From Ancylobacter rudongensis (GTDB taxonomy: Bacteria; Pseudomonadota; Alphaproteobacteria; Rhizobiales; Xanthobacteraceae), in assembly GCF_900100155.1 (NCBI RefSeq), contig NZ_FMTP01000008.1:124001-188000 (forward strand): a DNA stretch of 64,000 bases. Reading direction: 5' to 3'. Of the stretch, positions 1-64,000 are shown in pieces; within the stretch, counting starts at the first letter, position 1; the number at the start of each line of letters is the position of its first letter. Below the pieces are notes generated by a model that did no database searches, had not been told where the DNA came from, and saw only the letters and a program-made list of their open reading frames with translations. The translations under genes and the position numbers were made by a program.

Positions 1-69
1 AAGCAAATCCCGCGGCGTCTACATTTTGACGAACGCGCGGCACTGCACTTTTCTTCAAAAGGTTGTGAT

Positions 70-3000
70 GTGGCCCGAGGTCCGATCGACGACATCTATG
101 GCCTGACCGATCTGCAACGCGCGATACTGGTGCGATGCGTAAGTTATCCTGACCAACCACTCTTCATGGGCCAGTGGTGGGCCGTGCTGGCCGGCCCGCT
201 CGACGCCGACGCCTTCGCTGCCGCCTGGTCCGCTGTCGTCCAGCGCCACAGCGCGCTGCGCTCGGGTTTTCACTGGGAGCTGAAGGGCGTGCCGGCCCAG
301 GTGGTGGTCGCCGCACCCGCCTTCGAGGTCGAGCGTCTCGACTGGAGCATGCGCCATGACTGGCGCGCCGCCCTCGACGCGCTTCTGGACGAGGACCGAG
401 CCACCCCGTTCGACCTGCGCCGCCCGCCGCTGATGCGGATACGCCTCGTCACCCTGGCACCCCACGGCCCTGCGCCGTGCCATCTTCTGGTGTGGACGCG
501 CCATCACCTCGCGGTGGATGGCTGGTCGTTGGGTGAGATTCTGGACGAGGTGCTGGCCCTGTATCGCGGCGACACGCTGCCGCCGGCCCTCTCCTTCCGC
601 CGCTATGTCGAATGGTGGCAAGGCCGCGACGACGCCGCGGCGCGGCGCCACTGGAGCGCAGCGCTTGCCGGCCACACGCCGGATTCGACGATCCGCAGCT
701 CGACCGTTTCCGCCCCGCGCATCGGCGAGGCGCTTCATGTCCTCTCCCCCGCCCTCGCCGAGCGGCTTGCCGCACTGTCGCGGGCCGAGCGGCTCACGCT
801 CAGCACTCTGGTGGAAGGCGCCTGGGGGCTGGTGCTGGCCCGCACCGAGGGCACCGACGACCTGGTGATGGGCTGCGTCGAGACGGTGCGCCCGCCCGAA
901 CTGCTGGGTGATCGCACCCAGCACATGGTGGGACCGCAGATCGGCGTGCTCCCCAGCCGCGTGCGCCGCGACGCCACGCCCCTGCGGCGCTGGCTGACTG
1001 AGTTGCAGCACGCCCGGGCCGCCGGCCGCGAGGCCGGGCCGCTGGGGCTCGACACCATGCGCGAGCTGCTCGCCCTGCCGAACGATGCTCTGCCGCTGCG
1101 CAGCCTGATCGCGGTGCAGACCTATCCGCTCGCGCTCGCCACCGCCTTCCGGGAAGCCGGGCTGGACATGCTCGCCAGCGGCGACGTCACCCTGCCGGAC
1201 ATGCCGCTCAACCTGATGGTGGAGATCGGCGAGGCCTTCGAGCTGCGCCTGATGGTTGACCAGCAGCATGTCTCGCTGGCGCAGGCGCGCCAACTTCTCG
1301 ACATGCTCGCCACGGCGCTGGAGCGTCTCCCCGACCATCTCGATGCGCCCGCCAACGCGCTGGACGTGATGCCCGAGGCCGTAGGCCGGGACATCGCCGC
1401 CGCCCTGACCGGGCGGCCTCTGCCCGCGCCAACGGGCACGGCCCTCGACCTCATCCTGGCGCAGATGCGCGCGCGGCCGGAAGCGCCCGCCCTCATCGCC
1501 CAGGGCCGTGCCTGGTCCTATGGCGAGATGGGCGCTCGTGCCGCCGCCATTGCGGCCGGGCTTGCCGCGGCCGGAGTAAGGCCCGGCGACCGGGTAGCGG
1601 TCATGCTGGAGCATGGACCGGACGCGGTCGCCGCCATTCTCGGCATCCTCTGCGCCGGCGCCTCCTATGTGCCGCTCGACCCGGAGGCGCCGGCGGAGCG
1701 GCGGGCGATGATCCTCGAGAGCGCCGGTGTTGCCGCCCATGTCAGCCGCCGCACCCTCGCCGACAAGGTCAGCGGGCTTGCGACCCTGATGGTGGAGGAC
1801 ATCGCGCCGGAACCGGCCGATCTCGACGCAGTGACGCGGCCAGCGGTAACGGACGAGGCCTATGTCATCTTCACCTCCGGCTCCACCGGGCGGCCGAAGG
1901 GGGTCAGCGTCGGCCACGACAATCTGCGCACCCATGTGGCGGCCAGCGCGGCGGAGAATGCCGACCTGCCGATCGGCCGCTTCCTGCTGACCTTTCCGCT
2001 GTTCTTCGATGGTTCGGTGACTGGGCTGTTCTGCACCCTGTGCGAGGGCGGCACGCTGGTCTTGCCCGATGCCACGCAGGCCCGCGACGTCGACCGGCTG
2101 CTGGCGCTCATCCGCGAGAGCGCCGTCACCCATGTCTGCCTGACCCCCTCGCTCTGGGCGCTGCTGCTGGAGGCCGCCGGCCCGCAGGGCCTGCCCGGCC
2201 TGCGGATGGCCAAGGTGGCGGCGGAGCCCTGCCCGCCGGCCCTGGTGTCCGCCCATGCCGCCCGCGCCGCCAATGCCGTGCTGTGCAACGAATACGGGCC
2301 GACCGAGGCCACGGTCTGGGTTTGCGTCGAGCGCTGCCGGCCGGAGACAACAGGCGCCAGCGTCGCCATCGGCCACCCCATTCCCGGCACGCGCCTGCAT
2401 GTGGTGGATGCCGAGGGCCGGCCCTGCCCGTTCGGCACCATCGGCGAACTGGTGGTGAGCGGCCCTGCCGTCGCCCGCTTCTATATCGGCGCGGAGGCGG
2501 GAGTCGTCCTGCGCACCCCGCTCGGCGGCACGGGCGCCGCCCCTGCCTACCGTACCGGCGACCGGGTTTCGCTCGACTTTGACGGACGCCTGTTCTTCCA
2601 TGGCCGCCGCGACCGGCAGGTGAAGATAGCCGGCTATCGCGTCGAGCCCGGCGAAGTCGAGGCCGCGCTTCAGGCCTTGCCCGGTATTGTCGACGTGGCG
2701 GTGCTGGCGGACGAGCCCGAGGGCCGGCCGGCCCGCCTCGTCGCCCACATCGGCGCCGGGCCGTCCACGCCCGACGATGAGGCGTTGCGCCGGCTTCTCG
2801 CCGCCCGGCTGCCGGCCTACATGATCCCGCACGCCTTTCTCCGCCAGGCCCGCCTGCCGCGTACGGCCAATGGCAAGGTGGACTTGGCCGCTCTTCCGCC
2901 CGCGCCGATTGCCGACAGCGTCGAGGCCCCGCCTGAGGGCGCCTTCGAGACCGCGCTCGCCGCCTTGTGGAGCGAGGCGCTGGGAGGCGTCCGGATCGGG

Positions 3001-3222
3001 CGGCACGCTCATTTCTTCGCTCTCGGCGGCAGTTCGCTGCTCGCCATGCAGATGATCGCCCGGGTGCGCCGGGAACTGGCGCCTGCCGCGACCCTGGCCG
3101 ATCTGTTCGAGGCGCCGGAACTCGCGGCGCTGGCGGAGCGGCTGGCGGCGGCGGCGAACCGGCCCGAACCCGGCCCCACCCTCGCCGGGCGCCAGCGCGC
3201 CCGGGTGGAGTTGCCCTCGTGA
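70..3222 (+). CDS. Non-ribosomal peptide synthetase, C-A-PCP module
   Basis: One elongation module, 1050 aa. Residues about 8-430 are a condensation domain opening with IDDIYGLTDLQ and carrying an intact HHLAVDG (H145-G151). Residues about 455-950 are an adenylation domain (FTSGSTGRPKG from F601, NEYGPTE). Residues about 965-1035 are a carrier domain with GGSSL and phosphopantetheine Ser989. There is no thioesterase, so the chain passes to the next protein. GTG at 70 is chosen because AAAGG lies 7 nt upstream and the C domain begins at once. The frame is open to base 1, but those upstream residues resemble no NRPS domain. A hand-aligned A-domain code reads roughly D-G-T-L-V-A-E-V-W; I cannot assign a substrate. 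A domain-opening C suggests that an acyl or aryl starter is supplied from outside the window. Confidence 0.95.
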   Translation: MARGPIDDIYGLTDLQRAILVRCVSYPDQPLFMGQWWAVLAGPLDADAFAAAWSAVVQRHSALRSGFHWELKGVPAQVVVAAPAFEVERLDWSMRHDWRAALDALLDEDRATPFDLRRPPLMRIRLVTLAPHGPAPCHLLVWTRHHLAVDGWSLGEILDEVLALYRGDTLPPALSFRRYVEWWQGRDDAAARRHWSAALAGHTPDSTIRSSTVSAPRIGEALHVLSPALAERLAALSRAERLTLSTLVEGAWGLVLARTEGTDDLVMGCVETVRPPELLGDRTQHMVGPQIGVLPSRVRRDATPLRRWLTELQHARAAGREAGPLGLDTMRELLALPNDALPLRSLIAVQTYPLALATAFREAGLDMLASGDVTLPDMPLNLMVEIGEAFELRLMVDQQHVSLAQARQLLDMLATALERLPDHLDAPANALDVMPEAVGRDIAAALTGRPLPAPTGTALDLILAQMRARPEAPALIAQGRAWSYGEMGARAAAIAAGLAAAGVRPGDRVAVMLEHGPDAVAAILGILCAGASYVPLDPEAPAERRAMILESAGVAAHVSRRTLADKVSGLATLMVEDIAPEPADLDAVTRPAVTDEAYVIFTSGSTGRPKGVSVGHDNLRTHVAASAAENADLPIGRFLLTFPLFFDGSVTGLFCTLCEGGTLVLPDATQARDVDRLLALIRESAVTHVCLTPSLWALLLEAAGPQGLPGLRMAKVAAEPCPPALVSAHAARAANAVLCNEYGPTEATVWVCVERCRPETTGASVAIGHPIPGTRLHVVDAEGRPCPFGTIGELVVSGPAVARFYIGAEAGVVLRTPLGGTGAAPAYRTGDRVSLDFDGRLFFHGRRDRQVKIAGYRVEPGEVEAALQALPGIVDVAVLADEPEGRPARLVAHIGAGPSTPDDEALRRLLAARLPAYMIPHAFLRQARLPRTANGKVDLAALPPAPIADSVEAPPEGAFETALAALWSEALGGVRIGRHAHFFALGGSSLLAMQMIARVRRELAPAATLADLFEAPELAALAERLAAAANRPEPGPTLAGRQRARVELPS

Positions 3223-3250
3223 CCCTCCTCCCCGTGGCGGGAGACCGCTG

Positions 3251-6200
3251 ATGGCGAGCGGCTACATTGCCGGCCTCTCCTTCGGCCAGCGGCAGATCCG
3301 CATGGCGGAGCTGCTGCGGCCGGGACGCACCTTGTTCGCCATGCCGCTGCTGGCGCGGCTCTCGGGGCAGGTGGATGAGGCGGCGCTGCGCGCCGCGCTC
3401 GCCGCGCTGATCCGCCGCCATGACAGCCTGCGCGCCAGCTTTCCCCTGGTGGACGGCGCCCCGGTGCAGGCGGTGGCCGATGAGGTCGCGCTCCCCCTGA
3501 CCGTGGTCGCCACGGAGCTGCCCTTCGCCAGCCCGGCCTTCGCGGCACTGATGGCGACAAGGGCCCAGGCTCTGGTGGACGCGCCTTTCGACCTGTCGGC
3601 CGGCCCGCTCGCCCGCTTCCTGCTGCTGCGCGCCGCCGATGACGGGGCGGCGCTGGTGGCGGTGTTTCATCACATCATCTGCGACGGCGCCTCGCTCGAC
3701 CTCTTCCTCGCCGAGCTGAAGGCCGGCTATGACGAGGCGTTGGGCGCCGGCACGGGGCCTCGCCCGGCGCTGCCGCTGCAATTCCCCGATGTCGCCGATT
3801 GGGAGCAGGAGAGTTTCGGCTCCGGTGGGCCGGCGCTGGATGCGGCTATGGCTGCGTGGCGCGAGGCGCTGCAGGGTGCCCCGGCGCGGCTCGATCTGCC
3901 CTATGACCGGCGGCCGGGCAGCCTGCACGGTGCCCCCTCGGCCCAGGCAGAACTGCACGTGCCGGGCGATGTCGGTGCACGGCTCGCGGCACTGGCCCGC
4001 CAGGAGGGCACCAGCGCATTCAGCCTCTACCTCGCCATCCTGTTCGCGGTGCTGAGGCGCTGGAGCGGGCTGGACGATCTCGTCATCACCATTCCCGCCG
4101 CGCGGCGCGACCGGCCCGAGCTCGCCGAGATGATCGGGCTGCTGGTCGATACGCTGCCGATCCGCGCCTTGCTGACGGCCGACACCCGCTTTCCCGCACT
4201 GGTGGCGCAGGTGCGCGACGCGCTGCGCGGCGCCATGGCGCATCGCGACCTGCCCTTCGAGCGCATCGTCGAGGCGAGCGGCGTCGAGCGGCGCGGCGAG
4301 GCGGCGCCCTTCCTGCAGGTGCTGTTCGGCGCGGCGCAGCCGCCCGCCGCCCCGCTCACCGCGTGCGACGGCACGGTTTTCGAGCCGCTGCCCGAGCAGC
4401 TCGACCAGGAGGCAAAGGCGGATCTGTCGGTGGTCTTCGCGAGCGGCGAGGACGGGCTGCGCCTGTGGTGCCGCTACGATGCCAGCCTGTTCGAGGCGCA
4501 GACCATAGAGGCCGTTCTCAGCGCCTTTGGCCGCCTCGCGCAGGCGCTCGCCGTCGAGCCGGACCAGCCGGTGCTGGAGGTGCCGCTACTCGCGCCCTCG
4601 GATGGCGCAGCGCTGGTGGCGCGCTTCAACCCCACCGCCCTTGCCTATGAGCGCGAGGCGAGTGCCATCGACCTGTTCTTCCGCGAGGCCGAGCGTCATC
4701 CCCACGCGCCAGCTATCGAGGAGAACGGCGTTGCCCTGAGTTATGGGGAACTCGCCGCCCGGGTGCGCCGGCTGGCGACGGTCCTTGCCGCGCGGGGCCT
4801 GGGGCAAGGCGACGTCGCCATCCTCGCTCTGCCGGTCTCCACCGCACTTATCGAGGCGCAGCTGGCGGTACTCACGCTCGGTGCGGCCCATGCCCCGATC
4901 GACCCGAGCTTTCCGGCCGAACAGCGCGACCAGCGCGCGCGCTGCGCCGGTGCCCGGCATGCCGTGGTGCTCGATCCCGCGCAGGCGACAGCCGGCTGCG
5001 CCACGCTCGACTGGGCGCAGCTCAAGGCCGAGGCGGACACCGCCGCGCCGCATCCGGGATGCGCGGTGAGCGCGCAGAGCCCGGCCTATGTGATGTTCAC
5101 CTCCGGCTCCACCGGCGCGCCCAAGGGCGTGTGCGTGCCGCACCGCGCCATCGTGCGGCTGGCACGGGCACGCCGGCTGGCCGCGCCTGGGCTGCGCGCT
5201 GCCGTCTATTCCAACCCCGCCTTCGATGCCTCGACGCTGGAAATCTGGCTACCCCTGCTCAATGGCGGCACGCTGCTGCCGGTCGACCGCACCGTGGTGA
5301 TGGACCCGCGCGCGCTGCGCCTGTTCCTGGCCGAGGCACGGGTGTCGCTGCTCTGGGTAACGGCCGGCCTGTTCCAGCAGATCGCCGCGCTCGACCCCGC
5401 CGCCTTCGCCGGCGAGCGCGTGGTCATAACAGGCGGCGACGTGGTCAACCCGGTGGCGGCAAGGGCCGTGCTGGCGGCGGGCCGCGACCAGGGGCTGGTG
5501 CTGCTCAATGGCTACGGCCCGACCGAGAACACCACCTTCAGCACGCTGTTCGACATTGCCGGCCTGCGCGAAGACGAGCTGAGCATCCCCATCGGCACGC
5601 CGATCTCCAACAGCACCGCCTATGTGCTGGACCCCACGGGCCGGCCGCTGCCGCCGGGTCTTGTGGGCGAGATCTGGCTGGGCGGCGACGGCCTCGCCCT
5701 CTTCTATGCCGGCGATGCGGCACTGACCGCCGAGCGCTTTCGCCCCGACCTGTTCGCCGGCGCGCCCGAGGCGCGCATGTACCGCACCGGCGACCTCGGC
5801 CGCTGGCGGGCGGACGGCAACATCGTCTTCCTCGGCCGCGCCGACAAGCAGGTGAAAGTGCGTGGCTTCCGCATCGAGCTCGGCGAGATCGAGGCGGTGC
5901 TGGCACTGCACCCGGCGGTCGGCGGCGCGGCGGTGCTCGCTCCCCGCCGTCCGAGCGGCGAGCGCGACCTCCTCGCCTATGTCGCGCCCAAGCCGGGCCT
6001 GACGCTGACCTTGGGAGAGTTGCGCGCCCATCTGGAGACCCGCCTGCCGCGGCAGATGCTGCCGCATGCCTTCATGGTGCTCGACACGCTGCCGCTGAAC
6101 GCCAATGGCAAGGTCGATACGCGCGCGCTGCCGCCGATGGAACTGGTCGAAAGCCCGGCCGAGCCACCGCTGGAACCGCGCACGCCCGAGGAGCGGATTC

Positions 6201-9200
6201 TGGCCCGCATCTGGGGGGATCTGCTCGGCAGCGCCGCAGAGAGCGCCGAGAGCCGCCCGCTTGTGGGGGTACAGGACAATTTCTTCCATGTCGGCGGCGA
6301 TTCCATTCTCACCATCCGGCTGGTGGCGCGGGCTTTTGAAGCCGGGCTCGACATCGAGCTGAAGGATGTTTTCGAGCAGCCGACGATCGAGGGCCTCGCC
6401 GCCATCGCGCTCCGCCGCAAGCGGGCGGTGCAGGCGCAGGGCCACGGCGCCCGCCACGGGGCGGAGCTGATCGCCGCCGCCTGCGATCCCGGCAATCCCT
6501 GCCGCTTCGTCAGCGTCACGGTCGCAGCGAAGGTCTCGGCGGTCGATCTCGGCTATGCCATCCAGCGCCTGGCCGAGCGGCACGACGCGCTGCGCCTCAT
6601 CCGGGTGGAGGATGCGAGCGGACGCTCTTTGGCTGTCTCGGATTTCCTCCCCGCCGTGCCGGTGCGCTTCGTCGACGTGGCCGCGGGCACGCTCGACGAC
6701 CTCGACGGTTGGATCACCGAACACGGCGCCCGGCTGGCGCGCGGTATCGACCTCGCATCGGGGGTGACCATCGCCGCAACGCTTGTGAAGCAGGTAGCCC
6801 CCTCGGGGACCGGCTCCACCGTGGTGCTGGCGCTGCATGAGGCGGTCGCGGACGATCGCGCTTTGCTGCTGCTGGCCACCGAGCTTGAAGCCGCGCTGGC
6901 GGCGGGACCCGACAGCGCCCGCCAGCCGGCGCCTTCGCTGAGCTTCTCCCATTGGCTCGCCTGGCTCGCCGACCACGCCGCCAGCCCCCGCGTGCGCGAG
7001 GCGGCGATCGCCTGCGAGGCCGCGCAGGCCGAGGCCCCGCCGGATGGGTTCGCCGCCACCGCCCCCACTTTTGCCGCCGCGCAGCGGCTGCTGGATGCTG
7101 GCACCTCGCGCCTGCTGCTGGAGGAACTGCCGGGACGGCTCGGGCTGTCGCTGCTGGATGTCCTGCTCGTCGCGCTCGGCGAGGCGGTGGGCGGCGCTCC
7201 TGCCATCGAGCTGGTGGACGGCCGCCGCACCCTGCCCGCCGGCGCGCCGGAAGCCGCCGGCCTCGTCGCCAATCTCGACACGCTGCTGCCGCTGCAGGCC
7301 TGCGCACCGGGCCGCGCGCTCGATCTGCGGCTGCGCGAGGCCAAGATGGCCCGCCAGCGCGCCGAGCCACTCGGCCTCGCCTTCAGCGCCGTGCGTTCGG
7401 CCTTCCGCCTCGCCGCACCCACCATCAGCCTCGCCTTGCTGCCGGCCCCGGCGCAGGACCCGGCGATCCGCCTGCATCCGCACATGCCGAACGTCTCGGC
7501 CTCCATCCGCGCCGGCCTCACCGTGCGCGTGACGGGCGGGCGCCTCGCACTCGGCTGGTCGCAGGCCGCGCCCGCCCCGACGGCGCAGGCCCGGCTGGAC
7601 GCGATCGCGCAGGCGCTGCACGCCATCGCGCAGTGGGCGCAGGGACAGACGGGGCCGCTGCTCACGCCGGGCGACTTCCCCCTCGCCGGCCTCGACGCGC
7701 CGACGTTGGGCACGCTGGCCGGCACCCTCGGCGATATCGAAGACATCTACCCGCTCTCGCCGATGCAGGAGGCGATGCTGCTGCATTCGCTGAGCCGGCA
7801 GGGCTCGGCGGTGAATTTCGAGCAGAGCTGCATGCGCTTCAGCGGCACGCTCGACATCGCCGCCCTGCGCAAGGCCTGGGCGCTGGTGTTCGAGCGCCAC
7901 CCGGTGTTGCGCACGGTGTTCCGCTGGCGCGGGCTGGAGCGCCCGCTGCAGCTGGTTCGCCGCAACGCCCGCCCGCCGGTGGAGCTGGAAACCTGGCCAG
8001 TATTCAGTGCCGAGCGTCTGGAACAGCGGCTGGCGGAAGACCGCGCCGAGGGCTTCGATCTGGAGGCCGGTCCGCTCGCCCGGCTGATCCTGATCCGGGT
8101 GAGCGCGAGCGAGGCCTATCTCATCGCCAGCTTCCACCACATGCTGGCGGATGGCTGGTGCCTCGCCCAGCTGGAACGTGAGGCCCGCGCCGCCTATGAG
8201 GCGTTCCGGCGCGGCATTCCGCCGGCGCTGCCGCCGCCGGCGCGTTTTCGCGATTTCATCGCCTGGACCGCCACGCTCGAACGCGACGGCATGCGCGCCG
8301 CTTTCGTCCCGCTTCTCGCCGGGGCGCCGCCCCAGCCGGCGTTGCTCGCGGCGGGCAACGGCGCGGCCGCCTATGTCACGGTCCGCCGCCAGCTTTCAGT
8401 GGCGCAGAGCAAGGCGCTGAGCGACCTCTCCCGCCGGCGCGGCCTCACCATAGCTGCTCTGGCGCATCTGGCCTGGGGGCTGTGGACGGCGGCCCGGCGC
8501 GGCGTCGACGACACGGTCTTCTGCACCACGGTTTCCGGCCGGCCGCCACAGGTGCCGGGCGTCGAGCAGATGGTCGGCCTGTTCATCAACAACCTGCCGG
8601 TGCGCCTGCGCTTCACGCCCGAAGCGCCGCTGCTCACGCTGGCGCAGGAAATGCAGCGCCAGATCGCCGCGCTGCAGTCGCAGGCGCAGCTGTCGCTGAT
8701 GGAGGTGGCCGAGGCCGCCGGCCTTGGCGACCGCGCCTCCTCGCTCTTCGACACCCTGCTGGTAGTGGAGAACATGCCGGCCGGCTCGGACGCCTGGACC
8801 GGCGCCGGCGGGCTGCGGGTGGAAAGCGTGCACAACGCGCTGAAATCCGCCTACAGCCTCACCGGCGTGGTCGTGCCGGGCGAGCGCATTGGCCTGTCGC
8901 TCGTGCTGCCGGACACGGATGGCACCGCCGAAGCTCTCGGTGAGGAAATGATCACCGCGTTCGCCGCGCTGTTCGCCGCCCTTCCCGGCGCCATCGAGCA
9001 AACGGTCGCAAGGGTGCCGCTCCCCGCCGCCGCCCCGGTTGCCCGCGCGGTGGAGGACGGCGCGCCGGCGGAACGCGTGCAGGCGGAGGGGCAGGCGCCC
9101 ACGCCCGTCCACGCCAATGCCATCGAGGCGGCGGCGCTCGACGTGCTCTCGGCCATCCTCGGCCGCCGGCTGGGCGTCACGGATGACGTGCTCGATGCCG

Positions 9201-10219
9201 GGCTGACCTCGCTCGGCCTGGCAACGGCAGCCGCCCGCCTGTCCGAGCGCCTTCGCCGCCCGGTGCCGGTCACGGCGCTGATCGAGCACCGCAGCGCTGC
9301 TGGACTGGCCCGCGCCCTCTCGCGCGCAGGCACCTCGGAGCCGGCATGGGACGCGGTGGTGCCGCTCACCGGCGGAGACGGCGAGCCGTTCATCTGCGTC
9401 CATCCCATCGCCGGTGATGTCAGCGCTTTTCTCGACCTCGCCCGCGCCTTTCCGCCCGAGACCGCCTTCTGGGCGATTCAGGCGCCGGGGCTGGAGCCGG
9501 GTCAGCAGGCGCCGGAAAGTGTTGCGGCGCTGGCGGAGGCAAACCTTGCCGCGCTGGCCCGCCGGGGTGTGCCGGCCCCGCGCTTTCTCGGCGGCTATTC
9601 CTTCGGCGGCATCGTCGCCTATGAGATGGCGTGCCAGCTCAGCGCGCGCGGCACCCCGCCCGAAAGGCTCGTCATCATCGACACCCCCGCCCCGCTCGGC
9701 AGCCGCTCCGTGCTGCCGCCGGACCCGGAACACGCACAGGCGCACTGGTTGCTGCGGATGGCCGAGGTGCGCGCCCGCCACCACGGCACCCCGCTCGACC
9801 TCAACGTGGACGATCTGCTGCCGCTGGACGAGAAGGCCCGCTTCGCCTTCGCGCGGGAACGGATGAGCGCCGCCGGGCTGATCGCCCCGGAATCCGATGC
9901 CGCCTCGCTTGGCCGCGCCTATCGCGCCAGCCGCGCCCTCTATGAGGCTTTCCTGGCCTATGCTCCTGCATCGGGCGCGCCGCGCGACCTGCCGCTGTGC
10001 CTGGTGCGTGCCGGCAGCCCGCATCAGGGCGACCTCAGCGAGGCCGATCGGGCGATTCTCTCAACGCCCGACATGGGCTGGTCTCGCCTTAATGATCGCC
10101 TGCTCGGCGTGGAAACGGTCGGGGGCGATCATGTGTCCATGCTGTCCGGCGCGGGGGCGGTACAAACGGCTGGGGTCATCGCTTCTTTTCTCGACATGTC
10201 CTTCCCTGTGCGCAGGTAG
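3251..10219 (+). CDS. Non-ribosomal peptide synthetase, C-A-PCP-(E-like)-C-PCP-TE, terminating subunit
   Basis: 2322 aa. Order: C1 (about 1-430; HHIICDG H140-G146); A (about 465-960; FTSGSTGAPKG from F616, NGYGPTEN); PCP1 (GGDS, Ser1018); an epimerisation-like domain (about 1075-1480) whose HHxxxDG has become HEAVADD (H1196-D1202); C2 (about 1490-1920; HHMLADG H1629-G1635); PCP2 (GLTSL, Ser1987); thioesterase (about 2040-2322; GYSFGG with Ser2117, GDH with His2294). The A-domain code by eye is D-A-L-W-I-G-G-T-F, close to the known valine code. The last module has no A domain, so PCP2 must be loaded in trans or C2 uses another nucleophile. ATG at 3251 has GGGAG 7 nt upstream and lies 28 nt after the previous NRPS gene, in the same operon. 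Confidence 0.96.
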   Translation: MASGYIAGLSFGQRQIRMAELLRPGRTLFAMPLLARLSGQVDEAALRAALAALIRRHDSLRASFPLVDGAPVQAVADEVALPLTVVATELPFASPAFAALMATRAQALVDAPFDLSAGPLARFLLLRAADDGAALVAVFHHIICDGASLDLFLAELKAGYDEALGAGTGPRPALPLQFPDVADWEQESFGSGGPALDAAMAAWREALQGAPARLDLPYDRRPGSLHGAPSAQAELHVPGDVGARLAALARQEGTSAFSLYLAILFAVLRRWSGLDDLVITIPAARRDRPELAEMIGLLVDTLPIRALLTADTRFPALVAQVRDALRGAMAHRDLPFERIVEASGVERRGEAAPFLQVLFGAAQPPAAPLTACDGTVFEPLPEQLDQEAKADLSVVFASGEDGLRLWCRYDASLFEAQTIEAVLSAFGRLAQALAVEPDQPVLEVPLLAPSDGAALVARFNPTALAYEREASAIDLFFREAERHPHAPAIEENGVALSYGELAARVRRLATVLAARGLGQGDVAILALPVSTALIEAQLAVLTLGAAHAPIDPSFPAEQRDQRARCAGARHAVVLDPAQATAGCATLDWAQLKAEADTAAPHPGCAVSAQSPAYVMFTSGSTGAPKGVCVPHRAIVRLARARRLAAPGLRAAVYSNPAFDASTLEIWLPLLNGGTLLPVDRTVVMDPRALRLFLAEARVSLLWVTAGLFQQIAALDPAAFAGERVVITGGDVVNPVAARAVLAAGRDQGLVLLNGYGPTENTTFSTLFDIAGLREDELSIPIGTPISNSTAYVLDPTGRPLPPGLVGEIWLGGDGLALFYAGDAALTAERFRPDLFAGAPEARMYRTGDLGRWRADGNIVFLGRADKQVKVRGFRIELGEIEAVLALHPAVGGAAVLAPRRPSGERDLLAYVAPKPGLTLTLGELRAHLETRLPRQMLPHAFMVLDTLPLNANGKVDTRALPPMELVESPAEPPLEPRTPEERILARIWGDLLGSAAESAESRPLVGVQDNFFHVGGDSILTIRLVARAFEAGLDIELKDVFEQPTIEGLAAIALRRKRAVQAQGHGARHGAELIAAACDPGNPCRFVSVTVAAKVSAVDLGYAIQRLAERHDALRLIRVEDASGRSLAVSDFLPAVPVRFVDVAAGTLDDLDGWITEHGARLARGIDLASGVTIAATLVKQVAPSGTGSTVVLALHEAVADDRALLLLATELEAALAAGPDSARQPAPSLSFSHWLAWLADHAASPRVREAAIACEAAQAEAPPDGFAATAPTFAAAQRLLDAGTSRLLLEELPGRLGLSLLDVLLVALGEAVGGAPAIELVDGRRTLPAGAPEAAGLVANLDTLLPLQACAPGRALDLRLREAKMARQRAEPLGLAFSAVRSAFRLAAPTISLALLPAPAQDPAIRLHPHMPNVSASIRAGLTVRVTGGRLALGWSQAAPAPTAQARLDAIAQALHAIAQWAQGQTGPLLTPGDFPLAGLDAPTLGTLAGTLGDIEDIYPLSPMQEAMLLHSLSRQGSAVNFEQSCMRFSGTLDIAALRKAWALVFERHPVLRTVFRWRGLERPLQLVRRNARPPVELETWPVFSAERLEQRLAEDRAEGFDLEAGPLARLILIRVSASEAYLIASFHHMLADGWCLAQLEREARAAYEAFRRGIPPALPPPARFRDFIAWTATLERDGMRAAFVPLLAGAPPQPALLAAGNGAAAYVTVRRQLSVAQSKALSDLSRRRGLTIAALAHLAWGLWTAARRGVDDTVFCTTVSGRPPQVPGVEQMVGLFINNLPVRLRFTPEAPLLTLAQEMQRQIAALQSQAQLSLMEVAEAAGLGDRASSLFDTLLVVENMPAGSDAWTGAGGLRVESVHNALKSAYSLTGVVVPGERIGLSLVLPDTDGTAEALGEEMITAFAALFAALPGAIEQTVARVPLPAAAPVARAVEDGAPAERVQAEGQAPTPVHANAIEAAALDVLSAILGRRLGVTDDVLDAGLTSLGLATAAARLSERLRRPVPVTALIEHRSAAGLARALSRAGTSEPAWDAVVPLTGGDGEPFICVHPIAGDVSAFLDLARAFPPETAFWAIQAPGLEPGQQAPESVAALAEANLAALARRGVPAPRFLGGYSFGGIVAYEMACQLSARGTPPERLVIIDTPAPLGSRSVLPPDPEHAQAHWLLRMAEVRARHHGTPLDLNVDDLLPLDEKARFAFARERMSAAGLIAPESDAASLGRAYRASRALYEAFLAYAPASGAPRDLPLCLVRAGSPHQGDLSEADRAILSTPDMGWSRLNDRLLGVETVGGDHVSMLSGAGAVQTAGVIASFLDMSFPVRR

Positions 10220-10228
10220 GATGACGCC

Positions 10229-11902
10229 ATGGGCGCCCCCCCGATTCGCACGCGACAGACAAACGAACATGGTCCCCGGGAACGTGGTCACCGCCATGCG
10301 CGCCCGGCCGTCGCCATGGCGCTCGCGCGGCTGAGCGCCCTTGCCGCCCCGCTGCTGCTGGCCGGCTGCATGGTGGGGCCGAATTTCCAGGCGCCGCCAG
10401 CGCCCGCCGTGGGCGGCTACACCGTGGAACCGCGGCTCAAGCCGGCCATGGCGACCGATGTGGTGGGCGGCGCCCCACAGAGCTTCGTCAACGCGCTCGA
10501 TGTCGGGGGGCAGTGGTGGCGGGAATTCAACTCGCCGCAGATCAACGCCTTCGTCGAGGAGTCGGTGCGCAACCACCCGGATGTGCGGGCGGCGCAATAT
10601 GCCCTGCGCGCGGCGCGGGAGACGACGCTGCAGGTGCGCGGCCAGTTCCTGCCGCAGGTGAGCGGCAACGTCTCGGCCACGCGTGAGCAGATCACCGCCG
10701 CCTCCGGCGGAACGACGGGCGCCCCAACGCTCTACAATCTCTACGAGACGACGGTGAACGTCTCCTACACGCTCGATGTGTTCGGTGGCATTCGTCGGCA
10801 GGTGGAATCGGCCGAGGCGCAGGCGCAGTATCAGCGCTTCGAGATGGAGGCGACCTATCTCACCCTCGTCGCCAATGTCGTCACCACCGCCATCAACGAT
10901 GCCTCGCTGCGCGCCCAGATCGCCGCGACACAGGCGATCGTCGAAGCGGAGACCGACCAGCTGCGCCGCGTTCAGCGCCAGTTCGAGGTGGGCGCCGTCT
11001 CGCAGGCCGACGTGCTCGCCCAGCAGACGACGCTGGCGCAGACTCAGGCCACCATGCCGCCGCTGCAGAAGCAGCTGGCGCAGGGCCGCAACCAGCTCAT
11101 GGCCTATCTCGGCCGGCTGCCCAGCGAAGACCGCGGCGAAAGCGTCGATCTCCGCAGCCTGCGCCTGCCGCGCAAGCTGCCGGTGAGCCTGCCCTCCGAC
11201 CTCGTGCGGCAGCGGCCCGACATTCGCCAGGCGGAGGCGACGCTGCATCAGGCGGCGGCGACGGTGGGCGTCAACACGGCCAATTTGCTGCCTCAGTTCA
11301 CCCTCACCCCCTCGGTGAGTTCGCAGGCGCTGACCGTCGGCCAGCTGTTCACGCCGCAGGGCCTCGCCTGGACCGCCGCCGCCAGCATCGCCCAGACGCT
11401 GATGGACGGCGCCCAGCTCTACCGCACCAAGGAAGCCAGCGTCGCCGCCTTCGAGCAGGACTATGCGCTGTACCAGAGCACGGTGCTCACCGCCTTCCAG
11501 AATGTGGCGGACGCGCTGCGCGCCGTGCAGTACGACGCCGCGACCCTGCGCGCCCAGGCGCTGGCGGAACAGTCGGCGCTCGACAGCCTGAAGATGGCGC
11601 AGGAGCAGTTCAAGGTCGGCGCCATCGGCTACGCCATCGTCATTGAGGCGCAGCAGGCCTATCAGAACGCCGTCATCGCCCGCATCCAGGCCCAGGCCTT
11701 GCGCTACAACGACACGGTGGCGCTGTTCCAGGCGCTGGGCGGCGGCTGGTGGAACCGCGTCGACGAGACCAGCGACGCCGCCATTCGCAATGGCGGCTAT
11801 TTCGAAGGGCCGGATGGGCCCGCCCTCGCCGCGACGCGGCCGGGCCTGCCTGACCTGCCGCCCACGCCCGAGCCCGGCACTGCCAAGGAGAAATCCCGGT
11901 GA
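10229..11902 (+). CDS. RND efflux outer-membrane lipoprotein (NodT/OprM family)
   Basis: Outer-membrane channel of a tripartite pump. A lipoprotein signal ends LLLAGC, followed by MVGPNF, the usual mature start of the NodT/OprM family. Two OEP repeats follow (about residues 95-300 and 310-520), with the conserved LRRVQRQFEVGAVSQAD and QFKVGAIGY elements. ATG at 10229 has AGG 8 nt upstream and lies 9 nt after the NRPS stop. It would add 29 charged residues before the signal, so ATG 10316, which starts exactly at the signal peptide, may be the real start. The position between NRPS and pump genes implies export of the peptide product. Confidence 0.93.
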   Translation: MGAPPIRTRQTNEHGPRERGHRHARPAVAMALARLSALAAPLLLAGCMVGPNFQAPPAPAVGGYTVEPRLKPAMATDVVGGAPQSFVNALDVGGQWWREFNSPQINAFVEESVRNHPDVRAAQYALRAARETTLQVRGQFLPQVSGNVSATREQITAASGGTTGAPTLYNLYETTVNVSYTLDVFGGIRRQVESAEAQAQYQRFEMEATYLTLVANVVTTAINDASLRAQIAATQAIVEAETDQLRRVQRQFEVGAVSQADVLAQQTTLAQTQATMPPLQKQLAQGRNQLMAYLGRLPSEDRGESVDLRSLRLPRKLPVSLPSDLVRQRPDIRQAEATLHQAAATVGVNTANLLPQFTLTPSVSSQALTVGQLFTPQGLAWTAAASIAQTLMDGAQLYRTKEASVAAFEQDYALYQSTVLTAFQNVADALRAVQYDAATLRAQALAEQSALDSLKMAQEQFKVGAIGYAIVIEAQQAYQNAVIARIQAQALRYNDTVALFQALGGGWWNRVDETSDAAIRNGGYFEGPDGPALAATRPGLPDLPPTPEPGTAKEKSR

Positions 11903-13011
11903 GCAAACCGCGTGTCATCTTGTGGCTGGCCGTCGCCGCCCTCGCCGGCGGGGCCTTCTATATCGTCAAAGAGCGCATGGCTCCGGCCGGCGCTCCGGCC
12001 CATGGCGGCGCCCCGGCGCAGACGGTGGCGGCGCAGACGGCTGGGATGCAGACATGGCAACCGACCATGGAGCTGGTGGGCGAGCTGCGGGCCTCCGAGG
12101 GCGCCGATCTCTCGCTCCAGGTCTCCGGCATCGTGGAATCGCTGTCCTTCGAATCCGGACAGACGGTGCAGGCCGGCACGCCGCTGCTGCAGCTGGTCGC
12201 GGAGGACCAGGTCGCCAAGCTCGCCTCGCTCAAGGCGACCGCCGAACTCAACGCCATCATCCTGAAGCGCGATATCGAGCAGCTGAAGATCAAGGCGGTG
12301 AGCCAGGCCACGGTCGATACCGACGAGGCCAATCTGAAAAACTCGCAGGCACTAGTGAAGCAGCAGGAGGCGCTGGTCTCCTATTACACGCTCAAGGCGC
12401 CGTTCACTGGACGGCTGGGCATTCGCAATGTCGATCTCGGGCAGTATCTGAGCGCCGGCACCGCCATCGTTACCCTCCAGGCGCTCGACCCGCTCTTCGC
12501 CGACTTCTTCGTGCCGCAGAAGTTCTTCGGGAAACTGAAGGTGGGCGAGCCGGTGAAGGTGACTGTGGATGGGTATCCCGGCCAGTCCTTTGCCGGCGCG
12601 GTCAGCGCGATCAATTCCAAGGTCGAAAGCGGCAGCCGCAATGTGAAGGTACGGGCGACGCTGGCGAACCCGGACGGCAAGCTGGTGCCCGGCATGTTCG
12701 CCAAGGTCGCCCTCGACGTCGGCGCCGCCGAGCGGTTCGTCACCCTGCCGCAGACGGCCATCGTCGCCAATCCCTATGGCTCGACCGTGTTCGTGCTGGA
12801 GAAGACCCCTGACGGCAAGGGGCTGGTGGCGCGCGAGACCTTCGTCAAGCTGGGGCAGGCGCGCGGCGACTTCATCGCCGTCACCTCCGGGCTGAGCGAG
12901 GGCGAGACGGTGGTGGTGGCCGGCCAGATCAAGCTGCGCAACGGCACTCCCGCCGTGGTCGACAACAGCCACATTCCCAAGGTCGAGCTTGATCCGAGCG
13001 TGTCGGACTGA
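11899..13011 (+). CDS. RND efflux periplasmic adaptor (membrane fusion protein)
   Basis: 370 aa. An N-terminal membrane anchor (residues 7-22) is followed by an Ala/Pro/Gly linker, a biotinyl-lipoyl half-motif (LSLQVSGIVESLSFESGQTV), a short coiled-coil hairpin, the second lipoyl half (LKAPFTGRLGIRNVDLGQYL), then beta-barrel and membrane-proximal domains (PGMFAKVALDVG, LPQTAIV). It resembles MexH/AcrA-type adaptors. The GTG start overlaps the upstream TGA as GTGA, with AAGGAG 8 nt before it, so it is translationally coupled to the channel gene. It links the outer-membrane channel to the RND pump that follows. Confidence 0.95.
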   Translation: MSKPRVILWLAVAALAGGAFYIVKERMAPAGAPAHGGAPAQTVAAQTAGMQTWQPTMELVGELRASEGADLSLQVSGIVESLSFESGQTVQAGTPLLQLVAEDQVAKLASLKATAELNAIILKRDIEQLKIKAVSQATVDTDEANLKNSQALVKQQEALVSYYTLKAPFTGRLGIRNVDLGQYLSAGTAIVTLQALDPLFADFFVPQKFFGKLKVGEPVKVTVDGYPGQSFAGAVSAINSKVESGSRNVKVRATLANPDGKLVPGMFAKVALDVGAAERFVTLPQTAIVANPYGSTVFVLEKTPDGKGLVARETFVKLGQARGDFIAVTSGLSEGETVVVAGQIKLRNGTPAVVDNSHIPKVELDPSVSD

Positions 13012-13023
13012 CAGGAGCGGACA

Positions 13024-16000
13024 ATGCCCATCACCGACATTTTCGTCCGCCGCCCGGTGCTCTCGCTGGTGGTCAGCGCGCTGATCCTGGTGATCGGCGT
13101 GCGCGCGATGTTCGCGCTGCCGATCCTGCAATATCCGGAGATGCAGAACGGCGTGGTGACGGTGACGACCACCTATGCCGGCGCCGATTCCGACATCATC
13201 GCCGGCTTCATCACCTCGCCGCTGGAAAACGTGATCGCCCAGGCCAACGGCATCGACTACATGACCTCGTCCAGCCAGACAGGCGTCAGCTCGATCACGG
13301 TCAACCTGCGGCTGAACTACAATACCGGCGATGCGCTGACCGAGATCAGCACCAAGGTCAGCTCGGTGCTGAACCAGCTGCCGAACGGCACCCAGCAGCC
13401 GATCCTCGCGCTGAAGACCGGCTCGACCATCGATGCCATGTACATCGCCTTCTCCAGCACGGTGCTGGCTGAGAACGAGGTGACGGACTATGTCGCCCGG
13501 GTGGTGCAGCCCAAGCTGCAGGCGGTGGCCGGCGTGCAGGTGGCGGAAATACTCGGCGGCAAGAACTTCGCCATGCGCGCCTGGCTCGACCCGGACAAAT
13601 TGGCCTCGCTCGGCCTTACCGCCACCGATGTGGCGACCGCGCTTGAGACCAACGACTACATCGCCGGCGTCGGCACCACCAAGGGCCGGCTGATCCAGGT
13701 GAAGCTCTCCGCCGCCACCAATCTGCATTCGGTGGAGGAGTTCCGCGAGCTCATCATCAAGAACGTCGACGGCGCGGTGGTTCGACTGAAAGACGTGGCG
13801 GACGTCACGCTCGGCAGCGACGACTACGATTCCCGCACCAGCTTCGACGGCAAGTCCGCCGTCTATATCGGCATCCAGGTGGCGCCCTCGGCCAATCTCC
13901 TGAATGTCGTCGCCGGCGTGCGGGAGATGCTGCCGACCATCTTCGCCGATTTGCCGACCGGCCTTTCCGGCACCGTGCTCTACGACGCCACCGATTTCGT
14001 CAACACCTCGATCCACGAGGTGGTCAGCTCGCTGTTCGAGGCAGCGCTGATCGTCACGCTCGTCGTGTTCGTGTTCCTCGGCTCCTGGCGCTCGGTGTTC
14101 ATCCCCATCGTCGCCATCCCGCTCTCGCTGATCGGCAGCTTCGCGCTGATGCTGGCCTTCGGCTTCTCCATCAACCTGCTGACCCTGCTCGCTCTGGTGC
14201 TGGCCATCGGCCTAGTGGTGGATGACGCCATCATCGTGGTGGAGGGGGTGAACCGCCACATGGAGCAGGGCCTCAAGCCGGTGGACGCCGCCATCGCCGC
14301 GGCGCGGGAGCTGGCGGGGCCGATCATCGCCATGACCGCGGTGCTGATTGCCGTCTATGTGCCGGTCGGTTTCCAGGGCGGCCTCACCGGCTCGCTGTTC
14401 ACCGAATTCGCCTTCACCCTGGTGGCGGCGGTGATGGTGTCGGCGGTCATCGCCCTGACGCTGTCGCCGATGAGCTGCGCCTATCTGCTGGCGCCCTACG
14501 ACCCTTCCGCCCGCACGGTGGAGGCGCGCATGGTCCGCACCATCGACGGCGCGATGAAGGCCGTCACCCGGGTCTACCGCGCCGCGCTCTCCGCCTCGCT
14601 GCACGTGCTGCCCCTCACCGTGCTGTTCGGCGCCCTCGTGCTGTCGAGCATCTACTGGCTCTATTCCAACTCCACCTCCCAGCTGGCACCGCCGGAGGAT
14701 GAGGGGGTGATCCTCACCATGATGACGGCGGCGCCGAACGCGACGCTGGAGCAGCGCGAATTCTACGTGCAGCAGATCTACGACATTCTCGACAAGCGGC
14801 CGGAAACCGACCTCGTCTTCCAGATCGACATGCCCGGGCAGGTCATCGGCGGCTGGGTGCTCAAGCCCTGGGACGAGCGCAGCGTCTCGGCGCTGGCGCT
14901 TGCCCCGCTGATCCAGCAGGAGTTCAACAAGATCGCCGGCGTGCGCGTCGCCGCCTTCCAGCTGCCGCCCCTGCCGGGTAGCAGCGGCCTGCCGATCCAG
15001 TTCGTGCTGAAATCCAACGACACCTATGAGCGGCTCTACGAGGCCTCTCAGAACTTCCTCGCCGAGGCGATGAAGAGCGGCAAGTTCATCTTTCTCGACA
15101 GCGACATGAAGATCGACCAGCCGCATGCCGCCATCCATTTCGACCGCGACAAGGTGTCGGCGCTGGGGCTGAACATGAGCGATGTCGGCGCCGCCATGGC
15201 GACCATGCTGGGCGGCAACTACGCCAATTATTTCGATCTCGGCGGCAAGTCCTACAAGGTCATCCCGCAGGTCAGGCAGCAGCACCGGCTCAACACCGAC
15301 CAGTTGCTGAACTATTACATCAAGGCCTCCGACGGCACATCGGTCCCGCTGTCCACCATCGCCTGGATCGAAACGAAGACCGTGCCGCAGTCGCTCAACC
15401 ATTTCCAGCAGCTCAATTCCTCGACCATCGCCGGCATCGCCATGCCCGGCGTGTCGGACGGCGAGGCGCTGGCGGAGCTTGAGGCCATCGCCGCCCGCTC
15501 GCTGCCTTCGGGCTACAGCTATGATTTCGCTGGTTCCTCGCGCCAGCTCGAGCAGGAATCGAACGGCTTCGTCACCACCTTCGCGCTGGCGCTGGTCATC
15601 ATCTTCCTGGTGCTGTCGGCGCTGTTCAACAGCTTCCGCGATCCGCTCGTCATCCTGGTTTCGGTGCCGATGTCGCTGGCCGGCGCGCTGGTGTTCATCT
15701 GGCTCGGCATTGGCGGCGCCACCATCAACATCTACACCCAGGTGGGCCTGGTCACGCTCATGGGACTGGTGAGCAAGCACGGCATCCTGATGGTGGAAGT
15801 GGCCAATACGCTGCGCAAACAGGGCCTTGCCAAGCGCGAAGCGGTGATCGAGGCGGCGACCATCCGCCTGCGGCCGATCCTGATGACCACGGCGGCGATG
15901 GTGCTGGGCGTCACGCCGCTCATCATCGCCACCGGCGCCGGCGCCAATTCGCGCTACAATATGGGTCTGGTCATCGCCTCCGGGCTTTCCATCGGCACGC

Positions 16001-16095
16001 TGTTCACGCTGTTCGTGGTGCCCGCCTTCTACCTGCTGCTGAGCCATCGCGACGAGACCGCGCCGGCGACAGCGGCGACGTCCGCCTCGGCGTGA
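13024..16095 (+). CDS. RND-family efflux permease
   Basis: 1023 aa, the usual length for an HAE1-type proton-driven RND transporter. The N-terminus ITDIFVRRPVLSLVVSALIL is typical. TM4 carries GLVVDDAIIVVEG with the proton-relay pair D400-D401. The C-terminal TM bundle includes GLVTLMGLVSKHGILMVE and LRPILMTTAAMVLGVTPL. Two large periplasmic loops lie between. It starts 12 nt after the adaptor gene and ends 1 nt before the PPTase, so pump and biosynthesis are co-transcribed. The substrate is inferred, from position only, to be the NRPS product. RND pumps are a less common dedicated exporter for NRPS products than ABC or MFS systems. Confidence 0.96.
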   Translation: MPITDIFVRRPVLSLVVSALILVIGVRAMFALPILQYPEMQNGVVTVTTTYAGADSDIIAGFITSPLENVIAQANGIDYMTSSSQTGVSSITVNLRLNYNTGDALTEISTKVSSVLNQLPNGTQQPILALKTGSTIDAMYIAFSSTVLAENEVTDYVARVVQPKLQAVAGVQVAEILGGKNFAMRAWLDPDKLASLGLTATDVATALETNDYIAGVGTTKGRLIQVKLSAATNLHSVEEFRELIIKNVDGAVVRLKDVADVTLGSDDYDSRTSFDGKSAVYIGIQVAPSANLLNVVAGVREMLPTIFADLPTGLSGTVLYDATDFVNTSIHEVVSSLFEAALIVTLVVFVFLGSWRSVFIPIVAIPLSLIGSFALMLAFGFSINLLTLLALVLAIGLVVDDAIIVVEGVNRHMEQGLKPVDAAIAAARELAGPIIAMTAVLIAVYVPVGFQGGLTGSLFTEFAFTLVAAVMVSAVIALTLSPMSCAYLLAPYDPSARTVEARMVRTIDGAMKAVTRVYRAALSASLHVLPLTVLFGALVLSSIYWLYSNSTSQLAPPEDEGVILTMMTAAPNATLEQREFYVQQIYDILDKRPETDLVFQIDMPGQVIGGWVLKPWDERSVSALALAPLIQQEFNKIAGVRVAAFQLPPLPGSSGLPIQFVLKSNDTYERLYEASQNFLAEAMKSGKFIFLDSDMKIDQPHAAIHFDRDKVSALGLNMSDVGAAMATMLGGNYANYFDLGGKSYKVIPQVRQQHRLNTDQLLNYYIKASDGTSVPLSTIAWIETKTVPQSLNHFQQLNSSTIAGIAMPGVSDGEALAELEAIAARSLPSGYSYDFAGSSRQLEQESNGFVTTFALALVIIFLVLSALFNSFRDPLVILVSVPMSLAGALVFIWLGIGGATINIYTQVGLVTLMGLVSKHGILMVEVANTLRKQGLAKREAVIEAATIRLRPILMTTAAMVLGVTPLIIATGAGANSRYNMGLVIASGLSIGTLFTLFVVPAFYLLLSHRDETAPATAATSASA

Positions 16096-16096
16096 G

Positions 16097-16906
16097 ATGA
16101 CCGCCCTCGACACCGGCCCTTCGGTCTTCGCGCGCGAGGCCGCCTTCAACCTCCACGTCGGCGGCCGCACCCTCGCCTGCGCCATGTCGCTGGTGGACGC
16201 GCCGCTGGAGGCGCTGGACGCGGCGGTGCCCGAGAAGCTCGCCCCCGAGGAGGCGGCGCTGCTGACCGAGCGGCTCGCCCCCGCCCGGCGCCAGTCGCTG
16301 CTCGCCGGACGATGGGCGGCGAAGAACGCCCTTGGACGTCTCGCCCCCGGTACCGCCGCCCGCGACATCCGTATCCTGCCGGGCCTGCTCGGGCAGCCGG
16401 TGGCGACGCTGCCGGGCCGGGCCAATCTGCAGGTCACGCTGGCCCATGCCGGCAATGCGGCGCTCGCCGTGGCGCATCCCGAATCCTGCCCGATGGGGGT
16501 GGACCTGGAGCGCGCCAGGCCGGAGCAGCTCGGCGCGCTGCGTGAACAGACGACGCCGCGCGAGCGGGAACGAGCGCACGCCGCCCTGCCCTCAGATGAA
16601 GCCCAGCGCCTGCTGCTGCTATGGTGCCTGAAGGAAGCGCTGTCCAAGGCGCTGCGCTGCGGGCTGACCGTGCCGTTCCGCCTTCTGGAGGTGGCGAGCC
16701 TCGCGCCCCTTCCGGGCTGCGTGCGGGCCCGTTTCGAGAATTTCGCCCAGTATGAGGGCACCGCCTGCACCGCCGGCCCCTTTGCCCTGGCGGTGGTGCG
16801 CCCGCACATGGCGCACTGGGAGGACGGCAACGGGCCCGCCCCTCCCGTCCTCCTGCAGGACTGGCTGGCCGAGCTCGCCTCGCGGCATGAAGCCACCAGC
16901 CCATAA
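16097..16906 (+). CDS. 4'-phosphopantetheinyl transferase, Sfp type
   Basis: 269 aa. It transfers phosphopantetheine from CoA to the serines of the NRPS carrier domains. The Sfp/AcpT signature is clear: GVDLE (about residues 135-139, Mg-binding Asp and Glu) and WCLKEALSKAL (from W176), with an upstream GRWAAKNAL segment. ATG follows the RND stop by a single base and ends the operon, consistent with coupled expression of the activating enzyme and its substrates. Confidence 0.95.
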   Translation: MTALDTGPSVFAREAAFNLHVGGRTLACAMSLVDAPLEALDAAVPEKLAPEEAALLTERLAPARRQSLLAGRWAAKNALGRLAPGTAARDIRILPGLLGQPVATLPGRANLQVTLAHAGNAALAVAHPESCPMGVDLERARPEQLGALREQTTPRERERAHAALPSDEAQRLLLLWCLKEALSKALRCGLTVPFRLLEVASLAPLPGCVRARFENFAQYEGTACTAGPFALAVVRPHMAHWEDGNGPAPPVLLQDWLAELASRHEATSP

Positions 16907-16950
16907 CTCCGGGCAGCCGGGAAGGCTGATCCCTCAGGATCGCCACGGCG

Positions 16951-17364
16951 CTATGAGGTGAACGGCTGCCGTCCTATCGCAGCCGCGACAACGTCCTGCG
17001 TCAACAGAACCCGTCCCACATCGCCATCGACCACCAAGACCGCGCGCAGGTTCTCCGCATTCATCCGTTGCACGACGGTCGCTAATCGATCGCGGCTGGA
17101 GCATTGCGGCACGTCATCAGTCGACCCGGATCGGGCGACAAGCACGGCTTGGCAACCCGTCCCGAACCCGGGCCGCGCGACATAATCAACAATGTCGCGT
17201 TCGGTGAGCAGGGCGATCGCGCGACGATGGCCATCGATGAGCACGAGGGCTGGCAGGCCCGCAAAGCCCATCAACGCAACGGCGGATTCAATCGGCTCAT
17301 CCGCCGCCAGCTCAATGGCGGGCGCGGCATTGCCGCACAGAATATCGCGGACGAGAAGCGTCAT
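16951..17364 (-). CDS. CBS-domain-pair protein
   Basis: A stand-alone pair of CBS domains (137 aa) and nothing else: repeat 1 about residues 5-60 (ELAADEPIESAVALM, LLTERDIVDYV), repeat 2 about 80-135 (CSSRDRLATVVQRMN, VLLTQDVV). CBS pairs bind adenine nucleotides and regulate partners. ATG 17364 is preferred (AGAGGG just upstream) over a TTG at 17403. It is the last gene of the minus-strand sox operon, behind the flavoprotein gene. It has no signal peptide, so it is cytoplasmic, unlike its neighbours. Its role in sulfur oxidation is unknown. Confidence 0.8.
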   Translation of the reverse strand: MTLLVRDILCGNAAPAIELAADEPIESAVALMGFAGLPALVLIDGHRRAIALLTERDIVDYVARPGFGTGCQAVLVARSGSTDDVPQCSSRDRLATVVQRMNAENLRAVLVVDGDVGRVLLTQDVVAAAIGRQPFTS

Positions 17365-17426
17365 ACCGCCCTCTTGGTTCCAGCAGACGTCGTTGGATCC
17401 CAAATACAGTTGTGCACCAGGTTAAA

Positions 17427-18707
17427 CTACTTGAATATCTCTTTCTTAAGATTAGAAAAAAAGGCGGAACTATCGTCTGCGTTTGCTTCTCGCACTTCAC
17501 TCGTCTCGCGCAGACCTGATACGGTATCTTCATATGATTCGAACGCGTCAGAAATCGCCGTAAAACGGACCGTCGATTTCACGCCGTCATCTTTCGCCAG
17601 GAGGCTCCAGCACAGACTCTCATAGTGCGGCGGGCCGCTGTGTTCACCGAGCAACTCGGTCGCCACCGCGCGTGCCGCAACCGCGGCCTGGCTATTGGCG
17701 GCAGAAGCGGATTTCGGCATCTGTCCGGCGTGCGCGGCATCGCCGAGCACGAAGATGCGCGGATCGAAGACGGAGCGCATGTCCTGCGCCCCTACCGGGC
17801 AGAAGCCCGTCGCGTCCGCGAGCGCGGATGCAACCGCAATCTGCGGTGCCGTCTGCACCGGGATCACGTTCACCAGCGCACAGTCGCGATAGGTTTCGAA
17901 ACCTGTCTCGACACTCATGGTCGATGGATCGACCCGTTTGACGCCTTCATGGATGGAAGGCGGCAGCCACTCGATCATGCCTGGATAGTAGTTCTGCCAG
18001 GCATCGAGAAACAACGCCATCTTTGCGAAGCGTTCCTTGGCATCGACGATGAAAATCCGGCATTCGCCGCGTCCTGACGCCTTCAGCGCCGCGGCCATCA
18101 TTGACGCCCGCTCATAGGGCGCGGGAGGGCATCGCGACGGATCGGGCGGAGGCAGGATCACGATCCGCCCGCCGTCCGGGATCGCGTCGAGCTGCCGCTT
18201 CAGCAGATGGAACTGTTCGGCTCCCTTCCAGGCGTGCGGCATGACGGCGGCGGCCTCTCGGCTCCACCCCGGCACGCTGTCATAATCGAGCCCAATGCCG
18301 GGGGCAACGATGGCCAGTTCATAGCCGAGCCGGCTACCATCTGCGAGGATCACCTCCCGGCGGTCGCGGTCGAGCCGCACGGCGCGTGCCGCCACCCATC
18401 TTATGCCGGAGCGGCGGGCGAGCGCGTCATAGCCGGACCAGATCTCCTGCATCTCGGCCATCCCGCCGAGCACAAGGTTCGAGCGATAGAGCGCGAGATA
18501 GCCCGGCGCCGGCTCGACCAACACGATCTCGGCCGCGCCCCTGAGAAGAGCGGCGGCATAGGTGGCAAAGGAAGCGCCCGCCACGCCGGCGCCAATAATG
18601 ACAACGCGCGCCGGCGCCGCCCGTGCCACATGCGGCAGGGCGAGCCCGCCAAGAACGCCCAGTATCAGCGCGCGCCGCGTCTGCGAGGTCGGCACCGGCC
18701 GCCTCAT
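17427..18707 (-). CDS. soxF: Sulfide dehydrogenase flavoprotein subunit (SoxF / FccB type)
   Basis: 426 aa periplasmic FAD enzyme oxidising sulfide or persulfide. A Tat-like signal (TRRALIL then a hydrophobic stretch ending ARAA) precedes the dinucleotide fold VVIIGAGVAGASFA. The active-site cysteine pair of flavocytochrome c sulfide dehydrogenase is present (RCPPAPYERA and TGFCPVGAQ), as is the C-terminal FAD motif FVLGDAAHAGQMPKSASAAN. It overlaps the upstream DsrE-like gene by ATGA. The usual cytochrome subunit (SoxE/FccA) is not encoded beside it; this is discussed as a finding. Confidence 0.93.
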   Translation of the reverse strand: MRRPVPTSQTRRALILGVLGGLALPHVARAAPARVVIIGAGVAGASFATYAAALLRGAAEIVLVEPAPGYLALYRSNLVLGGMAEMQEIWSGYDALARRSGIRWVAARAVRLDRDRREVILADGSRLGYELAIVAPGIGLDYDSVPGWSREAAAVMPHAWKGAEQFHLLKRQLDAIPDGGRIVILPPPDPSRCPPAPYERASMMAAALKASGRGECRIFIVDAKERFAKMALFLDAWQNYYPGMIEWLPPSIHEGVKRVDPSTMSVETGFETYRDCALVNVIPVQTAPQIAVASALADATGFCPVGAQDMRSVFDPRIFVLGDAAHAGQMPKSASAANSQAAVAARAVATELLGEHSGPPHYESLCWSLLAKDDGVKSTVRFTAISDAFESYEDTVSGLRETSEVREANADDSSAFFSNLKKEIFK

Positions 18708-19225
18708 CCGACCTTCATATAGGCGAAGCCCTTGCCCTGGAGCGCGGCGCAGGTGGCGACGCCGGAAGGCACGAAGGAGATGAAGTCGGCCTGCTTCGCG
18801 CGGGAGAGGTCGAGCTGGTTCCGCTTGAAGGTGATCTCGCAGAGATAGACCTTGAGGCCGGTCTTCGAGATCGCCTCGGCGCGGGCGAACAATTCCGGCG
18901 GGAGCTTTTCATCGGCCCACATGGTGCCGTCGAGACTATCGAGGAAGAACTTGATGCCGCCGGCATGCACCACCAGCACGATCTGCAGGGCGAACGGGTC
19001 CGCCCCGTAGACGGAATAATGGTTGCCGATATTGTTCAGCGTCTGGGCGAAGCGGTCGGGATCGCCATAGTCACAATGGTAGAGGCAGGCGACCTCGGCG
19101 TCTTTCTGGATGTCCTCCAGCTGGACCCGCGCGGGCGCAGCGGCGGCCCTGTCGACGGTGAGCGCGGCACCGCCCGCGGCGAGGCCGGCCATCATGGTTC
19201 GGCGGTTCAGCTCCAGCTTTGGCAT
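18704..19225 (-). CDS. Tat-exported DsrE/DsrF-family protein
   Basis: 173 aa. The N-terminus has a twin-arginine signal (LNRRTMMAGLAAGG ... DRAAAA), so it should be periplasmic. The rest is a DsrE-like fold (ALQIVLVVHAGGIKFFLD; KVYLCEITFKRNQLD; FISFVPSGVATCAALQ). Cytoplasmic DsrE/TusD proteins carry persulfide on a cysteine; here Cys residues sit in KVYLCEI, ATCAAL and ACLYHCDYG. It lies between soxD and soxF and overlaps soxF by 4 nt. That suggests a periplasmic persulfide carrier or a SoxF partner (inference). Confidence 0.85.
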   Translation of the reverse strand: MPKLELNRRTMMAGLAAGGAALTVDRAAAAPARVQLEDIQKDAEVACLYHCDYGDPDRFAQTLNNIGNHYSVYGADPFALQIVLVVHAGGIKFFLDSLDGTMWADEKLPPELFARAEAISKTGLKVYLCEITFKRNQLDLSRAKQADFISFVPSGVATCAALQGKGFAYMKVG

Positions 19226-19277
19226 GGCGTTCTCCTACCTGAGGGGCGGCCGCAGCAGCAGGCGTGCCGCAACAGCT

Positions 19278-19949
19278 TCATTCGACCGCGCCGGCGGGCT
19301 TGTCGCCTTCCTTCCCGGCATCGGGCGTCACGTCGAGCACTGCGGCATGGCTCGTGATCTCGACCTTGGGCTTGCAGTCCTTCATGCAGGGAGTGGCTTT
19401 CCAGAATGCCTTTTCCGTGGTCTCCCGGTCGTCATCGTAGAAATTGGGCCGGTTGGGCAAGGCCACCGTCGGAAAGTTCTCCTTCGTCAGCACATAGTCG
19501 TCCGGCACCACGTCGTTGAGATAGAGGAGATAGGCGACGATGGCATAGACCTCGTCCGGCTGCAGCGTCTGCGCGGCGCCGAACGGCATGGCGCGGTGCA
19601 CATAGTCGAACACTGTCGAGGTGTCGGGCCAGAAGGAGCCGATGGTCTTTTCCGGCCGTTCGGATGTCAGCGTGCCCTGTCCGCCGGCCAGCACCGGCCA
19701 GCGGCCGACCCCCTCGCCGAATTCGCCATGGCAGGCGGCGCAGTTGTTCTGGAACAGTTCTTCGCCCTGCGACACCGAGCCCTGGCCCTCGGGCAGGCCG
19801 AGGCCATCCGGGCGCACGTCGATGTCCCAGGCCTTGATCTCCTCCGGCAGCGCCGGCCGGCCGAGCTTCACCGCGTCCGCACTGGCAAGGCCCGTGAAGG
19901 CCAGGAGAACGGCGCCCGCGACAGCGAAGGACCTAGCTGACCTCGACAT
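19278..19949 (-). CDS. soxD: Sulfane dehydrogenase cytochrome subunit SoxD (short, mono-haem)
   Basis: 223 aa with signal peptide (VAGAVLLAFTGLASA) and one c-type haem site CAACHG, followed by the class I cytochrome pattern with methionine ligand in HRAMPFGAAQTL. It accepts electrons from SoxC during oxidation of the SoxYZ-bound sulfane. It is much shorter than the roughly 380-residue di-haem SoxD of Paracoccus; the C-terminal part with the second haem is absent and the protein ends after a PCMKDCKPK segment. Its start overlaps the end of soxC by 17 nt. Confidence 0.93.
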   Translation of the reverse strand: MSRSARSFAVAGAVLLAFTGLASADAVKLGRPALPEEIKAWDIDVRPDGLGLPEGQGSVSQGEELFQNNCAACHGEFGEGVGRWPVLAGGQGTLTSERPEKTIGSFWPDTSTVFDYVHRAMPFGAAQTLQPDEVYAIVAYLLYLNDVVPDDYVLTKENFPTVALPNRPNFYDDDRETTEKAFWKATPCMKDCKPKVEITSHAAVLDVTPDAGKEGDKPAGAVE

Positions 19950-21210
19950 TCTCCGCCTCCCCGTTGCTGCGCACCAGCCAGGTCTGGATGCCGTTATTGT
20001 GGTAAATCGAGTTTACGCCGCGCACGGCGCGAAGCTCCGCCTTGGTCGGCTGCACATAGCCGGTGTCGTCCATGGCGCGGGACTGCAGCAGCAGTTCCTC
20101 GCCGTTCCAGTCGACATCGAGATAGAAGCGGGTCATGGAGCGCGGCAGCGCCGGCCCCTCGATCCGGGCGGTCGTCCAGTTCTTGCCGCCGTCCAGGGTA
20201 ACGTCGACCCGGGTGACGGTGCCGCGCCCCGACCAGGCGACACCGGAGATCACGTTCGGCCCCCTGGCGTGCAGCGGCGCCTGCGGGCTCGGGCTGGTGA
20301 CGACCGATTTGGCGTCCATGATGAAGGTGAAACGGCGCGAGCGGCCATCGGCGAGAAGGTCGGTATATTTCGAGGTTTCCTCGCGCTGGCCCCAGGGCTG
20401 ATCGCCGACTTCGATCCGGCGCAGCCACTTGATCCACATATTGCCTTCCCAGCCGGGGACGACGAGGCGCAGCGGATAGCCCTGTTCGGGGCGCAGCGCC
20501 TCGCCATTCATCGCCCAGGCGACGAGGCAGTCGTCCATCGCCTTTTCCAGCGGGATCGAGCGCGTCATGGCCGAGGCATCGGCGCCCTCGGCGAGCACCC
20601 ATTTGCCCTTCGGCTTCACCCCCGCCGCTTCGAGGAAGGCCCGCAGCGGCACGCCGGTATAGACGACATTGTGGATCATGCCGTGGGTGTACTGGCAGCC
20701 ATTGAGCTGGGCGCCGCGCCATTCCATGCCGCTATTGGCGGCGCATTCGAGGAAGTAGACGCGGTTGGTGCGCCCCGGCATGCGCTTGATGTCCTCCATG
20801 GTGAACACCAGCGGCTTGTCGACCAGTCCATGGATCATGAAGCGGTGACGCGTCGGATCGATCTCCGCCTCGCCGCCATGATGACGCACGAAGCACAGCC
20901 CGTTCGGGGTGATGATGCCGTCGAGGGCATAGAGGGGGGTGAAGCTTACCGAGCTTTCGCTGCTGGCGGTGAGCCACGTAACCTCCCGCCGGACGACGTC
21001 TTTCTCGAACGGCGAGGGAACACCATAGGGGTGGTTGTTCACGCCGGCACCGAGCGCCTGCGTCCAGGGCGGCAGGTTGACGATATCAGGGTCCGGCGTC
21101 GCCTCGGCGGCGGCAGGTTGCACCCCGACGGCCGCGCAGGCACCGGCAAGGCCGGCGAGGGTGAGAAAGCGGCGGCGATCCACACGCGATCCCGGCTTCA
21201 TCTGGTTCAT
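19933..21210 (-). CDS. soxC: Sulfane dehydrogenase molybdopterin subunit SoxC
   Basis: 425 aa, sulfite-oxidase fold. Tat signal VDRRRFLTLAGLAG, then the oxidoreductase molybdopterin domain with the Mo-ligand cysteine in FLECAANSG, the LVVPGWEGNMWIKWL stretch and a C-terminal Mo-co dimerisation domain (SGVAWSGRGTVTRVDVTLDGG). SoxCD removes six electrons from the sulfane sulfur on SoxY, so the organism should oxidise thiosulfate fully to sulfate without sulfur globules. Upstream lies an AT-rich operator-like repeat at 21236-21251. Confidence 0.97.
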   Translation of the reverse strand: MNQMKPGSRVDRRRFLTLAGLAGACAAVGVQPAAAEATPDPDIVNLPPWTQALGAGVNNHPYGVPSPFEKDVVRREVTWLTASSESSVSFTPLYALDGIITPNGLCFVRHHGGEAEIDPTRHRFMIHGLVDKPLVFTMEDIKRMPGRTNRVYFLECAANSGMEWRGAQLNGCQYTHGMIHNVVYTGVPLRAFLEAAGVKPKGKWVLAEGADASAMTRSIPLEKAMDDCLVAWAMNGEALRPEQGYPLRLVVPGWEGNMWIKWLRRIEVGDQPWGQREETSKYTDLLADGRSRRFTFIMDAKSVVTSPSPQAPLHARGPNVISGVAWSGRGTVTRVDVTLDGGKNWTTARIEGPALPRSMTRFYLDVDWNGEELLLQSRAMDDTGYVQPTKAELRAVRGVNSIYHNNGIQTWLVRSNGEAENVEVS

Positions 21211-21235
21211 CGCATCCTCCCGGACGGATAGTCAC

Positions 21236-21251
21236 ATTCGAATTTATGAAT
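21236..21251 (-). promoter_or_regulatory. Putative SoxR operator in soxB-soxC gap
   Basis: Read on the minus strand this is ATTCATAAATTCGAAT. The same half-sites ATTCAT and TTCGAAT, 2 nt closer together, occur in the soxV-soxS promoter at 26989-27002. The AT-rich element stands out from GC-rich surroundings and contains the palindrome TTCGAA. Binding by the ArsR-family SoxR is inferred. Confidence 0.5.
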
Positions 21252-21285
21252 TAATTGGGCGCGCATCGAAGCCTCCGCCGTCGCC

Positions 21286-22980
21286 TCAGGCACCGGAGAC
21301 CTTGACCGAGGCCGTCGGCGCGATGTCGACAGTCCGGGTCGCGGCGACGTAGCGCTCCACCAGTTCCCAGATCGGGGGACCCTCCACGCCCTGGTTGACG
21401 CTGGCCCAGCCGGCGACGGCATAGGTTTTGGATGCGTCAAGCGGCTGACCGGTCTTGAGGTACGTCAGGTCGCTGATGCGCTTGCCCATGGGCTGGCCGA
21501 TATCGATGGCGTACCCGACGCCGCCGACGCGCACCATGTCGCCGCCGCCCTGGAAATAGGGGTCGGCATTGAAGATGTTGTCGGCGACATCCTCCAGCAC
21601 ATCCTTGAGCTGCTGGCCGGTCATCATGTTGCGGTAGCAGGCGGGATAGGTGATGGCGGTGGCGTTGGCGATTGCCTCGAAGGTGATCGGATCGCCGGAT
21701 CGCAACGTGCCGCCCCAGCGAAAACCGGGCGAGAGGGCGATTTCGGCGTCACGCTCCGTGAGCATGGCCTGGCAGATCATGTCGTCAAAGGTGCCGTTGA
21801 AATTTCCGCGCCGGTAGAGAAGGCTGCCCGCCTGGCCGACCACCCGGCCGAGATCGGCGGCATAGGGCGCGCGCAGCTCCTTCACCAGCGCCGCCATCTC
21901 CGGGTCGGGCGCGATGGCGTCGGAGAAGACCGGCAGCAGCCCGTAACGGAAGCCGGCCACCTTGCCGTCCCTCACGTCGAGGTCGAGCCGGGAGATGAAC
22001 TTGCCGTGCGAGCCGGTGGCGATGAGGAGCGTCGAGCCGACCATGACCGGCGCCGGCAGGGCATCATGGGTGTGGCCGGTAAGGATCACGTCGATGCCCT
22101 TTACCCGGCCGGCGAGCTTGCGGTCGACATCGAAGCCATTATGCGAGAGCAGGACGACGACCTCGGCACCGGCGGCGCGGGCCTCGTCCACCTGCTTCTG
22201 CAGATCCTCCTCGCGCAGGCCGAATTCCCAATCGGGTATCATCCAGCGGGGATTGGAGATCGGCGTGCGCGGAAAGGCCTGGCCGATGACGGCGATCTTC
22301 GAGCCGCCGCGCTCGAACATCTTGCGCGCCTCGAAGACCGGCTCCTGCCATTCCATGCTGCGCACGTTCTGGGCGAGGAAGGCGAAGGGCGCCTTCTCGA
22401 CGATCTCCTGGACGCGCGCCGTGCCATAGGTGAACTCCCAGTGTCCAACCATCGCGTCGAGGCCGAGCGCGCCGAAGACGCGCACCATATCCTCGCCCTT
22501 GGTCTGCAGCGAACTCCAGCTCCCCTGCAGCCCGTCGCCGCCGTCGAGCAGCAGGACATTGCCCTCACCGCGCGCGGCACGGATGGCCTTGATCAGCGTG
22601 GCGATGCGGTCGGCGCCACCCATGCGCCCATAGGTGCCGGCCAGCGTGTCGAAGTCGAGGCTGGTGAGTGCGTAGGCATCCGGGCCGCCGGCGGCGATCT
22701 TGTAGTAGGCGAGGAAGGCCTCGTCGACGAGGTGCGGCGGCAGGCCACGCGCCTCGCCCACGCCGATATTGACCGAGGGCTCGCGGAAATAGATCGGTTC
22801 GAGCTGCGCGTGCAGGTCGGTGGTGTGCAGGATGGTCAGCGTGCCCACGGGATCGAAGCGCAGTATGTCGTCCTGCGTCATCTTTCCCGCGCGGGCCGCC
22901 TGGGCGAAGGCGCCGCGAGCGCCGGATGCAAGCATACCGGCAGCCATCGCGGCGATCACGAAATCGCGGCGTGAAATCAT
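21286..22980 (-). CDS. soxB: Thiosulfohydrolase SoxB
   Basis: 564 aa. Di-manganese 5'-nucleotidase-fold hydrolase that releases sulfate from the cysteine-S-thiosulfonate on SoxY. Tat signal MISRRDFVIAAMAAG. Metal and catalytic motifs TTDLHAQLEP, LLLDGGDGLQGS, GHWEFTYG, LSHNGFDVD and GHTHDA are intact; the C-terminal domain carries GGDMVRVGGVGYAID. ATG 22980 is chosen because it starts exactly at the Tat signal. The frame extends far upstream but would then swallow soxZ. It lies 49 nt after soxZ. Confidence 0.97.
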   Translation of the reverse strand: MISRRDFVIAAMAAGMLASGARGAFAQAARAGKMTQDDILRFDPVGTLTILHTTDLHAQLEPIYFREPSVNIGVGEARGLPPHLVDEAFLAYYKIAAGGPDAYALTSLDFDTLAGTYGRMGGADRIATLIKAIRAARGEGNVLLLDGGDGLQGSWSSLQTKGEDMVRVFGALGLDAMVGHWEFTYGTARVQEIVEKAPFAFLAQNVRSMEWQEPVFEARKMFERGGSKIAVIGQAFPRTPISNPRWMIPDWEFGLREEDLQKQVDEARAAGAEVVVLLSHNGFDVDRKLAGRVKGIDVILTGHTHDALPAPVMVGSTLLIATGSHGKFISRLDLDVRDGKVAGFRYGLLPVFSDAIAPDPEMAALVKELRAPYAADLGRVVGQAGSLLYRRGNFNGTFDDMICQAMLTERDAEIALSPGFRWGGTLRSGDPITFEAIANATAITYPACYRNMMTGQQLKDVLEDVADNIFNADPYFQGGGDMVRVGGVGYAIDIGQPMGKRISDLTYLKTGQPLDASKTYAVAGWASVNQGVEGPPIWELVERYVAATRTVDIAPTASVKVSGA

Positions 22981-23029
22981 CTGGCGAGTCTTCCCTGCTG
23001 GGCGCCGGCATGCGGCCGACGCAGACGGA

Positions 23030-23359
23030 TCAGGCGACGGTGAGCTTGGCGCCCGCCGTCTGCTCGGAGCCGTCATCGTCCTTCCAGGTGAAGGTGAATT
23101 CGCCCGATTCCGACGCCTTGTAGAAAAAGGCCTGATAGGGATTTGCTGAAACGGAGGTAAACCAATCCGCCTCGAAGAAGGTTTTGCCGTTGAAGCTGGC
23201 GGTGAACCTGTTGATGATGGCGCGCGGGATGGGCTTACCCGTGGAATCCTTGCGCTGTCCCGTTTCCATCTCGTGTGAGATGAGAGTCTTGATCTCGATG
23301 ATCTCGCCGGCCTTGGCCCCGGAAGGCACCTTGATGCGCGGCTTGGACTTGATGGCCAT
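23030..23359 (-). CDS. soxZ: Sulfur-carrier subunit SoxZ
   Basis: 109 aa with no signal peptide; SoxZ is exported as a complex with SoxY. Typical features: KPRIKVPSGAKAGEIIEIKTLISHEMETG, NRFTASFNGKTFFEAD and ANPYQAFFYKA. ATG 23359 has AAGGAAA 8 nt upstream and matches the family N-terminus. It follows soxY by 65 nt. Confidence 0.96.
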   Translation of the reverse strand: MAIKSKPRIKVPSGAKAGEIIEIKTLISHEMETGQRKDSTGKPIPRAIINRFTASFNGKTFFEADWFTSVSANPYQAFFYKASESGEFTFTWKDDDGSEQTAGAKLTVA

Positions 23360-23424
23360 GTTGGCGTTTCCTTGTCGTTTCCCCTGGCGTCTTTGCGCGT
23401 GGCCGCAAGGGCCATACGGGTCGT

Positions 23425-23889
23425 TCAGCCGCCGCAACCACCGATGGTCACCTTCACCTGCGCCTTGGCGGTGTAGAGCGCACCATTGGACATCTCGGCC
23501 ACGGCGACCACGTTCTGCGTCTGGGCGAGGCGCATGCGGACCGAGGCCGCCGCCTTGCCGGATTGCGGGGTGAACCGGTAGGTCACGACCTGCGGCAGCG
23601 GGTTGCCATCGGCGAAGACGTGAACCGCCTTGACATAGTCGCCATCAGTCATCGGGCTTTCCACATCGATATTGAGCGGCACGACGAGGCCGTTCTCGGC
23701 GATCTCGGGCAGGTCGAGCTTGATCTTGCCGTCCGCCATCGGCTTGTCGCCATAGAGCTTCTTCAGCTCGGCAGCGACCGCTTCCTCGGTGGCCAGGACC
23801 AGGCGCGGAGCCAGCGCCGCCGCCAGCAGCGCGGTCAGTCCAAGCCCCATGGTTTCCCGTCGCGACGGAGTCCAACTGCGAAGTTGCAT
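23425..23889 (-). CDS. soxY: Sulfur-carrier subunit SoxY
   Basis: 154 aa. It ends in the swinging-arm motif GGCGG, whose cysteine (C152) carries the thiosulfate-derived intermediates through the Sox cycle. Tat-like signal SRRETMGLGLTALLAAALAP. ATG 23889 is preceded by AGGAGGA 6 nt upstream. It is the first gene of the minus-strand operon soxYZBCD-dsrE-soxF-CBS, divergent from soxAX. Confidence 0.97.
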   Translation of the reverse strand: MQLRSWTPSRRETMGLGLTALLAAALAPRLVLATEEAVAAELKKLYGDKPMADGKIKLDLPEIAENGLVVPLNIDVESPMTDGDYVKAVHVFADGNPLPQVVTYRFTPQSGKAAASVRMRLAQTQNVVAVAEMSNGALYTAKAQVKVTIGGCGG

Positions 23890-24115
23890 CAGGCGTCCTC
23901 CTGCTGGCGTCGAGCACCAGCGCTTTGTTTTTGCTTTGATTTTGTCGTCAGCGAGCCTTTTTGGCCGGCAGCGAACATACATATTGTGATATTAAATTTT
24001 TTGAATGTAAAGTGGGCTATCGAGCGATCGCCAAAGCCTATCATCGCTCGCCACGCAGGCCGCTTCAACACTCTCGCGAGAAGGGTGCGGCGCGGCTCAA
24101 CAGCTGGGGAAGCAC
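23890..24115. promoter_or_regulatory. Divergent soxY / soxA promoter region
   Basis: 226 nt between two divergent sox operons, conspicuously AT-rich in 23971-24010. It contains ATACATATTGTGAT (23977-23990), matching the ATTCATATTCGAAT element of the soxV-soxS region at 10 of 14 positions. ATAT-TGTG-ATAT (23981-23992) is an inverted repeat with a 4-nt spacer, the same geometry as CGAAT-TCAT-ATTCG at 26986-26999. Promoters in both directions are expected here. Confidence 0.5.
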
Positions 24116-24985
24116 ATGCCCAAGGAACCGATACGACTCAAGGAGTGCCTGCGGCCCACCCGGCGATTCATCGCCGGCTGCCTCGCCCTCTGCCTCCTCG
24201 CCCTGCCCTTCATCCTCACCACCGCGCAGGGCGCGGAGGACGAAAGCGAAAAGGAGATCGAACGCTACCGCCAGATGATCGAGGACCCGATGGCCAATCC
24301 GGGCTACCTCAATGTTGATCGCGGCGAAGTGCTGTGGAGCGAGCCGCGCGGGACGAAGAATGTCTCGCTGGAGAGCTGCGATCTTGGCGAGGGACCGGGC
24401 AAGCTGGAGGGCGCCTACGCCCATCTGCCGCGCTATTTCGCCGATGCGGACAAGGTGATGGATCTTGAGCAGCGCCTGCTCTGGTGCATGCAGACGATCC
24501 AAGGCTTCGACACCAAGCCGATCGTCGCCAAGCCGTTCTCCGGCCCTGGCCGGACCTCCGACATGGAGGACCTCGTCGCCTTCATCGCCAACAAGTCGGA
24601 CGGCATGAAGATCGACGTCGCGCTCGCGACGCCGCAGGAACAGGAAATGTACGCGATCGGCGAGGCGCTGTTCTTCCGCCGCTCCTCGATCAACGATTTT
24701 TCCTGCTCAACCTGCCATGGCGACGCGGGAAAGCGCATCCGCCTGCAAGCGCTGCCGCAGCTCGACGTGCCGGGCAAGGACGCGCAGCTCACCATGGGCA
24801 CCTGGCCGACCTATCGCGTCTCGCAGAGCGCGCTGCGCACCATGCAGCACCGCATGTGGGACTGCTACCGGCAGATGCGGATGCCGCCGCCCGATTATGG
24901 CTCGGACGTCGTGACCGCGCTCACCCTCTACCTGACCAAACAGGCCGAGGGCGGTGAGCTCAAAGTGCCGTCGATCAAGCGCTGA
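24116..24985 (+). CDS. soxA: L-cysteine S-thiosulfotransferase subunit SoxA
   Basis: 289 aa. With SoxX it oxidatively couples thiosulfate to the SoxY cysteine. Signal peptide [23 protein letters not shown]. One c-type haem site CSTCHG, and the catalytic cysteine ligand region [11 protein letters not shown]. The N-terminal part retains two cysteines (ESCDLGEG and LLWCMQTI) but no haem motif, so this is a mono-haem SoxA. Start with GGGGAAG close upstream. It lies 11 nt before soxX. Confidence 0.96.
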
Positions 24986-24996
24986 GGGAGGCGAAG

Positions 24997-25632
24997 ATGA
25001 CCGTTCACACCTTTCTGACGCGCGCGGCGCTGACCGGCGCGGTGCTCCTCTCCCCCTTCGCCGCCACGGCGCAGGACGCGGCCAAGACTCCCACCGTTGA
25101 TCCCGCGCGCGTCGACGCGGTGGTCAAGGCAGGGTTCACCAAGCTGCCGGAGGGCTGGGACGCCCGCCTCCAGCAGGACGAGACGCAACGCATCTGCTCG
25201 CTCACCCGCAACAACCCCTCGCCCGAACAGGCGAACGCGATTCTGAAGGCGGAGGAAGTGCGGATCATCTTCCCGCAGGGGTCCGTCCTCGGCGACTGGA
25301 AGGAGGGCGCCAAGGTTGCCCAGAACGGGCGCGGCGGGCAGTTCAGCGATCCCCCGGGCACGGTCAGCGGCGGCAATTGCTATGCCTGCCACCAGCTCGA
25401 CCCGAAGGAGGTGAGCTATGGCACGCTCGGGCCCAGCCTCACCGGCTATGGTCGCGAGCGCAAATTCGACCCGGAGGACGCCAAGGCCGCCTTCGCCAAG
25501 GTCTATGACGCCCAGGCCTCGCTCGCCTGTTCCAGCATGCCACGCTTCGGCACCAACGGCGTGCTGACCGAACAGCAGATCAAGGATGTCGTCGCCTATC
25601 TGTTCGACCCGGAATCGCCGGTCAACAAATAG
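24997..25632 (+). CDS. soxX: Cytochrome c subunit SoxX
   Basis: 211 aa. Signal peptide ending FAATAQD, one haem site CYACHQ, methionine ligand in CSSMPRFG, and an N-terminal extension with RICSLTRNN. Partner of SoxA in SoxAX; receives electrons from thiosulfate coupling. Gene order is soxA then soxX. It ends directly against the convergent soxW gene. Confidence 0.95.
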   Translation: MTVHTFLTRAALTGAVLLSPFAATAQDAAKTPTVDPARVDAVVKAGFTKLPEGWDARLQQDETQRICSLTRNNPSPEQANAILKAEEVRIIFPQGSVLGDWKEGAKVAQNGRGGQFSDPPGTVSGGNCYACHQLDPKEVSYGTLGPSLTGYGRERKFDPEDAKAAFAKVYDAQASLACSSMPRFGTNGVLTEQQIKDVVAYLFDPESPVNK

Positions 25633-26190
25633 TCACGGCGCCTTCTGCGCCGCCAGCCACGCCTCGAAGCCGACGCTCTCATAGGCGCCGGCTTCGACAT
25701 AGCGGAACATGGCGAGGAATTCCGGCTTGGGCAGCAGGCCCGGTAGCCGGGCGACCTCGAACACCTTGCCGTCCCGCGCGCCGAAGAACTGGAAGGTGGG
25801 TGTCGCCCTCACCGCATACTGACCCGCAAGGGCCTTCTCCGACAGCGTTGCGCCCCCGAAGACCGTCACCTCGCGGGCGCCGAAAATGTCGAGATGGACG
25901 ACGCTGAAATGGTCGCGCACATAGGTTTCGATCGCTGGATCGGCGAAATACTCCGTGTGCAGCCGCTTGCAGAGCGGGCAGCCGCGCTGGCTCCACTGCA
26001 GCGCGAAGCGCTTTTCCGCCGCCGTCGCGGCCGCGAAATCCTCGGACAGGTCGAGGAAGCTCTCCTCATACCAGTCCTGCACGTAGAGACCGTCATCGCC
26101 GAGGCGCGCGGCAGCAAGGCCGGCGGCGGGCGCCAGAAGGAGCGCACCCGGCCCAAGGGCGAGCGCGCGGCGGGTCAGGCGACTATTCAT
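25633..26190 (-). CDS. soxW: Periplasmic thioredoxin SoxW
   Basis: 185 aa, thioredoxin fold with redox motif GCPLCKR and cis-proline RATPTFQFF. Tat-like or Sec signal RRALALGPGALLLAPAAGLAA. SoxW is reduced by SoxV and is thought to keep SoxYZ or other Sox thiols active. ATG 26190 is chosen at the start of the signal; the open frame continues upstream inside soxV. It follows soxV by 25 nt. Confidence 0.92.
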   Translation of the reverse strand: MNSRLTRRALALGPGALLLAPAAGLAAARLGDDGLYVQDWYEESFLDLSEDFAAATAAEKRFALQWSQRGCPLCKRLHTEYFADPAIETYVRDHFSVVHLDIFGAREVTVFGGATLSEKALAGQYAVRATPTFQFFGARDGKVFEVARLPGLLPKPEFLAMFRYVEAGAYESVGFEAWLAAQKAP

Positions 26191-26215
26191 GATCGACTCC
26201 AGAGCGTGGCGCACC

Positions 26216-26941
26216 TCATCCGATCGCGCCAAGGGTGGGGAAAGCATCGAGCAGCCAAGCGGACAGTTGCGGCATCCAGCCGCCGATGAAGACGACGCCG
26301 GTGGCGACCAGCAGCACGCCGGAGGCCTTCTCGACCAGACCGAGGCGCGAGCGCATCGCCGCCGACCAGCGCAGGAAGCCGGTCGAGAACGCCGCGGCGG
26401 CGACGAAGGGCAGGCCGATCCCGGCGGCATAGGCCGACAGCAGGAGCACGCCCTTGGCGAGCGAATCCTCGGTGCCGGCGAGGATGAGGATCATCGACAG
26501 GATAGGCCCGACGCAGGGTGTCCAGCCAAAGCCGAAGGCAAGCCCGACCAGATAAGCCCCGACCGGCCCGGCGGGCGCACGCGCCACATCCGGGGCCACC
26601 CGGCGGTAAAGGAGTGGAAGGCGCAGCAGACCGAGGAAATGCAGACCGAAAAGGATCAGCATCGCGCCCGCCACCAGGGTCAGCACCGGCGCGTGCACGG
26701 CGAGCCACTGGCCGATCTGCGTGGCGGTGGCGCCGAGCAGGATGAAGACGCTGGAAAAGCCGGCGACGAAGGCGGCCGAAAGCGCGACCAGCCGCCCGCG
26801 CGTCACTCCCTCACCCGACAGGCCGCGCCCCGCCCCACCGAGAAAGCCGAGATAGGCCGGCACCAGCGGCAGCACGCAGGGCGAAACGAAAGACAGGAGG
26901 CCAGCCCCGAAGGCCCCCGGCAGGGTGATGTCTAGCGACAC
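26216..26941 (-). CDS. soxV: CcdA/DsbD-like thiol electron transporter SoxV
   Basis: 241 aa, six transmembrane helices, with the two conserved cysteine helices FVSPCVLPLVPAY and FGWTPCVGPIL of the CcdA family. It moves reducing equivalents from cytoplasmic thioredoxin to SoxW. The start is taken as GTG 26941 (GGGGAAA about 6 nt upstream), matching the family N-terminus LPGAFGAGLLSF. The earlier in-frame ATG 27064 would cover the AT-rich promoter. Divergent from soxS. Confidence 0.92.
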   Translation of the reverse strand: MSLDITLPGAFGAGLLSFVSPCVLPLVPAYLGFLGGAGRGLSGEGVTRGRLVALSAAFVAGFSSVFILLGATATQIGQWLAVHAPVLTLVAGAMLILFGLHFLGLLRLPLLYRRVAPDVARAPAGPVGAYLVGLAFGFGWTPCVGPILSMILILAGTEDSLAKGVLLLSAYAAGIGLPFVAAAAFSTGFLRWSAAMRSRLGLVEKASGVLLVATGVVFIGGWMPQLSAWLLDAFPTLGAIG

Positions 26942-26985
26942 GGCGTTTCCCCACGGCCCGCTCCGCTCTGCGGCGGATTGACCAT

Positions 26986-27015
26986 CGAATTCATATTCGA
27001 ATGCGTTTATATAAT
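26986..27015. promoter_or_regulatory. soxV/soxS divergent promoter with putative SoxR operator
   Basis: CGAAT-TCAT-ATTCG (26986-26999) is a perfect inverted repeat overlapping ATTCATATTCGAAT (26989-27002). A consensus -10 hexamer TATAAT lies at 27010-27015 on the plus strand, directly beside it. A repressor on the repeat would block this promoter. The -10 also argues that the ATG at 27014 is not the soxS start. Confidence 0.55.
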
Positions 27016-27046
27016 GAAGACGAGGCGACGTCACCGGGCGGAGATC

Positions 27047-27460
27047 ATGCAGGCGCGGTTTCACGGTAATCTGAGCGACAAGCGCCGCGCGGCTCTGGCC
27101 CGCGTCGCCATTGTCATCGCGGCCGGCATGGTGGCGTGCGGCGCGCGGGCGGATGCGGCGCGCGCGGCCGAATTACTGATGTTCGAACAGGCGGGCTGCG
27201 CCTGGTGCCAGCGTTTTGAGCGCGAGATCGCGCCCGTCTATCCCCACACCGAGGAAGGGCGGCTGGCGCCGTTGCGCCGGATCGAGCTCGGCGACGAGGA
27301 AGCGGCGCTCGCCGATCTTACCGCGCCGGTGCGCTACGCCCCGACCTTCGTGCTGGTCGAGGACGGGCGGGAAGTCGGCCGCATTCCCGGCTATGCTGGC
27401 GAGGAGGCCTTCTGGGGTCTGCTCGCGGCGATGACGAAGAAACTGCCCCGGACTCCGTGA
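27047..27460 (+). CDS. soxS: Thioredoxin-fold protein SoxS
   Basis: 137 aa exported thioredoxin-like protein. Signal peptide region RVAIVIAAGMVACGARADAARAA, redox motif GCAWCQRFE and cis-proline YAPTFVLVEDGREVGRIPGY. Related SoxS proteins reactivate SoxY thiols. ATG 27047 is preferred because a -10 element overlaps the earlier in-frame ATG 27014; its GGAG is only 3 nt away, so the start is not certain. Divergent from soxVW. Confidence 0.85.
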   Translation: MQARFHGNLSDKRRAALARVAIVIAAGMVACGARADAARAAELLMFEQAGCAWCQRFEREIAPVYPHTEEGRLAPLRRIELGDEEAALADLTAPVRYAPTFVLVEDGREVGRIPGYAGEEAFWGLLAAMTKKLPRTP

Positions 27461-27507
27461 CGCTGTTGCGCCAGGTGAGAGTCCAGTAAGCTGGAGTTGA
27501 AAGCGAC

Positions 27508-27879
27508 GTGGTGATGACCGGAATTGTCTCGAAACGCCTAGAGGACGAGCTGCGCGACGGCCCGGAGGTTTCGCCCGAGCTTGACCGCCTGATGCGCAAT
27601 GCGCGCGAGGCCAGTGACTTCCTCAAGGCGGTGTCGCACGAGAACCGCCTGCTTCTGCTGTGCCTGCTGGCAGAACGCGAGCGGTCCGTCACCGAGCTGG
27701 AGAACATCCTGTCGCTGCGCCAGCCGACCGTCTCGCAGCAACTCGCCCGACTGCGGCTGGACGACCTCGTCAGCACTCGTCGGGATGGCAAGACAGTCTA
27801 TTACAGCCTGGCCGACGAGGATGTGCGCCGTCTGATCAGCGTAATCTACGACATCTTCTGCGGAGCCAAGGAAGACTGA
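27508..27879 (+). CDS. soxR: ArsR-family repressor SoxR
   Basis: 123 aa winged helix (DFLKAVSHENRLLLLCLL; VTELENILSLRQPTVSQQLARLRLDDLVSTRRDGKTVYYSL). It has the two cysteines expected of persulfide-sensing SqrR/BigR/SoxR-type ArsR proteins: LLLLCLLAERE in helix 2 and IYDIFCGAKED at the C-terminus. GTG 27508, GTG 27511 or ATG 27514 could be the start. It lies between soxS and the soxT-like gene and probably represses the sox operons until sulfane sulfur accumulates. Confidence 0.9.
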   Translation: MVMTGIVSKRLEDELRDGPEVSPELDRLMRNAREASDFLKAVSHENRLLLLCLLAERERSVTELENILSLRQPTVSQQLARLRLDDLVSTRRDGKTVYYSLADEDVRRLISVIYDIFCGAKED

Positions 27880-27948
27880 GCCGCTTAAGCGCCGGCCGAG
27901 ACGGGCACCAATGCCCGCGGGAGCCATGGGACGGGAGGACCAGGCGCA

Positions 27949-29067
27949 ATGGACGACCTCAATGCATGGTGGGCCGCCCTTGCCGGCCTCGCCATCGGCG
28001 CGGCCGTGGGTTTCACCACCCGCCGCGCCCGCCTCTGCAGCTTCGGCGCCATCGAGGACGCGCTGGTCGGTTCCGACACGCGCCGCCTGCGCGTCTTCGG
28101 CCTGGCCCTCGGCATCGCCCTCGCCGGCACGCAGTTCCTCGTGCTGACCGGCCTGCTCGATCCGCAGGCGACTTCGTATGTCCCCAGCGCCTTGCCCTGG
28201 ATCGGCATCGCGGTGGGTGGAGTGATGTTCGGCCTCGGCATGGCGCTGGTCGGCACCTGCGCGTTTGGCAGCTGCATCCGGCTCGGCTCCGGCGATCTGC
28301 GCAGCCTGGTCGTGCTTCTCGTTTTCGGCGTGACGGCCTACGCCATGCTGCGCGGCACGCTGGCTGACTACCGGATCGGCTTCGGCGAGGCCTGGGCTCT
28401 CGCGATCCCGCGTTCCGGCCTGGCGGACCTGCCGGCGCTGGCCGAGCCTGTTCTTGGCCCCTCAAGCCGCGCCGTTCTGGCGGCGATCCTGGCGTCGGTC
28501 CTCATCGCGTTGGCGATGACCGATGCTCGGCTGCGCAAGGCGCGGCGCCTGCTCGTGGCAGGGGCGACGCTCGGCGCCGGTGTCGTCTGTGGCTGGCTGG
28601 CGACGCAATATCTGGTCGACGAGTTCCTGCAGGCGGCACGGCCGCAGAGCCTGACCTTCGTCTCGCCGGTGGCGATCACCCTGCACGGGATGCTGCTCGA
28701 CGGTGCCACGCTGCTGAATTTCGGCACCGGCTCGATCGCCGGCGTGATCCTCGGGGCCCTCGCCGCCGCGCGGGTGGGTGACGAGTTCCGCTGGGAAGCC
28801 TTCGACGATGCGCGCGAGATGAAACGCCATCTGCTGGGCGCGGTGCTGATGGGCGCCGGCGGCGTGCTGTGCGGCGGCTGCACCATCGGGCAGGGAATCA
28901 CTGCCGGTTCTCTGCTCGCCTTGTCCTTCCCGCTCGCGGTTGGCGGCATGATGCTCGGCGCCCGGCTCGGTATTGCCTTTCTGGTCGAGGGGCGCGCACT
29001 GTTTTTTCTCCCGCGCCGGCCCACCGCCCGTTCGCGCCTCGGCGGAGGGCGGCGGGCACGTTCATGA
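27949..29067 (+). CDS. soxT: YeeE/YedE-family sulfur transporter (SoxT-like)
   Basis: 372 aa, about ten hydrophobic segments. Two sulfur-transport domains carry the family's conserved cysteines: RLCSFGAIEDA, VGTCAFGSCIRLGSGD and LCGGCTIGQGITAGS. In thiosulfate-uptake relatives these cysteines pass thiosulfate along the pore; in sox loci SoxT proteins influence signalling or uptake. Same strand as soxR, 69 nt downstream. Substrate inferred. Confidence 0.88.
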   Translation: MDDLNAWWAALAGLAIGAAVGFTTRRARLCSFGAIEDALVGSDTRRLRVFGLALGIALAGTQFLVLTGLLDPQATSYVPSALPWIGIAVGGVMFGLGMALVGTCAFGSCIRLGSGDLRSLVVLLVFGVTAYAMLRGTLADYRIGFGEAWALAIPRSGLADLPALAEPVLGPSSRAVLAAILASVLIALAMTDARLRKARRLLVAGATLGAGVVCGWLATQYLVDEFLQAARPQSLTFVSPVAITLHGMLLDGATLLNFGTGSIAGVILGALAAARVGDEFRWEAFDDAREMKRHLLGAVLMGAGGVLCGGCTIGQGITAGSLLALSFPLAVGGMMLGARLGIAFLVEGRALFFLPRRPTARSRLGGGRRARS

Positions 29068-29089
29068 GCGCAGTTCCGCTCTGCAGCAC

Positions 29090-29560
29090 TCATCCCGTGT
29101 AGGGCCGCAGCCGGTTCAGCAGCGCATCTTCCGGGAAGGCGCCGACAAGCCGCGTGCCGGGCTGTTCGGCGCGCGCGCGGGCATCGGCAACGAACAGGGT
29201 TGGAGGCCCCTCGGCCGCCAGAAGGCGCAGCAGCGCGCGGGACTCCCCGTTGCTGGCGGTAACGTCCACCTTGACCAGCGGCACCCGGCGCAGCGCGGTA
29301 CGGACGCGGGCGGAGGCCAGCACCGTCGCGTCGACCGCTTTGCAGATCGGGCACCAGCGGGCGGACACATAAACCAGCACATTCGCATGGCGCCCCGACA
29401 GAAAGGCCAGGGCCGAGCCGAAATCGGCGACGCTGGCGACGCTCGTCCGGGCCACCGCCGCGTCGGCCCGTCCCGCCGGCAGCCCGGCCAACGCCAGCAG
29501 CAGGGCGCGGCGGCTGAGGGCCGGCAGGGCGACGCTGTGCGCGAGGGGGCGTGGGCTCAT
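29090..29560 (-). CDS. Exported thioredoxin-fold protein
   Basis: 156 aa. Signal peptide SRRALLLALAGLPAGRADA (the arginine pair gives a Tat-like start), redox motif RWCPICKAVD, then VPLVKVDVTAS and cis-proline GPPTLFVADA. It resembles the C-terminal thioredoxin domain of DsbD. It sits in the sox island on the minus strand, 32 nt after the frameshifted TlpA gene and convergent with soxT. It probably reduces a periplasmic disulfide or persulfide on a Sox component (inference). Confidence 0.82.
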   Translation of the reverse strand: MSPRPLAHSVALPALSRRALLLALAGLPAGRADAAVARTSVASVADFGSALAFLSGRHANVLVYVSARWCPICKAVDATVLASARVRTALRRVPLVKVDVTASNGESRALLRLLAAEGPPTLFVADARARAEQPGTRLVGAFPEDALLNRLRPYTG

Positions 29561-29592
29561 GGCGTTCCCCCTGTTGGTGATGCAAGGCAGAG

Positions 29593-30374
29593 TCAGCGGG
29601 CGGAGGCGTCAATGCCGGCCTGCAGCAGCTCCGGCGAAATCTCCCCGACATGCAGGTCGGCCAGCGTGCCGTCGGCGCGCAGGAACAGGGTGACGGGTAT
29701 GCCGGCGACAGCATAATGGCGCTGGACCTGCAGCGCCGGGTCGAGCAGCACATGCGTGAGGGCGAGCCCCTCGCCCGAGAGATAGCCGCGGATGCGCTCG
29801 GGCCCCTCCGCCTGGTTGACGAAGACGAACGCCACCGCGTGGTTCGCGGCCGCCGCGCCCGCCAGCAGCGGCATTTCGCGCCGGCAGGGCGGGCACCATG
29901 TCGCCCAGAGGTTGACCACGACCGGGCGCCCGCGAAAATCGCTGATCGCCAGCGGAGGCCCGTCCATCTGCTCCAGCGCGACCGTCGGCGCGGCCTTGCC
30001 CAGCGTCGCCCGGGTCAGTTCGCCGATGCCGCCCCAGAACAGCAGGCCGAGGGCGGCGGCGGCGGCAAGCGACGCGGCTGCCCGCCATGAGCGGATGGCC
30101 AAAGCGCCCACAGCACTGGCATGTGCGCGAAGCCCCCCTGCCAGACGGAAAGGATCCGCGCCGGATCCTGCGAGAAACTGCCCCAGTGCTGTGCGACATG
30201 ACCCATCCGGGCGCCGAGCAGACCGGCCAGAAGCGCCCACCATGCCGCGCGCCCCAGGCCGGGGGCGAACCGGCGGTCGAGCAGCGTGGCCAGCAGCAGG
30301 AACGCCGAAAGGCCGAGAATCGCGGCAAGCCGGTCGCCCGCAAAGATCAGTGGGCCGAGGCTTATGGTTGGCAT
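29593..30374 (-). pseudogene. TlpA-family disulfide reductase with Lgt-like membrane domain, frameshifted
   Basis: Two overlapping minus-strand frames make one protein. The first, from ATG 30374 (MPTISLGPLIFAGDRLAA), encodes membrane helices like the N-terminus of prolipoprotein diacylglyceryl transferase (LLAGLLGARMGHVAQHW ... SVWQGG) and runs out of frame to a stop at 30015. The second is open from 30243 to 29593 and gives a further helix and a TlpA thioredoxin domain with NLWATWCPPCRREMP and cis-proline VAGIPVTLFLRADG. Adding one G to the G6 run (plus-strand C6 at 30133-30138) joins them as SVWQGG-LRAHASAVGAL. This is either a sequencing error, a fresh mutation, or a slippage site. Confidence 0.75.
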
Positions 30375-30438
30375 GAAGGGCGGGCTCCGGGCTCGAACGG
30401 TCGAGCGCGGCAGGTTCACAGCCCAGCTTAAGCGAGGC

Positions 30439-30852
30439 TTAAGCCGCCGGCCCGCCGGGCCGCACGATACGGGCGAACTGCGCGGCGCTGCGGTTGCGGG
30501 GGCGCGGCGCGGCGGCCGGCTCCACCACCAGCGGGGCCGGCGGCGGTGTCAGAATCGTCGCGTCGCCGGCACCGAACTGCGCTTCGATGCTGCGCACGCA
30601 CAGCGCAACGCTGGCATCGGCCAGCCGGTAGAACACCTGCTTGGCCGCCCGCCGCGTGGCGACGAGCCCGGCCCGCCGCAGCTCGCCGAGCTGCTGGCTG
30701 AGCGCGGGCTGGCCGATGCCGGTGGCGGCGTCGATTTCGCCCACCGTCATCTCGCCGGTCTGGAGGTGCGACAGGATCATCAGCCGCTGCGGCTGCCCAT
30801 AGCTGCGCAGCTTCTCGACCGCCTTGTCGGCTTCCTCGCGGGTCAGCGGCAT
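30439..30852 (-). CDS. ArsR-family regulator (BigR/SqrR-like locus)
   Basis: 137 aa. Winged helix REEADKAVEKLRSYGQPQRLMILSHLQTGEMTVGEIDAATGIGQPALSQQLGELRRAGLVATRRAAKQVFYRL, cut here only by description; then a Pro/Ala-rich tail of about 45 residues. It sits 4 nt behind the peroxiredoxin gene and divergent from the persulfide dioxygenase/SQR operon, the usual place of BigR/SqrR. Where those sensors have cysteines this one has Ser (MILSHL) and Phe (EAQFGAG); its only cysteine is in VALCVRS. DNA binding is likely at 31551-31577. Confidence 0.87.
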   Translation of the reverse strand: MPLTREEADKAVEKLRSYGQPQRLMILSHLQTGEMTVGEIDAATGIGQPALSQQLGELRRAGLVATRRAAKQVFYRLADASVALCVRSIEAQFGAGDATILTPPPAPLVVEPAAAPRPRNRSAAQFARIVRPGGPAA

Positions 30853-30856
30853 GGCG

Positions 30857-31510
30857 TTATCCTTGGTCGAGCGTGCGGCAGAACCAGGCCGGGTCCTCGT
30901 CCGCGAGCGCCGTCTCGTCGGAGAGCGGGCGCAGCACGGGGTCGCCGGGCTCCCAGCCCTCGGGCGTGACCGCGTCCCCCGGCTCGACCCGCTTGAGCGC
31001 GGCGGCGAGGCGCAGCATTTCCCGCGCCGAGCGACCGACCGACATCGGGTACCAGCTGATGGCGCGGACGATGCCTTCCGGGTCGATGAAATAGCTCGCC
31101 CGCACGGTGGAGGAATCCTGGGCCGTCTCGTCCAGCATGCCATAGGCGCGGGAGATGACGAGCGAGGTGTCCTCCACCACCGGGAAGGGGACGTCGACAC
31201 CGAAAGCGCCGCGGATCGCTCGCAGCCAGCCGAGATGCGAAAACAGGCTGTCCACCGACAACCCAAGCAGCGCCACGCCGAGCGCCTCGAATTGCGGCGC
31301 GAGCCGGGCCAGTGCGATGAACTCGCTGGTGCAGACCGGGGTGAAGTCCGCCGGGTGCGAGAACAGCACCAGCCAGCGGCCGCGATAGTCACTGAGCTCA
31401 ACCTGCCCCTGGGTCGAGCGGGCGCTGAACACCGGCGCGGCATCGCCGATCCGCAGCGGACGCGGCGCGGACACGGCGATTCGGCTTTCGGAAGGAAGTT
31501 CCCCTGTCAT
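30857..31510 (-). CDS. Peroxiredoxin, 1-Cys (Prx6) type
   Basis: 217 aa. Peroxidatic motif HPADFTPVCTSEF; no obvious resolving cysteine of the 2-Cys type, though a Cys lies near the C-terminus (WFCRTLDQG). The middle has LSVDSLFSHLGWL and PFPVVEDTSLVISRAYGML, as in AhpC/Prx6 proteins. It reduces peroxides and possibly hydropersulfides. First gene of a minus-strand pair with the ArsR regulator and divergent from persulfide dioxygenase, which suggests protection during sulfide oxidation. Confidence 0.92.
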   Translation of the reverse strand: MTGELPSESRIAVSAPRPLRIGDAAPVFSARSTQGQVELSDYRGRWLVLFSHPADFTPVCTSEFIALARLAPQFEALGVALLGLSVDSLFSHLGWLRAIRGAFGVDVPFPVVEDTSLVISRAYGMLDETAQDSSTVRASYFIDPEGIVRAISWYPMSVGRSAREMLRLAAALKRVEPGDAVTPEGWEPGDPVLRPLSDETALADEDPAWFCRTLDQG

Positions 31511-31550
31511 GCCCTCTGATTGCCCTTAGCGAGAAAGTGACGCAATACGG

Positions 31551-31577
31551 ATTTACAATTACACACATTATGTAAAT
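31551..31577. promoter_or_regulatory. Palindromic operator between peroxiredoxin and persulfide dioxygenase genes
   Basis: ATTTACA (31551-31557) and TGTAAAT (31571-31577) form a perfect 7-bp inverted repeat with a 13-nt AT-rich spacer in a 99-nt divergent gap. This is a typical layout for an ArsR/BigR site controlling both directions. It differs from the sox-type ATTCAT/TTCGAAT element, fitting control by the second ArsR protein. The plus-strand gene has GGAGGG 11 nt before its ATG. Confidence 0.6.
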
Positions 31578-31609
31578 ATGAAATCAATGAAACCGTCGGA
31601 GGGACGTCC

Positions 31610-32545
31610 ATGCCCACTGCCATCGCCGATCCGCATCTCGACCAGGCCGCCGCCCAGATCCGCGCCGCCGGCGCGAGCGCCAACCGCCTTGCTGTCGAGG
31701 CCTTCTTCGACGAGCCGACCAACACGGCGAGTTATGTGATCCACGACCCGGCCACCCGGCGGGCCGCCATCGTCGACAGCGTGCTGGATTTCGACGCGGC
31801 TGCGGGCCGCACCTCCACCGCCTCAGCGGATGCCATGATCGCCTTCGTGCGGGAGAAGGGGCTGACGGTCGACTGGCTGCTAGAGACCCACGCCCATGCC
31901 GACCATCTGTCGGCCGCGCCCTATATCCAGCGCGAGCTCGGCGGCAAGCTGGCCATCGGGCGCGAGATCATCACCGTCCAGAACGTATTCGGGAAGATCT
32001 TCAACTTCGGCACCGAATTCGCCCGCGACGGCTCCGAATTTGACCGGCTGTTCGAGGATGGCGACACCTTTGCCATCGGGTCCATCCCCGCCATCGTGCT
32101 GCATGTTCCCGGCCACACGCCCGCCGACATGGCCTATGTGATCGGCGATGTCGTGTTCACCGGCGACACGCTGTTCATGCCGGACTTCGGCACCGCCCGT
32201 GCCGACTTCCCCGGCGGCAATGCCCGCCAGCTCTACCACTCGATCCGTCGCCTGCTGGCGCTGCCGGACGAGACGCGGTTGTTCCTGTGCCACGACTACA
32301 AGGCGCCCGGCCGCGATAGCTATGCGTGGGAGACCACGGTCGGCGCCGAGCGCGCCGGCAACATCCACGCCCGCGACGGCGTGGACGAGGACGCCTTCGT
32401 CGACATGCGCACCAAGCGCGACGCGACCCTCGCCATGCCCAAGCTCATCCTGCCCTCGGTGCAGGTGAACATGCGCGCCGGCCACCTGCCCGAGCCGGAA
32501 GAGAACGGGCGACGCTACCTGAAACTCCCTCTCGACACGCTCTGA
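31610..32545 (+). CDS. Persulfide dioxygenase (ETHE1/Blh-like metallo-beta-lactamase fold)
   Basis: 311 aa. Oxidises glutathione persulfide to sulfite with a mononuclear iron. Metal motif HAHADH (H94-H99), HVPGHTPADMAYVIGD, VFTGDTLFMPDFGTARADFPGG and LFLCHDYKAPGRDSYAWETT are all present and typical of bacterial PDOs next to SQR. It lies 70 nt before the DUF442-SQR gene and is probably its metabolic partner: SQR makes persulfide, PDO oxidises it. Confidence 0.94.
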   Translation: MPTAIADPHLDQAAAQIRAAGASANRLAVEAFFDEPTNTASYVIHDPATRRAAIVDSVLDFDAAAGRTSTASADAMIAFVREKGLTVDWLLETHAHADHLSAAPYIQRELGGKLAIGREIITVQNVFGKIFNFGTEFARDGSEFDRLFEDGDTFAIGSIPAIVLHVPGHTPADMAYVIGDVVFTGDTLFMPDFGTARADFPGGNARQLYHSIRRLLALPDETRLFLCHDYKAPGRDSYAWETTVGAERAGNIHARDGVDEDAFVDMRTKRDATLAMPKLILPSVQVNMRAGHLPEPEENGRRYLKLPLDTL

Positions 32546-32615
32546 AACGGCGACCGGCCGGCGCGCCAACGCCGGCTGGTCGCCGCGTCGCTCCCAACAC
32601 GATTGAGGAAACCCC

Positions 32616-34307
32616 ATGACGCCGAAACAGATCGTGCCGGAATTTCACGTGTGCGGCCCGTTGGACGACGCCTCGCTCGCGCGGGCTGCCGCCGGCGGCT
32701 TCCGCGCCATCATCTGCACCCGGCCCGATGGCGAGGAGCCGGGACAATTGCCGGCGGGCGAGGTTGCCATCCTAGCCGAGGCGCTCGGCATGGCCTTCGT
32801 TCATATCCCGGTGACGCCCGGCAGCTATACCGAGGCTGACGTGGCCGAGATGCGCGCCATGCTCGACCGGCTACCCGGCCCGGTGCTCGGCTATTGCCGC
32901 ACCGGCAACAGGGCGGCGACGCTGTGGGCGCTCGCGCAGGCGGACCGGCAGCACCCGGACGCGATTCTCGCGCTGACGTCTGCCGCCGGCATCGACGTCT
33001 CCGGCCAGCGGGCCCGGCTCGCCGCGCGCGCCGACGCGCCCCGCCCCGGCGCGCCCAAGACCTATGACGTGGTCATCGTCGGCGGCGGGGCGGCCGGCAT
33101 CGCCACCGCCTCCAGCCTGTTGAAGCGCCGGCCCTCGCTCGACATCGCCATCGTCGAGCCAGCGGAGTGCCATTTCTACCAGCCGGGCTGGACCATGGTC
33201 GGGGCTGGCGTGTTCAAGCCGGAAACCACCCGCGTGCCGATGGGCGCGGTGATGCCCGACGCCGTCACCTGGATCCGCCAGGCCGCCGCCGGCTTCCTCC
33301 CCGAGGCACGCGAGGTGGCGCTCGCGGATGATTCGTCCGTGCGCTACCGCGCGCTGGTCGCCGCGCCCGGCCTGCGGCTGGCCTGGGAGGCCATTCCCGG
33401 CCTGCCGGACGCGCTCGGGCGCAACGGCGTGACGTCCAATTACCGCTTCGACCTCGCGCCCTACACGTTCGGCCTCGCCAGCACGGTGAAGGCGGGCCGC
33501 GCGCTGTTCACCCAGCCGGCCATGCCGATCAAATGCGCCGGCGCCCCGCAGAAGGCCATGTACCTGTCCTGCGACATCTGGCGCGGTGCCGGCGTGCTGC
33601 CGCGCATGGAGGTGGAGTTCCACAATGCAGGGGGCGTGCTGTTCGGCGTGCCGGCCTATGTACCGGCGCTGATGGAGTATGTGGAGCGCTATGGCATCGA
33701 CCTGAATTTCGGTTCAACCCTCGTCGCCGTCGACGGCGAGGCGCAGGTCGCGACCTTCGAGCGCAAAGGTGCAGATGGCGCCACCGAGCGGGTCGAGCGC
33801 TCCTTCGACATGCTGCACGCCGTGCCGCCACAGAAGCCGTTGGATGTTGTGGCCACCAGCCCGCTGGCGGGAGCGGGCGGCTGGATCGAGGTGGATCCGG
33901 CAACGCTGCGCCATGCGCGCCACCCGGACGTCTTCGCCCTCGGCGACGCCACCAACACGCCGAACGCCAAGACCGCCGCCGCCGCCCGCAAGCAGGCGCC
34001 CGTCGTGGCGGTGAACGTGCTTGCGGCGTTGGACGGCAAGGCGCCGGCCGCCCAATATGACGGCTATGGCTCCTGCCCGCTCACCGTCGAGCGCGGCAGG
34101 ATCGTGCTGGCCGAATTCGGCTATGGCGGTGCGCTGCTGCCCACCTTCCCGCGCTGGATTCTCGACGGCACCCGCCCCACCCGTCTCGCCTGGCTCCTAA
34201 AGGACCGCATGCTGCCGCCGATCTACTGGCACGCCATGCTGAAGGGCCGCGAATGGCTGTGCGAGCCTCAGCCGCTTGCTGCGGCGCCCGGCCGCGAGGC
34301 CGCCTGA
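32616..34307 (+). CDS. sqr: DUF442-sulfide:quinone oxidoreductase fusion
   Basis: 563 aa. Residues 1-115 are a DUF442 (Blh-like phosphatase-fold, rhodanese-like) domain with active-site loop GYCRTGNRA (C94). From about residue 145 a type II SQR follows: FAD motif VVIVGGGAAGIATA, PIKCAGAPQKAMYLSCD with the catalytic-type cysteines, VFALGDATNTPNAKTAAA and DGYGSCPL. It oxidises sulfide with reduction of quinone and passes the sulfane on; the fused domain probably accepts or transfers it. Overlaps the TSUP gene by one base (TGATG). Confidence 0.94.
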   Translation: MTPKQIVPEFHVCGPLDDASLARAAAGGFRAIICTRPDGEEPGQLPAGEVAILAEALGMAFVHIPVTPGSYTEADVAEMRAMLDRLPGPVLGYCRTGNRAATLWALAQADRQHPDAILALTSAAGIDVSGQRARLAARADAPRPGAPKTYDVVIVGGGAAGIATASSLLKRRPSLDIAIVEPAECHFYQPGWTMVGAGVFKPETTRVPMGAVMPDAVTWIRQAAAGFLPEAREVALADDSSVRYRALVAAPGLRLAWEAIPGLPDALGRNGVTSNYRFDLAPYTFGLASTVKAGRALFTQPAMPIKCAGAPQKAMYLSCDIWRGAGVLPRMEVEFHNAGGVLFGVPAYVPALMEYVERYGIDLNFGSTLVAVDGEAQVATFERKGADGATERVERSFDMLHAVPPQKPLDVVATSPLAGAGGWIEVDPATLRHARHPDVFALGDATNTPNAKTAAAARKQAPVVAVNVLAALDGKAPAAQYDGYGSCPLTVERGRIVLAEFGYGGALLPTFPRWILDGTRPTRLAWLLKDRMLPPIYWHAMLKGREWLCEPQPLAAAPGREAA

Positions 34308-35092
34308 TGCTGGAGCCGCTGCAATACGGCCTTGGCGCCGGTGCCGGCGTTCTCGTCGGCTTCACCCTCGGGCTGGTCGGCGGCGGCGGCTCCATCCTCG
34401 CCGTGCCGCTGATGGTCTATCTCGTCGGCGTGCGCAATCCGCACATCGCCATCGGCACCAGCGCCTTCGCGGTCGCCATCAACGCGGCGGCGGGCCTGCT
34501 CAGCCATGCCCGCGCCGGCACGGTGAAGTGGCGCTGCGGTGGCATGTACGCCACCGCCGGGATCGTCGGAGCCTTTGCCGGGTCGAGCCTGGGCAAGCTT
34601 ATCGCTGGCGAGAAGCTGCTCTTTCTGTTCGCCCTGCTCATGCTGGTGGTCGGCGTCCTGATGCTGCGCGGGCGCGGAAATCCGGCCGAGCCGGGGGCGG
34701 AATGCAACCGAGCGAAGGCGCCGAAGGTGCTCGGCTTCGGCCTCGGCACCGGCGCCTTTTCCGGCTTCTTCGGCATTGGCGGCGGTTTCCTCATCGTCCC
34801 CGGCCTGATCGGCTCCACCGGCATGCCGATCCTCAACGCGGTCGGCACCTCGCTGGTGGCCGTCACCGCCTTCGGCCTCACAACCGCCTTCAATTATGCA
34901 CTGTCCGGGCTGGTGAACTGGCCGCTGGCCTTTACCTTCATCGCGGGCGGAGCACTCGGCAGCGTCGCCGGCATGAAGCTCGCCCAGCGCCTCTCTGGTC
35001 GCACAGGGCGCCTCACCACCGTGTTCGCGACGCTGATCTTCGCGGTGGCGAGCTACATGCTGTTCAAAAGCGCCTCGACCCTGCTGGCCTGA
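34307..35092 (+). CDS. TSUP (TauE/SafE)-family sulfur-compound exporter
   Basis: 261 aa integral membrane protein, about eight helices, with the TSUP glycine signatures GFTLGLVGGGGSILAVPLM and GFFGIGGGFLIVPGLI, a duplicated half. TSUP proteins next to PDO/SQR are proposed to export sulfite. ATG 34307 overlaps the SQR stop codon (TGATG) and starts exactly at the first family helix, so the longer frame from 34253 is rejected. A strong terminator follows at 35140-35163. Confidence 0.9.
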   Translation: MLEPLQYGLGAGAGVLVGFTLGLVGGGGSILAVPLMVYLVGVRNPHIAIGTSAFAVAINAAAGLLSHARAGTVKWRCGGMYATAGIVGAFAGSSLGKLIAGEKLLFLFALLMLVVGVLMLRGRGNPAEPGAECNRAKAPKVLGFGLGTGAFSGFFGIGGGFLIVPGLIGSTGMPILNAVGTSLVAVTAFGLTTAFNYALSGLVNWPLAFTFIAGGALGSVAGMKLAQRLSGRTGRLTTVFATLIFAVASYMLFKSASTLLA

Positions 35093-35139
35093 TCCCCTCA
35101 GCCGGCGCGCCGTCGCCGTTGAACGACACATCCATGCCG

Positions 35140-35163
35140 AAAACGCCCCGAAGGGCGTTTTTT
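35140..35163 (+). terminator. Rho-independent terminator after the PDO-SQR-TSUP operon
   Basis: Stem AAAACGCCC / GGGCGTTTT (9 bp) around loop CGAA, running into TTT. It lies 47 nt after the TSUP stop codon, and the T-run orientation fits plus-strand transcription. Confidence 0.88.
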
Positions 35164-35190
35164 GACTATCTGATTTTCTTTGGGAAAAAC

Positions 35191-35265
35191 TGGAGCGGGC
35201 GATGGGATTCGAACCCACGACCCCAACCTTGGCAAGGTTGTGCTCTACCCCTGAGCTACACCCGC
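35191..35265 (-). tRNA. tRNA-Gly (anticodon GCC)
   Basis: On the minus strand: acceptor stem GCGGGTG/CGCCCGC, D arm GCTC..GAGC, anticodon stem AACCT/AGGTT with loop TTGCCAA (GCC), T arm GTGGG-TTCGAAT-CCCAT, discriminator T and an encoded CCA. All four arms pair. Confidence 0.97.
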
Positions 35266-35414
35266 CCGCTCCGCCGTCCCGCGCCGCTTTGTCTGCGGCC
35301 CCGAACGGGCCGTCTCTATGCCCCAGCCTCGCGGAGAATGCAACGGGGTTTCGCAGATTTCTCACAGGCCGATGACAGCGCCGGTTTCAGTCCGGCGCGA
35401 CGGGCTTTTCCCGC

Positions 35415-36290
35415 TCAAAGCGCACGGCGGGTAAACGCGTCGGCGAGGCCGGTGCCGTCGCCGGCCCGCTCCAGCCGGCAGTGATGAAACAGCTCACCCG
35501 CCTGGCGTTCGGCCTTCAGCCGGCGCACCACGACCCGTTCGCCGGGATCGATATTGCCGTGGAAATACACCTCGCGCACACGCGTGGTCGCCAGCGGCGC
35601 GCGGCGGCCGTCGAACTGCCATTCGGCCTGGTCGATGAAGGCGATGAAGCTGGAGAAATAGAGAAAGCCGGCGCCGTTGAAATCCTGCGCCGGGCAGGGG
35701 TCGATCTCCAGCACTGCTTCCTGATCGTGGGACTGGCTGCATTCAAATCGTGCGTCCTGCGACGTGCGCCCGGCCCGGAAGGCGGCGGCTCGGGCGGCAA
35801 GCGCCGAATCGCTCCGGCCTCCACCCGTGCGGGTCGGCGCAGGCAAGCCATCCAGCGCCACCCGCGCCACCGTATGGTTGCCGCCGCCCGGCGCCCGGCG
35901 CACGAAAGCAGACACCAGATGCACCGTGCCGACAACACGCCCACAGCAGGTGAGGTCATGCCGGCTGGCGCATTGGGTGCGGGAGATGCGGCGCAATTGG
36001 CTGCGCAGCGTCAGCCGGTCATTCTCACCCAGCGAGGCGAAGTCCGCATTCTCCACCGCCAGCGCGCTGAACGCGGCGTAGACCGGCGCACCGTCGGCAG
36101 CGCGGAAGTCGGGCACGGCGCGGCCGGCCAGACGCGCCAGCCCCATCCAGTGGCGATGGCCCAGTTCCTTGAGCAGCCACGTTTCCGAGAGCCCGCCGAG
36201 GCAGAGCTGCGGCATGCCGAGCAGCACCGTATCTTCCACGACGGGCGCCGGGGTAGCGGCGAACGACCCGGGAGGGAGGACGAGGTTCAT
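35415..36290 (-). CDS. LnmK-like acyltransferase/decarboxylase (Pnap_2097-type biosynthetic protein)
   Basis: 291 aa. I recognise an overall likeness to the double-hotdog LnmK family, biosynthetic enzymes acting on acyl-CoA/ACP thioesters (LCLGGLSETWLLKELGHRHW; ASRHDLTCCGRVVGTVHLVSAFVRR; DFNGAGFLYFSSFIAFIDQAEW; REVYFHGNIDPGERV). LnmK itself transfers and decarboxylates a methylmalonyl group. ATG 36290 overlaps the stop of the upstream flavoprotein gene (ATGA), so it belongs to the nitrilase-cluster operon as its last gene. Substrate and exact reaction here are unknown; no acyl carrier protein is visible nearby. Confidence 0.72.
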   Translation of the reverse strand: MNLVLPPGSFAATPAPVVEDTVLLGMPQLCLGGLSETWLLKELGHRHWMGLARLAGRAVPDFRAADGAPVYAAFSALAVENADFASLGENDRLTLRSQLRRISRTQCASRHDLTCCGRVVGTVHLVSAFVRRAPGGGNHTVARVALDGLPAPTRTGGGRSDSALAARAAAFRAGRTSQDARFECSQSHDQEAVLEIDPCPAQDFNGAGFLYFSSFIAFIDQAEWQFDGRRAPLATTRVREVYFHGNIDPGERVVVRRLKAERQAGELFHHCRLERAGDGTGLADAFTRRAL

Positions 36291-37552
36291 GCGGCGCTTC
36301 CCCGCCGGGCCTGCCGCGCCCGCGCGTCGATATGGGCGACGATGTGCGCGGCATCGCGCCCGACGCTGCCGAAGCGGCCGGAGCCCCAGGTGTGCAACCA
36401 GGGCAGGCCGATGAAATACACGCCCTCGCGCGCCGTGATGCCGCGACGGTGCTGGGGATGGCCGGCGCCGTTGAACACCGGCGCGTCGAGCCAGTGGAAA
36501 TCGGGCCGGAAACCGATGCACCAGACGATCGAGGCGATGCCGGTGACGGCGAGGTCAAGCACCCGGCGCTCCTCCGGCGGCTGCCAGACCGGCTCGTAGA
36601 CCGACGGCGGCGGCGCCTCCAGCCCCTTCGCGGCGATATGCCGGTCGATGGCGGCGTTGATGCCGTTATAGGTTCTGTCGGCCTCGTCGAGTGCCGATGC
36701 AAGGTTCGGCTCGAAAAGGAGTCTTTCCCCGTCAACGTCGCGCAGTGCGCCGTAGAGCTCCATGCCCTCAAGGGCAAATTTGCGCAGGTCGATGTCGCGC
36801 CCGCCATCGCGGCCGGTGACATAATGGTTGGTGTTGTCGCGCACGCCTTCGCGCAGCGGGTGCTCTTCCACAGGCATGTCGTAATAGCCCATGTCGGCAA
36901 GCCAGGTGACGACGTCGCGGCCGCGGTAAAAGCGGGCGCAGCGCGGGGCATTGCCCACCGCCAGGAACACCTTGCGGCCGGCCAGGTGCAGATCCTCGGC
37001 GATCTGCGCGCCGGACTGGCCTGAGCCGACCACCAGCACCGGGCCGTCGCGAAGCTGGCCGGCATTGCGGTACTGCGCCGAGTGGATCTGCACGATCGCC
37101 GGGGGCAGCCGCTCGGCCATGCGCGGCACGATCGGCTCGTGATAGCCGCCCGACGCCACAACCACATTGTCGGCGCTGAAATCGCCCGCGCTGGTGGCGA
37201 CGAGAAAGCCACCCTCCGGCCGGGGCGTCACCCGCCGCACGCTCACACCCTCGCGAATCGGTGGATCGACCTTGGTCCGGAACTCTCTGAGATAATTAAG
37301 GATTTCGTCCTTTTTCATGAAGCCGTCCGGCTCCGGGCCGGCATAGGGATGGCCGGGCAGGTCGCACTGCCAATTGGGCGTGACAAGGCAGAAATTGTCC
37401 CAGCGCTGAGTTTCCCAGGCGTGCATCGCCCGGTGCTTTTCGATCACCAGATGGTCGATGCCCTGCCGGGAGAGATGATAGCTGGTCGACAGGCCGGCCT
37501 GTCCGCCGCCGACGATGACGACCGTATAATGCGCGACGCGGTTCTCGTTCAT
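36287..37552 (-). CDS. MSMEG_0569-type flavin-dependent oxidoreductase
   Basis: 421 aa. Two Rossmann motifs as in flavin monooxygenases: FAD site [17 protein letters not shown] (about residue 11) and NADPH site [22 protein letters not shown] (about residue 170), plus [11 protein letters not shown] near the C-terminus. No signal peptide. This family is found almost only inside the conserved nitrilase cluster present here. It probably oxygenates or oxidises the pathway intermediate. It overlaps the LnmK-like gene by 4 nt and lies 14 nt after the small MSMEG_0570-type gene. Confidence 0.88.
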
Positions 37553-37566
37553 GGGGTCTCTCCGGC

Positions 37567-37854
37567 TCAGTCGTCGAAGGATTCGACGGCGACGCGGGCG
37601 TCGGGATGGGTGGAATAGGCGCGGCCTGCGGCCTCCAGCCGAACGAGCTGACCCAGTGCGCGCGAGCAGGGAAAGCCGTAGCGCGCCTCGACGCGATCGC
37701 TGGCGATGGTGAGCGCCTCACGCGATTTCGCAAGGAATTCCAGCAGCTTGTAACTCTCACCGGGGACGAAATAGTCCTTGATGACCAGCGAGGGCGAGTA
37801 GCAGGCCTCGACCGTGCCGTCCGGCCAGCGGATGGAGAAGCGCATTTCAGGCAT
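37567..37854 (-). CDS. MSMEG_0570-type small protein
   Basis: 95 aa, conserved in nitrilase clusters and annotated in databases as a nitrogen-starvation-response protein. Features: MRFSIRWPDGTVEACYSPSLVIKDYF, then a helical segment SYKLLEFLAKSREALTIASDRVEARYGFPCSRA. No catalytic motif recognised. Start ATG 37854 overlaps the end of the glycosyltransferase gene by 8 nt. Biochemical role unknown; the shape (short beta plus helix) would fit a carrier or binding protein, but there is no Ser-containing carrier motif. Confidence 0.85.
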   Translation of the reverse strand: MPEMRFSIRWPDGTVEACYSPSLVIKDYFVPGESYKLLEFLAKSREALTIASDRVEARYGFPCSRALGQLVRLEAAGRAYSTHPDARVAVESFDD

Positions 37855-39004
37855 GGGCGGGCTCCGCGAGGGTCTCGTAGATGGGCAGGTGGGCTCGCGC
37901 GGTGGCGGCCCAGTCGAAACGGGCGGCGGCCTGCGGCCCCTTTTTCGCAAGGCGCGCTAGGGTTTGCGGCTGCAGGGCCAGCATCAGCGCGTCGGCGATC
38001 GAGGCGGGATGAAGCGGATCGCACCACACGGTTTCGTTCTCGCCGATATGCTCGGTGAAGGGGGCTATGCGCGAGACCACGGTCGGCACGCCGCAGGCCA
38101 TCGCCTCCAGAGCCACCAGGCCGAAACCCTCCTTCACCGAGGGGAAGGCGAGCACGTCGGCGAGGCGGTAGAGCGCCGGCATATCGGCCTGCGCCTGCGG
38201 CCCGGCGCGGATCACCGCCTCCGCCGGCAGGCCGAACGAAGCCAACAACGCTTTGAATTCATTGAGATAATCGTGATGGTCGAGCACGCTGGCCCCGCCG
38301 GCGATGACGAGCTGGGCGCGCGGGTGCATGGCCCGGAGCTGAATGAAGGCCTCCAGGATGCGGCAGCTGTTCTTGCGCGCCTCGACCCCGCCGACGCTGA
38401 GCACGACGGGGCCGGAGCCGAGGCCGAGACGGGCCGCCAGCGCCGCCTCCCGGCCGTCGGGGACGGGCGTGAAGCGCTTGATATCAATGCCGTTTCCGAC
38501 CAGCGTGGCCTCGATTCCGAACGTCTCGGCGAGCAGATCCTGCCAGAGATGGCTGACGACGAAATGCTGATCGGCGGCGAGAATCGATCGATTTTGCAAG
38601 GCGTTAAGCGCGGGGTCGCGGAAGGCGTCGATATGGTGGACCGTGCGGGCGAAGCCGGGGATGAGGCCGCGCTCCTTCAGCGTCGCCAGGGCGTTGGCCG
38701 AGATGCCGTCCTGGGCGTGAAACACGTCGAAGCGGCGGTTCGCTACTTCGTTGAAATAGCTTACATATTCGTCGATGCGCTGGCGCACCATCGCCGCCAC
38801 GTCGCCCGGTGCCGGCGCGGCGGGGACGCTCACCGTCGCGCACAGGCTCGGTCGGAAAAAACCCGCGCCGCGCGGATCCGGCGCATGCACCACCGCCTCG
38901 AAACCCAGTCGTACCAACGCTTCGCCGAGTTCCAGCGCGTGGACGACGCCGCCGCGCGGGTTGGTGGAATGGGCGAGAAGGGCGATGCGCAGCGGCCGCG
39001 TCAT
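37847..39004 (-). CDS. MSMEG_0565-type glycosyltransferase, family GT4-like
   Basis: 385 aa, GT-B fold. N-terminal IALLAHSTNPRGGVVHALELGEAL; C-terminal donor domain with VLSVGGVEARKN, LVIAGGASVLDHHDY and the EX7E-type motif FPSVKEGFGLVALEAMACGVPTVVS. Cytoplasmic. ATG 39004 overlaps the preceding AIR-synthase-like gene (ATGA). Its presence means the cluster's product or intermediate is probably glycosylated (inference); the sugar donor cannot be read from the sequence. Confidence 0.88.
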   Translation of the reverse strand: MTRPLRIALLAHSTNPRGGVVHALELGEALVRLGFEAVVHAPDPRGAGFFRPSLCATVSVPAAPAPGDVAAMVRQRIDEYVSYFNEVANRRFDVFHAQDGISANALATLKERGLIPGFARTVHHIDAFRDPALNALQNRSILAADQHFVVSHLWQDLLAETFGIEATLVGNGIDIKRFTPVPDGREAALAARLGLGSGPVVLSVGGVEARKNSCRILEAFIQLRAMHPRAQLVIAGGASVLDHHDYLNEFKALLASFGLPAEAVIRAGPQAQADMPALYRLADVLAFPSVKEGFGLVALEAMACGVPTVVSRIAPFTEHIGENETVWCDPLHPASIADALMLALQPQTLARLAKKGPQAAARFDWAATARAHLPIYETLAEPAHA

Positions 39005-40005
39005 GCCGCGTCCTCCGCCGGCCCGCAGCCGATGAGCGGCGCACGGGAAAAATCCCATATCGTCTCGCGGCTTAGGCCCTGTCTCACCGTGACCTTCCGC
39101 TCCGCCGTCACGGTGCCGATGGCGGCCGCGGCGATGCCGCGTTCAGCGAGGGTGATCAGGACGATTGGGAGGACGGTCAGTGCGATGGGAATGATGTAGC
39201 CGAAGCTCGGGAAGGTCATCAGCCAGCGCACGGGATCGACCCCCTCGGGCGCCGGCACCGCGTCGAGGTCGATCTCGATGCCGACCCCGGACCCCTCCGC
39301 CAGCATGGCGGCGGTGCCGACGATTCCCGCCTGGCTGATGTCCTTGCCGGCGCAAGCGAGCCCGGCCTCGGCGAGGCGCGGCAGCAGGTCGAGATCGCCG
39401 CGCAGCCGCTCCGCCGGGGCGCCGGTGGCGGCGTCCCAGTTGGAAAAGGGCTCGCGGTAGCGCCCGCGCAGGTCGATCGCCGCCACCAGCACCTCGCCGG
39501 GGCGGGCGTCGAAGGAGGTGAGGAGCTTGGTCGCCCGGCCGAGCACGGCGACGGAGAGCTGGCCGCGATCGCTCGCCAGATTGGTATGGCCGCCGACAAT
39601 GGGCACGCCGAAGCGCTGCGAGGCGGCGCGCAGCCCCTCCAGCACCGGGGCGGCGCCGTCCTCTCCCTTCGCCCACACCGCATCCACCACCGCGAGCGGG
39701 CGCCCGCCCATGGCGGCGATGTCGGAGAGGTTGACCATCACCCCGCACCAGCCGGCGAACCAGGGGTCGATGGCGACGAACTCGTTCATGAAGCCTTCGA
39801 TGGCGAACAGCAGATAGCCCTCGCCATCGGGGATCGCCGCGCAGTCGTCGCCGACGCGGATGGCCTCGCGCCCGTCAAAGCCGAGCCGGGCGGCGGCGCG
39901 AGCGATATCGGCCTTGGAGGCGAGGCCGGAAGAGGCGCGTAGCCGGCTCACCACCTCGGAGAAGGCGTTGTCGGAGAAGGTGGTGGTCGGCGCGCGCGCT
40001 TGCAT
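39001..40005 (-). CDS. AIR synthase-related protein (Sll0787 type)
   Basis: 334 aa, PurM/SelD/ThiL-like ATP-dependent fold: IRVGDDCAAIP, GWCGVMVNLSDIAAMGGRPLAVVDAVWA (metal/ATP site), VPIVGGHTNL, KDISQAGIVGTAAML and FPSFGYIIPI. Relatives phosphorylate an amide-type or acid oxygen to drive condensation or dehydration. Not the purine enzyme: it sits only with the nitrilase cluster. ATG 40005 follows the GNAT stop by one base; it overlaps the glycosyltransferase by 4 nt. Confidence 0.88.
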   Translation of the reverse strand: MQARAPTTTFSDNAFSEVVSRLRASSGLASKADIARAAARLGFDGREAIRVGDDCAAIPDGEGYLLFAIEGFMNEFVAIDPWFAGWCGVMVNLSDIAAMGGRPLAVVDAVWAKGEDGAAPVLEGLRAASQRFGVPIVGGHTNLASDRGQLSVAVLGRATKLLTSFDARPGEVLVAAIDLRGRYREPFSNWDAATGAPAERLRGDLDLLPRLAEAGLACAGKDISQAGIVGTAAMLAEGSGVGIEIDLDAVPAPEGVDPVRWLMTFPSFGYIIPIALTVLPIVLITLAERGIAAAAIGTVTAERKVTVRQGLSRETIWDFSRAPLIGCGPAEDAA

Positions 40006-40006
40006 G

Positions 40007-40549
40007 TCACGCCGCCCGTCTTGGCTGGGCGTGGAAGCCGGTTTCGGCATCAAGGATCGGCGGGTAATGCGCGAGGTCGGCCTGCATCAGCACATGCGGC
40101 CGGCCGTGCAGTTGCTTTTCCTCGACCATGTTCCAGTGCAGGCGGCGGAACAGCAGCGCGTTCTGGGCCTGCACATGGGCCAGAAACCGGGTGCAGCCGC
40201 GGGCATGGGCGGAGGAAACGGCGAGGCGGATCAGCGCCGCGCCGAGCGCGCCGACCTTGCGATAGTCTTCCGCCACCGCGAGCCGCGAGCCCCACCACAG
40301 GCCCGGTTCGGCCTCGTGGATGCGCACCGTGCCGACCACATCGTCGGCCAGCAGGCCAAGCAGCGAGACGGCGACGATGGGAATGGCGGTGTCGTCGATC
40401 GTATCGCGGTCGTCGCCGGCGAACAGGCCCTGCTCGTCGCAGAACACCTCATGGCGCAGCCGCGCGGCGCCGCGCTTCTCCCAGGTCGCGGTGGCGAATT
40501 TCACCTGGAAATCGGCGGCGCGGAAGGGGCGGAAGGTGCCGTACATCAT
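40007..40549 (-). CDS. GNAT-family N-acetyltransferase (MSMEG_0567/Sll0786 type)
   Basis: 180 aa. GNAT core with VKFATATWEKRGAARLRHEVFCDEQGLF, GTVRIHEAEPGLWWGSRLAVAEDYRKVGALGAALIRLA (acetyl-CoA loop in KVGALGAA) and FLAHVQAQNALLFRRLHW. It probably acylates an amine of the pathway intermediate. ATG 40549 overlaps the end of the radical SAM gene (ATGA). Confidence 0.87.
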   Translation of the reverse strand: MMYGTFRPFRAADFQVKFATATWEKRGAARLRHEVFCDEQGLFAGDDRDTIDDTAIPIVAVSLLGLLADDVVGTVRIHEAEPGLWWGSRLAVAEDYRKVGALGAALIRLAVSSAHARGCTRFLAHVQAQNALLFRRLHWNMVEEKQLHGRPHVLMQADLAHYPPILDAETGFHAQPRRAA

Positions 40550-41742
40550 GCGCAGCCCCCCTGCCGCATCTCGCCTTGCCGCAAGTCACCTTGCCGCACG
40601 TCATCCCGGCCAAGCGCCTGCCGCTCATAGGTGGAGAGCGCCGAGCAGGCGCCGCATTTGGCGCAGCCGGCCTTCACCTCAATGGATTTCAGCCCCGTCG
40701 CCAGCAGCATCCCCGAGAGCGGGCCGAGGATGGAGTTCATGAAGGCGGGCGTGGGCGTCGGGTGGCTTTCCAGCGGCGTGCCTGAGATCGGCACGAAGGG
40801 CACCACGAAGGGATAGACCCCCATGCGGGTGAGCCGGTCGCAGACGGAAAGGATGTCCTCTCGGCTGTCGCCGAGCCCGGCGAGAATATAGGTCGACACC
40901 TGCCCGCGCCCGAACACCGGCACGGCGGCGGCAAACGCTGAGAAGTAGCGCCCCACCGACACCTGCGCCTTGCCGGGCATGATCGCCGCGCGGACCTCTT
41001 CGGTGCAGGCTTCCAGATGCATGCCGAGCGCGTCGGCGCCGGCCTCGAACATGCGGGCGAACCAGGCATCGTCGTCGGGCGGCTCGCACTGCACCTGGAT
41101 CGGCAGGTTCACCGCCGCTTTCACCGCCGCCGCGCTCTCGCTGAGCATCGCCGCGCCACGGTCCTTGCCCGGCGGGGTGCCCGTGGTCATCACCATGTGC
41201 TTGACGCCATCCAGCTCGACGGCGGCTTTGGCGACTTCCGCCAGCTGGGTCGGGGTCTTGCGCTCGATGGTGCGGCCGGCGGCGAGCGACTGGCCGATGG
41301 CGCAGAACTGGCAGGTCTTGGTGCGGCTCTGGTAGCGGATGCAGCTTTGCAGCACCGTGGTCGCCAGCACGTCGCGCCCATGCAGCACGGCGATCTTGGA
41401 ATAGGGAATGCCGTCCGCCGTGGAGAGCCCGTAGAATTTCGGCTGCAGCGGAAACGACACCTCGCCCAGCACCAGCCCGTCGCGGCTGATGCGGCTGCGG
41501 CCGAAAGCGTCCGGTTTCTCGACGAGATAGGGGCTCTCGAAGGCCGGCGCGGTGTGGACGGGGACCATCACCGTCATGCCGTCCAGCGTCATCGCCTTGT
41601 GGTCGGAAGGCCCGGCCCCGCCCCGGCGGCTATCCGCGCCGGCGCGGGGATCGACCAGCCGCACCCCGTAGGACTGCAACTCGTTGATCAGCTGCTGCGT
41701 CGGCAGCGGGCTAGGCCCGCTCGCCAGATCCATCGGCTTCAT
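40546..41742 (-). CDS. Radical SAM enzyme (MSMEG_0568 type)
   Basis: 398 aa. The [4Fe-4S] triad is C-x9-C-x2-C ([15 protein letters not shown]), longer than the canonical CX3CX2C and resembling lipoyl-synthase/biotin-synthase-like relatives with spaced clusters. A second cysteine group, CAKCGAC, lies near the C-terminus and could hold an auxiliary cluster. Residues between form the TIM barrel ([48 protein letters not shown]). The C-terminus ends in three short repeats ending RQG. It overlaps the nitrilase gene by 32 nt. The reaction is unknown. Confidence 0.9.
40561..40605. repeat. Three tandem 15-bp units at the 3' end of the radical SAM gene
   Basis: Units CTGCCGCATCTCGCC, TTGCCGCAAGTCACC and TTGCCGCACGTCATC follow head to tail and encode [15 protein letters not shown] on the minus strand. 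The array lies after the conserved cysteine cluster, so it is probably a lineage-specific tail expansion. Confidence 0.8.
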
Positions 41743-42727
41743 CGGAAACGCTCCCTGTCAGGACGGGGAAGGGGACATCGGCATCGGTGTGGACCGGCAC
41801 GGCCGGGCGTGTGTCGTGGTTGAGGCTGAGCAGTTCCGGCCGGGCGTAATGGCCGACCGAATCCATCATCCGCTTGCGCTTGGTGATGAGCGCCATGTCG
41901 AGATCGGCGATCAGAATGCCCTCGCCCGTGGTGAGCGGGGGCACGACATGGCTGCCCTCGGGCGAGATGATCGCGCTCATGCAGCCACCGGTGAGGGCCT
42001 TGCGCAGCTTCTCGTCGGGGGAGATGCGGGCGATCTGTTCGTCGGTGAGCCAGCCGGTGGCGTTGACGACGAAGCAGCCCGATTCCAGCGCGTGGTGGCG
42101 GATCGTCACCTCGATCTGCTCGGCGAAGATCGGCCCGACCAGCGCGCCGGGGAACTGGGCGACGTGGATTTCCTCGTGCTGGGCCATCAGCGCGTAGCGG
42201 GCGAGCGGGTTGTAATGCTCCCAGCAGGCCAGCGCGCCGACGCGGCCCACAGCGGTGTCGACCACCTTCAGCCCGGCGCCGTCGCCCTGGCCCCAGATCA
42301 TCCGCTCATGAAAGGTGGGGGTGATCTTGCGGCGCTTCAGCTTGAGCGCGCCATCGGCGTCGAAGATCAGCTGGGCATTGTAGAGCGAGCCATGGTCGCG
42401 CTCATTCACGCCCAGCACCACGACGACGCCGAGCCGGCGGGCGGCAGCCGACACCGCCTCCGTCACCGGGCCGGGGACGAGGACGGCGTTGTCATAGAGC
42501 CGCAGATGCTCCGCCCCGGTGAGCACGGGGGGCAGCACGAAGGAGAAATAGGGGTACCAGGGCAGGAAGGTCTCGGGGAACACGACAAGCTGCGCCCCTT
42601 TGCCGGCCGCCTCCTCCAGCGCCGCGAGCACGCGGGTGAGCGTGCCCTCCAGGCTGTCGAGGGAGGGGGCGATCTGCACCGCGCCGACGCGGACGATGCG
42701 TTTTTCGGCGCCGGGTCTTTCGACCAT
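41711..42727 (-). CDS. Nitrilase of the Nit1C type (Sll0784-like)
   Basis: 338 aa, carbon-nitrogen hydrolase with the full Glu-Lys-Cys triad: [23 protein letters not shown] and [12 protein letters not shown]. It hydrolyses a nitrile to an acid plus ammonia. Members of this subgroup are the hallmark of a conserved cluster (nitrilase, radical SAM, GNAT, AIR-synthase-like, flavoprotein) that has been linked genetically to cyanide assimilation; the physiological nitrile is not established here. It follows the Sll0783-type gene after an 80-nt gap holding a hairpin repeat. Confidence 0.93.
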
Positions 42728-42754
42728 GTCGGTTCTCCTTGCCGTTGGCCGTCA

Positions 42755-42786
42755 TCCCGGACGGCGGCACTGCCGCCGATCCGGGA
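42755..42786. repeat. Perfect hairpin repeat between nitrilase and Sll0783-type gene
   Basis: TCCCGGA-CGGCGGC / ACT / GCCGCCG-A-TCCGGGA forms a 14-bp stem with one bulge. The 16 bases CGTCATCCCGGACGGC (42750-42765) recur exactly, inverted, at 43641-43656 before the MocR gene. It looks like a REP/palindromic intergenic element and could also attenuate or protect the operon transcript. Confidence 0.75.
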
Positions 42787-42807
42787 GCGTGCCTTCGGCG
42801 CTGCGGA

Positions 42808-43290
42808 TCACAGCGTCCAGGTATCGAGGATGAAGGCGTTCTCGCGGCGGTGCAGCAGCACGATGTCGAGCACATCCAGCGGGCTAATCGGCACGATGCC
42901 GGGGATCAGCGCGCCCTCGCCATGGCCGTACAGCGCCTGCAGGGCGAAGCGGCAGGCATAGACCTTGCCGCCATCGTTCAGGATCTTCTCGATGCGGTTG
43001 TTGAAGTTGAGATGGCCGGGAAAGGCCTCGTCGCCGAGCTTGGGGAAGCCACGCTGCACGCCCAGCGTGACGCCCGGCCCGTAGAGCAGCACCGAGGTCT
43101 CGAAGCCCTTCTGGATCAGGCGCGAGGCCTGCAGCAGGTTGACGAGGCCGATCGAGCCCTCGAAGGCGACGGTGTGGAAGGTGACGAGCGCCTTCTCGCC
43201 GGGGGCGGCCTTTACGTCTTCGAACTTCTTGTCCTCGTAATCGACGAGGATGTCGCCCTTGGCATGGGCCGGCACGGTGATGGTGGCCAT
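42808..43290 (-). CDS. MSMEG_0572/Sll0783-type protein (DsrE-like fold)
   Basis: 160 aa, first gene of the nitrilase operon. Fold like DsrE/Tus[42 protein letters not shown], then [26 protein letters not shown] with one conserved-looking cysteine. The relative in cyanobacteria is reported as nitrogen-starvation induced. Start ATG 43290 has AAGGAGA 6 nt upstream. Molecular role unknown. Confidence 0.87.
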
Positions 43291-43688
43291 GTCGCTCTCC
43301 TTGGATGGAACAGGCCGGCGGGAACCGGCCCCCAGAGGAAATGCAATCAAGATGCCAATTGATCGAACACCGAAAGAATCATCAAAACAATCAAATTACA
43401 TACAATACTACATTCAATGTAGCTAAGCCGGCCGGAGTCGATCTGGCGAGATTGCGGGCGGACGCTTAGAGAAACGGCGGGATACTGCCCGCTTCCTGCG
43501 CAGGCGAGGGCGACGGCTCCGGTACCGCCCTTACGCAGCAAGTTGTGGACCAAGGGTGACAGGCCACCTTTGCAACATTATACAGTCAATCAGGGCGAGC
43601 TAGGATGAATGCCGTCCTCCCGGCCGTGCGGTGCGCTGCGGCCGTCCGGGATGACGACAGGTGCGGGATGACGACAGGTGAAAGACGC
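43291..43688. promoter_or_regulatory. Divergent control region of the nitrilase operon and MocR gene
   Basis: 398 nt between divergent genes. 43341-43425 is AT-rich compared with the surroundings and holds a palindrome CTACATT-C-AATGTAG (43408-43422), preceded by ACATACAATACTACAT; this is the best candidate operator for the MocR regulator. A second AT-rich patch near 43575-43590 (ACATTATACAGTCAAT) lies close to the regulator gene. The right end (43611-43680) is the palindromic/tandem repeat described separately. No coding sequence seen. Confidence 0.5.
43641..43680. repeat. Palindromic element copy with tandem 17-bp repeat upstream of MocR gene
   Basis: GCCGTCCGGGATGACG (43641-43656) is the exact reverse complement of 42750-42765. 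CGGGATGACGACAGGTG occurs twice in tandem (43647-43663 and 43664-43680). Because this repeat occupies the first 25 codons of the longest frame (ATG 43605), translation more likely begins at 43689. Confidence 0.75.
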
Positions 43689-45074
43689 ATGGCCGACTGG
43701 ATTCCCGACCTCGCCCGCTCCGACAAGCCGCGCTACCTCGCCATTGCCGACCTGATCGGCGAGGACATCCGCGCCGGGCGGCTCGCCATCGGCGACCGGC
43801 TGCCGCCGCAGAGAAAGCTCGCGGCCAAGCTCGACATCGACTTCACCACCGTGGCGCGCGGCTATGTCGAAGCGCAGAAGCGGGGCCTGGTCGAATCCCG
43901 CGTCGGCCAGGGCACTTTCGTCACCGGCACGCCGCGCCCGAAGACCCGCACGGCGCGCGCGCCCAAGCCCGGCACCGTCGACCTATCGATGAACCTGCCG
44001 CCCGAGCCGGACGACCCGGCGCTGATCGAGCGCATGCAGGAGGGTCTCGCCGAGGTGGCGCGCGATCTGGTGGCCCTGCTTCGCTACCAGGGTTTTGGCG
44101 GGACCGTGGCGGACAAGGACGCCGCCTCGTCCTGGCTCGGCCGGCGGGCGCTGGTGCCGGCGCAGGAGCGCATCTTCGTCACCCCGGGCGCCCACCCCGC
44201 TCTGCTCGGCATTTTCGGCCTGCTGGCCCGGCCGGGCGATGTGATCCTGTGCGAGGCGATCACCTATCCCGGCGTGCGCGCCATCGCCGCCCAGCTCGGC
44301 ATCAAGCTCGTCGGCCTGGCGATGGACCTTGACGGCATCGACCCCGATGCTTTTGCGAGCGCCTGCCGCGAGATGAGCCCGAAAGCGCTCTATCTCAACC
44401 CGACGCTGCAGAACCCGACCACGCTGACCATTCCCGAGGAGCGGCGCGAGGCGATCGCCAAGGTGGCGCGGCGCTTCGGCGTGCCGATCGTCGAGGACGA
44501 CGCCTATGGCTTCGTGCCGCCGCACGGGCCGCCGCCACTGGCGGCCATCGCGCCTGATCTGACCTGGCACATTGCGGGGCTGGCCAAATGCATCGGCGCC
44601 GGGCTGCGCGCGGCCTATGTGGTCGCTCCCGAGGCCCGCGCCGGCTACCCCTTCGCCAGCGCCCTGCGCACCGCCAATGTGATGGCCTCGCCGCTCACCA
44701 CCGCGCTGGCGACGCGCTGGATCGAGGACGGCACTGCCGACACGCTGCTGCGCTTCATCCGCTCGGAGACCGCCGCGCGGCAGGCGCTGGCGAGCGAGAT
44801 TTTGCCCGCGGGCAGCTTCCGCGCCGACCCGCTGAGCTTCAACCTCTGGATCGAACTGCCGGCGCCGTGGACCCGCTCGGCCTTTGTCGGCCATATGCGC
44901 TCCACCGGCATCGGCGTGGTGGCGAGCGACGCCTTCACCGTCGCCGGCCCGGCGATCGAGGCGGTGCGGGTGTGCCTCGGCGGCCCGGCGACGCGGGCGC
45001 AGATCCGCTCGGCGCTGGATTTCATGGCGCACGCGCTGGAGGAATCGCCCGAGGTGGTGTCGGCTGTGATGTGA
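43689..45074 (+). CDS. MocR/PdxR-type GntR regulator with aminotransferase domain
   Basis: 461 aa from ATG 43689 (AGGTGAAAG upstream). Residues about 10-75 are a GntR winged helix (KPRYLAIADLIGEDIRAGRL; LPPQRKLAAKLDIDFTTVARGYVEAQKRGLVE). Residues about 100-455 are a class I aminotransferase fold (TPGAHPALLGIFGLL, YLNPTLQNPTT, IVEDDAYGF, and AGLAKCIGAGLRAAYV with the PLP lysine). MocR proteins use PLP-bound ligands as effectors. It is divergent from the nitrilase cluster and probably controls it, which would make an amine or amino acid the signal (inference). Confidence 0.9.
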   Translation: MADWIPDLARSDKPRYLAIADLIGEDIRAGRLAIGDRLPPQRKLAAKLDIDFTTVARGYVEAQKRGLVESRVGQGTFVTGTPRPKTRTARAPKPGTVDLSMNLPPEPDDPALIERMQEGLAEVARDLVALLRYQGFGGTVADKDAASSWLGRRALVPAQERIFVTPGAHPALLGIFGLLARPGDVILCEAITYPGVRAIAAQLGIKLVGLAMDLDGIDPDAFASACREMSPKALYLNPTLQNPTTLTIPEERREAIAKVARRFGVPIVEDDAYGFVPPHGPPPLAAIAPDLTWHIAGLAKCIGAGLRAAYVVAPEARAGYPFASALRTANVMASPLTTALATRWIEDGTADTLLRFIRSETAARQALASEILPAGSFRADPLSFNLWIELPAPWTRSAFVGHMRSTGIGVVASDAFTVAGPAIEAVRVCLGGPATRAQIRSALDFMAHALEESPEVVSAVM

Positions 45075-45093
45075 GCGGGCCGCTCACGCGCCC

Positions 45094-45181
45094 CTCATCC
45101 CCGGGCTTGACCCGGGGACCCAGCCCGGCCGGTCGCGCCAAGACTCAAAGTCTGGGTGGCCGGGTCAAGCCCGGCCATGAG
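45094..45181. repeat. Large imperfect inverted repeat between convergent genes
   Basis: Two 29-nt arms (45094-45122 and 45153-45181) are near-exact reverse complements sharing the core CGGGCTTGACCCGG, separated by 30 nt. This form (CTCAT..GGGCTTGACCCGG..ACCCA) is common as a dispersed intergenic repeat in Hyphomicrobiales. It lies between the MocR stop and the end of the threonine aldolase gene and may also act as a bidirectional terminator. Confidence 0.8.
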
Positions 45182-45199
45182 GCGAGACGATAGGCCCCC

Positions 45200-46267
45200 T
45201 CACCCCAGCGCCCGCGCCGCCTCAACGAGCCGGTCGACATCGCCCTCCGACGTGGCGAAGGAGGTGACGAGGCGCACCACGCCCGCGCCCCAGCGATCGG
45301 TGTAGAAGCGGAAGCCCTGCGCCAGCAGGCCCTCGCAGATGGGTTGGGGCAGGCGGACGAACAGCATGTTCGCCTCCACCTCCCCCTGTATCTCCACCCC
45401 GGCAATCCCCGCGAGGCCGGCGGCCAGCCGCGCCGCCATCGCATTGGCGTGGCGGGCATTGGCGAGCCAGAGGTCGTCTGCGAGATAGGCGTCCATCTGC
45501 GCAGCGAGAAACCGCATCTTCGAGGCGAGGTGGCCGCCGCGCTTGCGGCGGAAGGCGAGCTCACTGGCGCGGGCGGGATCGAACAGCACGATCGCCTCCA
45601 CCCCCAGCGCGCCATTCTTGGTGGCGCCGAAAGAGAGGATGTCCACCCCCGCCTTCCAGGTCATCTCAGCCGGGCTGGCGCCCAGCGCCGCCACCGCATT
45701 GGCAAAGCGCGAGCCGTCCATGTGCAGGGGCAGGCCGGCGGCGCGGCACACCGCGCCGAGGGTGGCGGTCTCCTCCATCGAATAGAGCGTGCCGAGTTCC
45801 GTGGCCTGGGTGATCGAGACGCAGGACGGCTGCACGCAATGCACGTCGCCGCGGTTGCGGCGGGCGGCGTCAGCCAGCGCTTCGGGATCGATCTTCGCGG
45901 CCGCGCCCGGCACATGCACCAGCTTGGCGCCGCCGGTGAAGAATTCCGGCGCGCCGCATTCATCATTCTCGATATGGCTGTCGGCATGGCAGAGCACCGC
46001 GCCCCAGGGCGGGGTAAGGACACTCAGCGAAAGCGCATTGGCGGCGGTGCCGGTCGAGACCAGCAGCACGCTCACCTCGCGCTCGAACAGGGCGGAGAGC
46101 TTTGCCTCGACGCGGGCGGAGATCTCGTCGGCGCCATAGGAGGGCATCGGCCCGTCATTGGCGGCGGCGAGCGCGGCCAGAATGGCGGGGGAGATGCCGG
46201 CGACATTGTCGCTGCCGAAGCCGGGCGGGCGGGAGGCGGACGGAGAGGCTGCGGGGGTCTCGGTCAC
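45200..46267 (-). CDS. Low-specificity L-threonine aldolase
   Basis: 355 aa PLP enzyme (beta-eliminating lyase family) cleaving threonine/allo-threonine to glycine and acetaldehyde. Motifs: [29 protein letters not shown]-like [29 protein letters not shown] (PLP Asp) and [13 protein letters not shown] (Schiff-base lysine). Monocistronic, convergent with the MocR gene. No signal peptide. The N-terminal 18 residues are Ser/Pro rich, so a later start is possible. Confidence 0.92.
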
Positions 46268-46395
46268 GGCATGTCCTGATCATGGGCGGCGCAGGCCCCA
46301 AGGGCGACACCCGCACGCCCCTGCTTGTCAAGTGCGCGCGGGAGGCGTTCCGTGCGTCAGTTGCCGGATGGCGCCTTCCGGCGGGGTTGGTTTAA

Positions 46396-47964
46396 GTGGA
46401 CCGCATGAGTGCTGCCAGAAGTGCCAATGACCACGTCGTCGCCGACCAGGAGGCGGTGTTCGCCCTGCTCGCCGACCCCGCCACCTATGGCGTCAGCGAA
46501 CCCGTCCGCCGCATCGACACCCATGGCGCGGTGGTGTTTCTCGCCGGCGCCGATGTCTACAAGGTGAAGCGCGCGGTGCGCTTTTCCTTCATGGATTTCT
46601 CCACGCTGGACAAGCGCCGGCACGCCTGCGCCCGCGAGCTGGAGCTGAACCGCGCCACCGCGCCCGCGCTCTATCTCGGGCTCACCCCCATCGTCCGGCG
46701 CGACGGCGCGCTGCATCTGGGTGGCGAGGGCGAGGTGGTGGAATGGGCGGTGCACATGGCCCGCTTCGACGAGACCGCCACGCTCGACCAGGTGCTCTCC
46801 CGCCAGGGCCTTTCGCCGCCGCTGATCGCGGCGCTGGCGCAGGCGGTGGAGAGCGCGCACCGGCAGGCACCGGTGGTATCCGGCACCTCCGGCCGGGAAT
46901 TGCGGGCGGTGGCGCGCAATGTCGTCGCCGGGCTGCGCGAGGCGCCCGATATCCTGCCCCCGGCACGGGTCTCGACGCTGGAGGCGGCCTTCCTTGAGGC
47001 TTTCGACCGGCTGGAGCCGCTGCTGGCGCGCCGCGCCGCGGCGGGCGAGGTGCGGCGCTGCCATGGCGACCTGCATCTGCGCAATATCGCGCGGATCGAC
47101 GGCGCGCCGGTGCTGTTCGACGCGCTGGAATTCGACGAGGGGCTGGCGACCATCGACCGGCTCTACGACCTCGCCTTCCTGATCATGGACATCGCCCAGC
47201 GGGGGCTGGCTTTCGCGGCCAATGGGCTGCTCAACCGCTATCTCATCGCCTGTGGCGAGGCGCCGCCCTATGACGGGCTGGCGGCGCTGCCGCTGTTCCT
47301 CGCTTTGCGCGCGGCGATCCGGGCGCAGGTGGGCGCGGCGGCGGTGGCCTTTCGCGACCCGGCCGGCCAGGCGCAGGCGGGCGCGGAGGCGCGGGCCTAT
47401 CTCGCCTTCGCCGAGGACGCGCTGGCGCCGCGCCCGGTGAAGCTGGTGGCGGTGGGCGGACTTTCCGGCTCCGGCAAGAGCACGCTGGCCGCCGCGCTGG
47501 CGCCGCATGTCGGCCCGCTGCCGGGCGCGGTGCATCTGCGCTCGGATGTCGAGCGCAAGCGCCTGCACGGCACGCCGGAGCTGGAGCGCCTGCCGCAGGA
47601 AGCCTATTCGATGGAGGCGACGCAGCAGGTCTATGCCGTGCTGCGGGAGCGGGCGGAGGCGATCCTCGCCGCCGGCCATGGTGTCATCGTCGATGCCGTG
47701 CACCAGCGCCCTGATGAGCGCGCCGACATCGCGGCGCTGGCGCATGAGTGCGGGGTGGATTTCCTCGGCCTTTGGCTGGAGGCGCCGGTGGAGGCGCTCA
47801 CCGAGCGGGTTGAGGCGCGGCGGGGCGACGCCTCCGACGCCACGGCGGAAGTGGTGCGCTGGCAGGCCGGGCGCGAGGCCGGGCCGCTCGACTGGGCGCG
47901 GCTGGAGTCGACGCAGGCCCCGGCGCAGCTGCTGGCGCAGGCGCGGGCGCTGCTGGAAGGGTGA
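46396..47964 (+). CDS. APH-fold phosphotransferase fused to P-loop kinase
   Basis: 522 aa. Residues about 20-320 resemble aminoglycoside phosphotransferase/choline kinase (VYKVKRAVRFSFMDFSTLDKR; catalytic loop RRCHGDLHLRNI; VLFDALEFDEGLATID). Residues about 350-520 are a P-loop NTPase/kinase with GGLSGSGKSTLAAAL and a gluconate-kinase-like lid (HLRSDVERKRLHG). This two-domain arrangement is widespread in Proteobacteria; substrate unknown. GTG 46396 or ATG 46405 is the start; neither has a strong ribosome site. Confidence 0.85.
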   Translation: MDRMSAARSANDHVVADQEAVFALLADPATYGVSEPVRRIDTHGAVVFLAGADVYKVKRAVRFSFMDFSTLDKRRHACARELELNRATAPALYLGLTPIVRRDGALHLGGEGEVVEWAVHMARFDETATLDQVLSRQGLSPPLIAALAQAVESAHRQAPVVSGTSGRELRAVARNVVAGLREAPDILPPARVSTLEAAFLEAFDRLEPLLARRAAAGEVRRCHGDLHLRNIARIDGAPVLFDALEFDEGLATIDRLYDLAFLIMDIAQRGLAFAANGLLNRYLIACGEAPPYDGLAALPLFLALRAAIRAQVGAAAVAFRDPAGQAQAGAEARAYLAFAEDALAPRPVKLVAVGGLSGSGKSTLAAALAPHVGPLPGAVHLRSDVERKRLHGTPELERLPQEAYSMEATQQVYAVLRERAEAILAAGHGVIVDAVHQRPDERADIAALAHECGVDFLGLWLEAPVEALTERVEARRGDASDATAEVVRWQAGREAGPLDWARLESTQAPAQLLAQARALLEG

Positions 47965-47992
47965 GACCTATTCGCGCGCGACGTCGGAGGGC

Positions 47993-48640
47993 TTATTTTT
48001 CGGCGGCGCGGGCGCGGGCGTCCTCGACCACGTCCTTGAAGCCCTGATAGTCGAGCGCGGCGGCGACCTTGAACGGGCCGACCAGATAGACCGGGGTGCC
48101 CGGCAGGCCGAGCGCCTCCGCCTGCTCATTATTGCGCTTGAGCAGGGCGCCGATCTCGCCGGCATGGGCCTTGAGGTCCTTGGCGAGCCTGTTCCGGTCG
48201 ATGCCCGCCTTGGCCAGCGCCTCGCTCATGCGCTCGGTGGAGGCGCGGCCCGGCAGGTTCATCAGCGTGGTGTGGGCAAGGACGTATTTACCCTGGTAGT
48301 TGGCGGCCAGAGCGAGCTGGGCGGCGACGACGGAGGATTCCGCCAGGATCGGCCAGTCCTTGTAGACGAGGCGGATCCTGCCATCCTCGCGCACCAGGCG
48401 CTCCAGCTCCGGCAGCGACTTGCGGCAATAGCCGCAATTATAGTCGAAGAAGGCGACGATGGTGACGTCGCCCTTGGGGTTGCCGAAGGTCGGGGTCTGC
48501 GGGTCGTGCAGCAGGGCGTCGACATCGAGCGGCTTGGCCGCGGCGGGCGGCGGCGACACGTCAGGCGTGGCGGCAAGCGCCGGCAACGAGGCGCAGAGCA
48601 GGGCGCCAGCGGCGGTGAGGAGCAGCGCGCGGCGCTTCAT
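47993..48640 (-). CDS. DsbA-family periplasmic thiol oxidoreductase
   Basis: 215 aa. Signal peptide MKRRALLLTAAGALLCASLPALA. DsbA/BdbD (thioredoxin_4) fold with VTIVAFFDYNCGYCRKSLPELERL (CGYC), RIRLVYKDWPIL and cis-proline LGLPGTPVYLVG. Acts on periplasmic disulfides. ATG 48640 is chosen at the signal peptide. Same strand as, and 52 nt downstream of, the RutR-like gene; no functional link evident. Confidence 0.92.
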   Translation of the reverse strand: MKRRALLLTAAGALLCASLPALAATPDVSPPPAAAKPLDVDALLHDPQTPTFGNPKGDVTIVAFFDYNCGYCRKSLPELERLVREDGRIRLVYKDWPILAESSVVAAQLALAANYQGKYVLAHTTLMNLPGRASTERMSEALAKAGIDRNRLAKDLKAHAGEIGALLKRNNEQAEALGLPGTPVYLVGPFKVAAALDYQGFKDVVEDARARAAEK

Positions 48641-48692
48641 CGGAATGTCCTTTTGCCTGTGCCGCGCCGGAACGGGACGCATCCGGGAAGCC

Positions 48693-49487
48693 TCATCGCG
48701 GACGCAGCCCGTCGAGGATGAGGCGCTGCACGTTGCGCGTAGCCTCTTCGACAAAGGCCTCCTCGTCCAGCCCCCTGCCGAGCAGGGCGTCGATCTGCGG
48801 GGCGAAGTCGGCATAATGCTGCGTCGTCGCCCACAGGGCGAAGATGAGGTGATGGGGATCGACCGGCGCCAGCTTGCCGGCGGCGATCCAGCCGGCGATC
48901 ACCTCGGTCTTGGCGTCGACCAGCTGCTTCAGCGCGGTTTCCAGCTCGGGGCGCAGCAGCGGCGCGCCCTGCACCACCTCCAGGCAGAACAGCCGCGAGG
49001 CTTCCGGATGGGTGCGCGAGAAGCGAATCTTGCGGCTGATATAGGCGCGGATGCCCTCGACCGGGTCGGTCTCCACCTCCAGCGCGCGCAGCGGATCGAG
49101 CCACTGGTCGAGCAGCCGGCTGAGCACGCCGACATAGACCTCTTCCTTGGAGGCGAAATAATAGAACAGATTGGTCTTCGACACGGCGGCGGTGCGGGCG
49201 ATCTGCTCCACCGTGGTGCCGTGCAGGCCGTTGCGCGAGAACAGCGACAGCGCCGCGTCGAGGATGGCGGTGCGCTTCTCGGCGATACGGCGCAGGCGGT
49301 GGGGCGTCTTGGCGCGCAACGGTTCGGGGCGCGAGGCTTCGCCGCGCGAGGGTTCGGCGCGCGCACCGGCAGCGTCCGCCGCCGGCGCGGCGCGCGAGGC
49401 TGCCGGCCGGGCCGTGCGGAGAGGCAATGAGACGGTGGGACGCGCGGCTGTCAACAAAAGCTCCCGCCTTGACCAGTGCCCTGACAT
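48693..49487 (-). CDS. rutR: TetR-family regulator, RutR-like
   Basis: Helix-turn-helix AILDAALSLFSRNGLHGTTVEQIARTAAVSKTNLFYYF and the C-terminal half (EEVYVGVLSRLLDQWLDPL; ASRLFCLEVVQGAPLL; VIAGWIAAGKLAPVDPHHLIFALWATTQHYADFAPQ; NVQRLILDGLRPR) match RutR, the uracil-sensing regulator of pyrimidine use and nitrogen metabolism, throughout. About 50 residues precede the HTH; ATG 49487 is the plausible far start but RutR is usually about 212 aa, so a GTG/TTG nearer the HTH is possible. No rut genes are in the window. Confidence 0.85.
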   Translation of the reverse strand: MSGHWSRRELLLTAARPTVSLPLRTARPAASRAAPAADAAGARAEPSRGEASRPEPLRAKTPHRLRRIAEKRTAILDAALSLFSRNGLHGTTVEQIARTAAVSKTNLFYYFASKEEVYVGVLSRLLDQWLDPLRALEVETDPVEGIRAYISRKIRFSRTHPEASRLFCLEVVQGAPLLRPELETALKQLVDAKTEVIAGWIAAGKLAPVDPHHLIFALWATTQHYADFAPQIDALLGRGLDEEAFVEEATRNVQRLILDGLRPR

Positions 49488-49638
49488 GGCACGGAAACGA
49501 AAGCCGCCGCAATATGCCGCGCGCCGCCACGTCGATTCGGCCGGCGGCACACCCCGGCGAAAACGCTCGGGCCACGACCTGAAAAAGACGACCTGCCACA
49601 GACCATCTGCCACAGACGATCCGCGAGAGACATCGACC

Positions 49639-50118
49639 ATGGCCGCGACCTATGACCGGACCTCCCGCCTGCTGCACTGGCTGGTGGCCGCCCTGGTCCT
49701 CGTTCAGTTCGCCACCGGCTGGAGCTGGGGTTACTTCCCGCGTGGCTCGGAACCGCGCTTCTACCTGTTCAACCTCCACATCTATGCCGGCTACCTCATC
49801 CTGGCGCTGGCGATCGCGCGCATCGGCTGGCGGCTGCGCCACCCGGCGCCCCCCTTGCCCGCCGGCATGGGCCGGCCGGCCGAAATCGCGGCGCGGGCGA
49901 CGCATGGCCTGCTCTATCTGCTCATTCTGCTGCAGCCGATCCTCGGCGCGGTGACGATCACCGCCTTCGGCAAGGCGCTGGGCTGGACCGGGGCGGTGCA
50001 TGTGGCGCTGGCCTATGTCATCGCCGCCATCGTCGTGCTGCATGTGGCGGCGGCGCTGTGGCACCAGTTCGTGCGGCGGGACGGGTTGATCCTGCGCATG
50101 CTGCCGGCCCGGCGCTGA
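49639..50118 (+). CDS. Cytochrome b561
   Basis: 159 aa, four transmembrane helices with the haem-ligand histidines of the prokaryotic b561 family (RLLHWLVAALVLVQFATG; LFNLHIYAGYLILAL; ATHGLLYLLILLQPILG; VLHVAAALWHQFV). Inner-membrane electron carrier between quinol and a periplasmic acceptor. Divergent from the RutR-like gene, 10 nt ahead of the secreted phytase-like gene, so probably co-transcribed with it. Confidence 0.92.
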   Translation: MAATYDRTSRLLHWLVAALVLVQFATGWSWGYFPRGSEPRFYLFNLHIYAGYLILALAIARIGWRLRHPAPPLPAGMGRPAEIAARATHGLLYLLILLQPILGAVTITAFGKALGWTGAVHVALAYVIAAIVVLHVAAALWHQFVRRDGLILRMLPARR

Positions 50119-50128
50119 GGGGGCGGCG

Positions 50129-51115
50129 ATGCGTCTGTTCCCGCCGGTCCTCGCCGCCACTCTCCTGCTGGCGCTCTCGGCCCTGCCGGCGCCGGCCCAG
50201 CCGGTCTCGATCACCGCGACGCCGATCGAGCGCTTCGACGCCGGCGGCGCCATCCGCTTCGGGCCGCTGGAATTTCGCGGCGGGCTGGTGCTGTCGTCGC
50301 CCTCGTCCGATTTCGGCGGCCTCTCCGGGCTGGTCGTCGATGGCGACGGGGCGGAGTTCCTCTCCGTCACCGACAAGGGCATGTGGCTGTCCGGGCGGAT
50401 CGTCAGCGAGGGCGACCGGCCGGTCGGCATTGCCGATGCCGTGATGGCGCCGATGAAGGGACCGGGCGGCAAGACGCTAGCGGCGCAGGGGCGCGGCGAT
50501 GTCGAGTCGCTGGCGCGGGTGCCCGCCGGCACGCTGGTGGGGATCGAGCGGACGCAGGAAGTCTGGCTGTTTCCCGGCCCCGACCCGTTGAAGGCGACGG
50601 GCCGCAAGCTGATCTCCGACCCCGCCCTGTCGCGGCTCGGCGGCAATCAGGGGCCCGAGGCGCTGCTGGTCCCGCCCGGCGGGGTGCCGGCGGCGGTGGT
50701 CGTCATCGCCGAGGAAAGCCCGGACGATCCCGCCGCCCTGCCCGGCTTCCTGTTCGGCCCGCTCGGCAAGCCCAAGCCGATGGGGCGCTTCACCGTGGCC
50801 CGCAGCGACGAGTTCGCCGCCACCGATGCCGTGCTGGCCGATGATGGCCGGGTCTATCTGCTGGAGCGCCGCTTCGACCTGCTGCGCGGCGTCGCCCTGC
50901 GGCTGAGGCGCTTTCCGCTCAGCGCGATCACGCCCGGGGCTTTGATCGAGGGCGAGGTGCTGCTGACTGCCAACCGGCTGGCGGCCATCGACAATATGGA
51001 AGGGCTCGCCCTGCACCGCAACGCGGCGGGCGAGCTGATCCTGACCCTCATTTCCGACGATAATTTCTCCCCGCTCCAACGCACGCTGCTGCTGCGCTTC
51101 GCGCTGGTCGAGTGA
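50129..51115 (+). CDS. Secreted esterase-like/phytase-like beta-propeller protein
   Basis: 328 aa with signal peptide (LLLALSALPAPAQ). Motifs of the 'esterase-like activity of phytase' family: FGGLSGLVVDGDGAEFLSVTDKGMWL, DVESLARVPAGTLVGIERTQEVWLF, QGPEALLVPPGG and AIDNMEGLALH with LISDDNFSPLQRTLLLRF at the end. Periplasmic; substrate unknown. Start ATG 50129 has GGGGGCG close upstream, following b561 by 10 nt. Confidence 0.88.
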   Translation: MRLFPPVLAATLLLALSALPAPAQPVSITATPIERFDAGGAIRFGPLEFRGGLVLSSPSSDFGGLSGLVVDGDGAEFLSVTDKGMWLSGRIVSEGDRPVGIADAVMAPMKGPGGKTLAAQGRGDVESLARVPAGTLVGIERTQEVWLFPGPDPLKATGRKLISDPALSRLGGNQGPEALLVPPGGVPAAVVVIAEESPDDPAALPGFLFGPLGKPKPMGRFTVARSDEFAATDAVLADDGRVYLLERRFDLLRGVALRLRRFPLSAITPGALIEGEVLLTANRLAAIDNMEGLALHRNAAGELILTLISDDNFSPLQRTLLLRFALVE

Positions 51116-51166
51116 GGAGAGGGTTTTTGAAGAGCGATCCGATCTTCAGGATCGGACCGCGGGCGC

Positions 51167-51793
51167 TCAGCGCGCGGTGCTGTCGGCCGGGGCGCCGGCC
51201 CAGGGCTTCAGCCAGCCCATCAAGGCGCCATAGGGGATGAGCGCGAGCAGCGCGAAGCCGAACTTCACCAGGAAGTCGAAATAGGCCAGCCCCATCCACA
51301 GCGGCACGGTGATGCCGGTGGTGGCATAGGTGACGGGGAAGGACATGTCCGCGTCGCCGGCAAAGGCGAGGGAGAAGAACAGCGCGGTGTCGACCGCCGA
51401 GCCGAACAGGCTGCCGGCCAGCGGCGCCTGCCACCAGCTCAGCCGGCGCAGGCGATTGAACACGCCGATATCGAGCAGCTGGCCGAACAGGAAGGCGGTG
51501 CCGGAGGCGAGCGCGATGCGCGGCGTCGCCAGCCAGATCGACAGCAGCACCGCGAGGGCGAAGCCGGCATAGACCACGCGCCGCGCCCCGGCAGGGCCGA
51601 AGCGGCGATTGGTCAGGTCATTGACCAGAAAGGCCAGCGGATAGGTGAAGGCACCCCAGGTGAGGAAATCCTGCAGGCCGAACTGCTCCACCGGGTGCTG
51701 GACAAGCACGTTCGAGGCCGCCACCACCGCCATCATGGCGATGACGGGAATGGCGAGCCGCGTGAACGGGATGTTGGTGCCGGCGACCGTCAT
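51167..51793 (-). CDS. VUT/YhhQ-family queuosine-precursor transporter
   Basis: 208 aa, about six hydrophobic helices with the family signatures FLTWGAFTYPLAFLVNDLTNRRFG, ASGTAFLFGQLLDIGVFNRLRR and GSLFGSAVDTALFF. YhhQ takes up 7-cyano-7-deazaguanine for tRNA queuosine. It lies 3 nt behind rpmB on the same strand, so translation genes are co-transcribed. Confidence 0.9.
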   Translation of the reverse strand: MTVAGTNIPFTRLAIPVIAMMAVVAASNVLVQHPVEQFGLQDFLTWGAFTYPLAFLVNDLTNRRFGPAGARRVVYAGFALAVLLSIWLATPRIALASGTAFLFGQLLDIGVFNRLRRLSWWQAPLAGSLFGSAVDTALFFSLAFAGDADMSFPVTYATTGITVPLWMGLAYFDFLVKFGFALLALIPYGALMGWLKPWAGAPADSTAR

Positions 51794-51796
51794 CGC

Positions 51797-52090
51797 TCAG
51801 GCAGCGACGGCGACGCTCGCCTTGGCGACGGCGCGCTTCAGCTCGGCCGCCTTCGGCGACAGCTCTTCGGTGTGGGCCTTGAGCAGGAACGCATCGAGGC
51901 CGCCACGATGATCGACGGTCTTCAGGGCGTTGGCGCTCACGCGCAGCTTCACCGACCGCTTCAGCACGTCGCTGGTGAGCGTAACGTTCACCAGGTTCGG
52001 CAGAAAGCGCCGACGGGTCTTGCGGTTGGAGTGGCTCACGCGATTGCCGGACAGAACCGCCTTCCCGGTAAGTTCGCACCGACGCGACAT
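51797..52090 (-). CDS. rpmB: 50S ribosomal protein L28
   Basis: 97 aa. [33 protein letters not shown] is the typical alphaproteobacterial L28 N-terminus; [23 protein letters not shown] the C-terminal half. ATG 52090 is chosen over the frame start three codons earlier because the family begins MSR(R)C. Followed by the VUT transporter. Confidence 0.97.
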
Positions 52091-52360
52091 CGTGGACATC
52101 CTTGTATCAAAACCGTTGCGTCGTAGGCCGTATAGTCCGCCCGACGATCCCGCATCCGGTATCCGTGGAAATTGAGAGCGCTCCTATAAGGGCCGGTCCC
52201 TGTGCCGTCAAGGCCGGGGAGCGCGAAGGCGCGTCGACGCCTGCCCGCTGGCGCGTTCGTGACAGGCCGAGTCACAGTTCCGCCGCCTTCCCCACACATC
52301 CGAAACAGGGATAGATTCACGCTTCGGCCCTCGGGTCGCACGATTCGGGAATGTGCCTTC

Positions 52361-53203
52361 ATGATGCGGGTGTGCCTCACGGCCTTTCTGGCGGTCGCCG
52401 TCGCGGGCGCGATGGTTGCGCAGGCGCATGCCGACGGGCGGCTGGAGGCGCGCTACCGCATGTCGCTGGGCGGGCTGGAGCTTGGCCGCGCGGCGCTGCT
52501 GATCGAGGTCGACGACACCTCCTATATCGCCTCCGGCAGCGGCCGGCTCACCGGCGTCGTGCAGGCGGTCTCCTCCGGCAAGGGCACGGCGGGCGCGCGC
52601 GGCGCGGTGCGCAGCGGCGAACTGGCCCCGCGCAGCTTCGCCATGGAAGCGGTGTCCGACAAGAAGACCGAATCCATCCGGCTTGTCATGAATGGCGGCG
52701 GCGTCACCGACATGCGGGTGGAGCCGCCGGTGGTTCCGTCCCTCGACCGGGTGCCGGTGGCGGACAAGGACAAGAAGGGCATCTTCGACCCGATGACGGC
52801 GGCGCTGGTTCTGGTGCCGGGCACCGAGGACCCGCTCTCGGCCAAGGCCTGCGACCGCACCCTCTCCATCTTCGACGGCCGCCACCGCTACGACCTCGCC
52901 TTGAGCTATGAGCGCATCGACGAGGTGAAGGCCGAGAAGGGCTATGCCGGCCCGGCCGTGGTCTGCCGCATCGCCTATCGCCCGGTCTCCGGCCACAAGC
53001 CGAACCGCGCAGGCGTGAAATACATGATGAAGAACAAGGACATGTTCGTCTGGCTGGCGCCGGTGGCCGGCACCCGCGTGCTGGTGCCGTTCCGCGCCTC
53101 GGTGACGACCGCCATCGGCATCGCCCAATTGGAGGCGGAAGCCTTCGAGACCCGCCCGCTGGTCGGCACCCGCTCCACCCCGGCCAAGGCGGGGCTGCCG
53201 TAG
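52361..53203 (+). CDS. DUF3108 exported protein
   Basis: About 280 aa with signal peptide (LTAFLAVAVAGAMVAQAHA). DUF3108 hallmarks: LEARYRMSLGGLELGRAALLIEVDD, KGIFDPMTAALVLVPG, RTLSIFDGRHRYDLALSY and FVWLAPVAGTRVLVPFRASVTTAIGIAQLEAEAF. Predicted periplasmic or outer-membrane-linked beta-rich protein; function not known. ATG 52361 or 52364. In Hyphomicrobiales it commonly sits between rpmB and the SUV3-like helicase gene, as here. Confidence 0.9.
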   Translation: MMRVCLTAFLAVAVAGAMVAQAHADGRLEARYRMSLGGLELGRAALLIEVDDTSYIASGSGRLTGVVQAVSSGKGTAGARGAVRSGELAPRSFAMEAVSDKKTESIRLVMNGGGVTDMRVEPPVVPSLDRVPVADKDKKGIFDPMTAALVLVPGTEDPLSAKACDRTLSIFDGRHRYDLALSYERIDEVKAEKGYAGPAVVCRIAYRPVSGHKPNRAGVKYMMKNKDMFVWLAPVAGTRVLVPFRASVTTAIGIAQLEAEAFETRPLVGTRSTPAKAGLP

Positions 53204-53210
53204 CTCTGCC

Positions 53211-53744
53211 TCAGCCGGCGGCGCCGACGATCAGACGCCGCAGCGCCGTGTCGCTGACGTCCTCGAGATCAAGCAGCGCCGCATAGGCATCGCCAGCGAG
53301 GCCGAGCACCTGCGCAAAAGCCGGCTCGGTCTTCGCCCCGGCCCGGCGCCGCGCCATCACCTGCCGGCGCAAGGCCGCGCCGCCAAGCTCCAGCAGTCGT
53401 TTCTCGATGCGGAAATGCCGCCAGCCGGCCTGCTGCGCCACCGGGCGGGGCGAGGCGAAGACCTCGAACGGCCAGCCATGCGCGGTGAAGGACGCCACCA
53501 CCGCTCGCTCGCCGGAGCGCCATTGCCGCAGGCCGAAGCATTGCTCGTGGCGAAAACCATCCCACATGAGGGTCGTGAACGACAGGAAATCGGGCGCACA
53601 GCAGACGATGTCGATGTCGCTGGTCGGGACGTCGAGGCCGAGCGGCGGCGTGCCGACGACATGCGGATCGAAGGCGGCGAGCGCCGCCAGCAGGCCCGAA
53701 TGCGCCAGCGCCGTCGCGAAATCCGGTCGTACCGCCTGCGTCAT
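53211..53744 (-). CDS. DUF4269 nucleotidyltransferase-like protein
   Basis: 177 aa. The segment GTPPLGLDVPTSDIDIVCCAPD carries the D-x-D pattern of a minimal nucleotidyltransferase, followed by HEQCFGLRQWRSGERAVVASFTAHGWPFEVFASPRPV. Typical of DUF4269. Substrate unknown, possibly a nucleotide second-messenger or antitoxin-like activity. Start ATG 53744. Lies 7 nt from the DUF3108 gene in convergent orientation. Confidence 0.75.
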   Translation of the reverse strand: MTQAVRPDFATALAHSGLLAALAAFDPHVVGTPPLGLDVPTSDIDIVCCAPDFLSFTTLMWDGFRHEQCFGLRQWRSGERAVVASFTAHGWPFEVFASPRPVAQQAGWRHFRIEKRLLELGGAALRRQVMARRRAGAKTEPAFAQVLGLAGDAYAALLDLEDVSDTALRRLIVGAAG

Positions 53745-53855
53745 GATATTCGGCCCGATGACCCGCCCCGGCATCGGGGATGAAGGACGGCTCGCCGCGG
53801 GTTGCCGCCTCGTGCTAAAAGGGCCGCCCTTCCGGCCCGACGGATCCATTGTCGT

Positions 53856-56800
53856 ATGAATATCGCCGCCCCGCCGGGGAATGCCAGTACGTTCAGATCC
53901 CAGTCCCTTCCCCTGCCGCCCGGCCAGCGCGCCCGCGGCGTGACCGCCGTGCTCGGCCCGACCAATACCGGCAAGACCAGCCTGGCGATCGAGCGCATGC
54001 TCGGCCATTCCTCCGGGCTGATCGGCCTGCCGCTGCGCCTGCTCGCCCGTGAGGTCTATGGCAAGCTGGTGGAGCGGGCCGGCGAGCACAATGTCGCGCT
54101 GATCACCGGCGAGGAGCGGATCAAGCCGGACAATCCGCGCTACTGGGTCGCCACGGTGGAGGCGATGCCGCGCGACCTCGACGTCGCCTTCGTGGCGCTG
54201 GACGAGATCCAGATCGCCTCCGATCTCGACCGCGGCCATGTGTTCACCGAGCGGCTGCTGAACCGGCGGGGCCGCGAGGAGACGCTGCTGCTCGGCGCCG
54301 CCACCATGCGCCCGCTGGTGGAGAAGCTGCTGCCGGGCGTGAATATTCTGGTGCGCCCGCGCCTGTCCAACCTCACCTTCGCCGGCGAGAAGAAGATCAC
54401 CCGCCTGCCGCGCCGCTCGGCCATCGTCGCCTTCTCCGCCGACGAGGTCTACGCCATCGCCGAGCTGATCCGCCGCCAGCAGGGCGGGGCGGCGGTGGTG
54501 CTGGGCGCGCTCTCGCCGCGCACCCGCAACGCCCAGGTGGCGATGTACCAGAATGGCGACGTCGATTATCTCGTCGCCACCGACGCCATCGGCATGGGGC
54601 TCAATCTCGATGTCGACCATGTCGCCTTTGCCGGCGACACCAAATTCGACGGCTGGCAGTTCCGCCGGCTGAACCCGGGCGAGATGGCGCAGATCGCCGG
54701 TCGCGCCGGCCGCGCCCAGCGCGACGGCACCTTCGGCACCACCGGGCGCTGCGCGCCCTTCGACGCCGAGATGGTGGAGCGGCTGGAAGCGCACGCCTTC
54801 GAGCCGCACCGGATGCTGCAATGGCGCAACAGCGTGCTCGATTTCTCATCCATCGAGGCGCTTAACCGCTCGCTCGCCATTCCCCCCCGCGAGGAAGGGC
54901 TGACCCGCGCGCCCACCGCCGACGACGTTCTGGTGCTGGAGCGGCTGGCCCGCGACCCGGCGATTCGGCGCCTCGCCACCGGCGCCCAGGCGATCGAGCG
55001 CCTGTGGGAAGCCTGCCAGCTGCCGGACTACCGCAAGGTCTCTCCGGCCTCGCATTCCGACCTGGTGGCGACGGTCTATGACGACCTGATGCGGCGCGGA
55101 CGGCTCTCCGCCGACTGGTTTGGCAAACAAGTGGCCTTGGCGGACCGAGCGGAAGGTGACATAGACACCCTGTCGGGACGTATAGCGCAGGTCCGTACCT
55201 TGACCTTCGCAGCGAACCGGCCGGATTGGCTCGACGACCCGGAACACTGGCAGGGTGTCACGCGGCGTGTGGAGGACCGGCTTTCCGATGCGCTTCACGA
55301 GCGGCTCGCCCACCGCTTCGTTGATCGCCGGACCAGCGTGCTGATGAGACGCCTGCGAGAGAACGCGATGCTCGAAACAGAAATCACCAAGACCGGCGAC
55401 GTCGTCGTTGAAGGCCATGTCATCGGGCATCTGCTCGGTTTCCAGTTCGCGGCGGACGCATCCGCCGGCGGGCCGGAGGCCAAGGCGTTGCGTGCCGCCG
55501 CGCAGAAGGCGCTGGCGGGAGAGATCGAGACGCGGGCCAGCCGCCTCTCGGAGGCGCCCGACGATGCCTTCGTGCTCTCCACCGACGGCACGCTGCGCTG
55601 GATCGGCGATCCGGTGGCCAAGCTCATTCCCGGCGAGGAGGTTCTCACCCCCCGCCTCAAGGTCATTTCCGACGAGCACCTGACCGGCCCCGCGCGCGAT
55701 GCCGTGCAGGCCCGGATCGAGCTGTGGCTGAAGGCCCATATCGAGAAGCTGCTCGGCGCGCTGATCGCGCTCGGCAAGGCCGAGGACGTGGCCGGCATCG
55801 GCCGTGGCATCGCCTTCCAGCTGGTCGAATCGCTCGGCGTGCTGGAGCGCCACCGCGTGGCCGAGGAAATGAAGGCGCTGCCGCAGGAGGCCCGCGCGGT
55901 GCTGCGCGGCCACGGCGTGCGCTTCGGTGCCCACCACATCTACATTCCCACTTTGCTCAAGCCGGCGCCGCGCGCCCTCGCCGCCCAGCTCTGGGCGCTC
56001 AAGCATGGCGGGCTGCAGCAGAAGGGGCTCGACGAGCTGCCGCATCTGGCCGCCTCCGGCCGCACCTCCATTCCGGTCGACCCGGAAATCCAGAAGGGCC
56101 TCTACCGCGCCGTCGGCTTCCGCGTGGCGGGCGAGCGCGCGGTGCGGGTCGACATTCTCGAGCGCCTCGCCGACCTCATCCGCCCGGCCCTGGCCTGGCG
56201 GCCCAATGCGCCCGGCGAGAAGCCGGCAGGCGCGTTCGACGGCAATGGCTTCATCGCCACCGTCGCCATGACCTCGCTGGCCGGCTGCGCCGGCGAGGAC
56301 TTCGCCTCGATCCTGCGCTCGCTCGGCTACCGCATGGAGCGCCGCCCGGCGCCGGTGGAAGCCCCGGCTGAAACACCTGCCGAAACCCCGGTGGCGGCCG
56401 ACGCCCCGGCGGAGCTTGCCGCCGAGACGGTGACGGACGCGGTGGCGACCGAGGACAGCGCGGCGGACGCGGCTGTGGCCGAAGCCCCCGCTGCCGAAGC
56501 GGCTGCGGTCGAGGTGCCGGTCGGCACCGATGTCGCCTTCGACCAGACGGTCGAGCCGGCGCTGGAAGAGGCGCCCGCCGAGGCCGAGGCCCCGCGCGAC
56601 GCCCTGCCGGTGGACGCTACCGCCGTCAGCGGCGAGGTGTTCACCGACCCGGTGTTCGACCAGACCGTCGAACCGGCGCTGGAGCCGGCGACGGAAGCCG
56701 AGCCCGCTTCCGAAGAACCCGCTTCTGTCGAGGCCGCTTCCCTCGAGGCAGCCTCCGTCGAGAATAGTGACGCCGCAACGGCGGCGCCCGCCGTCGACGC

Positions 56801-57320
56801 ACCGAGCGAGACCGCCGAGGCGGCGGCCGACGCCCCCGCCGAGCCGGCGATGATCGAAATCTGGCGTCCGGGCCGGCCGCCCGGGCAGAACCGCCCGGCG
56901 CACCAGTCGCGCCGCGGTGGCCAGGGCGCGCGTGAACCGCGCGAGGGCGCCCGTGCCTCGGCGGAAGGCGCCGCCCCCGATGCCCGGCGCGAGCGCCCCC
57001 AGGGTGATCGCCCCGAAGGCGAGCGTGGCCGTCGTCCGCCCCGCGAGGACCGGCGCGAGCCCCGTCCCGCGCGTGCGGAAGGCGAGCGCGAGCCGCGCCG
57101 CGACGACAATCGCGGCCATGCGGGCCCGCGCCCGCCGCGTCCCGAGCGGGGCGACCGGCCGGAGCGCAGCGCCGGCCATTCCCGGCCGGATTCGCGGCAC
57201 GAGGCGCGGCATGAATCGCGTAGCGAGCCCCGTCGCGACAAGCCGGTCGATCCGGATTCGCCCTTTGCCGCCCTGCTCGCCCTGAAGGCGCGCATGGAGG
57301 CGGAGAAGAAGGGCAAGTAG
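53856..57320 (+). CDS. SUV3-like DExH RNA helicase with long disordered tail
   Basis: 1154 aa. Helicase core about 25-370: Walker A LGPTNTGKTSLA, ALDEIQIASD (DEIQ), LLLGAATM, VDYLVATDAIGMGLNLDV and QIAGRAGRAQRDG, as in mitochondrial SUV3 and alphaproteobacterial relatives. Residues about 370-830 are helicase C-terminal domains. Residues about 835-1010 are Ala/Glu/Pro-rich with a duplicated segment (FDQTVEPALE twice), then a basic Arg/Gly/Pro-rich tail likely to bind RNA. Role in RNA turnover is inferred. ATG 53856 is chosen at the family-like N-terminus. The S4-domain gene follows by 2 nt. Confidence 0.93.
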   Translation: MNIAAPPGNASTFRSQSLPLPPGQRARGVTAVLGPTNTGKTSLAIERMLGHSSGLIGLPLRLLAREVYGKLVERAGEHNVALITGEERIKPDNPRYWVATVEAMPRDLDVAFVALDEIQIASDLDRGHVFTERLLNRRGREETLLLGAATMRPLVEKLLPGVNILVRPRLSNLTFAGEKKITRLPRRSAIVAFSADEVYAIAELIRRQQGGAAVVLGALSPRTRNAQVAMYQNGDVDYLVATDAIGMGLNLDVDHVAFAGDTKFDGWQFRRLNPGEMAQIAGRAGRAQRDGTFGTTGRCAPFDAEMVERLEAHAFEPHRMLQWRNSVLDFSSIEALNRSLAIPPREEGLTRAPTADDVLVLERLARDPAIRRLATGAQAIERLWEACQLPDYRKVSPASHSDLVATVYDDLMRRGRLSADWFGKQVALADRAEGDIDTLSGRIAQVRTLTFAANRPDWLDDPEHWQGVTRRVEDRLSDALHERLAHRFVDRRTSVLMRRLRENAMLETEITKTGDVVVEGHVIGHLLGFQFAADASAGGPEAKALRAAAQKALAGEIETRASRLSEAPDDAFVLSTDGTLRWIGDPVAKLIPGEEVLTPRLKVISDEHLTGPARDAVQARIELWLKAHIEKLLGALIALGKAEDVAGIGRGIAFQLVESLGVLERHRVAEEMKALPQEARAVLRGHGVRFGAHHIYIPTLLKPAPRALAAQLWALKHGGLQQKGLDELPHLAASGRTSIPVDPEIQKGLYRAVGFRVAGERAVRVDILERLADLIRPALAWRPNAPGEKPAGAFDGNGFIATVAMTSLAGCAGEDFASILRSLGYRMERRPAPVEAPAETPAETPVAADAPAELAAETVTDAVATEDSAADAAVAEAPAAEAAAVEVPVGTDVAFDQTVEPALEEAPAEAEAPRDALPVDATAVSGEVFTDPVFDQTVEPALEPATEAEPASEEPASVEAASLEAASVENSDAATAAPAVDAPSETAEAAADAPAEPAMIEIWRPGRPPGQNRPAHQSRRGGQGAREPREGARASAEGAAPDARRERPQGDRPEGERGRRPPREDRREPRPARAEGEREPRRDDNRGHAGPRPPRPERGDRPERSAGHSRPDSRHEARHESRSEPRRDKPVDPDSPFAALLALKARMEAEKKGK

Positions 57321-57322
57321 GC

Positions 57323-57706
57323 GTGCGGCGCGCCGGCGACGGTTCGGGCCTGCCGGCGACGACCTCGCCGGAGATTGCCGCGCCGGAGGCCGGACCGGAG
57401 CGCCAGCGGCTCGATGTCTGGCTGTTCCACGCCCGCTGCGTGCGGACCCGCAGTGCCGCTGCCCAGCTGGTGAAGGCCGGGCGGGTGCGGGTGAACGGCG
57501 CCCGCATCACCGCCCCCAGCCAGCCTGTCCGCCGTGGCGACGTGCTCACCCTGTCGCTCGATTCCCGGGTGCGGCTGTGGCGGGTGATCGGATTCATCGC
57601 ACGGCGGGGGGATGCGCCGACGGCGCTCACCACCTATGTGGAGGTGGAACCGGAGGACGCCTCCCGGCAAGGGCGCCGCGCCGCGCCGGGCAGCCATGCA
57701 TCCTAG
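57323..57706 (+). CDS. S4-domain RNA-binding protein (HslR-like)
   Basis: 127 aa. S4 domain at about residues 28-90: QRLDVWLFHARCVRTRSAAAQLVKAGRVRVNGARITAPSQPVRRGDVL. HslR/Hsp15 relatives bind stalled 50S subunits carrying nascent chains. GTG 57323 is 2 nt after the helicase stop, so the pair is coupled. About 25 non-conserved residues precede the S4 domain. Confidence 0.9.
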   Translation: MRRAGDGSGLPATTSPEIAAPEAGPERQRLDVWLFHARCVRTRSAAAQLVKAGRVRVNGARITAPSQPVRRGDVLTLSLDSRVRLWRVIGFIARRGDAPTALTTYVEVEPEDASRQGRRAAPGSHAS

Positions 57707-57818
57707 CCATGCGCCGGACCGGGATGTGTGTTGCGCCGCCTCTTGAGGTGCGCTAGGGGAGCCGTTGCGGGGCCTTCTTGCGCGCCTAATTCACATGTCC
57801 CGCACGGAGACCGGATCA

Positions 57819-58154
57819 ATGACCTACGTAGTCACGGATAATTGCATCAAGTGCAAATACACCGACTGCGTCTCCGTGTGCCCGGTGGACTGCTTCTATG
57901 AGGGCGAGAACTTCCTGGTCATCCACCCGGACGAGTGCATCGATTGCGGCGTGTGCGAGCCCGAATGCCCGGCCGAGGCGATCAAGCCGGACACCGAGCC
58001 GGGCCTCGACAAATGGCTGACGCTGAACGCCGACTACGCCAAGGTCTGGCCGAACATCACCGACCGCAAGGACCCTCTGCCCGAGGCGAAGGAATGGGAC
58101 GGTGTGCCCGACAAGCTACAGTATCTCTCACCCGAACCGGGTAAGCAGGACTGA
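57819..58154 (+). CDS. fdxA: 7Fe ferredoxin FdxA
   Basis: 111 aa. [27 protein letters not shown] and [21 protein letters not shown] give one [3Fe-4S] and one [4Fe-4S] site as in Azotobacter FdI-type FdxA. Start ATG 57819 at the conserved MTYVV N-terminus. The usual Hyphomicrobiales neighbours (S4 gene before, carD after) are present. Confidence 0.96.
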
Positions 58155-58542
58155 GCGGGCGGCCCCAACGGCAGGCCCTGAACCTCGCCCGCCCCGGCCG
58201 CGCGCTTTTGCAGCGGCCGCGCGGGCGCGTGCGCTGCATTGCGGCAGTATTTTGATTCTCCCCAGATTTGTGCTATATAACCCTTCGTGCAGTCGATTGG
58301 GTTTGCCATGGCGCAACGCTCCCGTACCGGAGCGCCCCTCCCGGAATTGATGTCGGGCCTTCGCTCCTCGTGCGGCCACCGCCGCAGGAAGGGCTTCCCT
58401 GAGTTTTCCGTCGACGGCTGAAGTACGGCTCCCGCATCCGCGGGGCGCCGGGGTGTTCTTTTCCCTGCGGCCAGGCCGCGGGCGGCAGCGCGCCGAGGGC
58501 GACGCGGCGCCGGATGAACCGAGACCCAGGAGCAGGCACAGA
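58155..58542. promoter_or_regulatory. fdxA-carD intergenic region with likely carD promoter
   Basis: 388 nt. TTGATT (58252-58257) and TATATA (58274-58279) are spaced 16 nt in a locally AT-rich patch and make a plausible sigma-70 promoter, leaving a leader of about 255 nt before carD. The leader contains several GC-rich inverted stretches (around 58305-58460) but I recognise no known riboswitch or RNA. No clear terminator for fdxA is visible. Confidence 0.5.
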
Positions 58543-59154
58543 ATGACGTCGACCAAGAAGCCGCCCAGCAGCAATATCCGCCAGGGTTTCAAGACGGGCG
58601 AGCACATCGTCTATCCGTCCCACGGCGTCGGGCGCATTGTGGCGATCGAGGATCAGGAAGTCGCGGGCTTTAAGCTCGAACTGTTCGTCATCCACTTCGA
58701 GAAGGACAAGATGACGCTGCGCGTCCCGGTCCCGAAGATCGTCTCGGTCGGCATGCGCAAGCTCTCCGAGCCGGTGGTGATGAAGAAGGCGCTGGAAACC
58801 CTCAAGGGCCGCGCCCGGGTGAAGCGCACCATGTGGAGCCGCCGCGCCCAGGAATATGAGGCCAAGATCAATTCCGGCGATCTCGTCGCCATTTCCGAAG
58901 TGGTGCGCGACCTCTACCGTTCCGACGCCCAGCCCGAGCAGTCCTATTCCGAGCGCCAGCTCTACGAGGCCGCGCTCGACCGCATGGCCCGCGAACTCGC
59001 CGCCGTCGACAATCTGACCGAGACCGAGGCGATCAAGCTGATCGAGCAGAACCTGCTCAAGGGCCCGCGCCGCCTCGGCAAGGGCGAGGTGGAAGCCGAT
59101 GCGGCGGAAGCCGAGGACGAGGCGGAAGCCGATCCGGAAGAAGCCGCCGCCTGA
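58543..59154 (+). CDS. carD: CarD-family transcription regulator
   Basis: 203 aa. RNA-polymerase-interacting domain FKTGEHIVYPSHGVGRIVAIEDQEVAGFKLELFVIHF and DNA-binding helical domain RTMWSRRAQEYEAKINSGDLVAISEVVRDLYR; the C-terminus is an acidic Ala/Glu tail. CarD stabilises open promoter complexes. Start ATG 58543 with AGGAG about 10 nt upstream. A strong terminator follows. Confidence 0.96.
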   Translation: MTSTKKPPSSNIRQGFKTGEHIVYPSHGVGRIVAIEDQEVAGFKLELFVIHFEKDKMTLRVPVPKIVSVGMRKLSEPVVMKKALETLKGRARVKRTMWSRRAQEYEAKINSGDLVAISEVVRDLYRSDAQPEQSYSERQLYEAALDRMARELAAVDNLTETEAIKLIEQNLLKGPRRLGKGEVEADAAEAEDEAEADPEEAAA

Positions 59155-59192
59155 GGCGAGCCGGCGCCGTGCGGCGCCCCCATCCGATGATC

Positions 59193-59219
59193 AAGGCCCG
59201 GCTCGCGCCGGGCCTTTTT
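59193..59219 (+). terminator. Rho-independent terminator after carD
   Basis: Stem AAGGCCCGGC / GCCGGGCCTT (10 bp) with loop TCGC followed by TTT, 39 nt after the carD stop. Confidence 0.92.
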
Positions 59220-59367
59220 CGTTGGCGCTTCCGCAGCGCGCGCCGCAGGGAACTTCACGCCGGCTGCCGCGTTGTCGCCCTGTTCGGGCAAGGCGCGCCT
59301 GCGTGCCGCCATCGCGCGGTGATGCCGGGGCATCGCTTCGCGGCCCGGCAGGTTCGGGGAGACGCGC

Positions 59368-60249
59368 ATGAGCGAAGAAGCCGGCCGCAGCAGCCAGATG
59401 GCGCGCAAAGCAATGGCGACGCCATTGCTGGAGCGCGAGCAGGAATACGAGCTCGCCCGCCGCTGGAGCGAGGCCCGCGACGAGACGGCGCTGCACGCCC
59501 TCATCCACGCCCATATGCGCCTCGCCCTCTCCATCGCCCGCCGCTTCCGCAATTACGGGCTGCCGATGTCGGATCTGGTGCAGGAGGGCCATATCGGCCT
59601 GATGGAAGCCGCCGCCCGCTTCGAGACCACCCGCGAGGTGCGCTTCTCCACCTACGCCACCTGGTGGATCCGCGCCGCGATCCAGGACTATGTGCTGCGC
59701 AACTGGTCGATCGTGCGCGGCGGCACCTCCTCCGGCCAGAAGGCGCTGTTCTTCAACCTGCGGCGGGTGCGGGCGCGGCTGGAACTGGCCAATGGCAGCG
59801 CGCTGGCCCCGACCCGCGAGGAACTGCACAGCTCGATCGCCGCCAAGCTCGGCGTCAGCGTTCGCGAAGTCGCCCGCATGGATGCGCGGCTGAACATTCC
59901 CGACCTCTCGCTCAACGCCCCCGTCGCCGCCGGCGAGGAGGACGGGGCGGAGCGGATGGACCAATTGGTGGCGCCCGACCCGCTGCCCGACGAGGAAGCC
60001 AGCCGCGAGATCGACGGCGAACGCCGCCGGCGCTGGCTGATCGGCGCGCTGCGCGGGCTGAACGAGCGCGAGTTCCGCATCATCAAGGCGCGGCGGCTGA
60101 CCGACGAGAGCGAGACTCTGGAAGTGCTGGGCGCCCGGCTCGGCATTTCCAAGGAGCGGGTGCGGCAGATCGAGAGCCGCGCCATCGAGAAGCTGCGCTT
60201 CGCGCTCACCAACGGCCCCGATGTGCCGCGCGGGGCGTTTACCGCGTAG
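59368..60249 (+). CDS. rpoH: RNA polymerase sigma-32 factor (RpoH family)
   Basis: 293 aa. Region 2 (LIHAHMRLALSIARRFRNYGLPMSDLVQEGHIGLMEAAARFE; RFSTYATWWIRAAIQDYVLRNWSIVR), RpoH box QKALFFNLRRV, and region 4.2 (TLEVLGARLGISKERVRQIESRAIEKLRFAL). Directs heat-shock or oxidative-stress transcription; alphaproteobacteria often have several copies and this one could be an RpoH2 type. GGGGAGACGCGC precedes the ATG. Confidence 0.95.
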   Translation: MSEEAGRSSQMARKAMATPLLEREQEYELARRWSEARDETALHALIHAHMRLALSIARRFRNYGLPMSDLVQEGHIGLMEAAARFETTREVRFSTYATWWIRAAIQDYVLRNWSIVRGGTSSGQKALFFNLRRVRARLELANGSALAPTREELHSSIAAKLGVSVREVARMDARLNIPDLSLNAPVAAGEEDGAERMDQLVAPDPLPDEEASREIDGERRRRWLIGALRGLNEREFRIIKARRLTDESETLEVLGARLGISKERVRQIESRAIEKLRFALTNGPDVPRGAFTA

Positions 60250-60282
60250 GCGCGAGGCGGCGCCCCCGGCGCCGCGCCGCCC

Positions 60283-61839
60283 CTACTCCGCTATGATCTT
60301 GTAGGGCTCGCCATAGCCGAGCTTGTCGCCGCGGTTGAGCCCGTTGAGGATGAGGAAGCGTTCCAGCGCCTTGTCCTGCACGTCCATCTTCGCGGCCAGG
60401 CGCTCGGGCGTGTCGGTGAGGCCGGCGGTGACGATGCGCAGCCGCAGCGGCTTGACGTTCTCCGCCTCCTCGATCGACACCCGGCGGAAGGTTTCCGCCG
60501 CGCCGCGGAAGGCGCGGTCCAGTTCCGGCGTCAGCTCGCGGGCGGCGAAGATCAGCCGGTAGACATCGCTGCCGAAGCGGATGGCGAACATGCGGAACGA
60601 CCACTGGTCGCCGCGCGCCACGGCGGTGGCGGCGGGAAAGCCGTTGAGCACCAGGCTTTCCACGGTGGAGATTTCCACCCCTTCGATCCAGCCCGAGGAC
60701 AGATATTGCGACAGGCTCTGGTCGCCGGCGACGCGCACCGCGTCGAGCCGCAGCGCCTCGCGCCCGGAGGCACTGGCGCCGAGCACCGCCTGCGAGGTGT
60801 TTTCCAGCGTGAAGCCGGCCGGGGCGGTGAAGGTGAAGCCGAGCTTGGGGTGGAAGAAGCGGCTGCCGCGCACGAAGCCCTCCTTCGGGTCGTCGCCATA
60901 GACCAGCCCGTCGATCGCCGCCAGATACTGCTTGCGGTCGCGCTCGCCCGGCTTGTCGGGCGAGGCATATTCGCGCGCATTGGCCATGACGATGGAGATG
61001 CGCTCGGGCGTTGCCGGATGGCTCGACAGGAAATCGGGCGAATCCGCGCTCGCGCTCTGGTTCATCGAGGTGGAGCGCATGCCGGCCTGCCGGCCCATGG
61101 TGGTGAGGAAGCGCTCCGCCCCATAGGGATCGAAGCCGGCGCGGGCGCTGATGCCCACCCCGATGGCGTCCGCCTCCAGCTCCTGCCCGCGCGAGAAGCT
61201 GGCGAGCGACACCCGGCTGCGGGCCAGCGCCAGCGCGCCGAGATCGGAATCATTGACCACATCGGAGATCACGCGGCTGACCAGCACCGCCTGCTTCATC
61301 TGGTCCTCGCGCGTGGCGGCGTGGTTGGCGATGACATGGGCCATTTCATGCGCCAGCACCGAAGCCAGCTCGGCATTGTCGGAGGACAGGGCGAGCAGGC
61401 CGCGCGTCACATAGAGCGAGCCGTTCGGCAGGGCGAAGGCGTTGACCGCCGGCGAATTGAGAATGGTGACGCGGTAATGCAGGTCCGGCCGCTCGGAGGC
61501 GGCGACGAGGCGCGCCACCACGCCCTCGATCTGCTTCTGCAGCTTCGGGTCCTTGTAGGCGCCGCCATAAGAGGCGACCAGCCGCTCATGCTCCTTGCGC
61601 TGCGCCGGGGTGAGCGCCTCCTCCATCCCCGATTGCGTGGACGGGGCGGCGGCCTGCCGGTCGTCGACCGTGGCACAGGCACCGAGAACAAGCACGCCGC
61701 CCAGCAGCAGCACCCGGGAAAGGGCGCGCAAGAGCGCGCGAACAGGCGCGCGAACCGGCGCCCGCATGGGCGCGTGCCGGCGCCCGCGCCACAAAGGCGC
61801 CGCCGGCTCCGTTCCGCTCCTGCCCGTCGCTGCCCTCAC
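60283..61839 (-). CDS. M48-family periplasmic metalloprotease lipoprotein (BepA/YfgC-like)
   Basis: About 518 aa. Zinc site HEMAHVIANH (from H164 counted from GTG 61839) and third ligand in GQELEADAIGV. Lipobox LVLGACATVDD after a hydrophobic stretch. The C-terminal half continues GFVRGSRFFHPKLGFTFTAPAGF, as in long M48 proteins, and ends LNGLNRGDKLGYGEPYKIIAE. GTG 61839 overlaps the upstream gene's stop (GTGA) and has GGGGGA before it; ATG 61767 sits nearer the signal and is the alternative start. Outer-membrane quality control is the inferred role. Confidence 0.9.
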   Translation of the reverse strand: MRAATGRSGTEPAAPLWRGRRHAPMRAPVRAPVRALLRALSRVLLLGGVLVLGACATVDDRQAAAPSTQSGMEEALTPAQRKEHERLVASYGGAYKDPKLQKQIEGVVARLVAASERPDLHYRVTILNSPAVNAFALPNGSLYVTRGLLALSSDNAELASVLAHEMAHVIANHAATREDQMKQAVLVSRVISDVVNDSDLGALALARSRVSLASFSRGQELEADAIGVGISARAGFDPYGAERFLTTMGRQAGMRSTSMNQSASADSPDFLSSHPATPERISIVMANAREYASPDKPGERDRKQYLAAIDGLVYGDDPKEGFVRGSRFFHPKLGFTFTAPAGFTLENTSQAVLGASASGREALRLDAVRVAGDQSLSQYLSSGWIEGVEISTVESLVLNGFPAATAVARGDQWSFRMFAIRFGSDVYRLIFAARELTPELDRAFRGAAETFRRVSIEEAENVKPLRLRIVTAGLTDTPERLAAKMDVQDKALERFLILNGLNRGDKLGYGEPYKIIAE

Positions 61840-62810
61840 TCGTCCCCCGTCGGCCGCACCCGGCCTTCTGCCCCGTTTCCCGCCCGTGTCCCGCGCCGAT
61901 CGATCGCGAGATCGATCTGCTCCGCGCGGCGCAGGGTGATCGCTGGCCCGCCGGCCTCGAACACCGTGCCGCGCAGCCGCACCGATCGCCCGGCCAGCGC
62001 CGAGACGTCGAGGCCGCGCGACTCAAACGCCTTCCGCCCCTCGGCCTCAACCCTTGCGGTCATATCCTGACGCCAAACCCGGCCAAAATTGAGGTAATCC
62101 ACGCGGCTTGTCTTTCCAACGTCAAGAATGTGGCCTGCCACGATTGTGAAGCGGCCCTGCCGGGCGCGCAGGGCCGCGATGTCGCGGGCATCCAGCGGCA
62201 GTTCGCGCCACAGGCCGCGCCTCTCGCGGCGAGCGGTGGCCTCCGCATCCAGCCAGGACGGCAGGCAGCCGAGCACGCCCTCCTCCGGCCGCGCCAGCGC
62301 CAGCCCCTCGGCGAGCAGCAGCTGCTGGAGTGTGCCGTCATCCCCCTCGCGGCGCACGAGGGCGGCACGGCGGCCATAGCGGTCGCGTCCCGGGCCGGCG
62401 GCGAAGGCGATGGCGCGGCCGTCGACGCGCGCCGCGAGTGCCGGGCGCCAGCCGACCGCCGCACCGGCACCGCCGCCCGCCAGCCCGGCCAGCCGCAGCA
62501 CGGTGCCATCAGTCAGAACGAGATCGCCGCCCGGGCTGACGCGCGCGACCTCGCCCGATTCCGGGGTGAGGTCCGCGCAGCCGGCGGACGCGGCTTGGAC
62601 AGGTGCCGATTGGGCAGGAGCCGCTTGGACCGGCGCTGTTTGGAGCGGTGCTGTTTGGAGCGGTGCTGTTTGGAGCGTTACGCCTTGCGCCCAGGCGACG
62701 TGAGCCGGCAACAGGCCGAGCGCGGCGGCGGCTGTCAGGGCGACCACGCCGCTGCGGCCGCGGCGGCGCCGCGGCGACAACGGAAGCGGTGCGGTCAGGC
62801 GCTTGTGCAT
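61836..62810 (-). CDS. SNase-like (thermonuclease family) exported protein
   Basis: About 324 aa. Signal-like helix VVALTAAAALGLLPAHVAWA, a Gln/Thr/Ala/Pro repeat (LQTAPLQTAPLQTAPVQAAP), then a staphylococcal-nuclease-like domain: LVLTDGTVLRLAGLAGG, AAGPGRDRYGRRAALVRR, LQQLLLAEGLALARP and ARRERRGLWRE. The catalytic arginine/aspartate pattern is only partly visible, so nuclease activity is not assured. ATG 62810 starts the signal. It overlaps the M48 gene by 4 nt and is likely co-expressed. Confidence 0.8.
   Translation of the reverse strand: MHKRLTAPLPLSPRRRRGRSGVVALTAAAALGLLPAHVAWAQGVTLQTAPLQTAPLQTAPVQAAPAQSAPVQAASAGCADLTPESGEVARVSPGGDLVLTDGTVLRLAGLAGGGAGAAVGWRPALAARVDGRAIAFAAGPGRDRYGRRAALVRREGDDGTLQQLLLAEGLALARPEEGVLGCLPSWLDAEATARRERRGLWRELPLDARDIAALRARQGRFTIVAGHILDVGKTSRVDYLNFGRVWRQDMTARVEAEGRKAFESRGLDVSALAGRSVRLRGTVFEAGGPAITLRRAEQIDLAIDRRGTRAGNGAEGRVRPTGDE
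62635..62679. repeat. Three tandem 15-bp units inside the SNase-like gene
   Basis: GCTGTTTGGAGCGGT twice and GCTGTTTGGAGCGTT once, head to tail; on the minus strand they encode the LQTAP repeats after the signal peptide. In-frame units imply copy-number change without loss of frame. Confidence 0.85.
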
Positions 62811-63157
62811 GACACTCCCGATCGTCCCAAGCCTGATCGTCAGATCCCGGACCCCGCCGGCCCGCGACCAGCCCCCGGCGCCGGGCCGGTTGCGGGGACG
62901 GCTCACACGGCGCCACGCCGCAGCCTAGCGCATTTTCGCGCGAAATGTGCTCCGGTGTGCGTGAACAAAATGCGTCGGAACAAAAGCCTGGAACGCATCC
63001 GCTGAATCGGCTTTCACTGGGCGTACGCGCGCGCCTGCCGCACCGATCGCCCCTGCCGGCGCCCGGAGCTTCCGCCGCACGCCACCGCCCCGCCCGCGCC
63101 CGCGCGTTCCCGCCCTCTTGATCGGAGCCCCCAATTGGGTTCATGTACGCCCGGTCA
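62811..63157. other. Intergenic region between SNase-like gene and tRNA-Arg
   Basis: 347 nt. No convincing ORF or known RNA. The clearest element is a perfect 12-bp palindrome TTTCGCGCGAAA (62934-62945), flanked by CAT..TGTGC, of unknown meaning; it could be an operator for the minus-strand gene. GC-rich elsewhere. Confidence 0.4.
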
Positions 63158-63234
63158 CTCCCGGTAGCTCAGCAGGATAGAGCACAGGTTTCCTAAACCT
63201 GGGGTCAGGGGTTCGATTCCCTTCCGGGAGGCCA
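63158..63234 (+). tRNA. tRNA-Arg (anticodon CCT)
   Basis: Acceptor stem CTCCCGG/CCGGGAG, D arm GCTC..GAGC, anticodon stem CAGGT/ACCTG with loop TTCCTAA (CCT), T arm with GTTCGATTC, discriminator G and encoded CCA. The acceptor starts with C1:G72, unusual but paired. Confidence 0.95.
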
Positions 63235-63294
63235 CGTCATCCCCGGCCGCCGGTGTGCGATTGCGAGGACGGGCCGGGAACGCCGAACCCGCTG

Positions 63295-64000
63295 TCAGCG
63301 CGCATAGCAGAACGACAGGCCGGCGTCCGGCGCGGTCAGGACCCCCATCGGGATGCCGTAGATCGCCTCCAGCGGGCCTGGCTGCAGGATCTCCGCCGGC
63401 GGCCCCTGCGCGATCAGCCGGCCGCCCTGCAGCGCGATGATGTGGTCGCAGAACCGTGCCGCCATGTTGACGTCGTGCAGCACCGCCAGCACGCCGATGC
63501 CGCGCCGGTGCGCGAGATCCCTGATCATGCTGAGGATCTCGATCTGGTGAGCGATGTCGAGCGCGGAGATCGGCTCGTCCAGCAGGAGGCTGTTGGCATC
63601 CTGCGCCACCAGCATGGCGATCCAGGCGCGCTGGCGCTCGCCGCCCGACAGCGTGTCGACCACCCTTTCGGCAAGCCGGTCGAGGCCGGTCAGGGCGAGT
63701 GCCTCCGCCACCTTGGCCCGGTCGGCGGCACCAAAGCGCCCGAGCGCGCCGTGCCAGGGATAGCGGCCGAGCGCCACCAGTTCCCGCACCAGCAGGCCCG
63801 AGCCCGTCGGCGTGGCCTGCGGGAGATAGGCCACCTCGCGGGCGAAAGCGCGGGCACCCCAGTCGGCCAGCGCCCGGCCGCGGAACCGGATCGCCCCCTC
63901 GCCGGGCTGCTGGCGCGCCAGCATCTTCAGCAGGGTGGACTTGCCGGAGCCATTATGGCCGATCAGCCCGACACACGCGCCGCCGGGGATGGAAAGGCTG
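63295..64000 (-). CDS. ABC transporter ATP-binding protein, FecE/FhuC type (5' truncated)
   Basis: 235 codons to the window edge; the gene starts beyond base 64000. Walker A GHNGSGKST lies about 25 residues before the first in-frame Met (63924), followed by the Q-loop YLPQATPTGSG, signature LSGGERQRAWIAMLVAQ, Walker B SLLLDEPISALD and H-loop AVLHDVNMAARF. The sequence is typical of ATPases for ferric-siderophore, haem or cobalamin import (FepC/FhuC/BtuD group). Its permease and binding protein would be right of the window. Confidence 0.94.
   Translation of the reverse strand, partial: SLSIPGGACVGLIGHNGSGKSTLLKMLARQQPGEGAIRFRGRALADWGARAFAREVAYLPQATPTGSGLLVRELVALGRYPWHGALGRFGAADRAKVAEALALTGLDRLAERVVDTLSGGERQRAWIAMLVAQDANSLLLDEPISALDIAHQIEILSMIRDLAHRRGIGVLAVLHDVNMAARFCDHIIALQGGRLIAQGPPAEILQPGPLEAIYGIPMGVLTAPDAGLSFCYAR

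Follow-up and report, generated by a model that had tools for sequence, protein, structure and literature searches.

Nine genes in the 64,000-nucleotide stretch of Ancylobacter rudongensis DNA analysed here (the window) form an LnmK-type Nit1C operon. The reading that we tentatively prefer, and to which we give slightly less than an even chance, is that NitB to NitH jointly build or process one small acylated metabolite, nitrile hydrolysis being one step of this process. The core of the cluster is already known, whereas the co-occurrence of nitrilase and radical SAM genes, the predicted sigma-54 promoter with its repeats and MocR-like regulator, and the three kinds of add-on genes are new here.

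Layout of the operon

The nine open reading frames, all starting with ATG and free of internal stops, lie on the minus strand from position 43290 to 35415, and with intergenic gaps of 80, -32, -4, 1, -4, -8, 14 and -4 nt they make up one tightly packed operon. The initial annotation had proposed this operon with the same gene coordinates, and the proposal is borne out, as 9/9 proteins also exceed the curated cut-off of their own NCBIfam family. The operon begins with nitB (42808..43290; TIGR04044, 271.5 bits, cut-off 109.85), which encodes a DsrE-like member of the Sll0783/MSMEG_0572 family, followed by nitC for a Nit6803-type nitrilase (41711..42727; TIGR04048, 564.5 bits, cut-off 502.6) and nitD for a radical SAM enzyme with a CX9CX2C motif and a C-terminal CXXCXXC (40546..41742; TIGR04043, 593.4 bits, cut-off 303.7). 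The next genes are nitE, for a FeeM-like GNAT acyltransferase (40007..40549; TIGR04045, 237.6 bits, cut-off 68.45), nitF, for an AIR-synthase/ThiL/SelD-like enzyme (39001..40005; TIGR04049, 446.3 bits, cut-off 321.3), and the gene of a GT4 glycosyltransferase of the MSMEG_0565 family (37847..39004; TIGR04047, 505.1 bits, cut-off 259.85). The last three are nitG, which encodes a 95-aa member of the MSMEG_0570 family (37567..37854; TIGR04042, 125.3 bits, cut-off 79.85), nitH, for an FAD/NAD(P)H monooxygenase-like oxidoreductase (36287..37552; TIGR04046, 675.8 bits, cut-off 498.35), and the gene of an LnmK-like methylmalonyl thioester acyltransferase/decarboxylase (35415..36290; TIGR04099, 322.1 bits, cut-off 125; TIGR04098, 280.9 bits, cut-off 100). 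NCBIfam and Pfam profiles recognised no acyl carrier or exporter family in the operon. A tRNA-Gly gene lies just downstream on the same strand (35191-35265).

Conservation of the core

Relatives of the operon were collected at 80 loci, 66 of which contain nitH plus at least 2.5 kb beyond it and were counted as having a complete 3' side. All of nitB to nitH are present in 63 of these 66, which places the operon beyond chance. The exceptions are L022, where nitE, nitF, the GT4 gene, nitG and a second nitH are on another contig, and L055 and L065, where nitG was not detected. Among 398 genomes of the same phylum, nitrilase and radical SAM proteins exceed their cut-offs in the same 16, and no genome has a nitrilase over the cut-off without the radical SAM gene. 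In 16/16 of these Nit1C genomes nitB, nitE and nitF adjoin the radical SAM gene.

The serious rival to the preferred reading is plain cyanide or nitrile assimilation, in which cyanide would react chemically with keto acids, NitC would convert the cyanohydrin to ammonia, and the remaining genes would serve support, repair or regulation. We regard it as somewhat unlikely, since the multi-enzyme set is conserved; published phenotypes, considered below, bear on it from both sides.

Conserved residues and predicted functions

The single Cys of NitB is invariant in 101/101 aligned rows, and it aligns with a Cys of a DsrE/DsrF-like protein in a weak match to PDB profiles (E 0.15). The predicted model of NitB is too poor for a structure search (pLDDT 65), so that the relation to DsrE is drawn from this weak sequence match. 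In NitC, residues E52, K134 and C168, which we take to be the catalytic triad of nitrilases, are kept in at least 95% of 101 rows. The six Cys residues of NitD (CX9CX2C and CXXCXXC) are kept in 98-100% of 101 rows; its family profile gave no PDB match at E 0.01, and its weaker NCBIfam matches include the lipoyl synthase LipS2, far under the cut-off.

These features could also be read as those of a pathway to a sulfur-containing redox metabolite, where NitB would carry the sulfur, NitD would insert it by means of its second iron-sulfur site, and the product would hold NADPH high in nitrogen starvation. The invariant Cys of NitB, the CXXCXXC of NitD and the DsrE and LipS2 matches are consistent with this, as are the lowered NADPH/NADP ratios of deletion mutants described below. 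On the other hand, the NitB-DsrE relation is weak in sequence and the NitB model poor, a second iron-sulfur site serves other chemistry too, and no sulfur donor enzyme was recognised in the operon with NCBIfam or Pfam, all of which makes this proposal distinctly improbable.

NitE matches FeeM with 29.3 bits (gathering score 27) and Acetyltransf_1 with 29.6 bits in Pfam. The second-best NCBIfam families of NitF, the GT4 protein and NitH are methanogenesis marker 2, MshA and ArsO, respectively, each under its cut-off. The predicted structure of NitG is confident (pLDDT 93.9), and Foldseek found no match for it in the PDB at E 0.001. The family profile of the LnmK-like protein matches the LnmK structures 4hzn, 4hzo and 6x7l (E 1.8e-14); the match needed the family profile, as a single-sequence search of the PDB found no LnmK structure. 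Its near-invariant Tyr72 (alignment numbering) aligns with a Tyr of LnmK, presumably the catalytic one. Unlike the leinamycin pathway of LnmK, the operon contains no recognised acyl carrier or polyketide synthase.

Add-on genes and acyl supply

Of the 66 complete loci, 32 contain the LnmK-like gene, which in 27 comes immediately after nitH; in L045, L056, L072 and L076 the two are separated by another gene. Nit1C and an LnmK-like gene are also carried by the megaplasmid of the laboratory strain Methylorubrum extorquens AM1. At nine Methylobacterium/Methylorubrum loci, a gene for a different, exported-looking protein follows nitH. Searching the 398 genomes with the LnmK family gave four strong matches, all in Nit1C genomes, so that it is present in 4/16 of these, and two near-cut-off matches outside them. 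In Thalassospira (L170) LnmK is present and the Nit1C cluster absent.

In 6/6 Burkholderiaceae records opened, LnmK is accompanied by a methylmalonyl-CoA mutase; the three annotated records show 4-nt overlaps, and both of the mutases tested exceed the equivalog cut-off. Among the records opened, L156, L157, L169, L171 and L172 have LnmK without the mutase; the cluster of L169 (Methylocystis) is split and rearranged. In Pantoea and Komagataeibacter nitH is followed by a ligase that propionate-CoA ligase matches best, at about 500 bits against a cut-off of 955. Proteins related to the Pantoea ligase at E 1e-120 are encoded in 373 plasmid records of Klebsiella and 30 of Escherichia, and the counts for the radical SAM protein are the same. 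Neither the mutase nor the propionate-type ligase was found in the 66 complete loci at the thresholds used, and 34 of these have no recognised acyl-supply gene, with LnmK, mutase and ligase as the queries. The label tree was built quickly and has long branches.

Judged from their sequences, the three kinds of add-on (LnmK-like; LnmK with mutase; ligase) suggest a propionyl thioester as their common product. As these differing genes each appear able to supply propionyl, the operon is suggested to build an acylated small molecule, whereas plain cyanide assimilation offers them no obvious place. The acyl-handling genes, together with the absence of any nitrilase without radical SAM in the 398 genomes, make it likely that the operon does more than degrade nitriles, as had been claimed initially; for a nitrile-bearing product, which had also been put forward, we found no support.

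Promoter and regulator

Upstream of the first gene lies a predicted sigma-54 (-24/-12) promoter, TGGCATCTTGATTGCA (43342..43357, minus strand), a GG-N10-GC element that is the sole match to the pattern in the window, where 0.04 are expected. The genome-wide search gave three matches in 4.5 Mb, including that of the operon, against one for the reversed-pattern control, and a counterpart is found in 72 of 81 upstream regions. Three tandem TTGwhTG repeats follow further upstream (43388..43417, minus strand), 12 and 11 nt apart, that is about one helical turn, and a further repeat (43583..43589, minus strand) adjoins the start of a divergent MocR-like gene (GntR plus aminotransferase domains; 43605..45074, plus strand; best NCBIfam match EhuR, 449.5 bits, under the cut-off of 480). 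The three tandem repeats are predicted to be the likely MocR operator. The MocR-like gene is present in 77 of the 80 loci, and no other conserved neighbour outside the cluster was common to these. Residue K328 of the regulator, presumably the PLP-binding Lys, is kept in at least 95% of 82 rows. NtrC is encoded in the genome, over its family cut-off; the best NtrC dyads score only slightly better than shuffles, with 9 or more in 15 of 72 upstream regions against about 10 expected. Neither the sigma-54/MocR control nor the methylmalonyl/propionyl theme was part of the initial annotation; both are added here.

The conserved Lys of the regulator and the sigma-54 promoter would also fit a salvage of amine nitrogen, in which NitH, with its Pfam matches to Lys_Orn_oxgnase and FMO-like proteins, would convert an amine to an oxime, dehydration would give a nitrile and NitC would release acid and ammonia, while MocR would sense the amine and acylation would protect a second amino group. 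We consider it improbable, because Pfam matched none of the nine proteins to an aldoxime dehydratase and the radical SAM enzyme would have no clear role.

Comparison with known systems

The initial annotation regarded the cluster as undescribed, which has to be corrected: Nit1C was described in 2005 (Podar et al., PMC1199592), and it also appears in published cyanide work. According to the sections of the 2005 paper used here, seven core genes are common to the two, here as nitB to nitH, contiguous and in order on one strand, and Burkholderia and Rubrivivax likewise have the glycosyltransferase between ORF5 and ORF6. The LnmK-like gene and the divergent MocR gene with its repeats go beyond that description, which states that a conserved upstream binding site could not be identified. 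The nit1C cluster of Pseudomonas pseudoalcaligenes CECT 5344 also consists of nitB-H and a divergent regulator, which there is NitA, a sigma-54 activator of the Fis family, and here is MocR-like; the gene list given in the excerpted report (PMC11049912) has neither the glycosyltransferase nor LnmK.

The gpr cluster of M. smegmatis (MSMEG_0565-0572), whose locus tags recur in the NCBIfam family names MSMEG_05xx, is under nitrogen-starvation control, as may be the case here, and its DsrE-like, selenophosphate-synthetase-like and flavin oxidoreductase genes have counterparts in our operon; in the excerpts of that study (PMC6039565) control is by GlnR, in contrast to the predicted sigma-54 promoter and MocR. 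Together with the cyanide work, these partial sources uphold the earlier link of the core to nitrogen starvation and cyanide. Our actinobacterial picture comes from one Rhodococcus plasmid (L137) and published papers. In L137 nitE and nitF are fused and the cluster contains two other CN hydrolases in place of the Nit6803-type nitrilase, which argues against plain cyanide assimilation, whereas the operon studied here has separate nitE and nitF and the Nit6803 nitrilase inside the cluster. However, the plasmid retains a Nit6803-like nitrilase about 660 kb away (469.5 bits, near the cut-off of 502.6), which favours cyanide assimilation and weakens one argument for a pathway beyond nitrile hydrolysis.

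Excerpts of published work further report that NitC is essential for cyanide assimilation and growth on cyanide in two Pseudomonas strains and that cyanide induces the operon in Pseudomonas fluorescens; to these may be added, from the genes alone, a cytochrome bd oxidase gene that adjoins the cluster both in Komagataeibacter and at two Methylorubrum loci. On the other hand, deletion of the operon in M. smegmatis (PMC6039565, in excerpt) and of sll0783 in Synechocystis (PMC3901256) lowered NADPH/NADP below the wild type without cyanide, which speaks against plain cyanide assimilation, although these phenotypes belong to distant versions of the cluster and one to a single-gene mutant.

Proposed function

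In the preferred reading of a small acylated metabolite, nitrogen limitation would switch the operon on through the sigma-54 promoter, and the MocR regulator, which by its family should sense an amino compound, would tune it. A scaffold would be modified by the radical SAM enzyme NitD together with NitF, which uses ATP, and NitH, a flavoprotein; NitC would convert a nitrile to acid and ammonia, NitE would attach an acyl group and GT4, where present, a sugar. For the LnmK subtype, propionyl is the probable acyl group, formed from methylmalonyl-CoA by the LnmK-like enzyme; the neighbouring mutase of Burkholderiaceae indirectly supports such a conversion of methylmalonyl-CoA to propionyl-ACP. A broader proposal, which we hold to be somewhat unlikely, is that Nit1C makes a new class of small N-acylated metabolite in nitrogen starvation in several phyla, which in the LnmK, mutase and ligase subtypes bears a propionyl group. 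This metabolite would hold NADPH at a high level and might also capture cyanide as a nitrile for NitC; with such trapping, a single mechanism would account for both the cyanide and the redox phenotypes.

The Nit1C cluster is widespread, and cyanide use in the ocean is deduced from it. With the acyl-supply genes, propionate or methylmalonate offers itself as a concrete label for finding the product, while the sigma-54 and MocR sites hint at the time to look for it and at possible binding partners of the regulator. Should a redox metabolite prove to be the product, cyanide use deduced from nitC alone would need rethinking.

Conservation of the operon

The operon runs from 43290 to 35415 on the minus strand in the order nitB, nitC, nitD, nitE, nitF, GT4, nitG, nitH and the LnmK-like gene, and ATG is the start codon of all nine. 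Six of its eight junctions overlap or almost touch (-32, -4, 1, -4, -8 and -4), the wider ones being nitB/nitC (80 nt) and nitG/nitH (14 nt). All nine proteins exceed curated NCBIfam cut-offs, and the nine-gene operon proposed in the initial annotation is borne out. It is flanked upstream by a divergent gene for a MocR-like regulator and downstream by tRNA-Gly. Just past the latter, the opposite (plus) strand holds two genes at 32616-35092: one whose product joins a TIGR01244 sulfur transferase domain to a sulfide-quinone-reductase-like domain and, after it, a TauE/SafE gene. Past the regulator (45200-46267, minus strand) there is a gene with a Pfam Beta_elim_lyase match, which by eye resembles threonine aldolase.

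The closest named relatives of the nitrilase belong to Ancylobacter, and it is the one nitrilase above the family cut-off in this genome. The radical SAM family exceeded its cut-off in 16 of 398 genomes of the phylum, and the nitrilase, with up to five candidates scored per genome, exceeded its own in those same 16; nitB, nitC, nitE and nitF are present in short loci around all 16 radical SAM genes. Among 80 larger loci, 66 count as complete, having nitH and at least 2.5 kb past it. All of nitB-H was found in 63 of these 66, GT4 in 57 and the LnmK-like gene in 32. In one genome the gene set is split between the locus (L022) and a second contig, and nitG was undetected in L055 and L065.

The cluster on a Rhodococcus sp. 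JS3073 plasmid (L137) consists of nitB, nitD, a fused nitE-nitF, nitG, nitH and GT4; the Nit6803 nitrilase is absent from the cluster itself, which contains two other CN hydrolases. One of them (L137:13913-14761) has Asp at the expected catalytic Cys position and its neighbour is apparently intact, which suggests a pseudo-enzyme partner. Nitrilase function is not necessarily lost, because the plasmid also encodes a near-Nit6803 relative (469.5 bits, cut-off 502.6) at about 660 kb from the cluster.

NitC retains E52, K134 and C168; NitD has the motif C134-X9-C144-X2-C147 and a C-terminal C360-X2-C363-X2-C366, these six Cys being kept in 98-100% of 101 rows, and the single Cys of NitB is invariant across 101 rows. 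The NitG model is confident (pLDDT 93.9) and had no PDB match at E 0.001. NitE is narrowly above the Pfam FeeM gathering score (29.3 versus 27). Much longer proteins (open frames of 726-939 aa) occur in L105-L118 (groups f38, f57 and f78), their radical SAM part being a distant NitD relative.

Several neighbours of relative clusters were also observed. Cytochrome bd oxidase genes, possibly serving cyanide tolerance, adjoin the cluster in two Methylorubrum loci (L052 and L072) and in Komagataeibacter (L138:16397-18988), the last with a DUF2474 gene as well. DUF983 genes lie beside three clusters (L156:6571-6933, L169:9890-10297 and L171:1212-1649), and 8 of the 80 genome loci have, by eye, a similar sequence close to the cluster. 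On the Methylocystis iwaonis plasmid, phosphosulfolactate synthase, PLP enzyme and lyase genes, as in coenzyme M synthesis, occupy L169:1-4307 next to a rearranged Nit1C cluster.

Genes following nitH

The chief new evidence comes from the add-on genes after nitH. The gene in this position in the window is LnmK-like; LnmK, whose product is propionyl-ACP, is named methylmalonyl-CoA:ACP acyltransferase/decarboxylase in the PDB. In the 66 complete loci it is directly 3' of nitH in 27 and farther on in 5. In Burkholderiaceae a methylmalonyl-CoA mutase gene follows the LnmK-like gene in all six records opened, and at least 12 such records are among the matches listed (best 40 of 58). The two genes overlap by 4 nt in the three annotated records, and both mutases tested exceeded the equivalog cut-off. 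Together, mutase and decarboxylase would convert succinyl-CoA to a propionyl thioester in the biosynthetic direction.

In Pantoea, nitH is followed by a gene for an AMP-forming ligase. Its best NCBIfam match, below cut-off, is propionate-CoA ligase; the Komagataeibacter ligase in the same place is 33% identical to it and has the same best match. Searched against plasmids (E 1e-120), the Pantoea ligase matched 373 Klebsiella, 30 Escherichia and 1 Pantoea records (311 of 404 below 60% identity), and the radical SAM search likewise gave 373 Klebsiella and 30 Escherichia, an agreement of totals, not of record lists. In four Klebsiella records among the matches listed from both searches, some 3.15 kb separate the radical SAM gene from the ligase gene past it; both are on one strand, and this is the expected place of a gene after nitH. 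The 66 complete loci serve as background, since none had a propionate-type ligase or mutase at the thresholds used. On a quick NitD tree, which took in loci beyond the complete ones, the LnmK label changes 17 times, at least eight via well-supported branches.

Three observations count against a propionyl theme. First, no supplier gene was recognised in 34 of the 66 complete loci; second, LnmK is present in only 4 of the 16 Nit1C genomes; third, in nine Methylobacterium/Methylorubrum loci (L050, L052, L056, L059, L063, L068, L069, L072 and L076) the gene after nitH encodes an exported-looking protein some 310-340 aa long. The genome of the window encodes a mutase domain elsewhere. Clusters without an add-on gene may use the cell's own acyl-CoA.

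Control region

Some 50 nt upstream of nitB there is a -24/-12 element. The pattern TGGCAY-N5-TTGCA has a single exact match in the window (0.04 expected) and three in the 4.5 Mb genome, where the reversed pattern matches once. In 72 of 81 upstream regions (80 loci and the window) a sigma-54-type element with 8 or more of the 10 core bases occurs no farther than 130 nt from nitB. A further 31 loci partly repeat genomes already in the 80; 23 of them have such an element within 200 nt, and among the others are the Rhodococcus locus and one whose upstream sequence is just 7 nt long. Upstream, TTGwhTG repeats number 3.7 per region versus 0.2 in base shuffles, a count somewhat inflated because the motif can also match the promoter's own -12 part. 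At least two are present in 71 of the 81 regions, and among 71 spacings of 40 nt or less, 37 measure 11 or 12 nt.

The divergent MocR-like gene is present at 77 of 80 loci, and the regulator has a conserved Lys that is presumably the PLP lysine. MocR proteins are not known to open sigma-54 promoters, and therefore a further activator would be needed. An NtrC gene is present in the genome, but NtrC dyads upstream are barely more frequent than in shuffles; in L135 and L143 a sigma-54 activator gene takes MocR's divergent position. A sigma-54 element and a MocR of proteobacterial kind also occur in L078, titled as the actinobacterium Solirubrobacterales bacterium 70-9. A phylum search centred on that genome returned the window's own phylum, and the record title is probably wrong.

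Functional implications

The Nit1C core is known from Podar et al. 2005 (PMC1199592), and one version there has a glycosyltransferase between ORF5 and ORF6, as GT4 lies between nitF and nitG here; the available text of that paper reports neither an experimental function nor a conserved regulator site. Reports on the Nit1C product, or on a link between the cluster and methylmalonyl-CoA mutase, were not found in the open-licence literature, which leaves out most subscription papers.

What, then, does the operon make? On the one hand, Pseudomonas nitC has been linked to cyanide assimilation (PMC11049912, available text), and a reading of the cluster in terms of cyanide only is a serious rival. 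On the other hand, in the accessible parts of two mutant studies NADPH/NADP stays under wild type, both when the whole gpr operon of M. smegmatis is deleted, which also lowers peroxide resistance (PMC6039565), and when Synechocystis sll0783 is deleted (PMC3901256). The word cyanide is absent from the former paper and confined to the reference list in the latter; the mutants point to redox balance. In picocyanobacteria (PMC10119275) and an Antarctic lake (PMC9716671), excerpts of other work link Nit1C to nitrogen-poor waters, and mycobacterial data count members of the same cluster among the genes induced under nitrogen limitation (PMC4222082, PMC4617892). Because of the mutant redox data, this induction and the gene set, the reading we favour is a pathway whose product is a small acylated metabolite formed when nitrogen is limiting; NitC would hydrolyse a nitrile belonging to the pathway or one arising when cyanide is trapped. 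The initial annotation's proposal of an undescribed biosynthetic pathway was right in part: biosynthesis is the favoured reading, and the operon is a variant of the known Nit1C kind, with a testable new lead.
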